This document shows, piece by piece, positions 1-57,804 of a stretch of DNA of 57,804 nucleotides (positions are counted from its first letter, which is position 1; each line of letters starts with the position of its first letter). A model generated the notes under the pieces. That model was not told where the DNA came from, ran no database searches, and saw only the letters and a list, made by a program, of their open reading frames with translations. Source of the stretch: Bacteroidales bacterium (GTDB lineage Bacteria > Bacteroidota > Bacteroidia > Bacteroidales > VadinHA17); assembly GCA_003141715.1 (NCBI GenBank), contig PLNF01000027.1:1-57804 (forward strand), written 5' to 3'. The translations under genes were made by a program, and so were the position numbers.

Positions 1-18
1 TTTTCGGAGTGGACTCAA

Positions 19-42
19 TATTTTAATATTTTAATATTTTAA
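19..42. repeat. Three tandem copies of an 8-bp AT repeat
   Basis: The 8-mer TATTTTAA occurs three times in a row just upstream of the first gene. It is AT-only and lies 12 bp before the start codon, so it may simply be part of an AT-rich leader. No clear promoter box is visible in the 54 bases available. Confidence 0.5.
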
Positions 43-54
43 TTTTACACTAAT

Positions 55-1161
55 ATGCGTACAGTACCATTTTTTAATTATCCGTTTTTATTTAAATCAC
101 GTGAAGATGATTTTATAAGAATTTTCAAAGATGTGGGTTCACGAGGAGCTTATATATTGCAAAAAGATCTCTTAGATTTTGAAACGAACCTTGCTAAATT
201 TGCAGGAACAAAATATGCTGTTGGTTTAGCTAATGGTACAGATGCTATTTGGCTTGCTCTAATGGCAGCCGGGATAGGCAAAGGTGATGAGGTTATTTTT
301 GCGTCACATACTTATATTGCCACCGCGGCTGCAATTCACTTTGTAGGAGCTACACCCATCCCAGCAGATTGCAAACGAGATCACATGATTGATCCAGCGT
401 CAGTTAGGAAATTGATAACAGAAAGGACCAAAGCAATTTTGCCTACACAATTAAACGGCAGATGTTGTGATATGGACGCCCTTATTAAAATTGCAAAAGA
501 AAACAATCTTATAATTTTAGAAGATGCTGCTCAAGGTCTTGGTTCAAAATACAAGGGTAAAGGAATTGGTACATTTGATAAAGGTGCAACAATAAGTTTC
601 TATCCGGCCAAGAATTTAGGAAGTTTTGGTGATGGAGGTGGATTTGTTACAAATGATAAAGAAATGTACGATCAGGTAATGCTGTTAAGAGATCATGGCA
701 GAAATGATGAAGGTATTTTTGTAAGATGGGGCTTTAACTCAAGATTAGATAATTTCCAGGCAGCTATTTTAAATTATAAAATCGGCTATTATAATGCAGA
801 GATTGAAAAGCGCAGAAAAATTGCTTCATTTTATCAGAATCGTTTACAGGATGTCCGAGAATTACTTTTGCCTCCAGCCCCTGATGCAGATACAATTTTT
901 TTTGATGTCTATCAGAACTATGAAATAGAAGCAGAAAGAAGAGACGAATTAAAAATCTACTTAAAAGAGAATGGAATCGGAACATTGATTCAATGGAATG
1001 GCCAACCGGTTCATTCACTTACCAGCTTAGGTTTTTCCGGGACAGGATTACCTTATACGGAAGCTATGTTTAAAAAATGCCTGATGATTCCTATGAATAC
1101 TTCTCTTCAGGAAGAGGACCTGGAATACGTTTGTGATTCTATTTCGAAATTCTATCGATAG
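55..1161 (+). CDS. DegT/DnrJ/EryC1/StrS family sugar aminotransferase
   Basis: A 368-residue PLP-dependent aminotransferase of the family that makes amino sugars on nucleotide-sugar carriers for surface polysaccharides. The N-terminal half carries the ANGTDAI cofactor-binding stretch and the EDAAQGLGS motif. The likely PLP lysine is K186 in FYPAKNLGSFGDGG. Length is typical for the family. It is the first gene in the window and is followed after 6 bp by an O-antigen ligase-like gene, so it belongs to the polysaccharide operon, whose beginning lies outside the window. The exact sugar substrate (for example a 3- or 4-keto sugar) cannot be read from sequence alone. Confidence 0.93.
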   Translation: MRTVPFFNYPFLFKSREDDFIRIFKDVGSRGAYILQKDLLDFETNLAKFAGTKYAVGLANGTDAIWLALMAAGIGKGDEVIFASHTYIATAAAIHFVGATPIPADCKRDHMIDPASVRKLITERTKAILPTQLNGRCCDMDALIKIAKENNLIILEDAAQGLGSKYKGKGIGTFDKGATISFYPAKNLGSFGDGGGFVTNDKEMYDQVMLLRDHGRNDEGIFVRWGFNSRLDNFQAAILNYKIGYYNAEIEKRRKIASFYQNRLQDVRELLLPPAPDADTIFFDVYQNYEIEAERRDELKIYLKENGIGTLIQWNGQPVHSLTSLGFSGTGLPYTEAMFKKCLMIPMNTSLQEEDLEYVCDSISKFYR

Positions 1162-1167
1162 GACAAT

Positions 1168-3267
1168 ATGTTTTTCCCATTCTTAAAAGACTCATCAAGA
1201 TTAAAGATTGAAATCTATTTGGCGGATCTGATGATCTTATTCTTTATTTTCAGACAATCCAATCCTTTATTTAAATATCCTTTTGTTCTAGTTTACTTTG
1301 GGTTAGTTGTTGATTTGATAATTATAAACAGAAAGAAGATTTTCAAAAAAGCATTAAATTTTATAACTGAGTATTACTTGATAATCATTCTTTTACTTAT
1401 TATTTGTCTTTCGTTATTCTTTTCAGATAAGATCTTTTTATCGGTATTTAAGGATGTAATTAATGGGATCTTATTACTGTCATTCTTTCTTATTTTATCT
1501 TTTATAGTTACATCACATGAGGAACTCTTGTTCTTTTTAAATACATTCCTTAAATTGATTGTCATTTTCGCAATAGTTATTTCTATTTTCGGATTTCTTG
1601 ATTTGTTTGGTATCCTACCGTACAAGGACTACTTTCTAGTTGAAAAAAATTCTGCATTGCCATTTCCTTATGATAATAATTTTGGATTACTGCCTGTTTT
1701 ATTGGGAATAATGGTGATTTTGTATTATATCCTGAAAAGAGATGATCTATTCATAATTAACCTGATTTCTAGTATATTGGCCGGTGTCTTTTCATTTTTT
1801 GTTTGTTTATCAGGATCTAAAAGAGGAATTATTATTCTTTTTCTGATTATTGGAGTAATTCTTGTAAACCTAATTATTTCTTTGTTCAGGGAGAAATTTC
1901 TAACTAAAAGGATAAAACTGAATTTAGGTATCTATATTCTTACTTTAGTTTTTATTGTTTTTTGTTGTCATTTATTCATAACACGAGTTTCTTTTTTATC
2001 GAAAAATAACTTTCTAAAATTTATAAAGACAAGGGATTTAATTACTACTCAGGAAAGATTAAGTAATAATATTTTTAAGATTAACTTCCTGTTTTGTCAT
2101 AATAGCCAGCTAAAAGAGATTCATGAAAAGCTTTGGTCAATCAAAATGGAATCAAAGGATCCTGATGTTGGATGGGCAGGAATAAATACGCATAAAACTG
2201 TATTTCCTTTATCCGGGGAAAATGTGGAACTTGTACCCAGAGATGCGAAAGGATTCATGATGGATAAGTCGTATAAATGCGATACATGGGATGGAGATGC
2301 GTATGCAATAGCTAATCTTGGCAGATTCGATGTAAAGAATACCCAAAAAGTTGAAACATCAATCTTTTGTTATGTTTCAGATGATTTTAACGGTGATTGG
2401 GCAAAACTAATTTTACTTTATACCAAGAATGGTGAAATTCATGGTGCTTATAATCTGCAGAAAAAAGGAACATGGCAAAAAATCTCGATTACTGATGATT
2501 GTTCGAATTCCACGGCTGAAGCCCGTTTTTATCTTTTTAAACATGGTGTCACTAATTTCTCTTCCCTTTCTGGTTACGTCATACTGGCATATCCTCAATT
2601 CTCTCAAACGGATGCAAAAGGCAACTACAAATCATTATATATATCAACTCTATGTGACTCGCGGAATTTTCAGAATAATATCGTCATGAGCAACCTGTTA
2701 AATTTGACTTTTCTAAATCTGGCAAAAACAAAAATAATTATCGATGGAGTTGATCCAATAATAAATTGGATAAAAAAGCTAATTGCAGAAGACACGACCT
2801 ACTATGGTTATAAGGCTAAAATTGAGATAGATTCAGTGCCAGGTCCTTTCAATGATGATAGACTTGCTCACTGGGAATTTGCGTTGCAGATTTTTTCAAA
2901 GGAATTTAATTGGAAACAAAAGTTATTTGGCAGCGGTTTCAACTTTCTTAACTGGTATGGGTATATATTTAAAAAGGACAAAACCCAGGACGATTATCCT
3001 CACAATCCATTCTTGCATATTTTACTCTATTCAGGCATTGTCGGACTCTTTTTCTATTTATGGCTTCTTTATAAAGTTTTCTACTACTACAAAAAGTATA
3101 TAAATGAATATTATTTGTTTTTTGTTTTCTTTCTTATAACCTTTTTCTTTACCTTTTTCAGTGGTGGAAACCCATTTGATCCGCCTCTAATGGGATTTTT
3201 CGTTATGCTTCCTTTTTTCATTCATTCAGTTCATAAAAAAGACAATACTGAATCTCAGGAATTTTAA
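1168..3267 (+). CDS. O-antigen ligase/polymerase-like membrane protein with a large extracytoplasmic insert
   Basis: A 699-residue protein of the Wzy/WaaL (O-antigen ligase) type. About the first 270 residues are hydrophobic with many membrane segments, including a short loop with SGSKRG. The segment typical of the family end is present after residue 600 (YPHNPFLHILLYSGIVG, followed by two more hydrophobic stretches). Between about residues 272 and 611 lies a soluble region of roughly 340 residues, far larger than the usual periplasmic loop. Its middle (about 372-478) alternates beta-strand-like and polar segments rich in W, D, G and N, resembling a carbohydrate-binding beta-sandwich. It probably joins or polymerises lipid-linked glycans at the periplasmic face; whether ligase or polymerase is undecided. 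A second, normal-sized relative lies at 11927-13216. Confidence 0.75.
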   Translation: MFFPFLKDSSRLKIEIYLADLMILFFIFRQSNPLFKYPFVLVYFGLVVDLIIINRKKIFKKALNFITEYYLIIILLLIICLSLFFSDKIFLSVFKDVINGILLLSFFLILSFIVTSHEELLFFLNTFLKLIVIFAIVISIFGFLDLFGILPYKDYFLVEKNSALPFPYDNNFGLLPVLLGIMVILYYILKRDDLFIINLISSILAGVFSFFVCLSGSKRGIIILFLIIGVILVNLIISLFREKFLTKRIKLNLGIYILTLVFIVFCCHLFITRVSFLSKNNFLKFIKTRDLITTQERLSNNIFKINFLFCHNSQLKEIHEKLWSIKMESKDPDVGWAGINTHKTVFPLSGENVELVPRDAKGFMMDKSYKCDTWDGDAYAIANLGRFDVKNTQKVETSIFCYVSDDFNGDWAKLILLYTKNGEIHGAYNLQKKGTWQKISITDDCSNSTAEARFYLFKHGVTNFSSLSGYVILAYPQFSQTDAKGNYKSLYISTLCDSRNFQNNIVMSNLLNLTFLNLAKTKIIIDGVDPIINWIKKLIAEDTTYYGYKAKIEIDSVPGPFNDDRLAHWEFALQIFSKEFNWKQKLFGSGFNFLNWYGYIFKKDKTQDDYPHNPFLHILLYSGIVGLFFYLWLLYKVFYYYKKYINEYYLFFVFFLITFFFTFFSGGNPFDPPLMGFFVMLPFFIHSVHKKDNTESQEF

Positions 3268-3271
3268 ATAA

Positions 3272-3907
3272 ATGAAAACGAATAAACTGTTTTGGGATAG
3301 TTACGCTACTAATTTTGATGCAATCTATGGAACAAAAAACTCATGGGTCAATAAGGCCATTAACAGGCTGTTCAGAAGCACCATGAAACTAAGATTTGAA
3401 AAAACTATGCAGTCAATTCCTGATGAAAAAGTTTCAGTCATTGATATAGGCTGTGGCCCGGGTCATTATTGTTTTTCTCTGGCGCAATCAGGCCAAAGGG
3501 AAGTACTTGGAATTGATTTTTCTGAAAAGATGATCCAATTGGCTGCGGATCACGCTTTAGAATTGGGAATCGAAAAGAGATTAAAGTTTGAGGTTCTGAA
3601 TTTTTTAGAATTTGGACCAGAGAAAAAATATGATTACAGCATAATGATGGGGTTTATAGAATACTTCGAACATCCTGAGCTAATTATTAAAAAGGCTCTT
3701 GATATTACAAACCGGAAAGTACTGATCAGTTTCCCGGTTGCAGGTGGATTATTAGCTTTTCAGAGAAAACTCAGGTATAAACGCAGATGCTTCCTACGTT
3801 TATATAGTTCTGAGGATATAAAAAGATTAATGGCAGAAGTAAATATCAATTCGTATACTATAGAGAAAATTCAACGAGACTTTTTTGTGACTTTAAACCT
3901 AAATTGA
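3272..3907 (+). CDS. Class I SAM-dependent methyltransferase
   Basis: A 211-residue cytoplasmic methyltransferase. Motif I for S-adenosylmethionine binding is clear near residues 56-66 (VIDIGCGPGHY), followed by the acidic strand end LGIDFSEKM, and a later MMGFIEYFEH segment fits motif post-II/III. It starts 4 bp after the preceding gene and overlaps or abuts the deacetylase gene, so it is cotranscribed with the polysaccharide cluster. The likely role is methylation of a sugar or a lipid-linked intermediate, but the acceptor cannot be told. Confidence 0.85.
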   Translation: MKTNKLFWDSYATNFDAIYGTKNSWVNKAINRLFRSTMKLRFEKTMQSIPDEKVSVIDIGCGPGHYCFSLAQSGQREVLGIDFSEKMIQLAADHALELGIEKRLKFEVLNFLEFGPEKKYDYSIMMGFIEYFEHPELIIKKALDITNRKVLISFPVAGGLLAFQRKLRYKRRCFLRLYSSEDIKRLMAEVNINSYTIEKIQRDFFVTLNLN

Positions 3908-3912
3908 ATATA

Positions 3913-4788
3913 ATGGAAGCTATATTGTCTGTTGATGTTGAAGAATGGTTTCATATCCCAGCCGGCTTAGATAATATTCTTACAATTAATGAATGGGGTG
4001 CTGCACCACAAAGAGTTCAATATGTACTGCCCAGAATGCTTGATTTATTCGATAAGAATCGTGTAACTGCAACCTTTTTCTTCTTAGGCTGGGTAGCAGA
4101 AAATCATCCTGCTCTTGTTACAGAGACTCTCCGACGGGGTCATGAGGTTGCGACTCACGGGTATTCTCATAAATTGATTTATAATCAGACACATGATGAG
4201 TTTAATAATGATATCTATAAGGCTAAGTCAATTCTGGAAAGTTTGACAGGTAAAAAAGTTATAGGATACAGAGCTCCAGGCTTTTCCATTACACCTGAAA
4301 CTGAATGGGCCTTTGACATCCTTGCTGAAAATGGAATCAGGTACGATTCTTCAATATTTCCCGGTAAAAGATTTTTAGGGCATTATGATAAATTCAATAA
4401 AGAGCCAACCATTGTTCTCACTGCAAATAGTGAAATTATTGAATTTCCTCAGACAGTGGTTGATTTTGGTATTTTCAGGCTGTCATGTTTTGGCGGGGGA
4501 TATTTCAGGCTTTTTCCAAAATCGTTTTTTCTTAAAATGGCCGGGATCATTAAAAAGAATAACCGACCTTTAATTTTATATATCCATCCCAGAGATATAG
4601 ATGTTGATCAGCCACAAATCCCATTCCCGTTTCTCAAAAAAATCAGACATTATATAAATATTCCAAAAACAGAACAAAAGCTTAATGAAATCACCAGTTG
4701 TTTTGACTTCAGGAGCTTTGAGACAGTGATATCCGATTTCGCATTTATCAAATCGTTGAAGCATATAAGCTGCAACATCAAGAAATAG
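3913..4788 (+). CDS. Polysaccharide deacetylase, PEP-CTERM/exosortase-locus type
   Basis: A NodB-fold (carbohydrate esterase 4) deacetylase. The start SVDVEEWFHIP and the spacing to RAPGFSIT and the C-terminal FGGGYFRLFP...LILYIHPRDID region match the subfamily found in exopolysaccharide/exosortase loci (deacetylase domain plus DUF3473-like tail). Metal-binding histidines are H82 and H86 in HGYSH, with the acidic pair at residues 8-11. I chose the ATG at 3913; an upstream TTG at 3904 would overlap the previous gene by 4 bp and is possible. No signal peptide is visible, so it probably acts on a cytoplasmic or membrane-associated intermediate. Confidence 0.88.
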   Translation: MEAILSVDVEEWFHIPAGLDNILTINEWGAAPQRVQYVLPRMLDLFDKNRVTATFFFLGWVAENHPALVTETLRRGHEVATHGYSHKLIYNQTHDEFNNDIYKAKSILESLTGKKVIGYRAPGFSITPETEWAFDILAENGIRYDSSIFPGKRFLGHYDKFNKEPTIVLTANSEIIEFPQTVVDFGIFRLSCFGGGYFRLFPKSFFLKMAGIIKKNNRPLILYIHPRDIDVDQPQIPFPFLKKIRHYINIPKTEQKLNEITSCFDFRSFETVISDFAFIKSLKHISCNIKK

Positions 4789-4799
4789 CGACCTTCAAA

Positions 4800-5585
4800 A
4801 TGGTAAACCCTAAAGTATCAATTATCACCGTTTCTTTTAACAGCATTAAAACTATATCTGACACTATTGAATCGGTATTGTCCCAGACATATTCTGATAT
4901 TGAGTACATTATTATTGATGGCTCTTCTTCTGATGGCACTGCAGAATTGGTAAAATCATATGGCAGCAGAATTTCCGAATTTGTATCTGAGCCTGATAAG
5001 GGCATTTATGATGCAATAAACAAAGGGATCAGGCTTGCAACAGGAAAGATAATCGGGATCCTGAATTCTGATGATTTTTTTTACAGTAACGATATTATAG
5101 AAAAGGTAGCAGCTTCATTTAATGAATATGAGATTGATGCTGTTTTCGGAGATGCCCGGTTTGTCGATCAGGTTAAGACTTCAAAAGTTGTAAGGTATTA
5201 TTCTTCAAAACTGTTCAGTATTGAGAAATTCAAATTCGGATATATGCCTGCTCATCCTACCTTTTATGTGAAAAAAGAATTATTTGATAAATTCGGATAT
5301 TATAAACCGGAATATAAAATTGCTGCTGATTTTGAATTACTGATCCGTTTTCTCTATATAAATCATATTAAGTATAAGTACCTGGAAATACCTTTTCTGT
5401 CAATGAGAATGGGAGGTGTAAGTAATAAGTCAATTCTAAGCAAGTTCACCCTTAACAAAGAAATTGCCAGGGCATGTAAAGAAAACGGGATTCAAACTAA
5501 TTATTTGAACATATATTTAAAGTACTTTACTAAAATGTTTGAATTTTTGGGTAATAATAATAACCGTAACTATCCAATTCCATAA
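4800..5585 (+). CDS. Family 2 glycosyltransferase
   Basis: A 261-residue GT-A fold glycosyltransferase. The N-terminus VSIITVSFN, the nucleotide-binding DGSSSDGT motif and the metal-binding region NSDD (residues 89-92) are all present. The C-terminal part (AHPTFYVKKELFDKFG...ADFELLIRF) matches the colanic-acid type (WcaA-like) branch. There is no membrane segment, so it works at the cytoplasmic face adding a sugar to the lipid-linked repeat unit. It follows the deacetylase by 11 bp. Confidence 0.92.
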   Translation: MVNPKVSIITVSFNSIKTISDTIESVLSQTYSDIEYIIIDGSSSDGTAELVKSYGSRISEFVSEPDKGIYDAINKGIRLATGKIIGILNSDDFFYSNDIIEKVAASFNEYEIDAVFGDARFVDQVKTSKVVRYYSSKLFSIEKFKFGYMPAHPTFYVKKELFDKFGYYKPEYKIAADFELLIRFLYINHIKYKYLEIPFLSMRMGGVSNKSILSKFTLNKEIARACKENGIQTNYLNIYLKYFTKMFEFLGNNNNRNYPIP

Positions 5586-5631
5586 TTGAAATCCTCATTT
5601 ATTAAATCTGCCCGTCTTTCCAATATTTGAT

Positions 5632-6513
5632 ATGACTAAAGTTCTGATCACAGGGGCTAATAGTTTTATAGGCAAAAATTTTCGCAGGTTTTCGCAATAC
5701 AGGGATATTGACGAGGTATCATTGCGGAATAACTGTCCTGAAGATATTGACTTTAGCAGATATGATGTTGTCCTGCATCTGGCAGCTATTGTACATAAAT
5801 CTGGTAAAATTTCTGAATCTGAATACATGAGAGTTAATTCTGACCTTTGCCTGAGAGTGGCTGAAAGAGCAAAAGCATCAGGTATTAACCACTTTATTTT
5901 TTTAAGTACCATAAAAGTATATGGAGAGTCAGTGAATAAAGAAGTACGAAATGAAGAATCCGTTTGCAGGCCTGATGATGCGTATGGGAGGAGTAAATTT
6001 GAAGCAGAATCAGGACTCAGTAAACTTGAGGATGAGCAGTTCAGAGTTGCAATAATACGATCGCCATTGATTTATGGGGAGGGTGTAAAGGCAAATATGC
6101 TAAGTCTTATTAAACTCGTTCATGTTTTCCCTGTCTTGCCTTTTGGTAAATTAGAGAATACGAGAAACTACATATATATCGAAAACCTGGTAGGTTTTAT
6201 TGACAGGATAATTGAAACGAATGCTTCAGGAATATACATTACAATGGACGAAAAAGCAATCTCAACCACACTGCTTGTTAAATATATATCCCAGTCGTTT
6301 GGTAAAAAAGTGTATCTCTTCAAATTACCTGAATTCATTATTGGGGCAGGTACTTGCTTAGTCCCAGGGATTTTTTTAAGATTATTTGAGTCCAACGAGT
6401 TTGATAATATAAAAACACTTCAGATCCTCAATTATATACCACCTTATTCAACTGAGGAAGGAATTAGGAGAACTGTCAGGTCCTTTTTAGCCACAAAATC
6501 ATCTGGTAAGTAA
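5632..6513 (+). CDS. NAD-dependent epimerase/dehydratase (WbpK/WcaG-like)
   Basis: A 293-residue short-chain dehydrogenase of the extended type. The dinucleotide-binding motif GANSFIG is at the N-terminus, and the catalytic pair is Y118 and K122 in YGRSK, preceded by the serine region FLSTIKVYGES. It directly abuts the WecA/WbpL-type transferase gene (stop and start adjacent), the classic arrangement in which an epimerase/reductase produces the sugar nucleotide, often a UDP-N-acetyl-6-deoxyhexosamine, that the next protein loads onto undecaprenyl phosphate. The exact sugar is inferred, not shown. Confidence 0.87.
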   Translation: MTKVLITGANSFIGKNFRRFSQYRDIDEVSLRNNCPEDIDFSRYDVVLHLAAIVHKSGKISESEYMRVNSDLCLRVAERAKASGINHFIFLSTIKVYGESVNKEVRNEESVCRPDDAYGRSKFEAESGLSKLEDEQFRVAIIRSPLIYGEGVKANMLSLIKLVHVFPVLPFGKLENTRNYIYIENLVGFIDRIIETNASGIYITMDEKAISTTLLVKYISQSFGKKVYLFKLPEFIIGAGTCLVPGIFLRLFESNEFDNIKTLQILNYIPPYSTEEGIRRTVRSFLATKSSGK

Positions 6514-7506
6514 ATGAAAATTATTCTAATCATATCAGGATTGTTTATATTATCTTTCTCTCTTACAGCACTTATACGCTTTATCGCTTTAAAAAGAAAA
6601 GTAATAAGTATCCCTAATGAAAGAAGCCTGCATGTTATTCCTACACCTCTGGGAGGCGGATTGGCAATAATAATAACCTGGTATTCAGGCATCACCATAT
6701 TCTACTTCCTGAAGTTGATATCAACAGATCTGTATTTTGCTTTATTGAGTGGATTTCTCCTTGCATTAATCAGCCTGATCGATGATATGAGGGGTCTTAA
6801 ACCTTTTATAAGGCTTTGCTTTCAGTTCATAACAGCAATAACTGCATTTCTAATTCTGGGAGGACTTCGAAGGTTTGTTATTTCTGGTTTTGATTTTAAT
6901 TATAACCTGATAATTTATCCCCTGGTGATTGTAGGAATGGTCTGGTTCATAAACCTGTTTAATTTCATGGACGGGGTGGATGGCTTTGCCTCACTGGAAG
7001 CTTTAATTATCTGTCTGGTGATATACTATCTGTCAGGAGATCTTATTAATCTCGTATTAATTGCTTGCATTTCAGGATTCTTATATTGGAACTGGCCAAA
7101 GGCAAAAATTTTTATGGGAGATGTCGGCAGCACTCAGCTTGGTTTTATTCTTGTTGTACTTGGCATATATTTTCACAATACATTCAGGTTTTCAGTTCTT
7201 AACTGGATAATGCTTTCTTCGCCCTTTTGGTTTGATGCAACCCTGACATTATTCAGGAGATGGAGAAATAGTGAAAAGTTAAGTGTTGCACACAAAAAAC
7301 ATGCCTACCAGAGAATAGTACAGGCCGGATTCTCACATTTGAAGGTTAACATCTGGCTCATAATTATCAATTTGTTTGTAGTTATAATTATATTGATTTA
7401 CAGAGAGATTAAATTTCTTCAGGTACCGCTCTTTGTTCTAACATTGATTTTTTTCTATATGTTAACAAGATATGTTGACAAAAAAGTGCCTTTCAGGAAG
7501 GATTAG
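6514..7506 (+). CDS. Undecaprenyl-phosphate sugar-1-phosphate transferase (WecA/WbpL/MraY family, GT4 superfamily)
   Basis: A 330-residue polytopic membrane enzyme that starts assembly of a glycan repeat by moving a HexNAc-phosphate from UDP-sugar to undecaprenyl phosphate. Family motifs are all visible: NERSLHVIPTPLGGG after the first membrane segment, DDMRGL with D90 and D91, NLFNFMDGVDG with N150, D153 and D156, and the GDVGSTQLGF loop. The late cytoplasmic HKKHAYQR motif is also present. The ATG follows the previous stop with no gap, indicating translational coupling to the epimerase. This is the likely initiating enzyme of the cluster. Confidence 0.93.
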   Translation: MKIILIISGLFILSFSLTALIRFIALKRKVISIPNERSLHVIPTPLGGGLAIIITWYSGITIFYFLKLISTDLYFALLSGFLLALISLIDDMRGLKPFIRLCFQFITAITAFLILGGLRRFVISGFDFNYNLIIYPLVIVGMVWFINLFNFMDGVDGFASLEALIICLVIYYLSGDLINLVLIACISGFLYWNWPKAKIFMGDVGSTQLGFILVVLGIYFHNTFRFSVLNWIMLSSPFWFDATLTLFRRWRNSEKLSVAHKKHAYQRIVQAGFSHLKVNIWLIIINLFVVIIILIYREIKFLQVPLFVLTLIFFYMLTRYVDKKVPFRKD

Positions 7507-7539
7507 CCCGCTGGTACATTTATACCTATTTATTTAAGA

Positions 7540-8841
7540 TTGAAAAACGCCTACCTTAATTTTCTAAAATCAGATCTTCTAAGGAATACCTCAATCCTTA
7601 TTTCCGGAACCGCAATAGCTCAGCTTGTTCCAATTCTTCTTCAACCTGTTCTTCGCAGGTATTTTAGTCCTGAAACATTTGGTGCGTACAGCGTATATCT
7701 GAGTCTTCTGGGGATTCTGATAGTCATCTCTTCCCTGAGATATGAGATTGCTATAATCTTGCCAGAAAAGGATAATGAAGCAGCTGCAGTGTTCTTTCTG
7801 TCTGTGATATTTAATCTGTGTTTTAATTTTCTTCTTTTTCTGGTAATTCTGCTATGGGAGTCTGAAATTTTATCATTTCTGAATCTCCCTGAAAAATTTT
7901 CGATCTATTTATACTTAACCCCTCTTGGTACATTTTTATTTAGTCTGTACCAGAGTATTAATTACTGGCTTATACGCAAAAAAGGGTTTTTCGCAATCTC
8001 TTTAAATAAGTTTATAAGAAGAGGTTTTGAAGGAGGAGCTCAGTTAGCTTTTAAATTCGCAAAGATCTCAAATGGACTAATCTACGGGGATCTGATAGGA
8101 CATGTCGCAAATATTTGTTCAGGAATATTTCAGGGAATGAAATCAGGCTTGTCTTTCAGTCTTTTCAGTCCCCGTAAGATGTTCTATGTTTTGAATAAAT
8201 ATTCGGAATACCCGAAATATAATCTTGCACCAGCATTTATGGACGCTTGTCGCTTTCTGCTTCCAGCCATTCTGATAAACAAATTCTTTTCAACTGCCGG
8301 AACGGGTTTTTTTGATTTATCAAAGCTTCTGTTATCAATACCACTTGCTCTTGTTGCCACATCTTTGTCAAATGTATTGCTTCAGCGTATTACTGAAAAA
8401 GACAAATCACAGATTAGCATCAGGAAAGATCTTTTATTTGTCCTTTTCTTTGTTGCGATAATAATAATTGCTGAGATTGGTATTATTATGTTCTTTGGTG
8501 AGGCCCTGTTCAGCCTGTTTTTTGGATCCAACTGGGAATTTTCGGGGACAATATCGAAAACCCTGGTATGGGCTTTTACTTTTAATTTTTTAACTTCTTC
8601 CTTCAGCAGTATATTTATTTCCCTAAATAAAATAAAGCTTTTTAGTATCTGGCAGGTCTTTTATTTTTTATCTATTTTATTTTTATTCTTTTTTCACTAT
8701 TTGAGCATTTTATCTTTTCTGCGTGTATATGTGCTTATTGAGGTAATATGCAGTTCAGTCATAAGCATATTGATTGTAAAAATTGTAATTGATTACGAAC
8801 GCAAAATTTTAAATAATACATTTCAAGTCGGCAGGGGATGA
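7540..8841 (+). CDS. Oligosaccharide flippase (Wzx-like, MATE/MVF superfamily)
   Basis: A 433-residue membrane protein with about 12 hydrophobic segments. The N-terminus (ISGTAIAQLVPILLQPVLRRYFSPETFGAYSVY) is characteristic of polysaccharide transporters that move the lipid-linked repeat unit to the periplasmic side. The start is a TTG at 7540; no ATG lies near this position, and the protein begins directly at the conserved end. It overlaps the next gene by 4 bp (ATGA). Confidence 0.9.
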   Translation: MKNAYLNFLKSDLLRNTSILISGTAIAQLVPILLQPVLRRYFSPETFGAYSVYLSLLGILIVISSLRYEIAIILPEKDNEAAAVFFLSVIFNLCFNFLLFLVILLWESEILSFLNLPEKFSIYLYLTPLGTFLFSLYQSINYWLIRKKGFFAISLNKFIRRGFEGGAQLAFKFAKISNGLIYGDLIGHVANICSGIFQGMKSGLSFSLFSPRKMFYVLNKYSEYPKYNLAPAFMDACRFLLPAILINKFFSTAGTGFFDLSKLLLSIPLALVATSLSNVLLQRITEKDKSQISIRKDLLFVLFFVAIIIIAEIGIIMFFGEALFSLFFGSNWEFSGTISKTLVWAFTFNFLTSSFSSIFISLNKIKLFSIWQVFYFLSILFLFFFHYLSILSFLRVYVLIEVICSSVISILIVKIVIDYERKILNNTFQVGRG

Positions 8842-10034
8842 AAATTAGCTGCGGAATATTTGCAAATATTGCACCATTATATTCAAAACCTTTGTGGTAC
8901 GAGCTTTCATCATCCCCTGATGTGGACTATTATTTTTACTCTTCCCGTAGTGGTTACTCATCGATCAGAACTATAAACATTAATGAATCAAGAAACATAG
9001 ATAAGAGTGGAAAACTGAATTGGTTTTTTCTCAAAAATATTTATGTCAGGAGTATTTTGATTTATCAGCTGGGTATAGTTTACGTTTGCATGAAAACAAT
9101 GTATGATGTATATATATTTAATGGGGAGATGAATTGTATCTCAACATGGCTGGCCTCGCTTGTCTGTAAAATCCGGAAAAAGCCGGTCGTATTCTGGGGA
9201 CACGGAATTTATGGGGACGAGACATTTCTAAAAAAGAAAGTCAGAGTCCTGTTCTATAAAATGGCGGATTATCATCTGGTATATGGCAACAGATCAAGAA
9301 ACTTAATGATAGGACTTGGTTTTCAACAGGATAAAGTCTTTACTGTTTATAATTCTCTTGACTTTCGCGTTCATGAAAAGTTATATAATGAAATTGACAG
9401 GGCAGATCTGACTAAAATCCGGCAAAACCTCTTTCCGGGCAGAAGCGAGTATCCTGTTTTAATATATATCGGCCGGTTAACCAAAGAAAAGAAAATCTCT
9501 TATCTTTTGAAGGCTATCGAATTTTCCATGAGAAAGGGTAGAACATATAATTGTCTGATAGTTGGAAATGGGATTGAAATGCAAAATCTTGAACATCTTC
9601 GCGACTCAATGAATATGAGGGATTCAGTTTGTCTGTACGGGGCAAGTTATGATGAAGAAGTAAATGCAAAATTGATAATGCTGGCTGATTGTTGCATATC
9701 TCCGGGTAACGTAGGCTTGACTGCAATTCATAGCCTCTCATTGGGTACACCTGTAATAACACACGGTAATTTTAATAACCAAGGGCCTGAAGCAGAAGCA
9801 ATTATTCCCGGCAAAACAGGAATGCTGTTCAGGGAAAATGATGTTTCAGACTTATCGGATGTGATAGATAGTTTCATTTCAAACAGGATTGGAGAACAAA
9901 TGGAAGCAGAATGTATAAATGTGATCCGGGAGTTTTGGAATCCTTCCAGACAGAGGAACATATTTGATGAAACAGTGAAACTCTCACATGAAACATTATA
10001 TCAAAAGAACAATGTCCCTGATTCCAGGCGATAG
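8838..10034 (+). CDS. Family 4 glycosyltransferase (GT-B fold)
   Basis: A 398-residue glycosyltransferase. The C-terminal Rossmann domain shows YIGRLTKEKKISYLLKAIE, then CISPGNVGLTAIHSLSLGTPVI followed by GPEAEAI and PGKTGMLF, as in group 1 glycosyltransferases. The N-terminal half is less conserved and would bind the acceptor. It is coupled to the flippase gene through an ATGA overlap. It presumably adds one sugar of the repeat unit; donor and linkage are unknown. Confidence 0.88.
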   Translation: MKISCGIFANIAPLYSKPLWYELSSSPDVDYYFYSSRSGYSSIRTININESRNIDKSGKLNWFFLKNIYVRSILIYQLGIVYVCMKTMYDVYIFNGEMNCISTWLASLVCKIRKKPVVFWGHGIYGDETFLKKKVRVLFYKMADYHLVYGNRSRNLMIGLGFQQDKVFTVYNSLDFRVHEKLYNEIDRADLTKIRQNLFPGRSEYPVLIYIGRLTKEKKISYLLKAIEFSMRKGRTYNCLIVGNGIEMQNLEHLRDSMNMRDSVCLYGASYDEEVNAKLIMLADCCISPGNVGLTAIHSLSLGTPVITHGNFNNQGPEAEAIIPGKTGMLFRENDVSDLSDVIDSFISNRIGEQMEAECINVIREFWNPSRQRNIFDETVKLSHETLYQKNNVPDSRR

Positions 10035-10072
10035 ATCATTTTTATAAAATTCAGTATTACACACAGATTCTA

Positions 10073-10783
10073 ATGGTACTTGTTACTTTTTCGTGGGACG
10101 ATGGAGCTATTGAGGACCTGAAGCTTATGGATCTGGCCATAAAATTTAATATTCCCTCACTTTTTTTTATTCCTGCCGCTAATCCGGAACGTTTGGTTAT
10201 GCCTCCGGAAAGCATCAAAATACTTGATAATAATGATTTTGAAATCGGGGCTCACACGTTTTCTCACAAATACCTCACTAACCTTCCTCTAAAAAACGCT
10301 GTTGAAGATATTGTAACCGGCAAAGATTTCCTTGAGCAGTTGCTTGGGAAGGGAATACCTCACTTTTGTTTTCCGGGTGGAAAATACAATGATGACCTTG
10401 TAGAAATATCAAGAAGCTATTTTAAATCTGCCAGAACTGCAGATACAGGAATTCTCGTTAATTGTAATTCTTTTCTTATCAAACCTACATTCCATTTTTT
10501 TAACAGAGGAAAGAAATCATTGATTTATAATAGCTTATTAGGCTCATCAATTGTGTGCGGAATGGCAATCAGAAATTTATTCAGTCATGGTTATTTTAAT
10601 TTTGTAAAAGACATTATTGCAGATCTGCATGAATATCCCGGGATTTACAATGTGATTGTCTGGGGCCATAGTTGGGAGATTGAGGAGCACGGTTTGTGGC
10701 ACTTGCTCTCGGATCTTTTCCAGTGGATAAGTTCAAATTACCCAGCTAGCTTGAGAAGTTATTCCGAACTTATAAATAATTAA
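10073..10783 (+). CDS. Polysaccharide deacetylase (NodB homology domain)
   Basis: A compact 236-residue carbohydrate esterase 4 protein. The first metal motif is FSWDDG at the N-terminus, the histidine motif is HTFSH, and a CFPGGKY segment corresponds to motif 3 (RxPxG-like, altered). The C-terminal VWGHSWEIEE contains the usual late histidine. It has no signal peptide. It is the second deacetylase of the cluster and belongs to a different subfamily from the one at 3913. It may deacetylate a HexNAc in the lipid-linked unit. Confidence 0.85.
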   Translation: MVLVTFSWDDGAIEDLKLMDLAIKFNIPSLFFIPAANPERLVMPPESIKILDNNDFEIGAHTFSHKYLTNLPLKNAVEDIVTGKDFLEQLLGKGIPHFCFPGGKYNDDLVEISRSYFKSARTADTGILVNCNSFLIKPTFHFFNRGKKSLIYNSLLGSSIVCGMAIRNLFSHGYFNFVKDIIADLHEYPGIYNVIVWGHSWEIEEHGLWHLLSDLFQWISSNYPASLRSYSELINN

Positions 10784-10824
10784 TTCCAACGAATATTTAA
10801 CCGGTCATTAATTCAAGTATTTCT

Positions 10825-11880
10825 TTGAACAAAAAAACAATCCTCTTCTTTGGTGAGTTACCTCCGAATGCTATTCACGGGATTGCCTGCGCCAATCAGG
10901 TAAACCTTAATCAGCTTAAGGGTTACTTTGACATAGACATCGTTGAAGAAAAGACCAGACTGTCAGAGCATAACAAGTTCTCTTTTAGAAAAGTTGGACA
11001 CCTGATAGTAAGTCAATTCAGAATTATTTCAAATTCGATTCAAAGACACTACGATTATTTTTATCTGACACTTTCAATTTCGCGACTTGGGAGCATTAAG
11101 ACAATATTGGCAATAATCGATTTTCGGATTTTCAACAGGGGAGAAACTGTTTTACATATTCATCGAAGCGACTTTGTCCAATGGCTTAAGAAGAAACCAT
11201 TGAACTCACTATTGGCAAGACTGGCTATTGGATTATCAAGTAAAATTATCGTATTATCGGAAAGCCAGAAAGGTGAATTCAACTCGATATTTGACAAATC
11301 ATGTTTTGTGCTGCACAATACCATTGAGACTGAATATAACAATTTATTAGCTGAGAAGATAAGCAACCGTTTCGTCTTTATTTCAAACTATTTAGTAGAG
11401 AAGGGAATTCTGGATCTGCTTGAGGTTTTTTCAAAGCTTGTAAATAAATATCCTCATATTACCTTGCATACCTTTGGTGCTTTTCCAGGCCATGATGTAA
11501 AAAACAGGATGTTGCAGTTTGCCTCCCCAAATATAGTTATTGGCGACCGGATTGACGGGAGAGAGAAATTCATGGAAATTTTAAAAGCTGATTGTCTGGT
11601 ACTTCCTTCCCTTAATGAAGGAGAACCGATAGTGCTTCTTGAAGCTATGTCTGTCGGCACACTGGTCATTTCAACAAATGTCGGACTAATTCCCGAACTC
11701 CTCGGTGACGATTATCCTTTCGTTTCTTATCCTGGCAACAAGGACTCTCTTGAAGAAAAGATAATACAATTCCTGGAAAGCAAAGACTTGACTCCTGTAT
11801 CCACCAAACTTCTCAACAGATATCGAAACCGGTACTGCCAGCGGATACACCTGGAAAACCTGCTTGCTATCTTTTCATAA
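10825..11880 (+). CDS. Family 4 glycosyltransferase (GT-B fold)
   Basis: A 351-residue glycosyltransferase starting at a TTG. The start KKTILFFGELPPNAIHGIA is the usual nucleotide-fold opening with a glycine-rich loop; the donor-binding half has FISNYLVEKGILDLLEVF and the LPSLNEGEPIVLLEAMSVGTLVI segment with the EGEPIVLLE (EX7E-like) motif. It sits between the deacetylase and the second O-antigen polymerase-like gene. Confidence 0.9.
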   Translation: MNKKTILFFGELPPNAIHGIACANQVNLNQLKGYFDIDIVEEKTRLSEHNKFSFRKVGHLIVSQFRIISNSIQRHYDYFYLTLSISRLGSIKTILAIIDFRIFNRGETVLHIHRSDFVQWLKKKPLNSLLARLAIGLSSKIIVLSESQKGEFNSIFDKSCFVLHNTIETEYNNLLAEKISNRFVFISNYLVEKGILDLLEVFSKLVNKYPHITLHTFGAFPGHDVKNRMLQFASPNIVIGDRIDGREKFMEILKADCLVLPSLNEGEPIVLLEAMSVGTLVISTNVGLIPELLGDDYPFVSYPGNKDSLEEKIIQFLESKDLTPVSTKLLNRYRNRYCQRIHLENLLAIFS

Positions 11881-11926
11881 GGAATAAATCCAATATTTTT
11901 AGTCAGATTCTAATATTCAGTTTGAA

Positions 11927-13216
11927 ATGATATATATTTTTCAAAAAATTGGAGAAATCAACCGTCAGAAGAATGGGTATTTTGCCTTCTCTGCTGCAAT
12001 TGTATCGATGGTAATCTTACCGCTTCATAATCAATATTTGCCTCCCCTTATTATAGCCTGGACTTTATTCTGGCTATTTGAGTTTATTTCACGGAAAGGG
12101 AAAACAGGTGAAGATGAACACAGACAGGTGTTATTACTTTGTTGCTTCATTTTGTTATTTGTATGCTTATTGTCCGGACTTTTTTACTCTGAAAACCGCA
12201 GTCTTGGTACTTTATTGATTTTCCGCAGATTGTCTTTAATAATCTTTCCACTGGCGCTCTTTTCACCAGGTTTGGAGATCAGGAAAAGAATCAAGACACT
12301 ACTTAAGGTATTTACAATAGGGACAATTTCTTTTCTCCTGATTTGTTTTGCCAATGCACTTTACAGATCAATATTTATTAAAAATGGCCACTGGACATTC
12401 AATCCTGTTAGTCCGGCTGAGTCATGGATAAACTACTTTTTTGGGCAGGAGTTAACAATTGACCAGCATCCGTCATATATTGCCATGTATGCTGTATTAT
12501 CTATGTTTATTGCATTCGAATCGTTCTCAAATAAAACATTAAAAGCCGGTTCGAGGGCATTATGGCTGGTTTCAGGTATATTTTTATTTGTGTCGATCTA
12601 TTATCTTTCATCCAGGGCCGGGTATATTGCAGTTCTTTTGCTTTTACCCGCGTATATTATATCAAAGCTTGGGAGGAACCGAATTAATATTATATCGGTT
12701 AGCTTAATACTCATTATCCTTTTAGGAATCTCCTCTTTGTTTCTTTTTAATCAAAGAGTGAATATTTACTTTGATGAATCCATGAAGGGCAAGCTTGATC
12801 CAACAACCTTAAAAGATGACCGGATTGGAATCTGGAAGTCGGCTTTTCAGGTAATTGAAAAGAATCCTGTTTTTGGGGTTGGGATAGGGGATGCCTGTGA
12901 AGAATTAAAAACAGAGTTTAAGCTATCAGGATTTACAAATGGTTATTATGATAACCTAAATGCACACAATGAATTTCTTGAAATCCTGTTATGTTCCGGA
13001 GCAGTAGGATTGTTAATATTCCTGGCAATTATCGGATTAATGATATTTTCTGCAGTTAAGGACAGAAACCTGCTTTACGGAGTTTACATTATAATGATGC
13101 TGATCTTTTTTACATTTGAATCCATGCTGAACCGATTAGCAGGGATATCATTCTTTTCGCTGTTCTCATTTTTATTAATGCACTTAAAGTATCCAATTTC
13201 CGGATCCAAAGACTAA
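11927..13216 (+). CDS. O-antigen ligase/polymerase family protein (Wzy-like)
   Basis: A 429-residue polytopic membrane protein of the Wzy_C/O-antigen ligase family. The segment SSRAGYIAVLLLLPAYI before the main periplasmic loop and the loop itself (DDRIGIWKSAFQVIEKNPVFGVGIGDACEEL, then NAHNEFLEILLCSGAVGLLIFL) are typical. Unlike the relative at 1168-3267 its periplasmic loop has normal size. Probably the polymerase or the ligase of this cluster; the two roles cannot be split between the two proteins by sequence alone. Confidence 0.85.
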   Translation: MIYIFQKIGEINRQKNGYFAFSAAIVSMVILPLHNQYLPPLIIAWTLFWLFEFISRKGKTGEDEHRQVLLLCCFILLFVCLLSGLFYSENRSLGTLLIFRRLSLIIFPLALFSPGLEIRKRIKTLLKVFTIGTISFLLICFANALYRSIFIKNGHWTFNPVSPAESWINYFFGQELTIDQHPSYIAMYAVLSMFIAFESFSNKTLKAGSRALWLVSGIFLFVSIYYLSSRAGYIAVLLLLPAYIISKLGRNRINIISVSLILIILLGISSLFLFNQRVNIYFDESMKGKLDPTTLKDDRIGIWKSAFQVIEKNPVFGVGIGDACEELKTEFKLSGFTNGYYDNLNAHNEFLEILLCSGAVGLLIFLAIIGLMIFSAVKDRNLLYGVYIIMMLIFFTFESMLNRLAGISFFSLFSFLLMHLKYPISGSKD

Positions 13217-13222
13217 ATTTAA

Positions 13223-15112
13223 ATGTGCGGTATCCTGGGTATATACAATCTGCAACTAAAAGAAATTTTTTATCAACAAAATTTTGAATCTGCGCTTCTG
13301 ACAATGGTTCATCGCGGTCCTGATGGACACAGGATCACCGTGTTTGACAGGGAGGTTATCTTAGGTCATGTCAGGTTGTCGATCATTGACCTCTCTGAAG
13401 ATAATGCCCAGCCATTTCAGGCAGATAACAGATACTGGATTGTTTATAATGGAGAAATCTATAATTATCTTGAACTAAAAACTGAACTAATTGCAGCAGG
13501 TTATATTTTCAGAACTTCCGGTGATACCGAGGTAGTTTTAAGAGCATACCAGCATTGGGGTGACGCATGTGTTACTAAGTTTAACGGGATGTGGGCTTTC
13601 GTAATATATGATAAAGCCGATAAGAAAATGTTCTGTTCAAGAGACAGGTTTGGTATCAAGCCATTTTATTATGCAATTGTAAATGGGCAGTTTATTTTTT
13701 CCTCTGAAATAAAAGGAATTATTTCTTACTTTCCCCAGTTAAAGATCCCAAATTACAACATAATCGCTAATTACTGCCGAATGAGTATTGGTGCTCAAAC
13801 CAGTCAAACCTGGTTTGAGAATATATTCAGGCTGGAACCAGCTTTTAATATGTTTATCGATTGTAATGGAATCAGAAAGTGCCGATATTGGGATTATCCG
13901 TGCAAAGTAGATAATCAAATCACGCTAAATGCAGCTATTGAAAAATACAGACAAATTCTGACAGATTCAATTAAACTTCGAATGAGAAGTGATGTTCCGG
14001 TTGGTTTCACACTTTCCTCCGGGATAGATTCTTCTTCAATTGTTTGCTTATTAAATGGTCAATTTGGTGGTAATAAGAATACTTATACCGCAGCTTTTCC
14101 AAATTTGCCATTTCATCGGCTTGAAAAACAAAACTTCAGGGAAGATATATTAATTAATGAATCTGAATTAGTAAAAGGATTGACAGACAAACTTGACTTG
14201 ACGGCTCATATAATAGATATAAAATATGATAATTATACTGATGATCTGAGAAAGATTATCCGCTTCCTGGAGTCGGGTCATGGCTCACCGGCAATTTTCC
14301 CTTTGAGCCAGATACTTAAAGTTGCCAGCAGGGATGTCAAAGTAGTTTTGGAAGGGCAGGGAGCAGATGAGCTTTTGGGTGGCTATATTAATGAATTGTT
14401 TCTTATTTATATTTTAGAATTAATTGGGAAATTCCGGCTGTTAACCGTATTTCATGAATTTAAAGCATTTGCAAGGATATACTCTCTAAAAACAGCCTTT
14501 ATGCTGTATATTAGACAGTCAAATCTCAATTTTATTAAAAGATTATATTATAAGCTATCTGGTATTGAAACTTTTTATACTGGTAAACTGAAAAATTATA
14601 CTGAAATCCGTGACTATCCAATTGAACCTTTTGGTTTTGATAACAGGTTAAATGAACATTTATACAAGGCACATACAGGAGGTCTTGTCAGCCTTCTCCA
14701 TTATGGAGATGCAATATCAATGCGCAACTCAATTGAAAGTCGTCAACCCTTCCTGGATTATCGCCTGGTCGAATTTGTTTTTACACTTCCCTCTCGATTT
14801 AAGTTGCATAACGGGAAGGGAAAGTATTTACATAGATTGGCTATGCAAGGGATTGTACCTGATTATATAATAAATAACCCGATTAAGCTTGGATTCGATT
14901 CCCCATTGTCTGAAATGTTTGTGCGGGAAGATGAGAATTCTCCTAAAAACATTCTTCTTTCAGATAAATGTATTGAACGAGGTTTGTTTTCCAGGCACGC
15001 GTTACTCAAAGCTTTTAAGGAACAAAAATCAGGTACTAAAAATCATTCCCGTTATCTTTTTCGGATGTTAAGCGTTGAATTGTGGTTTAGAGAATTTATC
15101 GACAATAATTAG
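13223..15112 (+). CDS. asnB: Asparagine synthase-type glutamine amidotransferase
   Basis: A 629-residue enzyme with an N-terminal class II glutamine amidotransferase domain (MCGILGIYN; the nucleophile is Cys2 after removal of Met1; RGPDG and NGEIYNY motifs follow) and a C-terminal ATP-pyrophosphatase synthase domain (SSGIDSS at 265-271, EGQGADELLGGY). It would transfer ammonia from glutamine onto an activated carboxylate. At the end of a polysaccharide cluster such AsnB paralogues usually amidate a uronic acid rather than make free asparagine; that is inference from context. It ends before a bidirectional terminator. Confidence 0.92.
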   Translation: MCGILGIYNLQLKEIFYQQNFESALLTMVHRGPDGHRITVFDREVILGHVRLSIIDLSEDNAQPFQADNRYWIVYNGEIYNYLELKTELIAAGYIFRTSGDTEVVLRAYQHWGDACVTKFNGMWAFVIYDKADKKMFCSRDRFGIKPFYYAIVNGQFIFSSEIKGIISYFPQLKIPNYNIIANYCRMSIGAQTSQTWFENIFRLEPAFNMFIDCNGIRKCRYWDYPCKVDNQITLNAAIEKYRQILTDSIKLRMRSDVPVGFTLSSGIDSSSIVCLLNGQFGGNKNTYTAAFPNLPFHRLEKQNFREDILINESELVKGLTDKLDLTAHIIDIKYDNYTDDLRKIIRFLESGHGSPAIFPLSQILKVASRDVKVVLEGQGADELLGGYINELFLIYILELIGKFRLLTVFHEFKAFARIYSLKTAFMLYIRQSNLNFIKRLYYKLSGIETFYTGKLKNYTEIRDYPIEPFGFDNRLNEHLYKAHTGGLVSLLHYGDAISMRNSIESRQPFLDYRLVEFVFTLPSRFKLHNGKGKYLHRLAMQGIVPDYIINNPIKLGFDSPLSEMFVREDENSPKNILLSDKCIERGLFSRHALLKAFKEQKSGTKNHSRYLFRMLSVELWFREFIDNN

Positions 15113-15147
15113 AAGAGCCTCGTTTTGTATATTCAAAAGAAAATTAT

Positions 15148-15184
15148 AAAATGGAGTTTTTGCCTATGGCTAAGACTCCATTTT
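15148..15184. terminator. Bidirectional intrinsic terminator between asnB and the Wzz-like gene
   Basis: A perfect 10-bp inverted repeat (AAAATGGAGT at 15148-15157 and ACTCCATTTT at 15175-15184) with a 17-base loop that can form an inner GCC/GGC stem. The A/T ends give a T run in either direction. It separates two genes that converge on it. Confidence 0.8.
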
Positions 15185-15190
15185 GTTTTA

Positions 15191-16216
15191 TTAATACTTT
15201 TTAAATATCTCGTCGAGTTTCCTTCGGTTTACCAGAATAATAAGAAGCAACAGTGTCAGAAAGAAGCAGCTTGTGATCAGGTATTTCCCATAATACATAG
15301 CCCCATTATCTCTTCTGGTGGGGAAGGAAAAATCACTTATCACGGTTACCACTCCTTTATATAAATCATTCTCAGATTCCAAGGTTTGTTTTTTCGCATA
15401 GAGCAAATAAATATCAGTATATACTAACTGAGTTTTTTGTTCCTGCATAAAAACAATCTGCCCACCGCTCGAAGGTTTCATATTTCGTGTTTCTTCAAAG
15501 TATTTAACCTTCTGTAAACTATCAAGTTGAAGTATATCAAAATTAAGTCTTGCAAGTAATTCCTGGTTTTGGATTAAACGAATCCGGTTTCTTAGCTGAT
15601 ATAATGAATCACTCTCGATAAACTTTATAATACCGTCTCGCACCAAATTTAATTCCTGGGGTGAATGAATTATCACACGAACATCAAGCCGGTCCTGCAT
15701 CCTTATGTTGGTAGTATCATGTACATCGTGATTGCCCTTATAATCAACATAATCAGGAATGCCATCTTTACTCTCATCAATAATCCAGTATGCGCTTATA
15801 TCAGAAATGTTTTTTACTGATTCAGGTTTTATTGATAAAGCTTGTGACAAAGCTGATGAGTTAATTTCTGAACAAAATGCATGAAGTTGGTTTATTTTAG
15901 AGATTATTTCCGAAGTTGTACCAGAATTATCTCTCATTTTCTTTTTATCCATGAGAGCAAGATTATTCCTGAAAACCAGGTCAGAGGTATAAAATGAAGT
16001 AGAAGCAGTTTTCAATAGGTAAGAGATCCCTATACCGGCTGCAATACTTAATCCCAGCGGCAGCCATCGTTTTAAAAGAAAAACAACAGATATGAGAAAG
16101 GCTCTTCCTAAAGCTTTACCCCATCGGTTTAATGTATTGCCCATTCTCCTGAAGAGATCCAAAAGATCTATTTCGTCATCTCTGACATTTTTATTAGGTG
16201 TGGTGATTTCAGACAT
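15191..16216 (-). CDS. Wzz-like chain-length determinant family membrane protein
   Basis: A 341-residue inner-membrane protein with the polysaccharide co-polymerase layout: an N-terminal cytoplasmic tail, a membrane segment at about 51-68, a long periplasmic alpha/beta region and a final membrane segment at about 312-329 followed by a basic tail. There is no tyrosine-kinase domain. The periplasmic part contains an acidic, loop-like stretch (DESKDGIPDYVD, residues 147-158) resembling calcium-binding thrombospondin or EF-hand loops. I chose the ATG at 16216 because a TTG at 16246 lies inside the probable promoter -7 box. It probably controls the length of the glycan made by the adjacent cluster. 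Confidence 0.75.
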   Translation of the reverse strand: MSEITTPNKNVRDDEIDLLDLFRRMGNTLNRWGKALGRAFLISVVFLLKRWLPLGLSIAAGIGISYLLKTASTSFYTSDLVFRNNLALMDKKKMRDNSGTTSEIISKINQLHAFCSEINSSALSQALSIKPESVKNISDISAYWIIDESKDGIPDYVDYKGNHDVHDTTNIRMQDRLDVRVIIHSPQELNLVRDGIIKFIESDSLYQLRNRIRLIQNQELLARLNFDILQLDSLQKVKYFEETRNMKPSSGGQIVFMQEQKTQLVYTDIYLLYAKKQTLESENDLYKGVVTVISDFSFPTRRDNGAMYYGKYLITSCFFLTLLLLIILVNRRKLDEIFKKY

Positions 16217-16243
16217 ACTTTGAAGATTGACTGGTTTGTTATA

Positions 16244-16273
16244 CAAATATATTCAAATTTGGACTGAATCCAA
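16244..16273 (-). promoter_or_regulatory. Bacteroidota-type promoter for the Wzz-like gene
   Basis: On the minus strand a TTG (16273-16271) is followed after 19 bp by TATATTTG (16251-16244), matching the TTTG/TAnnTTTG consensus. The start point would be near 16237, about 20 bases before the ATG at 16216. It shows that the Wzz-like gene is not dependent on transcription from the phosphorylase gene. Confidence 0.6.
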
Positions 16274-16289
16274 GAATCATTTCAAAGGT

Positions 16290-17153
16290 TCATAGTCGTT
16301 TGAATACTTTAAGTGCCAGATCACTCATTAATGGTTTATAATCATGAACAAATTCGCCAGTTACACGGTTACCGATAACCAGACAGATTGTCAAGGCTTT
16401 GTGTCCAAGCAATGCCGACAAACCATAAATAGCAGAGCTCTCCATCTCATAGTTGCTAATTGTCCTGCCTCTATAAGAAAATTCTGACAGCTTTTTGTTT
16501 ATTTCATTATCAAATGTTTCAAGCCTTAGTCTTCTTCCTTGTGGGGCATAAAATCCGGGCGCTGAAATTGTTATTCCTTTTTTGAAATCCTCATTTTGAA
16601 ATAACTCCAACAGCTCTTTATTTGCATTTACAGCATAAGGGTAGGAGAGTGTATCGGGCCATTCAAGAAATTCTGCCAGAGTATCAGACAAACCGGTATC
16701 AAGTATCCAGTCATAGCCTTCATAGAAATGCAGGAGTCCATCAAATCCAATGGCAGTCTCTGTAAGGACGCATGAACCTGCCGGTACATCAGTTCTCAGT
16801 CCACCCGATGTACCAAGCCTGACAAATGTCAGTGAAATAAGATCTTCCTTAATAATACCGGTATTCAAATCAATATTCACGAGAGCATCAAGCTCATTTA
16901 CTAAAATATCGATATTATCAGTTCCTATTCCTGATGAGATGACAGTTATCTCGCTATTTTCGAATGACCCTGTGACAGTATGAAACTCCCTGTTTTCTTT
17001 TCGTACCCTTATATCCTGCATCAATGACGCGAGCATGTCAACCCGACCCGGATCACCAACAATAATTATATTATTAGAAATGTCACCGGGTAGCAGATTA
17101 AGATGAAATATACTTCCATCGTTGTTTGTGATAAGTTCTGTTTTCTTTAACAT
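16290..17153 (-). CDS. Nucleoside phosphorylase (uridine phosphorylase-like)
   Basis: A 287-residue cytoplasmic enzyme of the PNP/UDP phosphorylase family, which cleaves nucleosides with phosphate to a free base and ribose-1-phosphate. Visible motifs are VGDPGRV (phosphate loop), SSGIGTDN, RLGTSGGL and the ribose/base-binding NYEMESSAIYG. The order and spacing are those of uridine phosphorylase rather than MTA/SAH nucleosidase. It stands alone between the efflux operon and the Wzz-like gene. Confidence 0.87.
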   Translation of the reverse strand: MLKKTELITNNDGSIFHLNLLPGDISNNIIIVGDPGRVDMLASLMQDIRVRKENREFHTVTGSFENSEITVISSGIGTDNIDILVNELDALVNIDLNTGIIKEDLISLTFVRLGTSGGLRTDVPAGSCVLTETAIGFDGLLHFYEGYDWILDTGLSDTLAEFLEWPDTLSYPYAVNANKELLELFQNEDFKKGITISAPGFYAPQGRRLRLETFDNEINKKLSEFSYRGRTISNYEMESSAIYGLSALLGHKALTICLVIGNRVTGEFVHDYKPLMSDLALKVFKRL

Positions 17154-17175
17154 ACAGAAAAAATTTGGTTCAGGT

Positions 17176-18495
17176 TTAAAATTGTGAGAGTAATTGTTTC
17201 AGTTTTGTTTCTGCAACTTTTAAATTGTACTCAAAACTTATAAGACGGGTAAGTGATTCCACGAAACTTCCTTCTGCAAGACTGACCTCCAGGGAAGTTG
17301 TCTGTCCAAATCTAAGACGCTGAATTGAAATTTCCATATTTTCTTTTGCCAGTATGGCATTGTCTTTTTCAATTCTTAACAGGTGCAACTGATTTTCAAA
17401 TTGTGTAAGTGCATTTTGCAATTGTTGATTCGCCTGCAGTCTGACGCTTTCAAGATTATACTCATCGGATTGGAGTTGAATTTTAGCAATTTTTATCTGT
17501 CTGCCTGCATTTCCTGCCTGAAAAACAGGTATTGAAATAGTGCCTCCAACCGATGGCCCGATTATACGACTTGTTAAGGGATTACTCCCGGGAGTATTGC
17601 TTTGGAACAAACCATAAGCGGCATTAAAGTTTATTCTGGGGAATAAAAGCGTATTCATCTCCTTTAAGCTTAGTTTGGATACATCAACTTGCTTTTTAGA
17701 AGCTAGAATACTTGTATTACTTGAATCAAGTTTCTGAACTAATTCCTTTTTGTCGATTAAATCGTTGATAGGTATGGAATCGAGCACTTCGAATGATATA
17801 TCTGCATTTCTGCCAAGAAACTGGTTTAGTGTTCTTTTTGCGGCGATTATTATTGATTGCTGATTTATAGCATTTTCCTGATAGACATTCAAATCAATTT
17901 TAGCCTGCAATAAGTTCGTTTTTGGAGAAAGTCCGGCATCATAAGATGTTTGAGATATTTTTACACGTTCTAAATTATAGGTAATGACTTCGTTAATAGA
18001 AGCCAGTTCCTGTTTCTGCCTCACGACATCATAATAAGCCAGAATTACATCATATACAGTTTGCAACACTCTATCCCTGAATTGAATTTCACCTAAAGCC
18101 TGGATCTCATTCAATTTTCTTTTCGTGACAAACATTTTACCTCCATCAAATAAAGTCCAGTCAAGACCAACACTGGCATTTAAAGAATTGGATTTAGCAT
18201 TTGATGAGGTTACCAGGGTACCGTCAGCAAGTTTTTGCTGAACATTTTCAGCTGTAGAGTAACTTTCAGAACCACTAATACTAATGGTTGGCAACATACC
18301 CGCATTCCCGCGGGTATTATTAACACTGTCGGTGCTGGCATTATTTCGGGCGACCAGAATGTCATAATTATACTTCAACGCTATACTAATTGCATCGTGT
18401 TCAGTAAGTGCATTCTGAGCATAAGTCATTGGAATAAAAAACACTATTAAGCTTAAATTCAGAATAAGTTTCTTCATTGATAAATAAATTTTCAC
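17176..18495 (-). CDS. TolC-family outer-membrane efflux protein
   Basis: A 439-residue outer-membrane channel with signal peptide (KKLILNLSLIVFFIPMTYAQ) and two TolC-like halves rich in long helices and N/Q/S-rich strands, beginning with the usual LTEHDAISIALKYNYDILVARN. The GTG start at 18495 overlaps the RND stop codon (GTGA); the ATG at 18477 gives a more standard signal peptide and may be the real start. Third gene of an adaptor-pump-channel efflux operon. Confidence 0.92.
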   Translation of the reverse strand: MKIYLSMKKLILNLSLIVFFIPMTYAQNALTEHDAISIALKYNYDILVARNNASTDSVNNTRGNAGMLPTISISGSESYSTAENVQQKLADGTLVTSSNAKSNSLNASVGLDWTLFDGGKMFVTKRKLNEIQALGEIQFRDRVLQTVYDVILAYYDVVRQKQELASINEVITYNLERVKISQTSYDAGLSPKTNLLQAKIDLNVYQENAINQQSIIIAAKRTLNQFLGRNADISFEVLDSIPINDLIDKKELVQKLDSSNTSILASKKQVDVSKLSLKEMNTLLFPRINFNAAYGLFQSNTPGSNPLTSRIIGPSVGGTISIPVFQAGNAGRQIKIAKIQLQSDEYNLESVRLQANQQLQNALTQFENQLHLLRIEKDNAILAKENMEISIQRLRFGQTTSLEVSLAEGSFVESLTRLISFEYNLKVAETKLKQLLSQF

Positions 18496-21400
18496 TTTAT
18501 CTCAGTATTTAAGCTGGTTGAAACGTCATGTTGTAACTTTTTATCAGCCATTAATATATACATTACCGGAATTACAAACAAAGTAAGTATCAAAGCAAAA
18601 AGCAATCCGCCAACAACTACAATTCCTAAAGGAACACGACTTGAAGCACCTGAACCTAAAGCCAAAGCTATAGGAAGAGCACCGAACATGGTAGCCAGGG
18701 AGGTCATCAATATAGGGCGCAGTCGGGAGGCAGCAGCCTCATAAGCTGCTTCTGGGATTTTAAGTCCGGCTTTGCGTTTCTGATTGGCAAATTCCACTAT
18801 CAGAATTCCATTCTTTGTAACGATACCAATAAGCATTATCATTCCTATCTCAGAAAATATGTTTAAGGTTTGTTTAAATACCCAGAGGGAAAGTAATGCG
18901 CCGGCAAGTGCCATAGGTACCGTAATTATAATAATAAATGGATCGCGGAAACTCTCGAACTGGGCAGCCAGAATAAGATAGATCAATATTATTGCAAGTA
19001 TCAGTGCGAATAAGATATTAGAACTGCTTTCAACAAAGTCGCGCGATGCTCCAAAAAGATCAGTATGAAATGAGGTATCCAATAGTTTTGCTGATATCTT
19101 ACGCATTTCAGCAATTCCTTCACCGAGAGTCCTGCCCGGTGAAAGTGTAGCTGAAATTGTAGCTGACTTATAACGGTTAAAATGATATAAAGTCGGGGGA
19201 CTGCTGCTCTCTTCAGTTTTTACAAGGTTATCAAGCTGTATCAATTTGCCGGTGTTGCTTCTGACGTATAATGATGTAATATCCTTGGGCTGACTACGTT
19301 CAGAACGTTCAACCTGTCCGATTACCTGGTATTGTTTTCCATTCCGGAGAAAATAGTCATATCTGCCGCCACTTAAAGCTAGTTGTAAAGTAGAAGATAT
19401 GTCGGATTCATTTACGCCGAGATTTGTTGCTTTAAGCCGGTCAACTGTAATGTTAAGTTCCGGTTTGTTGAATTTTAAGTTCACATCTACATTGCTGAAA
19501 ATAGAGTCTTTCCGTGCTGCGTCAAGAAACTTTGGCAATACATCCTGGAGCTTATTAAATTCCAGGTTTTGTATTACAAACTGAACTGGCAATTGTGATC
19601 CTCCCGACATGGAAGTAGTAATAGTCTGTTCCTGAGTTGGTATAATTCTCGCTTCCGAATAACGCCGGAATATCTTTATCAGTTTGTCATATACCTGTTG
19701 TTGGGTGGTTTTCCTTTGATTAGGCTCCGTAAGAAATAAATTAATTCCTCCCACATTTGTGCTGGATGGGCCACCTCCGCCACCTGTCCTTGCAAATGAT
19801 AACCGAGACTCAGGAATACTGTCAGTCATTTGCTGAGAAATTCTGTCGACTAAAACATTTGTATAATCAAAATCTGCTCCCTCAGGTGCTGTAATTGTAG
19901 CCCTGATAATACTATGGTCTTCCAGCGGCGCCAATTCTGACTTTAAGAATTTTAAAATGGTAAAAATCATTATTAAGCACACAAAAGGTACGGTAATTGA
20001 GATCCATTTATGTTTGATAACATAGCTAAGTAAAGATCTGTAACTTTTATCGAGGCCGGCAAAAAATGGTTCGGCAGCGTTATAAAAGCGCGAATGTCCG
20101 ATTCTTGACCCGCCAAGTCTTATATTAAGCACTGGTGTCAGAGTAAGAGATACAAAAGCTGAGATTATAACTGCGCCGGCCAATACGATACCGAATTCAC
20201 GAAATAATCGTCCGGTAAATCCCTGCAAGAAAATTACCGGAATAAAAACCACTGCAAGAGTGAGTGAGGTGGAGATGACAGCAAAGAAGATTTCACGGGT
20301 GCCATGCAATGCTGCTGTCCATTTATCCATTCCAAGTTCTCTCTTTTTGAAAATATTCTCAGTTACGACAATACCATCATCAACAACCAGACCTGTTGCC
20401 AGGACAATGGCAAGCAACGTAAGTACGTTAATTGAAAACCCGAAAATGTACATTATAAAGAATGAACCAATGAGCGATACAGGAATATCAATCAGAGGTC
20501 TTAATGCGATTACCCAATCCCTGAAAAACAGGAATATGATAATAACTACCAGTATAATAGCAATAATTAATGTTTCTGTAACATCTTTCACAGACTGGCG
20601 TACAAACTTTGATTTGTCATAGCCAACATATAATGTCAGACCAGCGGGAAGGTTTTTTTGAATGTCATCGAACCTTTTATAAAATTCATTGGCTATGTCG
20701 ATAGTGTTGGCTCCAGGCAGCGGGACCAGAGCAAGCATTATACCTTCGGCACCATTCAGTTTAACTTCTGTTTCTTCATTTTCGGGACCAAGAATCGCTT
20801 CGCCGATATCGCTCAGCTTTATCATCTGATCATTAGTCTGCCTGATGATCAGGTTATTAAAATCTTCTTCAGTAACCAGTAACCCGTGAGTTTTCACTAA
20901 AAGTTCTGTACCGGTGCCTCTTATTTTTCCGCCGGGAAGGTCTATATTTTCTTTAACTAAAGCTGAAAAGATATCTTGAGCTGTTATGTTAAATGCTGCC
21001 ATTTTATCAGGATTCAGCCAGAGTCGCATTGCAGGACGTTTTTGTCCAAATAGTCCGACAGCACTTACTCCAGGGATTGTCTGCAGTTTTTCCTGTAAAA
21101 CATTCTCAGCATAATCACTCAGAGCGGTAGCTGTAAGAGTGGTGCTTTGAATGGCCAGCGTTATAATAGGGTCGCTGTTAGCGTCTGCTTTGGTAACTAT
21201 GGGAGGAGCATCAATATCCTGGGGCAAACTTCGTGCAGCTTGTGAAGTTTTATCGCGCACATCATTGGCAGCTTTCTCCAGATCGGCACCAACATTAAAC
21301 TCAACAGTTATATTACTGCTACCGACGGTGGACGATGAGGATATAGTTTTAACGCCTTCTATTCCATTAATTGCCTTCTCTAATGGTTCGGTTATCTGTG

Positions 21401-21581
21401 ATTCCATAATCTCAGAATTTGCACCAGCATAAGAGGTTTGCACATTTATAGTTGGCGGGTCAATTGCAGGGTATAAACGAACTCCCAGAAAATTGTATCC
21501 CACTATACCAAACAGTACAATGATCAAGCTCATTACAATTGACGCTACCGGCCGTTTTACTGCAAAATCGGATAATGTCAT
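18492..21581 (-). CDS. RND-family efflux pump, inner-membrane subunit (AcrB/HAE1 type)
   Basis: A 1029-residue proton-driven exporter with 12 membrane segments and two large periplasmic loops. The N-terminus (FAVKRPVASIVMSLIIVLFGI) and the TM4 proton-relay aspartates in LATGLVVDDGIVVTENI are standard, as is the late GIVTKNGILIVEFAN. Its start overlaps the stop of the adaptor gene (ATGA). It would export drugs or amphiphilic metabolites; the substrate cannot be predicted. No dedicated regulator lies next to the operon. Confidence 0.96.
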   Translation of the reverse strand: MTLSDFAVKRPVASIVMSLIIVLFGIVGYNFLGVRLYPAIDPPTINVQTSYAGANSEIMESQITEPLEKAINGIEGVKTISSSSTVGSSNITVEFNVGADLEKAANDVRDKTSQAARSLPQDIDAPPIVTKADANSDPIITLAIQSTTLTATALSDYAENVLQEKLQTIPGVSAVGLFGQKRPAMRLWLNPDKMAAFNITAQDIFSALVKENIDLPGGKIRGTGTELLVKTHGLLVTEEDFNNLIIRQTNDQMIKLSDIGEAILGPENEETEVKLNGAEGIMLALVPLPGANTIDIANEFYKRFDDIQKNLPAGLTLYVGYDKSKFVRQSVKDVTETLIIAIILVVIIIFLFFRDWVIALRPLIDIPVSLIGSFFIMYIFGFSINVLTLLAIVLATGLVVDDGIVVTENIFKKRELGMDKWTAALHGTREIFFAVISTSLTLAVVFIPVIFLQGFTGRLFREFGIVLAGAVIISAFVSLTLTPVLNIRLGGSRIGHSRFYNAAEPFFAGLDKSYRSLLSYVIKHKWISITVPFVCLIMIFTILKFLKSELAPLEDHSIIRATITAPEGADFDYTNVLVDRISQQMTDSIPESRLSFARTGGGGGPSSTNVGGINLFLTEPNQRKTTQQQVYDKLIKIFRRYSEARIIPTQEQTITTSMSGGSQLPVQFVIQNLEFNKLQDVLPKFLDAARKDSIFSNVDVNLKFNKPELNITVDRLKATNLGVNESDISSTLQLALSGGRYDYFLRNGKQYQVIGQVERSERSQPKDITSLYVRSNTGKLIQLDNLVKTEESSSPPTLYHFNRYKSATISATLSPGRTLGEGIAEMRKISAKLLDTSFHTDLFGASRDFVESSSNILFALILAIILIYLILAAQFESFRDPFIIIITVPMALAGALLSLWVFKQTLNIFSEIGMIMLIGIVTKNGILIVEFANQKRKAGLKIPEAAYEAAASRLRPILMTSLATMFGALPIALALGSGASSRVPLGIVVVGGLLFALILTLFVIPVMYILMADKKLQHDVSTSLNTEIK

Positions 21582-22642
21582 ATCGGATCTCTTTTAACTT
21601 TAGAAAACTTTAAAACAGCATTCGGTTTAAGAAAGAGTATTCCGGTTGTCACAACAGTATCACCAGGACTGATGCCACTGATTACCTGCACAGATGACGA
21701 ATTACGAATCCCTGTCACTATTGTTACAAAGCTGGCCTTCCCATTTTTAGCAACAATAAGTTGTTTTGTTCTTGCCTGTGGAATGACTGCCTCAGTAGGC
21801 ACCATAAGTGCATCCTTCTTTTCATTCAATCGAAGTTCAACATTTGCAAATTCACCCGGTATAAGCGATGTTGTATTACTTTCAACTATTGCCCGTCCGT
21901 TTAAATTGCGGGTATCGGATTCGATTCCCTGTTCTGTCGCCATAACTGTAGCAATATATTTTTTGTCATCACCCTGAACGGTGAATGTTACTTTATATCC
22001 AGGCTTTATAGTGCTGCTGTATTTTTCAGGTACGCTGAAATCTAGTTTAAGATGTTTAACATCCCGTATTGTTGCCAGAGCAGTTGCAGTCGTGACCTGT
22101 GCACCAATACTAATGTTACGTAACCCGATAGTCCCATCAAAAGGGGCACGAACCTCAGTTTTGTTAATTTGTACATTCAATACTTCAATATCTGCTTTAA
22201 TAGAGTTTATCTGCAGTATTGTCTGGTCTAAATCCAATTGACTTATCCCATTCACTTTCATCAATTCACTTTGCCGGTTTTCTGTTTGCTGTTCTAATTG
22301 CAGCTGTGCCTGCGACTTCTTAAGTTGAGCCTGCAAATCGCCATCAAAAAGTTTTACCAGTAAAGTTCCCTTTTTTGCAAACCCGCCTTCGGACAAATTG
22401 ATGCCAACTACACGGCCAGGTACTTCCGGCATTAATGTTGTTTCTTCAAAAGGTTTCAATGTCCCGGAAATCGTGATGGTTTGATCTAATACTGTCGGAT
22501 TTACAATAACCCCTTCAACTCTGAGACTGACAGCTTGTCTGTTAACAGTGTTTTTATCAGGCGCCCCGGAATGGCATGAACACAAAATACCAGAAAATGC
22601 AATGATTGTAAACAGGTTAACAAATTTTTTCTCGAACATCAT
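21578..22642 (-). CDS. RND efflux periplasmic adaptor (membrane fusion) lipoprotein
   Basis: A 354-residue adaptor with a lipoprotein signal ending in a Cys around residue 23 (LCSC lipobox), a barrel-sandwich/lipoyl-like domain split by a helical hairpin (GRVVGINLSEGGFAKKGTLLVKL...NKTEVRAPFDGTIGLRN) and a C-terminal beta-barrel plus membrane-proximal domain (VPTEAVIPQ, VVTTGILFLKPNAVLK). First gene of the three-gene efflux operon. Confidence 0.95.
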   Translation of the reverse strand: MMFEKKFVNLFTIIAFSGILCSCHSGAPDKNTVNRQAVSLRVEGVIVNPTVLDQTITISGTLKPFEETTLMPEVPGRVVGINLSEGGFAKKGTLLVKLFDGDLQAQLKKSQAQLQLEQQTENRQSELMKVNGISQLDLDQTILQINSIKADIEVLNVQINKTEVRAPFDGTIGLRNISIGAQVTTATALATIRDVKHLKLDFSVPEKYSSTIKPGYKVTFTVQGDDKKYIATVMATEQGIESDTRNLNGRAIVESNTTSLIPGEFANVELRLNEKKDALMVPTEAVIPQARTKQLIVAKNGKASFVTIVTGIRNSSSVQVISGISPGDTVVTTGILFLKPNAVLKFSKVKRDPI

Positions 22643-22748
22643 TTGTTGGATTGATTAAGTTTGAACATTTTACAGAATGAAAGAGTAACTATAGATTCAT
22701 ATAATATTATTACTTGATAAAATCTGATTTAAAATGTTAATTAACTGC

Positions 22749-22756
22749 CAAATGTA
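22749..22756 (-). promoter_or_regulatory. Possible -7 box (TACATTTG) of the efflux operon
   Basis: On the minus strand TACATTTG fits TAnnTTTG. It lies about 107 bp before the adaptor start, and no good -33 element is seen at the right distance, so support is moderate. Confidence 0.35.
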
Positions 22757-22875
22757 TAGCTTTTATTAGTATCCTTTATAGTGTGAAACATGAATATTAT
22801 GTTAAATTTTCATAAAAACCCATTGCCATATTTCTGAAGAAGACTACGACTACTATATAATTAATAAAAAGAAAT

Positions 22876-22883
22876 TACTTTTG
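22876..22883 (+). promoter_or_regulatory. Possible -7 box (TACTTTTG) of the DUF4293 gene
   Basis: TACTTTTG matches the Bacteroidota -7 consensus 23 bp before the ATG. The 263-bp region between the divergent efflux and DUF4293 genes otherwise shows only AT-rich sequence. Confidence 0.4.
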
Positions 22884-22905
22884 TTGAGTTTAAAAAACAC
22901 TTTCT

Positions 22906-23373
22906 ATGATTCAGCGTATTCAGTCCGTATATCTTTCATTTACAGTTGTGATATCTTTACTGTTACTTAAAGGAAGCTTTTTAGCTTTTTCTGAAAAAAC
23001 AGGGTCTGTGATAAAAGTTACATTTAATGGGATAGTTCGTGATAATTTTGGACAAGGGTTGGAAATGATTGAAAAGCTTTTACCATTATCTGTTTTAATT
23101 ATTCTAATTCCAGCAATTTCACTAATCACAATATTTATCTTCAAAAACAGGAAGATTCAATTGTGGTTCTCATTATTTTTGGTAATACTTGCTTCAGGAT
23201 TTGTAATTGTTTCAATTCACGTTTCGCTCAGTATTGTTTCAAAGTTTGAAGCAAGAATAATTCCCGGATTTAAGATGATCGTGCCAATAATTATCTTAAT
23301 CATTTCAATTTTAGCATACCGGGGAATCAAGAAAGATGACCAGCTTGTTAAATCGTATGACAGGCTGAGATAA
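22906..23373 (+). CDS. DUF4293 family small membrane protein
   Basis: A 155-residue protein with four predicted membrane segments (about 7-25, 60-78, 86-104 and 124-141) and the MIQRIQSVYL start typical of DUF4293, a family common in Bacteroidota. The function is unknown. It is a single gene, followed by a palindromic intergenic repeat. Confidence 0.82.
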   Translation: MIQRIQSVYLSFTVVISLLLLKGSFLAFSEKTGSVIKVTFNGIVRDNFGQGLEMIEKLLPLSVLIILIPAISLITIFIFKNRKIQLWFSLFLVILASGFVIVSIHVSLSIVSKFEARIIPGFKMIVPIIILIISILAYRGIKKDDQLVKSYDRLR

Positions 23374-23405
23374 ATACTGTTGCCCAAATTAACTGGATAT
23401 CGGTA

Positions 23406-23521
23406 AGATTGCTTCGCAACACTCGCAATGACTGTATAAGTAAGATTAATTCCAGATAGGAGTTAAACAGAAGCAAAGTAATTCCACGGTCATTGCGAGG
23501 AGCGTAGCAACGAAGCAATCT
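23406..23521. repeat. Palindromic intergenic repeat (REP/MITE-like), imperfect inverted repeat
   Basis: The right arm (23489-23521) begins GTCATTGCGAGGAGCG and ends GAAGCAATCT; the left arm (23406-23432) is its shortened reverse complement, AGATTGCTTCGC...CTCGCAATGAC. The ends are exact complements while the middle of the left arm has lost several bases. Sequences of this kind recur in the intergenic regions of many environmental bacteria. It lies between the convergent DUF4293 and pyrI genes and may also end transcription. Confidence 0.75.
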
Positions 23522-23558
23522 CAACGCCAAAGTCTGATTATTGTAATAATAGGGGAAT

Positions 23559-24020
23559 TTAAATTATCTGCATATTCTCCTGGGTGGTAATTTTTTCACA
23601 ATAATGACATTTCAGAGACACATTCTTTTTTGAAACCACTTTGAATCTTGTTGTCACGGATTCGAAGTTTGTTATACACTTCGGATTCATGCACCTGGCT
23701 ATTCCAACTATATTATCCGGCACTTCCACAACTTTCTTCTCAACGACTTCATAGTCTTTAATAATATTTAATTTGGCATCAGGAGCTACAAGAGCAATCC
23801 TGTTAATATCTTCATCTTCGAAAAAAACGCCGGAGATTTTAATAATAGCTTTTCTCCCAAGTTTTTTACTCTCAAGGTTAGTTCCGAAGGTTATCTGGTT
23901 ATCTATACGGTCCAGACCCAATATCTGTATAACCTTAAAGAGATTACTTGCCGGCACATGGTCAATAACAGTTCCATTCTGTATGGCACTGACACTCATT
24001 TGTTTTGCTTCCTTCATCAC
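23559..24020 (-). CDS. pyrI: Aspartate carbamoyltransferase regulatory chain
   Basis: A 153-residue regulatory subunit that binds nucleotides (CTP/ATP) and holds the catalytic trimers together. The N-terminal allosteric domain is recognisable (GTVIDHVPASNLFKVIQILGL), and the C-terminal zinc site is formed by CMNPKC and CHYC. It follows pyrB by 11 bp in the same operon. Several Met codons lie near the start (M1, M2, M8); the first is taken because it is closest to the pyrB stop. Confidence 0.96.
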   Translation of the reverse strand: MMKEAKQMSVSAIQNGTVIDHVPASNLFKVIQILGLDRIDNQITFGTNLESKKLGRKAIIKISGVFFEDEDINRIALVAPDAKLNIIKDYEVVEKKVVEVPDNIVGIARCMNPKCITNFESVTTRFKVVSKKNVSLKCHYCEKITTQENMQII

Positions 24021-24031
24021 TCTGACCTTTC

Positions 24032-24940
24032 TTATTTAATTCCTAATAGTGAACATATAATAGCCTGACGCGTATAGACTCCGTTCAGAGCCTGTTCAAA
24101 ATAGTAGGCTTTTGGATTATTATCCACATCCTTATGTATCTCATTTACCCTGGGAAGCGGATGCAATATCCGCATGTTAGGTTTAGTGTTTTTCAACATC
24201 GAGTTTCTGAGAACATATACATTTTTAACCTTCTCATATTCTATGGGATCAGAGAATCTCTCCTTCTGAACCCGCGTCATATATATAATATCTGCTTTGG
24301 ATATTATATCCGTAAAATCATTGTGCTCATAATATTTGAGACCCAGGTTGTCAAGGTATAGTTTAAATTCGTCAGGCATTTTAAGCTCTTCGGGTGAGAT
24401 GAAATTGAAAGTTGTATTCCACCTCGACATTGCCATCATCAGAGAGTGAACTGTCCTCCCGTATTTAAGATCACCTACCATAAAAATGTTCAGATTATCG
24501 AGTCTGCCCTGGGTTTTCCGGATTGAATAGAGATCAAGCAAGGTTTGGGTCGGGTGCTGGTTTGCCCCATCGCCGGCATTTATAACCGGTACACTGGCAA
24601 TCTCACTTGCATATCTTGCACTACCTTCAATAGGATGCCTCATTACGATGAGATCGCAGTAATTGTTAACGGTGAGGATGGTATCATTTAAAGTTTCTCC
24701 TTTTGAAACACTTGAATTTGCAGCATCAGAAAATCCGACAATCTTCCCGCCTAACCTGCTAATCGCACTTTCAAAACTTAATCTTGTACGGGTAGAAGGT
24801 TCAAAAAATAATGTTGCTATAACCTTTCCTTCAAGTAATTTTTGTGTAGGTTCTTTTTCAAATTCTTCAGTCAGATCAAGAATCCTCAGGATCTCTTCTG
24901 TCGAAAAATCATCTATTGATACTAAGCTTCTGTTTTTCAT
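24032..24940 (-). CDS. pyrB: Aspartate carbamoyltransferase catalytic chain
   Basis: A 302-residue enzyme making carbamoyl-aspartate, the committed step of pyrimidine synthesis. The carbamoyl-phosphate motif [11 protein letters not shown], the [10 protein letters not shown] motif and the late HPLPRVNEI are intact. First gene of a pyrB-pyrI operon read leftward. Confidence 0.97.
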
Positions 24941-24978
24941 TAATATGGCACATTAAATGCTCATGATTGATCCGGTAT

Positions 24979-24986
24979 CAAATTTA
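24979..24986 (-). promoter_or_regulatory. Possible -7 box (TAAATTTG) of pyrB-pyrI
   Basis: On the minus strand TAAATTTG fits TAnnTTTG 38 bp before the pyrB start codon. A TTG lies upstream, but at shorter than ideal spacing. Confidence 0.4.
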
Positions 24987-25053
24987 GTCAAGAATTATCT
25001 CAACTTCATTTAATGTTGATAATTAATTAAAAAATAATAATTAGAATATTTCC

Positions 25054-25671
25054 TTAACGAGTTTCAATATATTTGTATTTCAGACCATCAATCCGTGAAA
25101 GGCGATTAAGAACTTTTTCTTTTACTGATACTCTGAAATCTAATAAGATACGGCATTCAAGATCAAATGATTGTTCTGATTGTCCAATGTTTTCTTCCTT
25201 AAGTATCCTCATAACATCATTCATGGAAATAAATGGATAAGTGATTTCATAGTACTCATTTACTGTCTTCTCTGTCAGTTCTGCATTTTGAATTGCAGAC
25301 AAGGCAGCAGACCTGTAGGCATTTATTAATCCGCTAACACCAAGTAAAGTGCCTCCAAAATACCTGCTTACTACTATAATGATATTCGTCAAATCAAATG
25401 AATTTATCTGACCCAGAATTGGTCTCCCTGCTGTGCCTGATGGTTCTCCGTCATCATTCACTCTCCAGATAATTCTTTCGTGTCCAATCACATAGGCATA
25501 ACAGTGATGCCTCGCTTCATGATGTTCCTTTTTAATTTTATCTATGATCGGTTTTATTTCTTCCTGACCAGAGACTGGAAAAGCAAAAGATACAAACCTG
25601 CTTCCTTTTTCTTTATATATTCCCTGCGAGGATGACGTTATTGTTTTGTAGGTATCAGAATTCATTTTCAA
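25054..25671 (-). CDS. YigZ/IMPACT family protein (UPF0029)
   Basis: A 205-residue protein with an N-terminal IMPACT domain (KGSRFVSFAFPV, ARHHCYAYVIG, DDGEPSGTAGRPIL, VVSRYFGG) and a C-terminal DUF1949-like ferredoxin-fold domain. Length and motifs are standard. The family is linked to translation or ribosome stress in other organisms; the molecular role in bacteria is not settled. Confidence 0.92.
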   Translation of the reverse strand: MKMNSDTYKTITSSSQGIYKEKGSRFVSFAFPVSGQEEIKPIIDKIKKEHHEARHHCYAYVIGHERIIWRVNDDGEPSGTAGRPILGQINSFDLTNIIIVVSRYFGGTLLGVSGLINAYRSAALSAIQNAELTEKTVNEYYEITYPFISMNDVMRILKEENIGQSEQSFDLECRILLDFRVSVKEKVLNRLSRIDGLKYKYIETR

Positions 25672-25755
25672 TTAAACAACCCAGCTTTCATATAATGATA
25701 AGCACAATATTAATTAATTCTATGTTCCCCGGTTACTGATTGTTATAAAAAATAA

Positions 25756-25763
25756 TACTTTTG
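25756..25763 (+). promoter_or_regulatory. Possible -7 box (TACTTTTG) of the GroES-like gene
   Basis: TACTTTTG matches TAnnTTTG 12 bp before the start codon; a TTG upstream is only 13 bp away, so the -33 element is unclear. Confidence 0.4.
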
Positions 25764-25774
25764 TCAACAATAGA

Positions 25775-26164
25775 ATGCGTATGAGTGTATTATTAGATGA
25801 AAAGGATCTGCATAAACTAATTGTCATTGGCGATAGAATTCTTATTAAACCCAAAGTTCCTCAGTCAAAGACAAAAAGCGGATTGCTGCTTCCTCCTGGT
25901 GTAAACGAAAATGAAAAGGTTCAGATCGGTTATGTAGTTAAAGTTGGTCCGGGTTACCCTATACCTTCGGTAAATGATAATGATGAACCCTGGAAAAACA
26001 GGTCTGATGAACCAAAATATGTTCCGCTTCAGCCAAAAGAAGGAGATCAGGCAGTGTACCTTCAGAATAGTGCCATAGAGATAGAATTCAATAAGGAAAA
26101 ATATATTGTAGTACCACATTCCGCAATATTACTTCTCCTAAGGGATGATGGACTTTTTGAATAA
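25775..26164 (+). CDS. GroES-like (Cpn10 fold) protein without a GroEL partner
   Basis: A 129-residue protein with the Cpn10 beta-barrel signatures IGDRILIKPKVPQSKTKSGLLLPPG and KYIVVPHSAILLLL. It is longer than GroES because of an insertion (about residues 68-85, rich in N, D, E and P) near the roof loop, and there is no groEL next to it. The mobile-loop position (SKTKSGLLLP) is kept. It is followed after 11 bp by a receiver-domain gene. It is probably a conserved Bacteroidota paralogue of GroES; whether it binds GroEL is unknown. Confidence 0.82.
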   Translation: MRMSVLLDEKDLHKLIVIGDRILIKPKVPQSKTKSGLLLPPGVNENEKVQIGYVVKVGPGYPIPSVNDNDEPWKNRSDEPKYVPLQPKEGDQAVYLQNSAIEIEFNKEKYIVVPHSAILLLLRDDGLFE

Positions 26165-26175
26165 TATTATTACAT

Positions 26176-26562
26176 ATGGAAAATGAGTTTTTAAAAGGGA
26201 AAAAAATACTAATTGTCGAGGATGACTTGTCAAGCAGATTATATCTTAATAAAATACTTGAAAAGGCCGGGGTAGTTATCCTGAATGCTGGTGATGGGCA
26301 AGAGGCAGTTGATGTAGCTTTAAATAATCCTGATCTTGATATTATTTTGATGGACATTCAGCTCCCGGTAATGGATGGTTATACAGCATTAAATAAAATC
26401 AGGGAGGTCCGGCAGGATCTTATCATCATCGCACAAACTGCTTATGGCCTTTTAGGCGATAAAGAGAAAATCCTCAATTCCGGATTTAATGATTACGTTA
26501 TTAAACCCATTCTGTCACAAAACCTTATAGAAAAACTAATAACAAACCTTAAAAGGAAATAA
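26176..26562 (+). CDS. Single-domain response regulator (receiver only)
   Basis: A 128-residue CheY-like receiver. The acidic pocket D16/D17, the phospho-acceptor D60 in ILMDIQLPVMDG, the Thr of QTAYG and the Lys of VIKPI are all present. It has no output domain. It is probably cotranscribed with the GroES-like gene; its kinase partner is not obvious, though similar receivers often act in phosphorelays with hybrid kinases. Confidence 0.92.
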   Translation: MENEFLKGKKILIVEDDLSSRLYLNKILEKAGVVILNAGDGQEAVDVALNNPDLDIILMDIQLPVMDGYTALNKIREVRQDLIIIAQTAYGLLGDKEKILNSGFNDYVIKPILSQNLIEKLITNLKRK

Positions 26563-26590
26563 TCACTCTTCAGGGTAAACTGAATTCAAA

Positions 26591-27766
26591 TTACTCCGGG
26601 TAAACAGCAATCTTTATGAATTCTTTTCTGAATTCATCAATTTCGTGAATCCATCTTTCTTTTTCAATTCTGATATTATTCCTGGAAATTAATGATTCTC
26701 TCATTCCCGAATCACCTGAAAGTATGTCAAACGGCATCAGGTTGTATTCATATTCATATGGTGGCAGCTTGAATTTGAGAGCATGTGGCCCCGTAGTTTC
26801 AATTATTGCATCAAAGATTTCCAACGCAGTCCCAACAGGCTTAAAACGGTCGATATCAGTAATATGTATCTGCAGACCATGGCAAAGTTCTCCGCAGAAT
26901 TTATGGAATGTTGGAATAAAATCATGAGTTCTGAATACACATCCTTCAACATGCCTGTTATCAAGATTCTTTTTAAGTTTTTCCGCATCAATAAACGGGG
27001 CGCCAAAAAGCTCAAATGGTATCGTTGTACCTCTTCCCTCAGATAAATTGAGTGCTTCAATAAGTACTGTGCCAGGATATATCATAGCAGTTTGTACTGT
27101 CGGTATATTTGGCGATGGTATGACCCACGGAAGGCCTGTATCACTGAATAATGAAGATCTCCTCCAGTTTTTCATCCATACAACATTCAGGTCGCAACCC
27201 GGGTAATATTTCTCTTTAATCCAGAGTGCCATTTCCCCAATGGTCATTCTATGACATAAAGGAATTGAGGCGCCTCCTACGAATGTAAAATACTCTTTTT
27301 TCAGAACCGGACCATCAAAGGGAAGTCTGCCAATCGGATTTGGTCTGTCAAGCAGCCATACAGGTATCCCTGATTCTGTACAAGCTTCCATACATAGTTT
27401 AACTGTCCAGATGTATGTATATAATCTGGCTCCAACATCCTGAATATCAATTAAAAAAACGTCAATTCCATTCAGCATTTCAGGAGTCGGTTTACGATTC
27501 TTCCCATAAAGGCTGTAAATAGGAATGTAAAATACCGGATGTTTCTGGCTTTGCCATTCAATCATATTATCCTGAGTCTGACCATGAATACCATGCTGTG
27601 GCCCGAATAGACCAGCTAACCTGCAGTCTTCCCGCTCAAAAAAGATATCTGAAATATGTTTGAAATCCTGTGTGATGCTTGGAGCATGACATAAAATTCC
27701 AATTCTTTTACCTTTTAGTTCAGCAGGAAATTCTTTTAAAATAGATTCCAGTCCGGTAATTACCAT
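26591..27766 (-). CDS. namZ: NamZ-type exo-beta-N-acetylmuramidase (DUF1343, GH171)
   Basis: A 391-residue protein of the DUF1343 family, whose studied members remove terminal N-acetylmuramic acid from peptidoglycan fragments. The family segments FGPQHGIHGQTQDN, DVFLIDIQDVGARLYTYIWT, LLDRPNPIG and LSEGRGTTIPFELFGAPF are all clear. No signal peptide is present at this start, and the upstream sequence contains a promoter too close to allow one. This copy may therefore act in the cytoplasm on imported muropeptides, unlike secreted members. Confidence 0.88.
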   Translation of the reverse strand: MVITGLESILKEFPAELKGKRIGILCHAPSITQDFKHISDIFFEREDCRLAGLFGPQHGIHGQTQDNMIEWQSQKHPVFYIPIYSLYGKNRKPTPEMLNGIDVFLIDIQDVGARLYTYIWTVKLCMEACTESGIPVWLLDRPNPIGRLPFDGPVLKKEYFTFVGGASIPLCHRMTIGEMALWIKEKYYPGCDLNVVWMKNWRRSSLFSDTGLPWVIPSPNIPTVQTAMIYPGTVLIEALNLSEGRGTTIPFELFGAPFIDAEKLKKNLDNRHVEGCVFRTHDFIPTFHKFCGELCHGLQIHITDIDRFKPVGTALEIFDAIIETTGPHALKFKLPPYEYEYNLMPFDILSGDSGMRESLISRNNIRIEKERWIHEIDEFRKEFIKIAVYPE

Positions 27767-27783
27767 CTGTGAGTTTTTATGAG

Positions 27784-27815
27784 CAAATATATACTTAACA
27801 TTGTTAAATGATCAA
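27784..27815 (-). promoter_or_regulatory. Bacteroidota-type promoter for namZ
   Basis: On the minus strand a TTG (27815-27813) is followed after 21 bp by TATATTTG (27791-27784). The implied start of transcription is about 10 bases before the namZ ATG, giving a very short leader and fixing the start codon. Confidence 0.55.
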
Positions 27816-27854
27816 TAACATTTATCTTAATAATTTAAAATGATTATTCTTTTA

Positions 27855-27862
27855 TAAGTTTG
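27855..27862 (+). promoter_or_regulatory. Possible -7 box (TAAGTTTG) of the 5'-nucleotidase gene
   Basis: TAAGTTTG fits TAnnTTTG 22 bp before the ATG at 27885; no convincing -33 element. With the namZ promoter it forms a divergent promoter region of 118 bp. Confidence 0.4.
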
Positions 27863-27884
27863 GGCATTAAAAATATTTTCAAAT

Positions 27885-29651
27885 ATGAAGAAAAGATCGA
27901 TTAGCTATCTGAATATTGAATTACTCTTCTTATTATTTCTGGTTTCATGTACCGGAACCGGCAAAAAGAGTATCAGTATATTTGAGACAACTGATGTGCA
28001 TGGGGTTATACTTCCATATGATTTCACTGAAAAAGAAAAGCTGAACGTTTCCATGGCCTCATCATTTACTTATATTAAGCAGATCAGGAAGGAAAAAGAT
28101 GCCACTCTGCTTCTTGATAACGGAGATAATCTGCAGGGACAACCTGAGGTATATTATTATAATTATATTGATACTGTACAACCCCATTTTGTAGCTGAAG
28201 TAATGAATTATATGGTATATGATGCATGTACTGTTGGCAACCATGATGTAGAAGCCGGCCATGGAGTTTACGACAGGTTAGTTAAAGAAGACAACTTCCC
28301 GTTACTGGCTGCAAATGCAGTTAATATTAAAACAGGTAAACCATATTTCAAACCTTACCAGATTATTGAAAAGGAGAGGATTAAAATTGCTGTTTTTGGC
28401 CTTGTCACGCCTGCAATTCCAAATTGGCTGCCACCTCAACTATATTCAGGCATTGAATTTAAAGATATGGTTGAAACCGCAAAGCAATGGATGCCTGTCA
28501 TTTTAAATGAAAAACCTGACCTTGTAGTCGGATTATTCCACTCCGGGTGGGACAGAACTGAGGGGAAGCTGCAAAATAATAATTTAAGTGAAAATGGCAC
28601 TGCTGCCGTCGCTTACAATGTTCCCGGATTTGATATAATATTTTGTGGTCATGACCATAAAGTGGCAGATGAGAAATTTGTCAATTCAGCCGGCGATACT
28701 GTACTGATCCTAAATGGAGGCAGCAGATCGGAAAAACTGGCTGAAGCAGATATAACATTTACTTCAGGGAAGATTAAAGGAAAGCGACTGATGAAAATTT
28801 CAGGCAAAATTATAAATGTAGCTGATTTTAAACCTGATCCTGAATTCATTACAAGGTTTTCTCCGCAATATAAAATAATTGATGAATATGTAAACAGGAT
28901 AATTGGTAGTTCTTCGGCAACCATCACATCAAGAGATGCTTATTTTGGTCCATCTGCTTTCGTTGATATGGTTCATTCAATTCAGCTTGAGATAACAGGT
29001 GCAGATATTTCATTTGCTGCACCACTCTCTTTTGATGTTCAGATTAACAAAGGTCCGATAACTGTGGGAGATATGTTTAAACTCTACAGATTTGAAAACA
29101 TGCTTTATACAATGTCACTGTCAGGAGATGAGGTTCAGAAATATCTTGAGTATTCATATTCGGAATGGCTTAATACAATGAAGGGCCCTGCTGATTTATT
29201 GCTTAAATTACGCATTGGAAAAGACGGAAAACCAACAATAACAAATGATAAAGCATGGTTTAAAAACCAATCATACAATTTTGATTCAGCTGCCGGGATC
29301 AATTATACAGTTGACGTAAGCAAACCAGAAGGAGCCAGAATAGAGATAAAAGGTTTTTCAGATGGCAGACCTTTTGACAAAAATAAAATGTATAAGGTGG
29401 CCGTTAACTCATATCGTGGTAATGGTGGAGGTGGCCATTTTACCGAAGGCGCCGGAATAACTAAAGATGAACTTAGAAAAAGACTCATTTCCTCTACAGA
29501 TCGTGATTTAAGGTATTATATATTAAAATCAATTGAAGCAAAAAAAACAATAAATCCGATACCTTTGAACAACTGGAAGATCATTCCTGAAAAATGGGTA
29601 AAAACAGCTATGTCTTCTGAATATGCTTTGCTATTCGGAAGAAATAAATAG
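27885..29651 (+). CDS. 5'-nucleotidase / 2',3'-cyclic phosphodiesterase lipoprotein (UshA family)
   Basis: A 588-residue two-domain protein. The signal ends in a lipobox (FLVSC), so it is a lipoprotein. The calcineurin-like N-terminal domain has the metal motifs TTDVHG, DNGDNLQG, GNHDVE and CGHDHK, and the C-terminal nucleotide-binding domain has SFAAPLSFD and YRGNGGGGHF. It would release nucleosides and phosphate from extracellular nucleotides. It stands next to queE but is probably functionally separate. Confidence 0.92.
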   Translation: MKKRSISYLNIELLFLLFLVSCTGTGKKSISIFETTDVHGVILPYDFTEKEKLNVSMASSFTYIKQIRKEKDATLLLDNGDNLQGQPEVYYYNYIDTVQPHFVAEVMNYMVYDACTVGNHDVEAGHGVYDRLVKEDNFPLLAANAVNIKTGKPYFKPYQIIEKERIKIAVFGLVTPAIPNWLPPQLYSGIEFKDMVETAKQWMPVILNEKPDLVVGLFHSGWDRTEGKLQNNNLSENGTAAVAYNVPGFDIIFCGHDHKVADEKFVNSAGDTVLILNGGSRSEKLAEADITFTSGKIKGKRLMKISGKIINVADFKPDPEFITRFSPQYKIIDEYVNRIIGSSSATITSRDAYFGPSAFVDMVHSIQLEITGADISFAAPLSFDVQINKGPITVGDMFKLYRFENMLYTMSLSGDEVQKYLEYSYSEWLNTMKGPADLLLKLRIGKDGKPTITNDKAWFKNQSYNFDSAAGINYTVDVSKPEGARIEIKGFSDGRPFDKNKMYKVAVNSYRGNGGGGHFTEGAGITKDELRKRLISSTDRDLRYYILKSIEAKKTINPIPLNNWKIIPEKWVKTAMSSEYALLFGRNK

Positions 29652-29666
29652 ATTTGAAAAATTAAA

Positions 29667-30299
29667 ATGGTGGAAAAGGAGACAGATTTTATATCAGATG
29701 GAGCAAAGCTTCCTGTTGTGGAGGAGTTCTTTTCTTTACAGGGAGAAGGCTTCCATACCGGGAAAGCAGCATACTTTATCAGATTAGGAGGATGTGACAT
29801 TGGCTGCAACTGGTGCGATTCCCGTTTTTCCTGGAACCCGGATTTACATCCTATGGTTGCAACAAAAGTAATAATCGACCGCGTTATTGAATCAGGTGCC
29901 GATTCGGTGGTTGTTACAGGTGGTGAACCGCTTATGTGGACACTTGATTTGTTATGCAATGGATTAAAAAGTGAAAATATAAGCACTTTTATAGAAACTT
30001 CAGGAGCATATCCCTTAAGCGGAACCTGGGATTGGATATGCCTTTCCCCGAAACAAAACATGCCGCCAGTTTCTGAAATCTGTAAAGTTGCTGATGAGCT
30101 GAAAGTAATTATTCAGGATAGAAGTGATTTTGAATGGGCTGAAAAATATCATGGAATGGTAAGTAATGAGTGCAGATTATATCTTCAGCCTGAATGGAGC
30201 ATATTTGAAACCATTATTCCTGAAATAGTTGAATATATCAAGAAGAACCCAACCTGGAGAATTTCACTTCAGGCTCATAAATATATGCATATCCCATGA
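29667..30299 (+). CDS. queE: 7-carboxy-7-deazaguanine synthase (radical SAM)
   Basis: A 210-residue radical SAM enzyme of queuosine/7-deazapurine synthesis. The cluster-binding cysteines are C43, C47 and C50 (CX3CX2C), preceded by FFSLQGEGFHTGKAAYFIRLGG as in QueE. VVTGGEP and the late WRISLQAHKYMHIP are also typical. No other queuosine gene is in the window. It follows the 5'-nucleotidase gene by 15 bp, so it may share its transcript. Confidence 0.95.
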   Translation: MVEKETDFISDGAKLPVVEEFFSLQGEGFHTGKAAYFIRLGGCDIGCNWCDSRFSWNPDLHPMVATKVIIDRVIESGADSVVVTGGEPLMWTLDLLCNGLKSENISTFIETSGAYPLSGTWDWICLSPKQNMPPVSEICKVADELKVIIQDRSDFEWAEKYHGMVSNECRLYLQPEWSIFETIIPEIVEYIKKNPTWRISLQAHKYMHIP

Positions 30300-30306
30300 T
30301 TCAGGT

Positions 30307-32244
30307 ATGAAGTACATTTTTACCATCTTCATTTTAACAATTTTCTGTGCAACATCGCGGGTTAGTTTTTCACAGAGTTGGCATACTTCATCAAACAAAG
30401 CCCTTAAGATATATAATGAAGGTGTTTCTGCTTTCGATTATCTCGATTTCAATAAAGCTGAAATCGATTTTAAAGAAGCCATCTCAATAGACAATAAATT
30501 CTATGAAGCATATATGATGCTTGGGGAATTAATGTCAAAACAAAGAAGGTTTAGCGAGGCGTCATTAAATTATAAAACAGCGGTAAAAATAGACTCTCTG
30601 TTTTTTAAGCCTGTTTTTTTCAATCTGGCAAATGCGGAAATGATGTCGGGAGATTATTATAATGCTCTGATTCATTTTAATGTTTATCAGGCGCAGGAGG
30701 GAATGTCATCTGTGAATAAGACTGTTGCCACGAAGCGAATAAAAAACTGTGAGTTCGCTTTGAATTCAATAAAGAATCCTGTTTCATTCAGTCCGGTAAG
30801 TGTAGGACCCGGAATAAATACAAGTGATGATGAATACTGGCCATCAATAACTGCAGATGGTCAGACACTCATGTTTACCCGGCAGCCAAATCTGGCTAAT
30901 AATCCTGGTTTTACCGGAGTCGTGCAGGAGGATTTTTACGTAAGTACTTATTCTGATAATAAATGGCAGAAAGCATTTAATGCCGGAGCACCCCTGAATA
31001 CAATTCAAAATGAAGGAGCTCAAACCATTTCTTCTGACGGAAGCTATATGTATTTTACCGCATGCAATCGTGTTGGTGGCATGGGAAATTGTGATCTGTA
31101 TTTTTCAGCTTTTAACAACGGGAAGTGGTCAGAACCATCTAATCTGGGAGCTCCTGTTAATACAAACCACTGGGAATCAACACCATCAATCAGTGCTGAT
31201 GGTAAAACCCTTTTCTTTTCGAGCAGCAGACCTGGAGGTTTTGGCGGCAAAGACATCTGGTTTACACGATTAAATGATAAAAATAAGTGGAACGAACCAG
31301 TAAACCTTGGAAGTGTCATTAACACGGATGGTGATGAAATGTCTCCCTTCATACATTTCGATGGAAAGACACTTTATTTTGCTTCTGACGGCAGGGTCGG
31401 AATGGGAGGATTTGATCTATTTGTGACCAGAATGAATGATGATAGCACCTGGACCGATCCACAGAATCTTGGTTATCCAATAAATACCTTTAATGATGAA
31501 ATGGGACTTATAATAGAGTCAGGCGGACAAAAAGCATATTATTCAACAATACGTGATAAATCAAAGGGAAAGGATATTTTCTCTTTTAACCTTTATGAAT
31601 CAGCCAGACCTAATCCTGTATCCTATATGAAAGGTAAAGTGTACGACAAAGAGACAGGTAAGTTATTAAAGGCAGATTATGAGCTAATTAATCTCTCAAC
31701 AGGGAAGATAATTATAAAAAATATTACAGATGAAACCGGCAATTTCCTGGTTTGTCTTCCTTCAGGATACAATTACGGGATAAATGTCAGCAAACCCGGT
31801 TACCTCTTTTATTCCGAAAATTTTATGTTTGAAGGGATCCACACAGCTTATAAACCTTTTATTAAAAAAATAATTCTGAATCCTGCCATTTTAGGTGAGA
31901 AGATGCAGCTTTCAAATGTATTCTATGAAATAGACTCCTGGCAATTAAAGAAGGAATCCATGACAGAATTAGATAATCTGGCAACCCTTTTATCGGAAAA
32001 TAAGAACCTGGTTATGGAAATCGGAGGTTATACTGATTCTACCGGATCAGTGCAATATAATATGGTATTATCTGAAAAAAGAGCTTTGTCGGTTGTTAAC
32101 TACCTTATCAAAAAAGGGATTTCTTCCGACAGGCTTAAATCTAAAGGGTACGGGAACACTTCGCCACTCGGTGATAATGTGACTACTGAAGGTAGAAAAT
32201 TAAACAGAAGAACGGAAGCAAAGATTATTGAATTGAAAAAATAA
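30307..32244 (+). CDS. OmpA-family protein with TPR, PD40 beta-propeller and CRD domains (PorE-like architecture)
   Basis: A 645-residue envelope protein. The signal peptide starts at the ATG 30307 (KYIFTIFILTIFCATSRVSFSQ); an earlier in-frame ATG inside queE would bury it. In order: two to three TPR units, a beta-propeller of PD40-like repeats (DEYWPSITADGQTLMFTR, ESTPSISADGKTLFFSSSRPGGFGG, DEMSPFIHFDGKTLYFASDG), a carboxypeptidase-regulatory-like domain (MKGKVYDKETGKLL) and a peptidoglycan-binding OmpA_C domain (GGYTDSTGS...RRTEAKI). This matches the layout of PorE, which ties the type IX secretion machine to the wall. PorE is a lipoprotein while no lipobox is seen here, so it may be a paralogue. 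Confidence 0.85.
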   Translation: MKYIFTIFILTIFCATSRVSFSQSWHTSSNKALKIYNEGVSAFDYLDFNKAEIDFKEAISIDNKFYEAYMMLGELMSKQRRFSEASLNYKTAVKIDSLFFKPVFFNLANAEMMSGDYYNALIHFNVYQAQEGMSSVNKTVATKRIKNCEFALNSIKNPVSFSPVSVGPGINTSDDEYWPSITADGQTLMFTRQPNLANNPGFTGVVQEDFYVSTYSDNKWQKAFNAGAPLNTIQNEGAQTISSDGSYMYFTACNRVGGMGNCDLYFSAFNNGKWSEPSNLGAPVNTNHWESTPSISADGKTLFFSSSRPGGFGGKDIWFTRLNDKNKWNEPVNLGSVINTDGDEMSPFIHFDGKTLYFASDGRVGMGGFDLFVTRMNDDSTWTDPQNLGYPINTFNDEMGLIIESGGQKAYYSTIRDKSKGKDIFSFNLYESARPNPVSYMKGKVYDKETGKLLKADYELINLSTGKIIIKNITDETGNFLVCLPSGYNYGINVSKPGYLFYSENFMFEGIHTAYKPFIKKIILNPAILGEKMQLSNVFYEIDSWQLKKESMTELDNLATLLSENKNLVMEIGGYTDSTGSVQYNMVLSEKRALSVVNYLIKKGISSDRLKSKGYGNTSPLGDNVTTEGRKLNRRTEAKIIELKK

Positions 32245-32247
32245 AAA

Positions 32248-32278
32248 AAATGGCTGTCTATTGGTTAAACAGCCATTT
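32248..32278. terminator. Intrinsic terminator after the OmpA-family gene
   Basis: A perfect 10-bp inverted repeat (AAATGGCTGT and ACAGCCATTT) with an 11-base loop, flanked by an A run on the left, so it can serve both the gene ending at 32244 and the convergent kinase gene. Confidence 0.7.
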
Positions 32279-32329
32279 GCTCTCATGCTAATTGAATTCA
32301 GACATCGAAAATAATGACACAAGCTTTTA

Positions 32330-33151
32330 TCAGATCGCGATCATGGAATTTACATATTTATTTATATTAATGTCGGAGCTAACTACCACTTTGACAGGAA
32401 TAGAAAAGTAAATTCCTGTTCCGGTAAGACCGTTGCATTCAACACAGATAGTTCCGCCCAACATCTGAATTAGCTTCTTGGCCAGGGTAATATTAATAGC
32501 TGTATAAGTATCATTGTGTAGAATAAGAGATTCATTCAAATCCTCTGTTTGAAGAAATTCTTTGCATTTGAAATAACCCTGGCCTGAGTCGAGAACATAG
32601 AAGTTTACTTTATCGTCCCTGAGAAAGTACCCAATCTTAACATACCCTGAATTGGTGTTTTTTATTGAATTCTGGAACAGACTACGAATTACCCTGGAAA
32701 TCTTGTTCTTATCAATAATAACTTCAGTAGAATTTGAGAACTGTATCTCAGTTACCAGTTCAAGATCCTTGTGACCTTCTTTTTGTAGTTCTTCCCTGAA
32801 TTCTGAAATAAGGTCATCAAGAAAACTATCGAGTTTGCATATTTTTGAATCAGCTTTTGAATTACCCGTATCAATTATCGCCGAATCAAGAAAACTATCG
32901 AACAGACCAATTAATTGTTCACATGCACCCAATATCTGACTACTGAATTCTTGACGGTCTGAATTGTTGCAGCTACTATCCTTCATCAGAAATGAAAATG
33001 CAACTATTGCATTCATGTGTGTTCTCATTTCATGAGAAATCCCTGTTAATACTGTTGGACAATTTATCATATTAATATTCGATGAATTCATATCTTTCCC
33101 CATTACCCTGATCTTCATTTGTGATCTATTTTCACCATGTGAATCGTACAT
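32330..33151 (-). CDS. Soluble histidine kinase without a recognisable sensor domain
   Basis: A 273-residue protein. The H-box is at residue 40 (GISHEMRTHMNAIVAF), followed by a dimerisation helix and an ATPase domain (N-box FQNSIKNT, G-box DSGQGYF, then GTGIYFSIPVKV). There is no membrane segment and only about 35 residues lie before the H-box, so input must come from a partner. It follows the TPR/anti-sigma-like gene by 22 bp on the same strand and is likely cotranscribed. No response regulator is adjacent; the receiver-only protein at 26176 is the nearest. Confidence 0.85.
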   Translation of the reverse strand: MYDSHGENRSQMKIRVMGKDMNSSNINMINCPTVLTGISHEMRTHMNAIVAFSFLMKDSSCNNSDRQEFSSQILGACEQLIGLFDSFLDSAIIDTGNSKADSKICKLDSFLDDLISEFREELQKEGHKDLELVTEIQFSNSTEVIIDKNKISRVIRSLFQNSIKNTNSGYVKIGYFLRDDKVNFYVLDSGQGYFKCKEFLQTEDLNESLILHNDTYTAINITLAKKLIQMLGGTICVECNGLTGTGIYFSIPVKVVVSSDININKYVNSMIAI

Positions 33152-33173
33152 TTAATATAGGTTCTCCAGATAT

Positions 33174-33923
33174 TTACTTTAATCCACTGATTATTTTTTT
33201 TGCATCATTTTTGTAAATACCATCCTCTTTTATAATTATTTTGAAAAGTTGCTTTGCTTTTTCCGTTTCATTGGTATTGAGGTAACATAAAGCCAGATAC
33301 CACTGAGCCTGGTCAATATACAGGTTGTTTTTGTCATCAATCACCTTACCAAATGATTGTTTCGCTTCCGGATATTTCTTCTCCTCAAAATTTGCAACAC
33401 CTTTTAATAAGACTGTCTGCATATCATTCGGTTTGTTATCAAGCACTTTGTTGAAAAGAATCGCGGCATTCTCATAATCATGAGTATTATAAAACTCAAG
33501 GGCCAAAGTGAAATCAGCATCTGCTCCCGATTGAGCTGACCTTTGATTTGTCGGAGGTTCATATACCTTATAATAGTGTTTCATTATTTTCTCACTATTA
33601 AGATTCTTTCCCGAAAACAATGTAATACTTCCAATCAGAATAAGTCCTGCAAAAACTGCTGCATATCTGATGTAAGTCGTTTTCTTTGAGTCTTTTGAAG
33701 ATTGAGTCACCTCTTTTCGCTGATTTTCAATTCTGGAGAGCTTATTCCTTAATGAAATTACATTCTGGTTCTTTAGAATCTCATCAGTACGCTTCCTGAG
33801 ACTGACCTCATTTCTGAGTTTTTCGTTACCTTCAAGCTCCTTTTGGAACCATTGTCTTTCTGCCTCGCTCATCTCCCCGGCATTATACCTTTCGATGAAA
33901 TATGAAAAATCAATCGTTTTCAT
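33174..33923 (-). CDS. Membrane-anchored TPR protein, anti-sigma-like
   Basis: A 249-residue protein with a charged N-terminal helix-rich region (FIERYNAGEMSEAERQWFQKE, residues 9-29), a single membrane segment at about 87-104 and a C-terminal region (about 137-245) with three TPR-like units (ALEFYNTHDYENAAILFNKVL and onward). The N-terminal region faces the cytoplasm in the topology N-in/C-out and resembles zf-less anti-sigma or FecR-like N-termini. The TPRs would be periplasmic. It is placed with the sigma factor and CHAT genes and I infer it may sequester the sigma factor. It could instead be a scaffold of unknown role. Confidence 0.65.
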   Translation of the reverse strand: MKTIDFSYFIERYNAGEMSEAERQWFQKELEGNEKLRNEVSLRKRTDEILKNQNVISLRNKLSRIENQRKEVTQSSKDSKKTTYIRYAAVFAGLILIGSITLFSGKNLNSEKIMKHYYKVYEPPTNQRSAQSGADADFTLALEFYNTHDYENAAILFNKVLDNKPNDMQTVLLKGVANFEEKKYPEAKQSFGKVIDDKNNLYIDQAQWYLALCYLNTNETEKAKQLFKIIIKEDGIYKNDAKKIISGLK

Positions 33924-34025
33924 AAATATTAAATATTATTTTATTTAAATAAATCTTATATTTTCCTAATGCTTCTATTAAGTCAAATAAGTTACTCAGT
34001 ATCAGTAATATAATTTCTTATTAAA

Positions 34026-34040
34026 TGCTTCAGTGAAGCA
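34026..34040. promoter_or_regulatory. Short perfect palindrome between the peptide gene and the TPR gene
   Basis: TGCTTCA-G-TGAAGCA has 7-bp arms around a single base. It lies 103 bp upstream of the TPR gene and downstream of the peptide gene, in AT-rich surroundings. It could be an operator or a weak terminator hairpin; I cannot decide. Confidence 0.35.
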
Positions 34041-34144
34041 AACCGTACGTTATATTTTATAATATTCCTAAACTTATAATAAATCAGATATATTATAAAA
34101 AATCAATTTACCTGCTTTCGCAAAAACAATACGTATAAATGTTG

Positions 34145-34279
34145 TCAGAGTATGATCGGGGGCACGTTTGATTTAATAATCGGGTCATTTTCTCCGCCAC
34201 GAACAGAAATCATCTCTTCAATTGAAAGTGCAAACTCAGTAAAAATGTCTTTTGTCAATTTTGAATTCAGGGTTTTCAT
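34145..34279 (-). CDS. Double-glycine leader peptide (candidate bacteriocin, pheromone or RiPP precursor)
   Basis: A 44-residue ORF, too short for usual cut-offs. The leader (residues 1-29) contains FALSIEEMISVRGG: a regular hydrophobic/acidic pattern, EEM and a Gly28-Gly29 ending, as in double-glycine leaders cut by C39 peptidases and in the Bacteroidota 'GG natural product precursor' family. The remaining core (residues 30-44, starting END and ending PPIIL) is 15 residues, Pro/Ile-rich, without Cys, Lys-containing. It lies in a 588-bp gap between the TPR and CHAT genes and 4 kb from a C39-ABC exporter plus HlyD gene, the only ones in the window. No modification enzyme is seen, so the core may be unmodified. 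The start ATG follows an AT-rich sequence without clear promoter. Confidence 0.7.
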   Translation of the reverse strand: MKTLNSKLTKDIFTEFALSIEEMISVRGGENDPIIKSNVPPIIL

Positions 34280-34458
34280 AGCTTTTTTTATTAGTCAGGG
34301 TAATTCTTAATTCAGTTTCTATACTTCTACATGTCGGAGGATACCGTTTTGTGACACGAAAAAATCAATTATTTTTAAAATATTTTTTTATCCTCACATA
34401 ATCAGATAATTACAGAGAACAATATTTTGTATAAATAATGAATATGATTTGGTTTTAT

Positions 34459-34466
34459 TATCTTTG
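34459..34466 (+). promoter_or_regulatory. Possible -7 box (TATCTTTG) of the TPR-CHAT gene
   Basis: TATCTTTG fits TAnnTTTG 45 bp before the CHAT start. The nearest upstream TTG elements are 7 or 29 bp away, so the -33 box is poor. The 232 bp between the divergent peptide and CHAT genes hold no other visible signal. Confidence 0.4.
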
Positions 34467-34511
34467 GTAAGGAAATATTTTGGGGTCTCTCTTAAACTAT
34501 GAGGTAAATTC

Positions 34512-37500
34512 ATGAATTTTAAAAAGCAAATTTCCAGATTTGTTATTATATATGTGTTCATTTTTGCCGGATGCATTAATTCATCTTTGATCATGGGCAC
34601 TTGCATATCCGCTAATTTTTACGACAGGAATAATTCTGTGGTATTCACTCTCCCTTATGTAATTAACAATTCATCAAAGGAAGTCGCCAAGCTAAATGGA
34701 TCGCTTAAAGGTTCACTTAATATCTTATTATCAGGAGGTGACAGCGCACAAAGCCGGCTTATAACAGAAAAAATAATCAAGAAAATAGATGCCAATGATA
34801 TTAATGATTCAGTTTTGTCTGAATCTTATTACCTTATTGGGATATATTATTTATTTACCAAAGCTTATAATGAATCAATCCGTTACCTTGGTCTTTGTAT
34901 TTCTTTTAAGGAGAAAACAGGCGAATATGATGAGTGTTATGCCAAAGCTTTATATAATCTTGGTGCTGCATACCTGAGTATTGGGGATATTAAAAGGCAT
35001 GAAGAATTTTCATCGAAGTCCATGGAAATTGAAAAAAAAATAAATGGCGAGTCAAGTCCGCTTCTGGCCAGTATATACCTTAGCCTGGGTTTAGCTTATT
35101 CAGAACTCCAGGAGCATGACAAGTCATTAAATTATTTTAATTATGCTCTGACAATAGCAAATAGCAAACCAGACAGCGTTCCTCCCTCGATAAAAGCTGA
35201 TATTTATACTAGTTTAGGCGGAAGTTATTGCAGGATTGCTGATTTCTCAAAAGCTAAAATATACCTCGATAAAGCAGAATTGCTCTATAACCAATTTAAC
35301 TTAAAGATCAGTGAAAATTATATCAATCTGATGAATAGCCTGGCAATAACCGACGGAGCCCTGAAGCTTACTTTTGAAGCAGGGGAATGTTATAAAAAAG
35401 TTATTCCTGTCGCTTTAGCTAATAATTCACCACTGTCTTATAATTTAATAAATAGTTATTCAATATTTCTGGCTAATAATGGCGACTCTAAGAAAGGTGA
35501 AGAGTTACTTAAAAATGCTCTTGAACGGGCACAAAACAAATTTAAATTATCTTCCCGAAACTATATTGAAGTACTTATCAACTATGCGAACTACTTACGG
35601 GTTAATAATATTGATAATAAAAAATCGCTTGAATGTTTCGGGAAGTGCCTAGAATACCTTCAAATGAATGACCAGGACGTTTCTTTGAAAACCTCTGTTT
35701 ATGTGGGATATTCTCTTTCATTGGATGAAGCTGGGGAACAGGAAAAAGCGCTGGAAATATTACAGTCTTTGCTTGTTTCAAACCCGGAAAACCTGCAGGG
35801 CAAAGGGAAATATATTAATCCTGACATTGATAAGATCAAGCCGGACAGAATATCTTTAAATATTCTCTATACAAAGTACAGGATTTTATGGGATATCTAT
35901 AAAAAAACAGGTGACCAGAAGACTCTTGAAGCCGCCTCAAATACCTCAGAATTAATAGTTTCAATTATAGAAAAAGTAAGGATAAATATAAGTGACGACG
36001 AAAGCAGACTTATCCTTGGCGACCGTTACAGAGATTCCTACCTTAATACAATACACGATTTCAATATTCTTTATAATAAAACAAATGATACCCGTTTCCT
36101 GGAAAAGGCATTTGAATATTCGGAAAAAAGCAAAGTCGCGGGTTTGCTTACATCCACCAGGGAATTAAAAGCAACCCAGCTTAATATTCCTTCAGGTATT
36201 GGAGAATATGAAAAGAAACTGCAGGTGGATATAAACCTGTTTAATGCAAGGTTGGCCGAAGAGACAGCCAGGGAAAAACCTAATTCTGAGTTGATCAATA
36301 AATGGAAGGAAAATCTATTGGAGACGACAAGGTCAAGGGATTCACTGATCCTGATCTTTGAAAAACAATACCCTCTTTATTATACAATAAAATACAACAC
36401 CAATGCGGTTGAACTTAAGGATATTCCCAGGATATTAGGTCACAATGGTAATTATATAAATTATGTTTTATCTGACACTATCCTGTATACTTTTGTCGCC
36501 AACAAGAGATATCATCAACTTATAGCAATTCCTGTTGATTCATCATTTTTTAGTGATATCAGAAAATTCAGGAGCTTATTATCAATGCCGCTGCCTTCGG
36601 ATAATGCATCTCAGAAATTTAAAGAATTTCAGGTTGTAGGATATAGATTGTTTAAGACTCTTATTGATCCTGTAAGATCCTATCTTATTTCTAATAAGAT
36701 ATTAATTTCTCCCGACAATATTCTATCATATCTTCCATTTGAAACTATTCCGACATCTCCTGATTCACCGAAAAATATCAGGTACAGAGACATAAGGTAT
36801 CTTATGAAAAGTTATGATATTTCATATACCTATTCTGCGACTTTTATGGCAGAATCAGTAAAAAAAGATTACAACAGAATCAACAAACTAATTGCATTTG
36901 CCCCAGATTATCGCGAACCAATTGATATCCAATCTGTTTTAATGTCTCGACAAGCAGGAACAGGTGTCCTGAATGATTTACCTTTTGCCCGGCAGGAGGC
37001 AAAGTATGTATCAGATATTACGGGTGGGACATTGTTTGCAAATAGTGCCGCAAAAGAATCAGTTTACAAGAGAGAATCAGGTAAATATGATATAATCCAT
37101 CTGGCTATGCATACTCTGTTGAATGATAAAGACCCTATGAATTCAACACTGATCTTCAGCCAGGGAAATGATTCTCCGGAAGACGGTTATCCTTAAAACT
37201 TATGAGGTTTATGGCATTCCTCTTAAAGCTAAAATGGTCGTTCTTAGTTCATGCAATACAGGTAACTGGCCTTTTATACTCCGGTGAAGGCATATTAAGT
37301 CTTGCCAGAGGTTTTATCTATTCTGGAAGCGAGTCAGTAGTAATGTCAATGTGGGAGATTGAAGATAAATCAGGGACAGAGATTGTTGAAATGTTTTATA
37401 AATATCTTAAGAAAGGATATCCTAAAGAGTGTTGCTTTGAAAAAAGCAAGGATTGCCTTTTCTAGAAAATGCAGATCAGCTGAGGTCTCACCCTTACTTT

Positions 37501-37719
37501 TGGGCTGCCCTTGTAGTATATGGAGACAATTCACCATTATACTACTCAAGCAGACTTAAAATTGCTATTATAACAATTATTGCCTTTTTATTATTTTCGG
37601 CGTGGATTTTATTTCTGGAAACGAAAATACTCCTGATATTCAGCATCTTCTTTCACAAGATCAAGAAGAGCTTCCTTGCTCAGGTATTTTTTCCGTCCTG
37701 GCGTAGACCTCATTTTTAA
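34512..37719 (+). CDS. Exported TPR-CHAT (caspase-like) protein, 3' end frameshifted in this sequence
   Basis: As written, the frame breaks after 894 residues (37196). Removing single extra bases at about 37191, 37264, 37424 and 37458 restores one protein of about 1067 residues. The N-terminus is a signal sequence (FVIIYVFIFAGC, possible lipobox). TPR units fill about 100-260 and weaker helices continue to about 470. The CHAT domain covers about the last 400 residues: catalytic His867 in HLAMH, then Cys in VLSSCNTG (codon 37252-37254, reachable only after the first correction). A membrane segment closes the protein (37561-37617). CHAT domains are caspase-like cysteine proteases or relatives. 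The exact C-terminus is uncertain. Convergent with the sigma factor, whose end it overlaps. Confidence 0.82.
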
Positions 37720-38179
37720 GATTCATTTTCACTGCAATCTCTTCATACGTGAGTTACCATCAGCGAATAGATTCAAATACCATTTGCTGGTCGGGTTTTA
37801 ATCGTGGAAATACCCTGCTGATAATTCTTTCCAGAATCAGATCATATTGTTCTTCAGTTTCCCCCTCATCAGGAATATCTATCTCCAGTTCTATTGTCTT
37901 TTGCTTTTTTCTGAGCAGTGCACTCCATACATTACGGGCGATTCCAAAAAAATAACCTTTAAGTTCCGTTGTAAGATGCAGGTCATCTTCTGTGATCTGA
38001 TTGTAAAGTGCTATTATGGTATCCTGGAAAACATCGGAAACATCTTCATCGGATCCGCTATTACTTAGAACATGATTCTTAACTGATTGGAAATAATTAT
38101 CATAAAGCCAATTCAGAACCTTATCATCCTGATTGCGTATCCCGGTTATTATGTTGATATCAGATATTTTATTAAACAA
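37609..38179 (-). CDS. Sigma-70 family (ECF-like) RNA polymerase sigma factor, 3' end frameshifted in this sequence
   Basis: Region 2 is clear (NQDDKVLNWLYDNYF, then DEDVSDVFQDTIIALYNQI). As written the frame stops at 37760, before region 4. Removing an extra base at 37768, two at 37748-37749 and one at 37695 restores a helix-turn-helix (QQMVFESFADGNSYEEIAVKM, then EVYARRKKYLSKEALL) and a stop at 37609, total 188 residues, the usual length. A longer start (TTG at 38224) is possible, but a -7 box sits at 38207-38214, so I prefer the TTG at 38179. It probably directs expression of local genes in answer to an envelope signal. Confidence 0.8.
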
Positions 38180-38206
38180 CCCCTTTTGCTTAAAAGAATC
38201 AAATGG

Positions 38207-38214
38207 CAAATATA
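38207..38214 (-). promoter_or_regulatory. Possible -7 box (TATATTTG) of the sigma-factor gene
   Basis: On the minus strand TATATTTG fits TAnnTTTG and predicts a transcript start near 38200, between the two candidate TTG start codons. Upstream TTG elements are at 14 bp or less, so the -33 is weak. Confidence 0.4.
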
Positions 38215-38339
38215 GTATTTCCAAAATCCAAAACTCTTTTTATAACGTCTGAGGTTCTGATTTTATCTGAAACATGGGATTATCTTAATCAAAATATAAA
38301 TATCTTTACTTTGGATAAAAATAAATTTCCGAAACTTCA

Positions 38340-40526
38340 ATGTCTTTCCCTTTTGTAAAACAACCCGATGCAATGGATTGCGGACCTGCCTGCCTGAAAA
38401 TGGTGGCAGGATTTTACAAAATGAATTTTACCCTTGAATCTCTCAGAAGAAAGTGTTATATAACCAGAGAAGGAGTTTCTTTTCTCGGACTTTCTGAAGC
38501 TGCTGATTCTTTGGGTTTTAGAACTTTAGGCGTAAAAATTCCTTTTGAAATAATGAATGAGAATGTTCCACTGCCGTGCATTGTGCACTGGCGGCAAAAA
38601 CATTTCATTGTCATATACAAAATCAAGAATGAAAAAATCTGGGCTGCGGACCCTGCAGTAGGTCTGATTAAATTCAGCCGTGAGGAATTTATCCGGAGCT
38701 GGGCATCTACTGTAATAGATGAAAAACCAGCTGGCCTTGTACTAATAATTGAACCGACACCATCGCTTTTTAAAAATGAGAACGAGAAGGAAAATACAAC
38801 GGGTTTTAAATTTCTGTTTAAATATTTCCGTCTCTACAAAAAATATTTTTATCAGCTTATTCTGGGTTTAGTCCTTGGAAGCTGTATTCAGCTGGTAATA
38901 CCGTTCCTTACCCAGTCCATTATAGATATTGGTTTAAATAATAACGATATAGGATTTATTTACCTTATCCTTTTTGCCCAGCTGGCTCTGGTTTTTGGAA
39001 GAATGTCGGTTGAGTTTATAAGAGGCTGGTTGTTGCTTCATATCGGTTCAAGGGTTAATGTAGCTGTTATATCTGGATTCCTTCAAAAACTAATGTCATT
39101 GCCAGTAGCTTTTTTTGATACAAAACTTACCGGTGATATTCTTCAGCGTATTGAAGATAATAACAGGATTGAAGAGTTTCTTACTTCTGCCAGTCTGAAC
39201 ATCTTGTTCTCTTTTTTCAACCTGGTTGTTTTTGGTATAGTGCTTGCCATTTTTAGTACTAAAATACTTGCCTTATTTCTAACTGGGTCATTATTATATA
39301 TAGTATGGGTTTCGATGTTTATGAAATCAAGAGCCAGGCTTGATCATCAGCGTTTTAAACAGATGTCTGTTTCGGGGAACAAACTCATAAACATTGTTAA
39401 TGGCATGCAGGAGATCAAGCTCACGCAAAGTGAATTAAGCATGCGATGGGACTGGGAAAGGCTTCAGGCTATCTTATTTGGATTAAAGGTAAAAGGATTG
39501 AGTATAATTCAATATCAGTCTGCCGGAGCAACATTTATAAATGAAGTGACCAACGTTCTTATTACAATTGTTGCCGCAACAGCAGTTCTTAAAGGTAATA
39601 TGACTCTTGGTATGATGCTTGCTGTTCAGTTTATAATAGGTCAGCTGAATGTGCCTGTCAGTCAGATAATTGGATTCTTCCGCATGTCTCAGGATGCAAA
39701 AATGAGCCTTGACCGTCTGGCTGAAGTCCATAACCTTGAGGAGGAGGAACCTGATCCTGAAGTGAAAGTGCGAAAGCTTCCAGATAAAAAGGATATCTAT
39801 TTTAATAGCCTTTCCTATCAGTATGAGGGCCCGCGTTCGCCATTTGCATTAAAAGATATTGACCTGTTCATTGAAGAAAATAAAATAACTGCAATCGTTG
39901 GAACCAGCGGCAGCGGAAAAACAACCTTGTTAAAGATGCTCCTGGGTTTTTATCATCCTGTTGCAGGTGAAATACTTATTGGTGACTTACGTTTGTCTAA
40001 TCTCAGCCTTAAAGTCTGGAGGAAAAAGGTTGGAGCTGTTATGCAGGACGGATTCTTATTTCCCGACACTATCGCAGCTAACATAGCTCCCGGATCTGAA
40101 GAAATAGAGGAGAAAAGACTAATTAATGCAGTTGATATTGCAAACATCAGAGGATTTATCGAGTCTCTTCCATTGGGATATAATACCAAAATAGGAGCAA
40201 ATGGTCACGGATTAAGCGAAGGTCAGAAACAACGGTTGCTTATTGCAAGGGTAATCTATAAGAATCCCGATATTATAATTTTTGATGAAGCAACTAATTC
40301 ACTAGATGCCAATAATGAAAAAGTAATTGTTGAAAACCTTGCTGATTTTTTTGAAGGTAAGACGGTTATTGTTGTTGCACACCGGCTCAGTACTGTAAGA
40401 AACGCAGATAAGATTGTTGTTCTTGACAGTGGCAGAATAATTGAAACAGGTTCTCACGAATCGCTTATCGCGAAAAAAGGAGCATATTATAACCTTGTAA
40501 AGAATCAACTTGAACTGGGTAGTTAG
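38340..40526 (+). CDS. Peptidase-containing ABC transporter (C39 double-glycine peptidase, PCAT)
   Basis: A 728-residue exporter with three parts. The N-terminal C39 peptidase has C14 in QPDAMDCGPAC, H88 in RQKHF and D104 in ADPAVG, a complete catalytic triad. Then come six membrane segments (about 165-440) and an ATPase domain (Walker A GTSGSGKTT, signature LSEGQKQRLL, Walker B IIIFDEATNSLD, switch VAHR). Such proteins cut a peptide after a Gly-Gly leader and pump the core out. The candidate substrate is the 44-residue peptide encoded at 34145. It is followed after 9 bp by its HlyD-like partner. A TolC-type channel is not in the locus and would have to be supplied from elsewhere. Confidence 0.95.
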   Translation: MSFPFVKQPDAMDCGPACLKMVAGFYKMNFTLESLRRKCYITREGVSFLGLSEAADSLGFRTLGVKIPFEIMNENVPLPCIVHWRQKHFIVIYKIKNEKIWAADPAVGLIKFSREEFIRSWASTVIDEKPAGLVLIIEPTPSLFKNENEKENTTGFKFLFKYFRLYKKYFYQLILGLVLGSCIQLVIPFLTQSIIDIGLNNNDIGFIYLILFAQLALVFGRMSVEFIRGWLLLHIGSRVNVAVISGFLQKLMSLPVAFFDTKLTGDILQRIEDNNRIEEFLTSASLNILFSFFNLVVFGIVLAIFSTKILALFLTGSLLYIVWVSMFMKSRARLDHQRFKQMSVSGNKLINIVNGMQEIKLTQSELSMRWDWERLQAILFGLKVKGLSIIQYQSAGATFINEVTNVLITIVAATAVLKGNMTLGMMLAVQFIIGQLNVPVSQIIGFFRMSQDAKMSLDRLAEVHNLEEEEPDPEVKVRKLPDKKDIYFNSLSYQYEGPRSPFALKDIDLFIEENKITAIVGTSGSGKTTLLKMLLGFYHPVAGEILIGDLRLSNLSLKVWRKKVGAVMQDGFLFPDTIAANIAPGSEEIEEKRLINAVDIANIRGFIESLPLGYNTKIGANGHGLSEGQKQRLLIARVIYKNPDIIIFDEATNSLDANNEKVIVENLADFFEGKTVIVVAHRLSTVRNADKIVVLDSGRIIETGSHESLIAKKGAYYNLVKNQLELGS

Positions 40527-40535
40527 CAAGGATAT

Positions 40536-41825
40536 ATGAAAAATCAGAGGCCTGAAATATTATATTCTGACCCCGTTAGAGAGATTATGGGAAAACCTCC
40601 GAGTAGAATTCTCAGGTGGGGAACAACAGTTATGCTTTTGGTTTTCGTTCTTTTTATTCTCTTTGCCTGGTTAATAAAGTATCCCGATACAATCCCTGCT
40701 CCGGTTGAAATTACTACAACTAATCCCCCTGTAACTCTTGTTACTAAAATAACAGGACATATAAACTCTTTTTTTGTAAAGGAAAGAGAAAAGGTTAGTG
40801 CCGGGCAGTTGGTTGCTGTTATGGAAACTACAGCCTCCTTGCACGAAGTTGAATTACTTAAACAAACAATTGACACAATTAAGAACCCGGAGTTACTTTT
40901 TTATCGATTGCTGCCACTTTTCTCGGAGCTTGGTGAGCTTCAGAGTTATTATGGAACTTTTCTGAAAAACCTTTCTGACTTAAATAATTATGTGAATAAT
41001 GATTTTTATGGTAGCAAAATAGCTTCACTTAACAATGAAATAAATGGAATTCAGGAATTTATTACACGATTAAGTATAAAGGAAAAACTGTATTCTGAAA
41101 ATCAGCGACTTGAGGCAAAAATGTACAATAGGGATTCCTCTCTTTTTGCGGGTAGCGTGATACCTGAAAGTGACCTCGAGAGATCTCACCAATCGCTGTT
41201 AAGAGTAAATATAGAACTGCAGCAGGCTCGCCTTGACCATTCCGCAAAATCGATTGAGTTGGCTGAAAAGCGTCAACTTCTTGAGGATTACCGCATAACA
41301 CGGATAGATGAAAAACAAAAACTTGTTTCAGTTTTGCGTGAATCCTTTTTGAACCTTAAGTCACAAATTAATTTATGGGAAAACACTTACCTTCTTATCT
41401 CCCCGGTTGAAGGTATTGTTTCATTTACAAAGTTCTGGAGCGCAAATCAGTCAGTAATAAAAGATGAACCTGTGGTAAGTATTGTTCCTATTGAAACAGG
41501 CAGTTTCCTTGGCAGAATAGATCTGAAAATGGAAAGATCCGGCAAAGTGAAAACCGGACAATCAGTTAATATTAAGCTGAGCGGCTATCCTTATCTGGAA
41601 TATGGAATGGTAAGAGGCATAGTAAAATCTAAATCACTCGTGCCTTCAGGTGATGCCTATGTAATTGAAATTGAACTTCCGGAAGGTCTTACGACTTTAT
41701 ATGGGAAAAAACTTGATTTTACTCATAATATGCAGGGTACCTCTGAAATAATTACTGAAAATATCAGGCTTCTTCAAAAGATAGTTAATCCTTTTCGCTA
41801 TATGGTAACAAAAAACAGAAAATGA
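40536..41825 (+). CDS. HlyD-family secretion adaptor
   Basis: A 429-residue periplasmic adaptor with one membrane anchor (about 28-46), a barrel-sandwich half (KITGHINSFFVKEREKVSAGQLVAVME), long coiled-coil helices (about 130-280) and a second lipoyl half (LLISPVEGIVSFTKFW) with a C-terminal beta domain. It is the natural partner of the C39 transporter upstream, which lies 9 bp before it. Together they form a type I secretion unit lacking the outer-membrane channel. Confidence 0.93.
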   Translation: MKNQRPEILYSDPVREIMGKPPSRILRWGTTVMLLVFVLFILFAWLIKYPDTIPAPVEITTTNPPVTLVTKITGHINSFFVKEREKVSAGQLVAVMETTASLHEVELLKQTIDTIKNPELLFYRLLPLFSELGELQSYYGTFLKNLSDLNNYVNNDFYGSKIASLNNEINGIQEFITRLSIKEKLYSENQRLEAKMYNRDSSLFAGSVIPESDLERSHQSLLRVNIELQQARLDHSAKSIELAEKRQLLEDYRITRIDEKQKLVSVLRESFLNLKSQINLWENTYLLISPVEGIVSFTKFWSANQSVIKDEPVVSIVPIETGSFLGRIDLKMERSGKVKTGQSVNIKLSGYPYLEYGMVRGIVKSKSLVPSGDAYVIEIELPEGLTTLYGKKLDFTHNMQGTSEIITENIRLLQKIVNPFRYMVTKNRK

Positions 41826-41832
41826 TCCCTTT

Positions 41833-42012
41833 TCATTTTTTTGAGTAAGGCTCATAATCTTCATCTTTTGACGAGGATGGAAAAGAAGTGCTTGAAGCAG
41901 GTTTTGTTTCTGTACCTGATTTACCCTTATCTTTTTTAATATATTTCTGATATAACCTGATTGCTATAACAGCTATAGCTGCTGAAAAGATTAGAATTTG
42001 AGATATATGCAT
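41833..42012 (-). CDS. Small single-span membrane protein (59 residues)
   Basis: An ORF of 59 codons, below common cut-offs. It has a short N-terminal hydrophobic segment (ISQILIFSAAIAVIAIRLY) followed by a basic stretch (KKDKGKSG) and a Ser/Thr/Asp-rich tail ending DEDYEPYSKK. The hydrophobic-basic-disordered layout and in-frame length between two genes favour a real product, read convergently to the HlyD gene. Function unknown; no homologue can be named from sequence. It may belong to the DUF349 region or to the export locus. Confidence 0.6.
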   Translation of the reverse strand: MHISQILIFSAAIAVIAIRLYQKYIKKDKGKSGTETKPASSTSFPSSSKDEDYEPYSKK

Positions 42013-42307
42013 TTGGATCTATGATTTAATTGCAGTTTTTTAGAACTTTCATATTGCTTGAAATTATCATTCAAATATATAATTTATCTTACTAAAATTT
42101 AATAATGGCTAATTGAAAAGAAGGATTTAATAATTTCAATAATTTCCTTCTGACATGTTCAAGTTGTCTTTATATCTGATTCTCACATTTATTTATGTCA
42201 AAACCTTGAGTTTTATTAAATATTTCAATATTTTCGTACTCTGAAAATCCCATGGATTGCCATGGTGTAAATTACTGATAAAGAGCTGAACTATAAAAGG
42301 ATTGATT
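42013..42307. other. AT-rich intergenic region upstream of the DUF349 gene
   Basis: About 295 bases without a gene. An imperfect inverted repeat around 42120-42150 (GAAGGA...TCCTTC) may form a weak hairpin. No TAnnTTTG promoter with good spacing is seen for either flanking gene; only AT-rich sequence. Confidence 0.4.
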
Positions 42308-44296
42308 ATGACCAAGAAAAATCCGGATGACTCTGTTCGTAAAGAACAATCCGGGGCGAATGAAAACGCCCTCGGAACTGAGGATGCCACACAAGCGGAA
42401 AACGCGCAAGAACTTGTCCCTTTGGACGATACTGAAAAAGCTGATGAGAATTCAGAGAATGTCATTGAAAAAGAGGAGTTTAAACTGGATAAAGAATCTG
42501 AGCCAACTGCTGAGAAAGAAGAGCCCTTATATGAGGATTCTCATACTTTTGATGATATAGAACTTCCTCAGGTTGATTATTCAGGGTACTCAAAACATGA
42601 ACTGGTTGAAACATTAGGCCTTATTATAGAAAACCGGCCTACTCTTGAGATAAGAGACGATGTAGAACGATTAAAAATTCTCTTCTATAAAAAATTAAAG
42701 AGTGAATCAGAGGAAAGAAAAAGTAAATTTCTTGAGGGTGGCGGTAAGATTGAAGACTATAGGCAGTGGGTTGATCCTGATGATGCACGTGTAAAACATC
42801 TGCTCGAAAAATATAAAGAGAAAAAAACTGATTATAATAAGATTCAGGAAGTTGAAAAATATGAGAACCTTAAGAAAAAGTACGATATAATTGACAAAAT
42901 AAAGGATCTGGTGAACAGGGAAGAGTCAATAAATAAGACTTTTCACGACTTCAGATCCCTGCAGAATGAATGGCATTCAATTGGCGTTGTCCCACAGACC
43001 TCACTTAAAGACCTTTGGGAGAATTACCATCATTATGTCGAAATTTTCTACGATTATATTAAAATCAATAAGGAACTTAGAGACCTTGATCTAAAAAAGA
43101 ACTTAGAGGCAAAAGTTTTGCTATGTGAAAAAGCTGAAGAACTTCTTCTTGAGCCAAATCCGGTTAATGCTTTCAGGTTTTTGCAGGACTTTCATAATCA
43201 GTGGCGTGAAATAGGGCCTGTTCCACAGGAATCAAAAAATGAGATTTGGGAAAGGTTTAAAGAGGCAACTTCTCAAATTAACAAAAGACATCATGAGTAC
43301 TTCGAAAAGCAGAAAGACGATCAAAAGAAAAATCTTGAAGCTAAAATAGCTCTCTGTGAAGAAGTAGATGCTATCGACCTGCTTGAAATAAAAAACTTTA
43401 AAGAATTTGATGAAAGAGCTGATAAGGTTGTTGAATTGCAGAAGATATGGCGTACGATAGGATTTGCTCCTAAAAAACAAAATAACAAAGTTTATCAGAG
43501 ATTCAGAGAAGCATGCGACACCTTCTTTGAGAAGAAAAGAGGATTCTATGCTGATAACAAAGAGATTCAACTGAATAACCTTCAGCTGAAGACAGAATTA
43601 TGTATACAGGCTGAAGCACTTCAGGAAAGTACGGATTGGAAAGCAACTTCTGATGCCCTTATTAAACTTCAGAAAGAGTGGAAAGAAATAGGCCCTGTCC
43701 CGCGAAAACAATCTGAAAGATGCTGGAAAAGATTCCGTAAAGCCTGTGATCATTTTTTCAACAGGAAAACTGAATTCTTTGCAGCTCTTGATACTTCATA
43801 CGAAGATAACCTGAAGGCAAAGCTTGCAATAATTGAAGAACTTGAAAAATTCGAACCAGGAGCTGATGTTCAGGCTGCATTTGAACGGTTGAAAGAGTTA
43901 CAGAGAAAATGGACTGATATTGGTTTTGTCCCTTTCAATCTGAAGGATGAAATTACCAATAAATACAGGAGTGCCATTAATAAGGAGTTTGATAAGCTGA
44001 AAATTGGCGACGAGGATAAAAGCATCCTTAAATATAAAACCAAACTTGATAACCTTAAAGCGAATCCTAAAGCCTCAAGAAAAGTCAGGAATGAGAGAGA
44101 TAAATTCTTTACAAAGATTAAACAGCTTGAGGGCGACATCGTCTTATGGGAGAACAATATTGGGTTTTTTGCAAAATCTACAAATGCTGATACTATGATA
44201 AGAGAAGTAGAAGAGAAAATAGAGAATGCTAAAAAACTGATTAAAACGCTTGAAGAAAAAGTCAAGATGATAGACCAGTCAGGTCTTGATGATTAA
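42308..44296 (+). CDS. DUF349 repeat protein
   Basis: A 662-residue, highly charged, helical protein. After an acidic Gln/Glu-rich N-terminal region (about residues 1-90) come five DUF349 units, each carrying a W..IG..P core (WHSIGVVP, WREIGPVP, WRTIGFAP, WKEIGPVP, WTDIGFVP) and a following RFREACDTFF-like helix, and then a C-terminal coiled coil. I start it at the ATG 42308 because the upstream TTG at 42302 adds only two residues. DUF349 proteins are common in Bacteroidota; their function is not established. It precedes pyrG by 42 bp. Confidence 0.92.
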   Translation: MTKKNPDDSVRKEQSGANENALGTEDATQAENAQELVPLDDTEKADENSENVIEKEEFKLDKESEPTAEKEEPLYEDSHTFDDIELPQVDYSGYSKHELVETLGLIIENRPTLEIRDDVERLKILFYKKLKSESEERKSKFLEGGGKIEDYRQWVDPDDARVKHLLEKYKEKKTDYNKIQEVEKYENLKKKYDIIDKIKDLVNREESINKTFHDFRSLQNEWHSIGVVPQTSLKDLWENYHHYVEIFYDYIKINKELRDLDLKKNLEAKVLLCEKAEELLLEPNPVNAFRFLQDFHNQWREIGPVPQESKNEIWERFKEATSQINKRHHEYFEKQKDDQKKNLEAKIALCEEVDAIDLLEIKNFKEFDERADKVVELQKIWRTIGFAPKKQNNKVYQRFREACDTFFEKKRGFYADNKEIQLNNLQLKTELCIQAEALQESTDWKATSDALIKLQKEWKEIGPVPRKQSERCWKRFRKACDHFFNRKTEFFAALDTSYEDNLKAKLAIIEELEKFEPGADVQAAFERLKELQRKWTDIGFVPFNLKDEITNKYRSAINKEFDKLKIGDEDKSILKYKTKLDNLKANPKASRKVRNERDKFFTKIKQLEGDIVLWENNIGFFAKSTNADTMIREVEEKIENAKKLIKTLEEKVKMIDQSGLDD

Positions 44297-44326
44297 TGAA
44301 AATGAAATCTTATATCTAACAAATAA

Positions 44327-45940
<1,614 letters not shown>

Positions 45941-45943
45941 GTG

Positions 45944-45963
45944 AGAAGTAAGGTATTGCTTCT
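45944..45963 (+). terminator. Weak hairpin after pyrG
   Basis: Stem AGAAGTAA / TTGCTTCT with one G-U pair and a 4-base loop, extendable by about two pairs. There is no clear T run after it, so termination is uncertain. Confidence 0.35.
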
Positions 45964-46033
45964 TAACCATATAAATATTGTTAACATCAATTATTCTAAA
46001 TTGTAAACTAATAATTTTAATTCGCCTTAAAGA

Positions 46034-48001
46034 ATGGATAGAAATACAATAACAGGCCTTATTCTGATTTTCGTAATCTTTATAGGGTTCAGTATATATA
46101 ATAGCAACCAGAAGAATAGAGCATTTGATAAGGCTGTTGCGGTAGCAGAATCTGATTATGCTAAAGGAGACCTTGAAACGGCAAGATCAGAATATATAAA
46201 TGCCCTGAGATTTAAACCAAATCAGCCTGATGCTCTTGCAAAAATAAATGAGATTAATCTTAAACTTGGAAATACACCTGAGAGACAGAAATCAGATTCT
46301 TTGAGTTTACAGCAGGCAAACTCCGGCATTTCAGCACCCACTTCAACAGGCATAAAAACTGACATCAATCAATATGGAGTTTTCGCACAATCGGCAATAG
46401 GTGAGAATGAATTCATTACGCTTGAAAACAATAAGGTTGAGCTTAAAATATCACTTAAGGGCGGAAGAGTATATTCTGCCAGATTGAAAGATTACCGGAC
46501 CTATGATTCTCTTCCTCTTATCCTGTTTTCCGGTGACTCAACTGTTTTTGGGTTTAATTTCTTTACTTCGGACAATAAAGCTGTTCAAACCAATAACCTC
46601 TTTTTCAAACCGGTATCCGAACAAAGATCGTATAAGGTCAGTTCTCATCCCGAGAGTGTCGTTCTGAGATTATTTGCCGGTGATGATAAATATATTGAGT
46701 ATAAATATACACTTGCTCCGGATAAATACATGGTTGACTTTAATGTTAACTTCAAATCAATGGAAGGTGTTATTGCTTCTAACCAGAACAGTCTGACGTT
46801 AGACTGGAAAATGTATATACCTCAGCAGGAAAAGGGGCGACAGAATGAAGAGAATTATTCAACTATAAAATATAAATATTTTCAGGATGATGTAGATGGG
46901 CTGAGACTTCGTCAGTCAAAGGAAAATGAAAAAACTGACATCGCCACTAAACTCAGCTGGATAGCATTTCAGGATCAGTTCTTTTCCTCAATTATTATTA
47001 CAAATGATTTCTTTCTGAATGCCTCAGTCTCTTCAACACGGACACTGACATCTAAAAAATACATGAGATATTATACTTCAGAAGTGGGTGTCCCATTCGG
47101 TTCAGGCTCCACAAATTCTGTTAAGATGAAATTGTATTATGGGCCAAATTCTATTACTATTCTTAAAAAAGAAGGTCTTCAGCTCGAAAAGATAGTTTTC
47201 CTGGGTAAGAATATTATCGGTTGGATCAGCAGGTTTGCAATTATTCCAATCTTTAACTGGCTTAACCATTTTATAAGTAATTTTGGTTTAATCATTCTTA
47301 TTCTGACGATTATAATAAAGGTTGTTCTTTTCCCTCTTACTTTTAAATCGTATCAATCTCAGGCAAAAATGCAGGTCCTTAAACCTATGGTAGAGGAACT
47401 TGGAAAGAAATTTCCCAAGAAGGAAGATGCGATGAAGAAGCAGCAGGCAACGATGGATCTGTATAAGAGGGCAGGAGTGAACCCGATGGGAGGTTGTCTG
47501 CCAATGCTGCTTCAGATGCCTATTCTCTTTGCTATGTTCAGGTTCTTCCCTGTTTCAATTGAGTTGCGGCAGGCACACTTCCTCTGGGCAGCTGACTTGT
47601 CAACTTATGATTCAATATTACATCTTCCATTCGTTATTCCAATGTATGGAGATCATGTGAGTCTTTTTACACTTCTTATGACAGCCTCAACATTGCTGAC
47701 AATGAAGATGACAGGTTCTTCTCCTGGTTCAGATCAGCCAGGGATGAAGCTAATGATGTATATGATGCCTGTAATGTTTATGCTTATTCTTAATAACTTC
47801 TCAGCAGGTCTTACCTATTATTATTTCCTCGCTAATATGCTTACATATGCCCAAAATATGATATCTAAAAGATTCATTAATGCTGATGCGGTCTTAGCGA
47901 CACTGGAGCAAAATAAAAAGAAACCACTCAAAAAATCAAAATGGCAGCAGCGACTTGAAACTGCTGCTAAGCAGAGAGGAATTAATCCTCCTAAAAAATA
48001 G
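46034..48001 (+). CDS. yidC: Membrane protein insertase YidC
   Basis: A 655-residue insertase. The N-terminal anchor (residues 5-23) is followed by the periplasmic beta-sandwich domain (about 120-390) and the conserved Oxa1 core of five membrane helices (FAIIPIFNWLNHFISNFGLII, then the cytoplasmic FKSYQSQAKMQVLKP and GGCLPMLLQMPILFAMFRF) and a basic C-terminal tail. Unusually, residues about 35-79, directly after the first anchor, read as a TPR-like helix pair (SDYAKGDLETARSEYINAL, then PDALAKINEI). It works with SecYEG in folding and inserting inner-membrane proteins. Confidence 0.95.
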   Translation: MDRNTITGLILIFVIFIGFSIYNSNQKNRAFDKAVAVAESDYAKGDLETARSEYINALRFKPNQPDALAKINEINLKLGNTPERQKSDSLSLQQANSGISAPTSTGIKTDINQYGVFAQSAIGENEFITLENNKVELKISLKGGRVYSARLKDYRTYDSLPLILFSGDSTVFGFNFFTSDNKAVQTNNLFFKPVSEQRSYKVSSHPESVVLRLFAGDDKYIEYKYTLAPDKYMVDFNVNFKSMEGVIASNQNSLTLDWKMYIPQQEKGRQNEENYSTIKYKYFQDDVDGLRLRQSKENEKTDIATKLSWIAFQDQFFSSIIITNDFFLNASVSSTRTLTSKKYMRYYTSEVGVPFGSGSTNSVKMKLYYGPNSITILKKEGLQLEKIVFLGKNIIGWISRFAIIPIFNWLNHFISNFGLIILILTIIIKVVLFPLTFKSYQSQAKMQVLKPMVEELGKKFPKKEDAMKKQQATMDLYKRAGVNPMGGCLPMLLQMPILFAMFRFFPVSIELRQAHFLWAADLSTYDSILHLPFVIPMYGDHVSLFTLLMTASTLLTMKMTGSSPGSDQPGMKLMMYMMPVMFMLILNNFSAGLTYYYFLANMLTYAQNMISKRFINADAVLATLEQNKKKPLKKSKWQQRLETAAKQRGINPPKK

Positions 48002-48041
48002 ACATCAGGCATATCTAAATAGGCATTAACCATCCCTTTTT

Positions 48042-48112
48042 CCCTTTGTGTTACTTTGTGCAAAACTTTGGGTTCCTTTGTGGTTGAGTGAATTTGATTT
48101 TACCACAAAGGA
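48042..48112. repeat. CTTTGTG-rich degenerate repeat with terminal inverted repeat
   Basis: Four degenerate units of about 10-11 bp built on CTTTGTG (48044, 48054, 48066, 48076) lead into TCCTTTGTGGT (48074-48084), which pairs exactly with ACCACAAAGGA (48102-48112) over 11 bp, loop 17 bases. Such CCTTTGTGGTT sequences recur in intergenic regions of environmental Bacteroidota. It may act as the yidC terminator. Confidence 0.6.
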
Positions 48113-48212
48113 CCAATAATATAACCTTTCTCCTTTTAAAAGTTAAAAATTATTAAATTAATTCTGTGATTCAAAAAAAGTACTAAATTTATTTCTTCGA
48201 ATTAAAGGGGAA

Positions 48213-49247
48213 ATGGGGAAAAAATTTAAAAACAAAGATTTAGCCGCAAGGCTCGGTGTATCTGGTACTTTAGTATCACTTGTCCTTAACAATAAAGCCG
48301 ATCAGCAAGGTATTCGAAAGGATACTCAGGAAAAAGTTTTTATGCTTGCCAGGCAAATGGGGTATTATGAATCACTGCATGAGAAGAATGAATCTTCACC
48401 GGTTGATGAGAAACCCGGTGTGCTTGGAATGATAGTGCCTTCAATTAATGATCCTTTCGTAATTCAGATAACGCCTTATCTTCAAAAAGCTTTTTCAAGC
48501 ATTGGTGTTGGATTCTCCATTGTAACGAAAGATCCGGATGATCAGAGATATGACAGACTGGTGGGCGCATTTAAAAAGTTTTATAGCGGACTCATCCTTC
48601 TTGGAGATGCCGCCGATGAAGCAACAATAAGGGCACTCAGAACAACAGATTATCCATTTGTGCTGCTTGAAAAACCTTCAAAAACATTACGTCTCAACAC
48701 AGTAAGCACTGATACTGTTGCCGGGGCTCAACTAGTTGTGAATCATTTGTATAAACTTGGTTATAAGAATATAATTATTGTTGCTGACCACAGATCTTCC
48801 CGTTCCGATACAACTGCGATTCAGGATATTATCGATGCAATTGGTCAAAAGCCTGGTACCAACAGACCTGTTGTTGTTGAATTAGACAAACGGTCAGCTG
48901 GCGATGAAATTGATTCAGCGCAGTTCGAAAAGTATCTACGCCCTCCTTACCGTGCAGATGTAATGATTATAATGAATGCAAGCCTGGTTTATCTGATAAT
49001 GACATTACTCAGGAAAAAGAAACTAAGGGTTCCGCAGGATATTGCAGTTGTTTCAATGGAAGAGGGAACAGGATTCGACCTGATGTTTTCTCCAGTGACC
49101 TGCCTTCGCAAGCCTCTTTCAGGAATTTCCACAAAAGTTGCAAATATGATCTGGTCTGAAGTAAAAAATTCAGGAAAAGGCAAGTTTAAAAGGCAGGTTA
49201 ATATATCACCCGAACTTATTGTAAGAAATTCTTGCGGCACCATTTAG
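48213..49247 (+). CDS. LacI-family transcriptional regulator
   Basis: A 344-residue regulator with an N-terminal helix-turn-helix (NKDLAARLGVSGTLVSLVLNN, hinge region about residues 30-60) and a periplasmic-binding-like effector domain (GMIVPSINDPFVIQITPYL, VAGAQLVVNHLYKLGYKNI, DIAVVSMEEG). It starts at the ATG 48213 after an A-rich leader. The effector is unknown. It lies 13 bp before the transglutaminase-like gene, so the two may share a transcript. Confidence 0.88.
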   Translation: MGKKFKNKDLAARLGVSGTLVSLVLNNKADQQGIRKDTQEKVFMLARQMGYYESLHEKNESSPVDEKPGVLGMIVPSINDPFVIQITPYLQKAFSSIGVGFSIVTKDPDDQRYDRLVGAFKKFYSGLILLGDAADEATIRALRTTDYPFVLLEKPSKTLRLNTVSTDTVAGAQLVVNHLYKLGYKNIIIVADHRSSRSDTTAIQDIIDAIGQKPGTNRPVVVELDKRSAGDEIDSAQFEKYLRPPYRADVMIIMNASLVYLIMTLLRKKKLRVPQDIAVVSMEEGTGFDLMFSPVTCLRKPLSGISTKVANMIWSEVKNSGKGKFKRQVNISPELIVRNSCGTI

Positions 49248-49260
49248 AACTGTTGCTGAC

Positions 49261-51504
49261 ATGAAAATATCTCTAAAAAATGTAGAGACAGGTCATGTAG
49301 AGACAGGTCTCAGACCTGTCTCTACTATATTGGCATTAATAATAATGCTCATAACGTCTTGTTCCGCCAACCATCTTATCAATGACAGTAAATACCTGGC
49401 AATCACTGAAAAAGCTTTTAACCAAAGGAAACAACTGGCTATAAACAGAGATTCTGCTCTTTTCTCTGTTTTCAATCAGAATCTTTCAACAAAACAGTCA
49501 GAAGCCCTTAAATTTCTTTATGCATTCATGCCATTAAGTGATCTGGCAGGCTATAATGGTGACTTTTTTCTGGCTAACATTAATATGTCATTGCGGGCAC
49601 AATCTGAGTCGAAATGGGGAAAAGATATACCTGAAGATGTTTTCCTCCATTACGTTCTTCCATGCAGGATAAATAATGAAAACCTTGACTCATTCCGGAT
49701 TACCTATTATAATGAACTTATGACCAGGATAAAGGGGAAAGATATCACGGAAGCTGCTCTTGAGATAAACCATTGGTGCCATGAAAAAGTTAGTTATCAA
49801 CCCGCTGATGACAGGACTTCTTCCCCAATGAGTACAATTCTTTCAGCAAGAGGCAGATGTGGCGAAGAATCAACTTTCGCTGTGGCAGCACTCCGAACAA
49901 TCGGAATACCCGCCAGGCAGGTATATACTCCCCGATGGGCCCATACTGATGATAACCATGCCTGGGTTGAAATATGGTTTAAAGGAGAATGGTATTATAT
50001 GGGTGCTTGTGAACCGGAACCGGTTCTTGATCGTGGCTGGTTTACGGAACCTGCCAGAAGAGCCATGCTGGTACATACAAAGTCATTTGGGGCATACAGG
50101 GGCAACGAGAATGTAATTAACATGTATAATAATTATACAGATGTTAATAACCTGGCTAAGTACGCTATTTCTAAGAAAATAACCGTGAAGGTGCTTGACA
50201 ATGACAATATGCCATTAAGTAATGCTCAGGTGGAATACCAACTTTATAATTATGCAGAATTTTATCCATTAGCTGTTGTTCCTACGAACAAATATGGAAT
50301 AAGTCAATTTGAAACAGGATTAGGTGATTTATTGATCTGGGCACATAAAGGTGATAATTTTGACTTTAAGAAAATCTCAGTAGATGAAACAGATACCTTA
50401 ATATTGAAACCTGGCAGGAAAGAGTTTGGCAATAGCAGTAATGATCTGGACCTTGATGCACCGATAATCCGTTCATCGCTTCCAGTACCATCACAAAAAC
50501 TTACAGAACAGAATTCAGAGAGAATTAACAAAGAAAACATTATCCGTCAAAAATATATTGATTCATGGATGAAGCCTGCCGAGGCTAAGGTGCTTGCATT
50601 AAGACTGAATATTGATACATCCAGAGTCATGAGTATAATTGCCAAAAGCATGGGTAATTATAAAGAGATCAGCTCATTCCTGTCAGGAACACCCGATTCA
50701 TTGCGTACGTTTGCTATGTCTTTGCTTGAGATTCTTCCTGATAAGGATCTCCGGGATATCAGGGGATATATCCTTTCAGATCATCTTAGAAATAGTACCC
50801 TTCCTGTCAATGTTCCTGGTGAATCTGATAATAAGATTTTCTTAGATTATATTCTTAACCCCAGGGTTGCAAATGAACTATTAGTCCCATGGAGACATTA
50901 TTTTTTGACAAAATTGGCTTCTGCATTAGTAATAAATGGAACACACAATCCTTTATTAATTGTTCAATATCTGAATGATAATATCAGAATTGCAGATGAT
51001 GAAAACTATTATCAAACCCCGATAGCACCTGTTGGAGTTAATGAACTTAAAGTTTCAGATACTGGCTCACGGGCAATTTGTTTTGTTGCAATATGCCGGA
51101 GCCTCGGAATACCTTCACGGCTTGAGCCGGGAAGGAATGTGCCACAGTATTTCTTTAATAAAAACTGGAACGATGTTTATTTTTCTGATCAGAAACCAAC
51201 TGATCAGAAAAAAGGTTATCTTAAACTGCAATCAGTTGATACAAAACCTGTTCCTAAATATTATATTCACTTCACTATTGCAAGATTTGATGGGGGCCGT
51301 TACAATACCCTTGAGTATGATTACAATAAAAAAATAAGTGATTTTAAGGAAGAACTTCCCCTGCCACCCGGACATTATATGCTAGTCACAGGTAACAGAT
51401 TAAATAACAGCAAGATATTGTCGAATATAACATTTTTTGATCTTGCAGGGAACGAACATAAAACTATTGAAGTAAAAATCAGAAAGTACGTCTCTGAAAA
51501 ATAG
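49261..51504 (+). CDS. Lipoprotein with two transglutaminase-like domains, the second inactive
   Basis: A 747-residue lipoprotein. The signal ends at the Cys of ILALIIMLITSC, but its basic start is split by an in-frame 45-bp palindromic insertion (15 residues). The first domain is a transglutaminase/protease-like fold with C200 (GRCGEES) and H233 (NHAWVEIW); the third residue falls in GACEPE, probably E251. A beta-rich middle region follows. A second domain has the same pattern (SRAICFVAICRSLGIPSR), with Ser603 where the nucleophilic Cys should be. It likely works on proteins or peptides at the cell surface; substrate unknown. Confidence 0.85.
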   Translation: MKISLKNVETGHVETGLRPVSTILALIIMLITSCSANHLINDSKYLAITEKAFNQRKQLAINRDSALFSVFNQNLSTKQSEALKFLYAFMPLSDLAGYNGDFFLANINMSLRAQSESKWGKDIPEDVFLHYVLPCRINNENLDSFRITYYNELMTRIKGKDITEAALEINHWCHEKVSYQPADDRTSSPMSTILSARGRCGEESTFAVAALRTIGIPARQVYTPRWAHTDDNHAWVEIWFKGEWYYMGACEPEPVLDRGWFTEPARRAMLVHTKSFGAYRGNENVINMYNNYTDVNNLAKYAISKKITVKVLDNDNMPLSNAQVEYQLYNYAEFYPLAVVPTNKYGISQFETGLGDLLIWAHKGDNFDFKKISVDETDTLILKPGRKEFGNSSNDLDLDAPIIRSSLPVPSQKLTEQNSERINKENIIRQKYIDSWMKPAEAKVLALRLNIDTSRVMSIIAKSMGNYKEISSFLSGTPDSLRTFAMSLLEILPDKDLRDIRGYILSDHLRNSTLPVNVPGESDNKIFLDYILNPRVANELLVPWRHYFLTKLASALVINGTHNPLLIVQYLNDNIRIADDENYYQTPIAPVGVNELKVSDTGSRAICFVAICRSLGIPSRLEPGRNVPQYFFNKNWNDVYFSDQKPTDQKKGYLKLQSVDTKPVPKYYIHFTIARFDGGRYNTLEYDYNKKISDFKEELPLPPGHYMLVTGNRLNNSKILSNITFFDLAGNEHKTIEVKIRKYVSEK
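49281..49325. repeat. In-frame 45-bp palindromic repeat insertion in the lipoprotein signal sequence
   Basis: TGTAGAGACAGGTC is present twice in tandem (49281 and 49296), and the second copy is the left arm of a perfect inverted repeat: GTAGAGACAGGTCT / AGACCTGTCTCTAC, 14-bp arms around one base. Removing all 45 bases restores a smooth MKISLKNILALIIMLITSC signal peptide. Confidence 0.85.
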
Positions 51505-51659
51505 ATACTTGGTAAAATTGATCTGAAAAAGATTTTCACTCTTTCTCCTATGATCAATTCTTCTCAGTCATGTATTAATGATAAGGCTCTGGTAATAATC
51601 TGGATTGCCCCCCCCATATAATATTTGTTAATAACTGTTGATATCTGACCGAATTCAAA

Positions 51660-51691
51660 TTGCGTCAGAATATAAATATCAATTATCTTTG
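51660..51691 (+). promoter_or_regulatory. Bacteroidota-type promoter of the B12 uptake operon
   Basis: TTG (51660-51662) is followed after 21 bp by TATCTTTG (51684-51691). The transcript would begin near 51698, exactly at the first base of the riboswitch. The stretch before it (51505-51659) shows no gene; it holds an 8-bp inverted repeat AATTGATC/GATCAATT (51516-51559) and a run of eight C (51608-51615). Confidence 0.6.
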
Positions 51692-51697
51692 TTCTGT

Positions 51698-51893
51698 ATT
51701 GGTGTTACAATGAAATAAAATCATTGTAATGAAAAGGGAATGCGGTTTGAATCCGCAACAGTACCCGCTGCTGTGATGCCCGATCGTTCTAACGATAATG
51801 GTTTTGTGAATTACCTGCCACTGTGACTATTAAAAATCATGGGAAGGCTTCATAGAACCGGGATAAGTCAGAAGACCTGCCAGATAAATCTAA
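51698..51893 (+). ncRNA. Cobalamin riboswitch
   Basis: The aptamer signature is clear: a P3-like GGGAATGCGGTTTGAATCCGC stem (split: GCGG/CCGC), then ACAGTACCCGCTGCTGTGA, the B12 box GCCACTG near 51818, GGGAAGGC and the closing AAGTCAGAAGACCTGCC. It would bind adenosylcobalamin or a relative and lower expression of the btu genes below. The region to the start of btuB (about 165 bases) probably holds the expression platform. Confidence 0.95.
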
Positions 51894-51916
51894 TATTCAA
51901 AGCTTTCGGGAAGAAA

Positions 51917-51965
51917 AGCGCCGGATCATTCATTGATTCCCCACTTAAATTTTCTTGACGGCGCT
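51917..51965 (+). promoter_or_regulatory. Possible expression-platform inverted repeat of the riboswitch
   Basis: AGCGCCG (51917-51923) pairs with CGGCGCT (51959-51965) across 35 bases. The T-rich loop and the position between aptamer and btuB suggest a switching helix, but no competing pair with the aptamer has been worked out. Confidence 0.35.
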
Positions 51966-52057
51966 GGATGTTGGACATACGGGCTGATTATAAAATTGTT
52001 GTAGAAATACACTTTTGAAATGCGCATTGTGATATAAACAAAAACAGAGATTGGAAT

Positions 52058-53968
52058 TTGAGAAATACTTTATTATATATAGCAATCTTCCTTTCGCTGC
52101 CTTTGCATGGACAAATGTCAATTGGCACTGATACGATTAAGATAAACGAGGTTGTTATCAGTAGAAATAAATATAATTCAGATCCGGCAGGGTATAAAAA
52201 AACTACTATTGATTCGTCTATACTTGTTAATTACAGTAATAGTAACCTCTCGGATATGCTTTCAGAAAATACAGATATTTTTATTAAAAGTTATGGAATG
52301 GGAGGGACTGCAACACCTGCATTCAGAGGAACAGATGCAAGTCAAACACTTATAGACTGGAATGGTATTAATATTAATAGCCCTATGTTAGGTCAGTCAG
52401 ATCTTTCACTGATTCCGGTTGGGTTAATTGATGATGTCCAGATCCGCTTTGGAGGCGCTTCAATGTCATTAAATGAAGGAGGAATCGGAGGTACAATAAA
52501 CCTTGTGACCAAACCGTTATGGAAAAAGGAAACTTTAATATCAATAAATGCCGGAACAGGAAGTTTTGGACAGTATTCAGGGTTAATGAAAGTGAAAACC
52601 GGAAATTACAAATTTCAAACAGTCACAAAGGGCTATTTTCAAAACTCAGAAAATAATTTCAGGTATCTTAATACTGAAATAGGTTCAGAACCAGTTTGGC
52701 AGACAAGAACTAATAGTCAGGTTCGACAACAAGGGTTTATTCAGGAATTATATCTGCGAAATTCAAATAATATTGCTTCAGCAAGAATATGGTATGAGTC
52801 TGCTGACAGAAATCTGCCGGCTTCCCTGCTTACTCAGCCAAATACAGGTGAAAAGCAGTTTGACGAATCTTTGAGGACAATGTTGAATTATGATGCATTT
52901 AAAGGAAGTACTGACTTTTCGTTTACCGGAGCCTGGATGATGAGCAGATTGAATTATTTCAATCGTCTGGCATCGATCGACTCAAGGAATCTTTCAGAGA
53001 CTCTGACTTTGAAAGCCGGACTTGAGAACCCGATTGGAGAATATGCAAAACTGAAAATTGTTTTAGATGAGCAGTCAAGTGTTATAAAATCAAATAATTA
53101 TGCTCATAATACGACCCGGAATACAGCTACTATGACCGCATCAATTGAAAGAAATAGAAACAGGTTTGGTACAACGATCCTGCTTCGTGAGATTTTGGAT
53201 AAGAATAACTTACTTATTCCTGATTTTTCTGCAGGAGTGCAATTCAGATTAATTGATAATAAGACGTATTATCTTAAAGCCAATATTTCGAGAAATTCCA
53301 AAATACCGACTATGAATGACATGTTCTGGGTCCCGGGTGGTAATCCTGACCTAAAAAATGAATATGCTCTCATATATGAAATATCATATGAGATGAGCCA
53401 GAAGATTTCAGAGCCCTTCAATTTAAAATATGATCTGTCTGTTTTCCGTTATAATATAAAAGATATGATAGAATGGCATCCGGGAGAATACTCTTACTGG
53501 ACTGCTGATAATATTCAGAGCGTAAACTCAACCGGGGCAGAATCATCTGTTTCACTGGATTATATGCGTAATAAAATAAATGCAAGTCTGAAAGCAGGTT
53601 ACTCATATACCAGGGCAATAGAAGGAGGATCGAATATCGGAAATGATATTTCAGTTGGGAAACAACTTATGTATGTACCTGAAAATAAGGCTAATGCTTC
53701 ATTTCGAGTTGGTTATAACAATATTTATTCTTTGTGGGTAGCTAATTTCGTTGGAAAACGATATATAACTGTGGATAATTCAAAATATCTTCCCGGATAC
53801 TTTATTAATAATGTAAGCACAGGCATTAAATTCACTTTGAAAAGCTCTTCATTTGATATGAATTTCAATATAGATAATCTTTTTAATATTAATTATCAGT
53901 CAATTGCATATTACCCATTGCCAGGACGGACATACTTTGTAAAGATTTTATTTCAAATAGTTAAATAG
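52058..53968 (+). CDS. btuB: TonB-dependent cobalamin receptor
   Basis: A 636-residue outer-membrane receptor. After a signal peptide (LLYIAIFLSLPLHGQ) a TonB-box-like DTIKINEVVISRN precedes the plug domain (SDMLSENTDIFIKSYGMGG, GGIGGTINL), and a beta-barrel ending in a terminal aromatic/hydrophobic strand (TYFVKILFQIVK). The start is a TTG at 52058. Position directly after the cobalamin riboswitch and before BtuG/F/C/D genes identifies it as the B12 importer. Vitamin B12 passes from it to the periplasmic binding protein. Confidence 0.93.
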   Translation: MRNTLLYIAIFLSLPLHGQMSIGTDTIKINEVVISRNKYNSDPAGYKKTTIDSSILVNYSNSNLSDMLSENTDIFIKSYGMGGTATPAFRGTDASQTLIDWNGININSPMLGQSDLSLIPVGLIDDVQIRFGGASMSLNEGGIGGTINLVTKPLWKKETLISINAGTGSFGQYSGLMKVKTGNYKFQTVTKGYFQNSENNFRYLNTEIGSEPVWQTRTNSQVRQQGFIQELYLRNSNNIASARIWYESADRNLPASLLTQPNTGEKQFDESLRTMLNYDAFKGSTDFSFTGAWMMSRLNYFNRLASIDSRNLSETLTLKAGLENPIGEYAKLKIVLDEQSSVIKSNNYAHNTTRNTATMTASIERNRNRFGTTILLREILDKNNLLIPDFSAGVQFRLIDNKTYYLKANISRNSKIPTMNDMFWVPGGNPDLKNEYALIYEISYEMSQKISEPFNLKYDLSVFRYNIKDMIEWHPGEYSYWTADNIQSVNSTGAESSVSLDYMRNKINASLKAGYSYTRAIEGGSNIGNDISVGKQLMYVPENKANASFRVGYNNIYSLWVANFVGKRYITVDNSKYLPGYFINNVSTGIKFTLKSSSFDMNFNIDNLFNINYQSIAYYPLPGRTYFVKILFQIVK

Positions 53969-53975
53969 CTTTAAA

Positions 53976-55019
53976 ATGAAAAATTTAATAAGAATTATTG
54001 TTATCTCTCTGATGATTGTGTCATGTCAGAAAACACCCGAATTACCGAATTCAAATTATACCATTGGAGGCGGTGTTTTCGTAGTAAATGAAGGAAACTT
54101 CAGAAGCGGAAACGGATCCCTTTCTTTTTATTCATACGATTCCTCAAAGATCTATAATGATCTTTTCTATAGTGTTAATGGCCGGCCATTGGGAGATGTT
54201 CCAAATTCGATGGCTATTAATGGAGATAAGGCATATATTATAGTGAATAATTCGGGGAAAATCGAAGTTATGGATCAATCCACACTTAAATCTACGGCAA
54301 CGATCACAGGACTTATATCACCGCGGAATATATCATTCATTAACGATAATAAGGCGTATGTGTCAAGTCTCTATTCTGACTCGGTTACCATAATTAATCT
54401 CATTAACAATTCTATTTCCGGCTATATTAACATTAGAAGATCATCCGAATCGATTGCCTCTACTGGGAATCAGGCTTTTATTTCAAACTGGACTGGAGGA
54501 AAAGAAATCATGGTTATTAATACTATTGATGATCAGGTAGTTGATTCAATAGAGGTAGGAATAGAACCTGAAAGCATGGTTTTTGACAGATATGGTATGC
54601 TTTGGGTTCTCTGCAATGGTGGCTGGGCCAGACTAAATTACGCTGAACTGGTAGAAATAAACACATCTACAAATTATGTTGAAAAAACGCTGGTTTTTCC
54701 GACAAAGGAAGCTTCTCCTACATGTCTTAAGATTGATGGTTTGGGTACAACTCTCTACTATCTTGATAATGGTGTCAGGCAAATTGATATTAGCTCAACT
54801 GAAATACCATCAATTACTTTTATAATACAGGAATCAGGAGAATATTTCTACAAAATCGGAATTAACCCCTTGAACAACGATGTTTTCATTACAGATGCAG
54901 TTGATTTTGTGAAACAAGGTTATCTGTTATTATATGATGGTACCGGGAAGTTCATTTCAAAATTGGAAGCCGGTATTATTCCCGGCTCAATGTGCTTCAA
55001 ACTGAGAATCAATACCTGA
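53976..55019 (+). CDS. btuG: Surface beta-propeller lipoprotein, BtuG-like (YncE family)
   Basis: A 347-residue lipoprotein (lipobox IVSC at about residues 13-17) with seven-bladed propeller features (repeats such as NSMAINGDKAYIIVNNSGKIEVMD, RNISFINDNKAYVSSLYSDSVTIIN, ESMVFDRYGMLWVLC). In Bacteroides, BtuG is a surface lipoprotein that hands B12 to BtuB with extreme affinity. Location between btuB and btuF, under the riboswitch, supports the same role; homology is judged from fold and context only. Confidence 0.75.
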   Translation: MKNLIRIIVISLMIVSCQKTPELPNSNYTIGGGVFVVNEGNFRSGNGSLSFYSYDSSKIYNDLFYSVNGRPLGDVPNSMAINGDKAYIIVNNSGKIEVMDQSTLKSTATITGLISPRNISFINDNKAYVSSLYSDSVTIINLINNSISGYINIRRSSESIASTGNQAFISNWTGGKEIMVINTIDDQVVDSIEVGIEPESMVFDRYGMLWVLCNGGWARLNYAELVEINTSTNYVEKTLVFPTKEASPTCLKIDGLGTTLYYLDNGVRQIDISSTEIPSITFIIQESGEYFYKIGINPLNNDVFITDAVDFVKQGYLLLYDGTGKFISKLEAGIIPGSMCFKLRINT

Positions 55020-55060
55020 TTTTTCCGAACTATCCTTCATTTATAAGGTCCCTTAACAGC

Positions 55061-56206
55061 ATGTATGCTTTAAAATCAATATTGTTCATTGCATTATTAA
55101 CAACCTCAGGTTGCGGCAAAAGTGTTAAAAATGGAGCTTACAGACATAAGAACGCCGGAAATGAAATTGTAAGCGCTGAAAGATTTACTCTTGAAAAAAA
55201 GAAAGGTTGGACTGAAGTTAAGATTATTAATCCATGGCAGGGAGCCACGAATGTTAACCAGATTTATTACCTGGTAAAAAGAGGATCAGATTTGCCGGAA
55301 GGATTAGATTCTGCAGCGATAATTTTTGTCCCTCTGCAAAAAATAATCTGCATGTCGACAACTCATGTTGCAATGATTTCAGCTCTGGGTGAAGAAAAAT
55401 CAATCGTTGGCGTATCAGGCACAAATTTCATTTATTCACCTGACTTGATTAAGAATGTTGACAATGGGTTGGTTGTGGATGTAGGTTATGAGGCTAATCT
55501 CAATAAAGAGTTGATCCTCAAAATTTCCCCTGATCTGATAATGATTTACGGAATAGGAAGTGAATCAGCAGGTTACGTTGGGAAGATTAAGGAATTGGGC
55601 ACTAAAGTAATCATTAATGCCGATTACCTTGAGACAGATCCATTGAGCAGAGCAGAATGGATAAAACTATTTGGAGCTCTTTATTGCAAAGAGAATTTAG
55701 CTGATAGTTTATTCAAATCTGAAGTTAATGAGTATTCAAAATTGAAGTCATTTGTCGATCAAAATACCAGGAACAAGCCAAAAGTATTACTAGGGCTTCC
55801 TTTTAAGGATACCTGGTACATTTCACCGGGTAATTCATTTATCAGTAAAATTATAAGTGATGCCGGTGGAGATTATCTCTGGACAGACACTGAATCTTCC
55901 GTATCAATGCCATTTGGTATAGAGAACGTTTATTTGCGTGGAATGAAAGCTGATTTCTGGCTGAATATCGGAAGTGTCAGTTCCCGAAATGAGATTTCAA
56001 ATGTTGATCAGCGTTTGGATGATCTCCCCAGTTTTATAAATGATAATCTTTTCAATAATAACAAAAGGATCACTGTAACCGGAGGAAATGATTATTGGGA
56101 AAGCGGAAGTCTTTATCCTCATTTGATTCTTAAAGATATAGCTACTATTCTGCATCCTGAATTGTTCAGTGATCATGAACTAACCTATTACAGGAAAATT
56201 TATTAA
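55061..56206 (+). CDS. btuF: Cobalamin ABC transporter substrate-binding lipoprotein
   Basis: A 381-residue periplasmic binding protein of the BtuF/FhuD class. The ATG at 55061 gives a lipoprotein signal (ALKSILFIALLTTSGC); earlier in-frame ATG codons at 54992 overlap btuG and would bury it. Family motifs are STTHVAMISALGEEKSIVGVSG, SPDLIMIYGI and the DAGGDYLWTDTES segment. It captures B12 in the periplasm and delivers it to BtuC. Confidence 0.9.
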   Translation: MYALKSILFIALLTTSGCGKSVKNGAYRHKNAGNEIVSAERFTLEKKKGWTEVKIINPWQGATNVNQIYYLVKRGSDLPEGLDSAAIIFVPLQKIICMSTTHVAMISALGEEKSIVGVSGTNFIYSPDLIKNVDNGLVVDVGYEANLNKELILKISPDLIMIYGIGSESAGYVGKIKELGTKVIINADYLETDPLSRAEWIKLFGALYCKENLADSLFKSEVNEYSKLKSFVDQNTRNKPKVLLGLPFKDTWYISPGNSFISKIISDAGGDYLWTDTESSVSMPFGIENVYLRGMKADFWLNIGSVSSRNEISNVDQRLDDLPSFINDNLFNNNKRITVTGGNDYWESGSLYPHLILKDIATILHPELFSDHELTYYRKIY

Positions 56207-56216
56207 AACAGCCAAC

Positions 56217-57284
56217 TTGAAAACTGATATACAGAAAGAATTATCTGCTGATCTTAAGTCAGGAAGAAATACCAGGCTTTTTTTCTCATGTCTGTTGTTA
56301 ATGGTTGCCATTTTTCTGATTCTCGATATTTTTTTTGGTTCAGTAAGCATTAAAGCTTCAGAAGTAATAAGAGCAATTTTCAGCAATACGAATAGTAACT
56401 TTGAAACCATTATACTGAAATTCAGATTGCCAAAAGCTATCACAGCTTTGACCGTAGGGGTGGCATTATCATTAAGTGGCTTGCAGATGCAGACTGTTTT
56501 CAGGAATCCGATGGCCGGACCTTATGTACTTGGGATTAGCTCCGGAGCCAGCCTGGGAGTAGCCTTTGTTATTTTAGGTTTCTCTTCAAATATCACACCG
56601 GATAGTCTCAACGGGTTAGGTAACTGGATTCTTGTTGCAGCCTCATGGGTAGGTGCCGGTGCTGTAATGCTGTTAATAATGGTCATCTCATCGAAGGTAA
56701 AAGATATAATGACTATCCTCATTCTGGGAATAATGCTTTCAAGTGGTATATCTGCTATTGTCACTATTATGCAGTATTTCAGTAACGAGACCATGTTGAA
56801 AGCCTACGTAATATGGACTATGGGAAGTTTAGGAAATCTTACTGCAAATCAGCTTAATGTTCTCTTAATTTCCGTCTCAGCCGGAGTGATTCTGAGCTTG
56901 TTCTCATCCAAAATGTTAAATGCCTTATTGCTTGGGGAAAATTATGCGAGCAGTATTGGACTCAATGTCAGGTTTGCAAGGGTTGTGATATTTATTTGTA
57001 CAAGTATTCTGGCAGGAAGTGTCACAGCCTTTTGCGGACCAATAGGATTTATTGGTATAGCAGTACCGCATATAGTAAGAATTCTGTTTAAAACATCTGA
57101 TCATAAAGTTTTAATACCAGGTACCATTCTAATGGGTGGAGCAGTTATGCTCATTAGTGACATTATTTCTCAACTTCCCGGATCAGAAAGTGTTTTGCCG
57201 GTAAATGCTGTCACCTCTTTGATTGGCATTCCCGTGGTTATTTGGGTAATCTTGCGTAACAGAAAATATTCAGGACCGTTCTGA
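56217..57284 (+). CDS. btuC: Cobalamin ABC transporter permease (FecCD family)
   Basis: A 355-residue permease with about ten membrane segments. Typical FecCD stretches are FRLPKAITALTVGVALSLSGLQMQTVFRNPMAGPYVLGISSGASLG and FCGPIGFIGIAVPHIVR. It begins at a TTG (56217) just after btuF, and its stop overlaps the btuD start codon (TGATG). Confidence 0.94.
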   Translation: MKTDIQKELSADLKSGRNTRLFFSCLLLMVAIFLILDIFFGSVSIKASEVIRAIFSNTNSNFETIILKFRLPKAITALTVGVALSLSGLQMQTVFRNPMAGPYVLGISSGASLGVAFVILGFSSNITPDSLNGLGNWILVAASWVGAGAVMLLIMVISSKVKDIMTILILGIMLSSGISAIVTIMQYFSNETMLKAYVIWTMGSLGNLTANQLNVLLISVSAGVILSLFSSKMLNALLLGENYASSIGLNVRFARVVIFICTSILAGSVTAFCGPIGFIGIAVPHIVRILFKTSDHKVLIPGTILMGGAVMLISDIISQLPGSESVLPVNAVTSLIGIPVVIWVILRNRKYSGPF

Positions 57285-57804
57285 TGAAAATGAATTCAAA
57301 AGAAATATTGTCTCTCGATTCACTGAAAATAGGGTATGTTTCAGGGAAAAATGAAAATATTCTTCTTCCTCCGCTTACGGCAAGTGCTAACAAGGGTGAA
57401 CTTATTGCTGTCATTGGTAGAAACGGTATTGGTAAGAGTACTCTGTTAAGAACACTGACAGGACTTCAACAGCCACTCGGCGGAGATATCTTTTATAGCG
57501 GTAAAAATATCAGAGATTATTCAAGAATGGATCTTGCACAGAAAGTAGGTTACATTTCTACCGAGATTGTTAAAGTCAGCAATATGAGAGTTTATGACCT
57601 TGTTGCTCTTGGCAGATTTCCGCATACAAACTGGATCGGGAAAATTGAAATGAATGATTATAAGGTTATATTGGATGCTTTAAAAAAGACATCAATGGAA
57701 CCATTTAGCAGAAAGTTTGTTTCCGAGCTTTCTGATGGAGAACGCCAAAAGTCAATGATAGCAAGGATTTTAGCCCAGGATACCAGCATAATGATAATGG
57801 ATGA
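57284..57804 (+). CDS. btuD: Cobalamin ABC transporter ATP-binding protein (partial, cut by window end)
   Basis: The first about 173 residues of an ABC ATPase. Walker A GRNGIGKSTLL, the LSDGERQKSMIARIL signature and the start of Walker B (IMIMDE) are present; the rest lies beyond the window. It completes a btuB-G-F-C-D operon. Confidence 0.93.
   Translation, partial: MKMNSKEILSLDSLKIGYVSGKNENILLPPLTASANKGELIAVIGRNGIGKSTLLRTLTGLQQPLGGDIFYSGKNIRDYSRMDLAQKVGYISTEIVKVSNMRVYDLVALGRFPHTNWIGKIEMNDYKVILDALKKTSMEPFSRKFVSELSDGERQKSMIARILAQDTSIMIMD

What the first reader, a model, noticed from the sequence alone, without database searches (positions are those of the whole stretch)
34145..34279. Overlooked double-glycine leader peptide near a C39 peptidase-ABC exporter
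A 44-residue minus-strand ORF ends its leader with EEMISVRGG and leaves a 15-residue core that starts END, ends PPIIL, and has no Cys. The sequence shows a complete ORF in a 588-bp gap. A C39 exporter with an intact C14/H88/D104 triad and a HlyD protein lie 4 kb away in the same locus. Double-glycine peptides with such exporters are bacteriocins, pheromones or RiPPs (established for the families, including the Bacteroidota bacteroidetocins). That this peptide is the exporter's substrate, and what it does, is inference.
Basis: partly seen in the sequence, partly recalled or inferred. Interest (0 to 1): 0.85.

Follow-up and report, generated by a model that had tools for sequence, protein, structure and literature searches.

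The report
Secreted peptide beside caspase-like protease module
A tiny gene missed between larger genes makes a short peptide that is probably cut and exported by the transporter next door, and its gene sits with a protease and a gene-switch pair, so it may be a new kind of bacterial peptide signal rather than a toxin.

Summary
The 44-codon ORF is a real gene. An HMM finds it in 51 of 62 genomes of the genus (E<1e-10), with a conserved 14-22 residue core ending near PP[IV]KI-stop. Codon changes are mostly silent in frame (pN/pS 0.36; about 1.3 out of frame). An ECF-type promoter precedes it: TGTCACA in 45 of 46 loci, the full pattern before 41 of 52 copies. Neighbours: ECF-type sigma factor, one-TM TPR anti-sigma-like protein, TPR-CHAT (caspase-like) protease, usually a histidine kinase, and the C39 exporter with HlyD. 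The leader co-varies with the exporter; the core co-varies, more weakly, with CHAT. A second such module in the same genome has its own GG peptide with an EPIIIIP core. In an order sample, 7 of 19 modules carry a divergent GG peptide, against 1 of 31 CHAT genes without the module (filter loosened after a first look; 5 and 0 with the first filter). Best reading: an exported ligand of a periplasmic CHAT protease controlling an ECF sigma factor. Export is well supported; signalling is inferred. It does not look like a bacteriocin or modified RiPP.

The parts
34145..34279 (-). GG-leader peptide gene (44 aa; stop codon 34145-34147)
34193..34279 (-). leader, 29 codons, ending VRGG
   Evidence: V/I at -4 in 47 of 47, M at -7 in 47 of 47, L at -12 in 46 of 47, GG in 47 of 47
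34148..34192 (-). core, 15 codons (ENDPIIKSNVPPIIL)
   Evidence: counted from the stop: P at -5 in 46 of 47, P at -4 in 40 of 47, I at -1 in 40 of 47
34330..34356 (-). ECF-type promoter TGTCACAAA-N12-GACATG
33174..33923 (-). TPR anti-sigma-like membrane protein, downstream of the peptide gene in the same direction
   Evidence: Pfam TPRs; one TM near 85-103 in the 12 relatives printed; model of the window protein: N-terminal helices, TM, TPR part; fold matches are to TPR proteins only; NCBIfam anti-sigma match weak, E 0.075
32330..33151 (-). histidine kinase without an evident sensor domain; missing in 5 of 42 relatives
   Evidence: HisKA over, HATPase_c below cut-off
34512..37719 (+). TPR-CHAT protease gene, frame-broken after 37196 in this assembly (end approximate)
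   Evidence: CHAT, TPR; frames; longer than 900 aa in 42 of 49 relatives; fold of relative L032
37760..38224 (-). ECF-type sigma factor (frame probably also cut short in this assembly)
   Evidence: Sigma70_r2 over cut-off; TIGR02937 41.8 bits, cut-off 42.9
38340..40526 (+). C39 peptidase-ABC exporter
   Evidence: PF03412, ABC membrane and ATPase domains; Q8/C14/H88/D104 in 35 of 35
40536..41825 (+). HlyD-type adaptor

Best explanation
The gene encodes the precursor of an exported peptide ligand for a periplasmic TPR-CHAT protease. The ECF sigma factor encoded in the locus transcribes the peptide gene and the anti-sigma gene behind it from the conserved promoter (inferred). The C39-ABC/HlyD exporter removes the leader after Gly29 and exports the 15-residue core (well supported by sequence, not shown). 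The core then meets the TPR superhelix of the CHAT protein, which by hydropathy has an N-terminal signal and a C-terminal membrane anchor (inferred). Activated CHAT cuts or releases the one-TM TPR anti-sigma-like protein, freeing the sigma factor, which raises expression of the peptide and of surface proteins (inferred, by analogy with Csx29/Csx30/CASP-sigma and DegS/RseA). The peptide could thus act as a self or cell-to-cell inducer.
For: Conserved gene in a conserved setting. Peptide and anti-sigma-like protein co-occur: 51 genomes have both, 2 the anti-sigma-like protein only, 0 the peptide only, 9 neither. Selection in frame. Promoter pattern TGTCACAAN{12,16}GACATG: 59 sites in 62 genomes, 41 within 200 bp upstream of a peptide gene; reversed pattern 4. 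Partial correlations: leader/C39 0.55, leader/CHAT -0.04, core/CHAT 0.37, core/C39 -0.10 (leader/C39 0.50-0.67 and core/CHAT 0.36-0.40 with other controls). Leader/C39 exceeds 185 of 186 windows of other proteins, core/CHAT 253 of 271; both survive leave-one-out. A paralogous module in the genus has its own GG peptide with an EPIIIIP-like core. Order sample: 7 of 19 against 1 of 31, one-sided P 0.003; 5 of 19 against 0 of 31 with the first filter, P 0.005. CHAT His/His/Cys identical in 53 of 53 proteins over 780 aa (which are catalytic is recalled). Fold matches include separase and Csx29. Precedent for a TPR-CHAT protease cutting a sigma inhibitor: PMC10028731 (passages).
Against: No expression, processing or cleavage data exist. 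The 33174-33923 protein is called anti-sigma from position, topology and a weak match; its fold search gave TPR proteins only. One genome (G026) lacks the peptide gene (and no kinase was found there) but keeps promoter, anti-sigma-like protein, CHAT, sigma and exporter. Core/CHAT covariation is moderate: 18 of 271 control windows reach it, 9 of 92 from PorE and 8 of 35 from the anti-sigma-like protein. With PorE as only control the leader also tracks CHAT weakly (0.18; 0.27 with 32 loci, 0.16 with 28). 12 of 19 order-sample modules show no GG ORF by my filter, and one of the 7 (L264) has an unlike core. A signal-like N-terminal segment passes my hydropathy threshold in only 26 of 43 CHAT proteins, some with late starts. 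Module B has no C39 gene seen beside it. The window's own CHAT gene, and probably its sigma gene, are frame-broken.
Confidence: 0.5

Rival explanations
1. The peptide works inside its own cell envelope: it reports that export works, or it is a substrate or inhibitor of the CHAT protease, so that the circuit senses envelope or secretion stress and not cell density.
For: Same genetic evidence as the main reading; core/CHAT covariation does not say ligand, inhibitor or substrate. Extra promoter sites precede secreted-type proteins and HlyD-like genes.
Against: Nothing found here separates it from a released signal.
Confidence: 0.27
2. A bacteriocin: an antimicrobial peptide exported by the C39 transporter.
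For: GG leader and C39/HlyD exporter; weak bacteriocin-model matches (2 of 39 members to TIGR01847, best E 0.091; 3 of 39 to TIGR03949, best E 0.012).
Against: Core conserved across the genus with a fixed C-terminus; no immunity gene recognised among the neighbours scanned; tied to a sigma/anti-sigma/CHAT set; the genome has a separate bacteriocin-like C39 locus.
Confidence: 0.1
3. A modified RiPP, for example a TIGR04149-type radical-SAM-modified peptide or a lanthipeptide.
For: Weak matches of family members: 6 of 39 to TIGR04149 (best E 3.2e-4), 9 of 39 to TIGR03893 type 2 lantibiotic (best E 0.024), 5 of 39 to PF16934 Mersacidin (best E 7.1e-4).
Against: The window peptide has no match. 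The syntenic radical-SAM gene matches QueE models, below their cut-offs. No other maturase among the larger ORFs scanned between 15.2 and 57.3 kb; 1-15.2 kb was not scanned. Core lacks Cys in 46 of 47.
Confidence: 0.06
4. A conserved small protein whose GG is incidental, for example a regulatory upstream ORF of the anti-sigma gene.
For: It lies between promoter and anti-sigma gene; in G026 the promoter runs straight into the anti-sigma gene.
Against: Conserved core and leader positions typical of GG leaders; leader tracks C39; the paralogous module has its peptide before CHAT instead.
Confidence: 0.05

Closest known systems
GG-leader peptides with peptidase-containing ABC transporters (PCATs), e.g. 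ComC/BlpC-type pheromones and class II bacteriocins (recalled)
   Same: Leader with GG and hydrophobic -4/-7/-12 positions; C39-ABC exporter with the catalytic residues in the locus
   Different: Acidic, proline-rich, C-terminally anchored core; the kinase here shows no sensor domain and is missing in 5 of 42 relatives; tied to ECF sigma, TPR anti-sigma-like protein and CHAT protease
Craspase / CASP system (Cas7-11, TPR-CHAT Csx29, Csx30, CASP-sigma)
   Same: TPR-CHAT protease beside an ECF-type sigma factor and a putative inhibitor; fold match
   Different: CHAT here looks secreted and membrane-anchored, the putative inhibitor is a one-TM TPR protein, no Cas protein among the window ORFs scanned (15.2-57.3 kb), and the input would be a peptide, not RNA
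DegS/RseA/sigma-E and other anti-sigma proteolysis
   Same: Membrane anti-sigma protein presumed cut from the periplasmic side
   Different: Caspase-like CHAT protease with a peptide gene in the circuit
DdvA, transmembrane anti-sigma factor (PDB 8rw5, 8rot; entry titles seen only)
   Same: A transmembrane anti-sigma protein whose structure matches the CHAT model, presumably through helical repeats
   Different: Comparison rests on fold alone; nothing on a GG peptide was looked up for DdvA
Bacteroidales RiPP clusters with PCAT and TPR genes (PMC10352776, passages)
   Same: GG precursors with PCATs in the same order; TPR genes in two of its clusters, for which it raises pheromone-bound gene regulation as in Rgg
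   Different: In the passages seen: rSAM and other maturases, no CHAT domain and no sigma factor
RRNPP peptide-TPR quorum sensing (recalled)
   Same: Short peptide and TPR receptor idea
   Different: The TPR protein here is predicted to be outside the cytoplasm and carries a protease domain

Membership tests
GG-leader peptide exported by a C39 PCAT | GG at -2/-1 with hydrophobic -4, -7, -12 (positions recalled) | tested here: met
   GG 47 of 47; V/I at -4 47 of 47; M at -7 47 of 47; L at -12 46 of 47, M in one
GG-leader peptide exported by a C39 PCAT | cognate C39-ABC gene with catalytic residues nearby | tested here: met
GG-leader peptide exported by a C39 PCAT | match to a curated leader model such as TIGR01847 over cut-off | tested here: not met
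   window peptide 0 models; 2 of 39 members, best E 0.091
GG-leader peptide exported by a C39 PCAT | cleavage after GG and export | not testable with these tools
   leader/C39 covariation is indirect support only
class II bacteriocin | antimicrobial activity | not testable with these tools
   none
class II bacteriocin | match to a bacteriocin model over cut-off, with an immunity gene | tested here: not met
   no match of the window peptide; larger neighbours assigned otherwise
bacteroidetocins | sequence likeness to known bacteroidetocins | not tested
   no such sequence was at hand
TIGR04149 rSAM-modified RiPP | model match | tested here: not met
   no match for the window peptide; 6 of 39 members, best E 3.2e-4
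TIGR04149 rSAM-modified RiPP | RiPP maturase in the locus | tested here: not met
   only a QueE-like protein among ORFs scanned
Craspase-like TPR-CHAT/sigma system | CHAT His/Cys residues with TPR | tested here: met
   H859, H863, C910 of L032 identical in 53 of 53; fold
Craspase-like TPR-CHAT/sigma system | Cas7-11 effector | tested here: not met
   none among larger window ORFs scanned, 15.2-57.3 kb
ECF sigma / anti-sigma pair | sigma-70 region 2 and region 4 | tested here: inconclusive
   region 2 over cut-off; TIGR02937 just below cut-off; frame seems cut short in the window
ECF sigma / anti-sigma pair | anti-sigma domain that binds sigma | tested here: inconclusive
   helical N-terminus then TM in the model; weak NCBIfam anti-sigma match, E 0.075; no anti-sigma fold match

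The most novel reading that the evidence does not exclude
A new class of peptide signalling in Bacteroidales: an ECF sigma factor makes a GG peptide, a C39 exporter delivers it, and a periplasmic membrane-anchored caspase-like TPR-CHAT protease reads it and cuts a TPR anti-sigma factor, with parallel, separately addressed peptide/protease/sigma sets in one genome.
Probability: 0.35. Interest if true: 0.92.

Novelty: new variant of a known kind. Interest (0 to 1): 0.76.

Why it matters
As far as I recall, peptide signalling is hardly described in Bacteroidota, and the job of most TPR-CHAT proteases outside CRISPR is open. This locus supplies a candidate ligand, protease, substrate, sigma factor and promoter in one place, with a repeat in the same genome and look-alikes in other families of the order, so both questions become directly testable with a synthetic 15-residue peptide and a promoter reporter.

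Tried and rejected
Curated models: Pfam and NCBIfam give nothing for the window peptide. Phylum search with the peptide HMM: besides the own genome 4 of 295 genomes, at E 0.0017-0.01, so this sequence family looks close to genus-restricted. Single-sequence search: outside the genus only G079 (4 places, best E 1.3e-4) and G070 (E 0.32) of 40 genomes. Plasmids and phages: no match. Bacteriocin and RiPP readings set aside as above. Nearby radical-SAM gene considered as maturase and set aside as QueE-like. Literature: ten searches, only some of which named CHAT together with sigma or GG terms, listed no paper that I could see joining CHAT, anti-sigma and a GG peptide in Bacteroidota; of the listings only PMC10028731, PMC8939145 and PMC10352776 were opened, each as passages; CHAT in PMC10352776 was an author name.

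Choices made after seeing data: the GG filter is looser than that and was set after one search had shown L277 and L264; with the filter the GG loci are 5 (L224, L251, L255, L257, L276) of 53 with a CHAT start, all with the module. CHAT regions: 58 of the 65 other genomes with a match, one each, not always the best match, plus two of the own genome; 10 of 60 dropped (start off the stretch or under 300 bp upstream), at least 4 of them with module genes. The second promoter motif (GG[TC][TA]AC) was read off the same sequences: 7 of 10 modules have one of the two motifs against 0.83 expected, a hint only. The 46 genus loci were fetched because the peptide search hit them, and the 14 module-B loci through HMM hits or synteny, so neither shows a rate; one search does. 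Module B's sigma rests on tblastn at about 28%: the ORF I gave to Pfam for it was on the wrong strand and gave nothing. Covariation used 27, 28 or 32 of the 46 loci, those with the needed genes complete; partial Mantel tests can be too liberal with related sequences, hence the window controls. Of 18 promoter sites away from the peptide, 13 were looked at and 5 not.

Full report
What is there. The ORF at 34145-34279 (-) is as described. The gap is 588 bp and the C39 exporter starts 4.06 kb away; Q8, C14, H88 and D104 are identical in 35 of 35 aligned exporters. No Pfam or NCBIfam model matches the window peptide.

It is a gene. A single-sequence search of 98 related genomes found matches in 48, own genome included. 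An HMM of 39 members searched in 62 genus genomes gives 52 places at E<1e-10 in 51 genomes. In the 46 genus loci fetched through such hits, the neighbours keep one order where the contig reaches: kinase, TPR anti-sigma-like protein, peptide, then CHAT, sigma, C39, HlyD. The anti-sigma-like gene is found in 46 of 46, CHAT in 45, sigma and C39 in 41 each; the kinase is missing in 5 of the 42 loci that show both its flanks. Over 78 pairs of peptide genes pN/pS is 0.36 (leader 0.32, core 0.42) and 1.29-1.37 in the other two frames. The core is 14-22 residues, mostly 15-16, and is conserved from the stop backwards: I at -1 in 40 of 47, P at -4 in 40, P at -5 in 46, P at -12 in 39.

Presence and absence. 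51 genomes have peptide and anti-sigma-like protein, two have the latter without a found peptide, none has the peptide alone, and nine have neither, nor a C39 ortholog of 71% identity or more. G026 is a clear loss: the promoter runs straight into the anti-sigma gene, with CHAT, sigma and exporter present and no kinase found. G029's anti-sigma match is partial (residues 49-249), so a contig end may hide the peptide. Two genomes (G010, G024) have the peptide without a complete C39 ortholog found; G010's C39 is cut by the contig end.

Promoter. The element TGTCACA lies upstream of the peptide gene in 45 of the 46 sequences that show the upstream DNA, window included; one (L043) has a changed first element and one more locus starts at the contig edge. 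The second element is mostly GACATG but differs in some (L044, L046, L050, L066). In two of the 45 the ORF used has an extended N-terminus, so the distance is short there. As the exact pattern TGTCACAAN{12,16}GACATG it has 59 sites in 49 of 62 genomes; 41 of 59 lie within 200 bp upstream of one of the 52 peptide genes; the reversed pattern has 4. Of the other 18 sites 13 were looked at. Some recur before like genes in two genomes: HlyD-like genes (G011, G036), a small secreted-type protein (G033, G039), a MAST[TS]ETGHAKNVANF protein (G029, G045); three more precede proteins that by eye have signal peptides (L288, L289, L294), others do not (L096, L291) or look like chance (L105). So the controlled set may include surface proteins and export parts. 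That this promoter belongs to the sigma factor next door is inference.

Partners. The CHAT protein is longer than 900 aa in 42 of the 49 genus loci with a CHAT hit; four others run off the contig and three are shorter. His859, His863 and Cys910 (numbering of L032) are identical in 53 of 53 proteins over 780 aa, 44 of this module and 9 of module B. By hydropathy 42 of 43 have a C-terminal membrane segment, mostly with a basic tail, and 26 of 43 an N-terminal one; no signal-peptide program was at hand. The model of relative L032 (pLDDT 83) matches human separase and Csx29 in the PDB, and the anti-sigma factor DdvA. The 249-residue window protein has an N-terminal helical part, one TM near 85-103 and a TPR part; its fold search gave TPR proteins only. 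Both would meet in the periplasm. The published Csx29 case, where a TPR-CHAT protease cuts an inhibitor of an ECF sigma factor, shows the principle (PMC10028731, passages).

Which part of the peptide goes with which partner. In 27 loci with the needed genes complete, with PorE and the nucleotidase gene as controls for descent, leader distances follow C39 (partial r 0.55, p 0.001) and not CHAT (-0.04), whereas core distances follow CHAT (0.37, p 0.001), less so the anti-sigma-like protein (0.27) and HlyD (0.28), and not C39 (-0.10). With other ways of controlling, leader/C39 is 0.50-0.67, core/CHAT 0.36-0.40, leader/CHAT -0.18 to 0.18 (Pearson). Windows of like length from other proteins of the locus reach the leader/C39 value in 1 of 186 cases and the core/CHAT value in 18 of 271. 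The pattern survives leaving out each genome and dropping close pairs; with PorE as only control and 32 loci, leader/CHAT is 0.27 as well. So the exporter link is firm for a covariation test; the CHAT link is suggestive.

Beyond the locus. The own genome has four CHAT genes. One, on contig C54, stands in a second sigma/anti-sigma/kinase set (tblastn 28-29% identity), and before it is a 55-aa GG peptide with core NADGNGSEPIIIIPKPL; 14 of 14 such loci taken have a like peptide, and by eye 11 of 14 have GTAACA upstream. Outside the genus, L171 and L188 have a GG peptide between CHAT and an anti-sigma-like gene (cores with EDEDILIPPP and DEDILIPDP); L184 has one before CHAT with the anti-sigma-like gene about 8 kb off; L071 has one (DDNPIILPPP) before an anti-sigma-like gene, its other neighbour not shown to be CHAT. 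A sample by CHAT domain alone (60 regions: 58 from other genomes, two from the own; 50 usable) gives a GG ORF in 7 of 19 with the module and 1 of 31 without; shuffled sequence would give 0.40 and 0.30; one-sided P 0.003. With the stricter first filter it is 5 of 19 and 0 of 31, P 0.005. All seven lie divergent to CHAT; six have acidic, mostly proline-rich cores and L264 does not.

Against a bacteriocin. The genome's other C39 exporter has two small GG peptides beside it that weakly resemble the two lactococcin-G-type peptides, below cut-off. That is what a bacteriocin locus could look like here, and the peptide of this finding is of another make.

Weak points. The window's own CHAT gene is frame-broken several times after 37196 and the sigma gene seems cut short at the convergent end; most relatives are intact, so assembly error is likelier than decay, but I cannot tell. 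No expression or biochemistry is known. The step from CHAT to anti-sigma cleavage is analogy. The kinase has no assigned role and is not always there.

Verdict. Observation confirmed. Gene: near certain. Substrate of the exporter: likely. Ligand in a CHAT/anti-sigma/sigma circuit: about even, and the reason for the score.

Noticed in passing
L286:3038-3366 (G000:C57): Second C39-ABC/HlyD locus of the same genome with two small GG peptides weakly resembling lactococcin G alpha and beta (below cut-off): a possible two-peptide bacteriocin in a Bacteroidales genome.
   Followed up: partly
window 37197-37790: Cluster of frame breaks in the CHAT gene and apparently in the convergent sigma gene; most relatives have intact CHAT genes. 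Probably assembly errors; left as they are.
   Followed up: partly
L088, L290, L292, L293, L094, L098, L288, L289, L294: Extra copies of the peptide promoter before secreted-type proteins and HlyD-like genes, some recurring before like genes in two genomes: a likely regulon.
   Followed up: partly
L276, L255: CHAT modules in other families with two tandem GG peptides sharing leaders and core ends (..PDIPPDPIKK; ..LWPPxPP..).
   Followed up: no
L093 / L213 (G026): Loss of the peptide gene with promoter, CHAT, anti-sigma-like gene, sigma and exporter kept (no kinase found); a natural non-producer candidate.
   Followed up: partly
L053, L058, L067, L068, L077: The kinase gene is missing between anti-sigma-like gene and PorE although the rest of the locus is there.
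   Followed up: no
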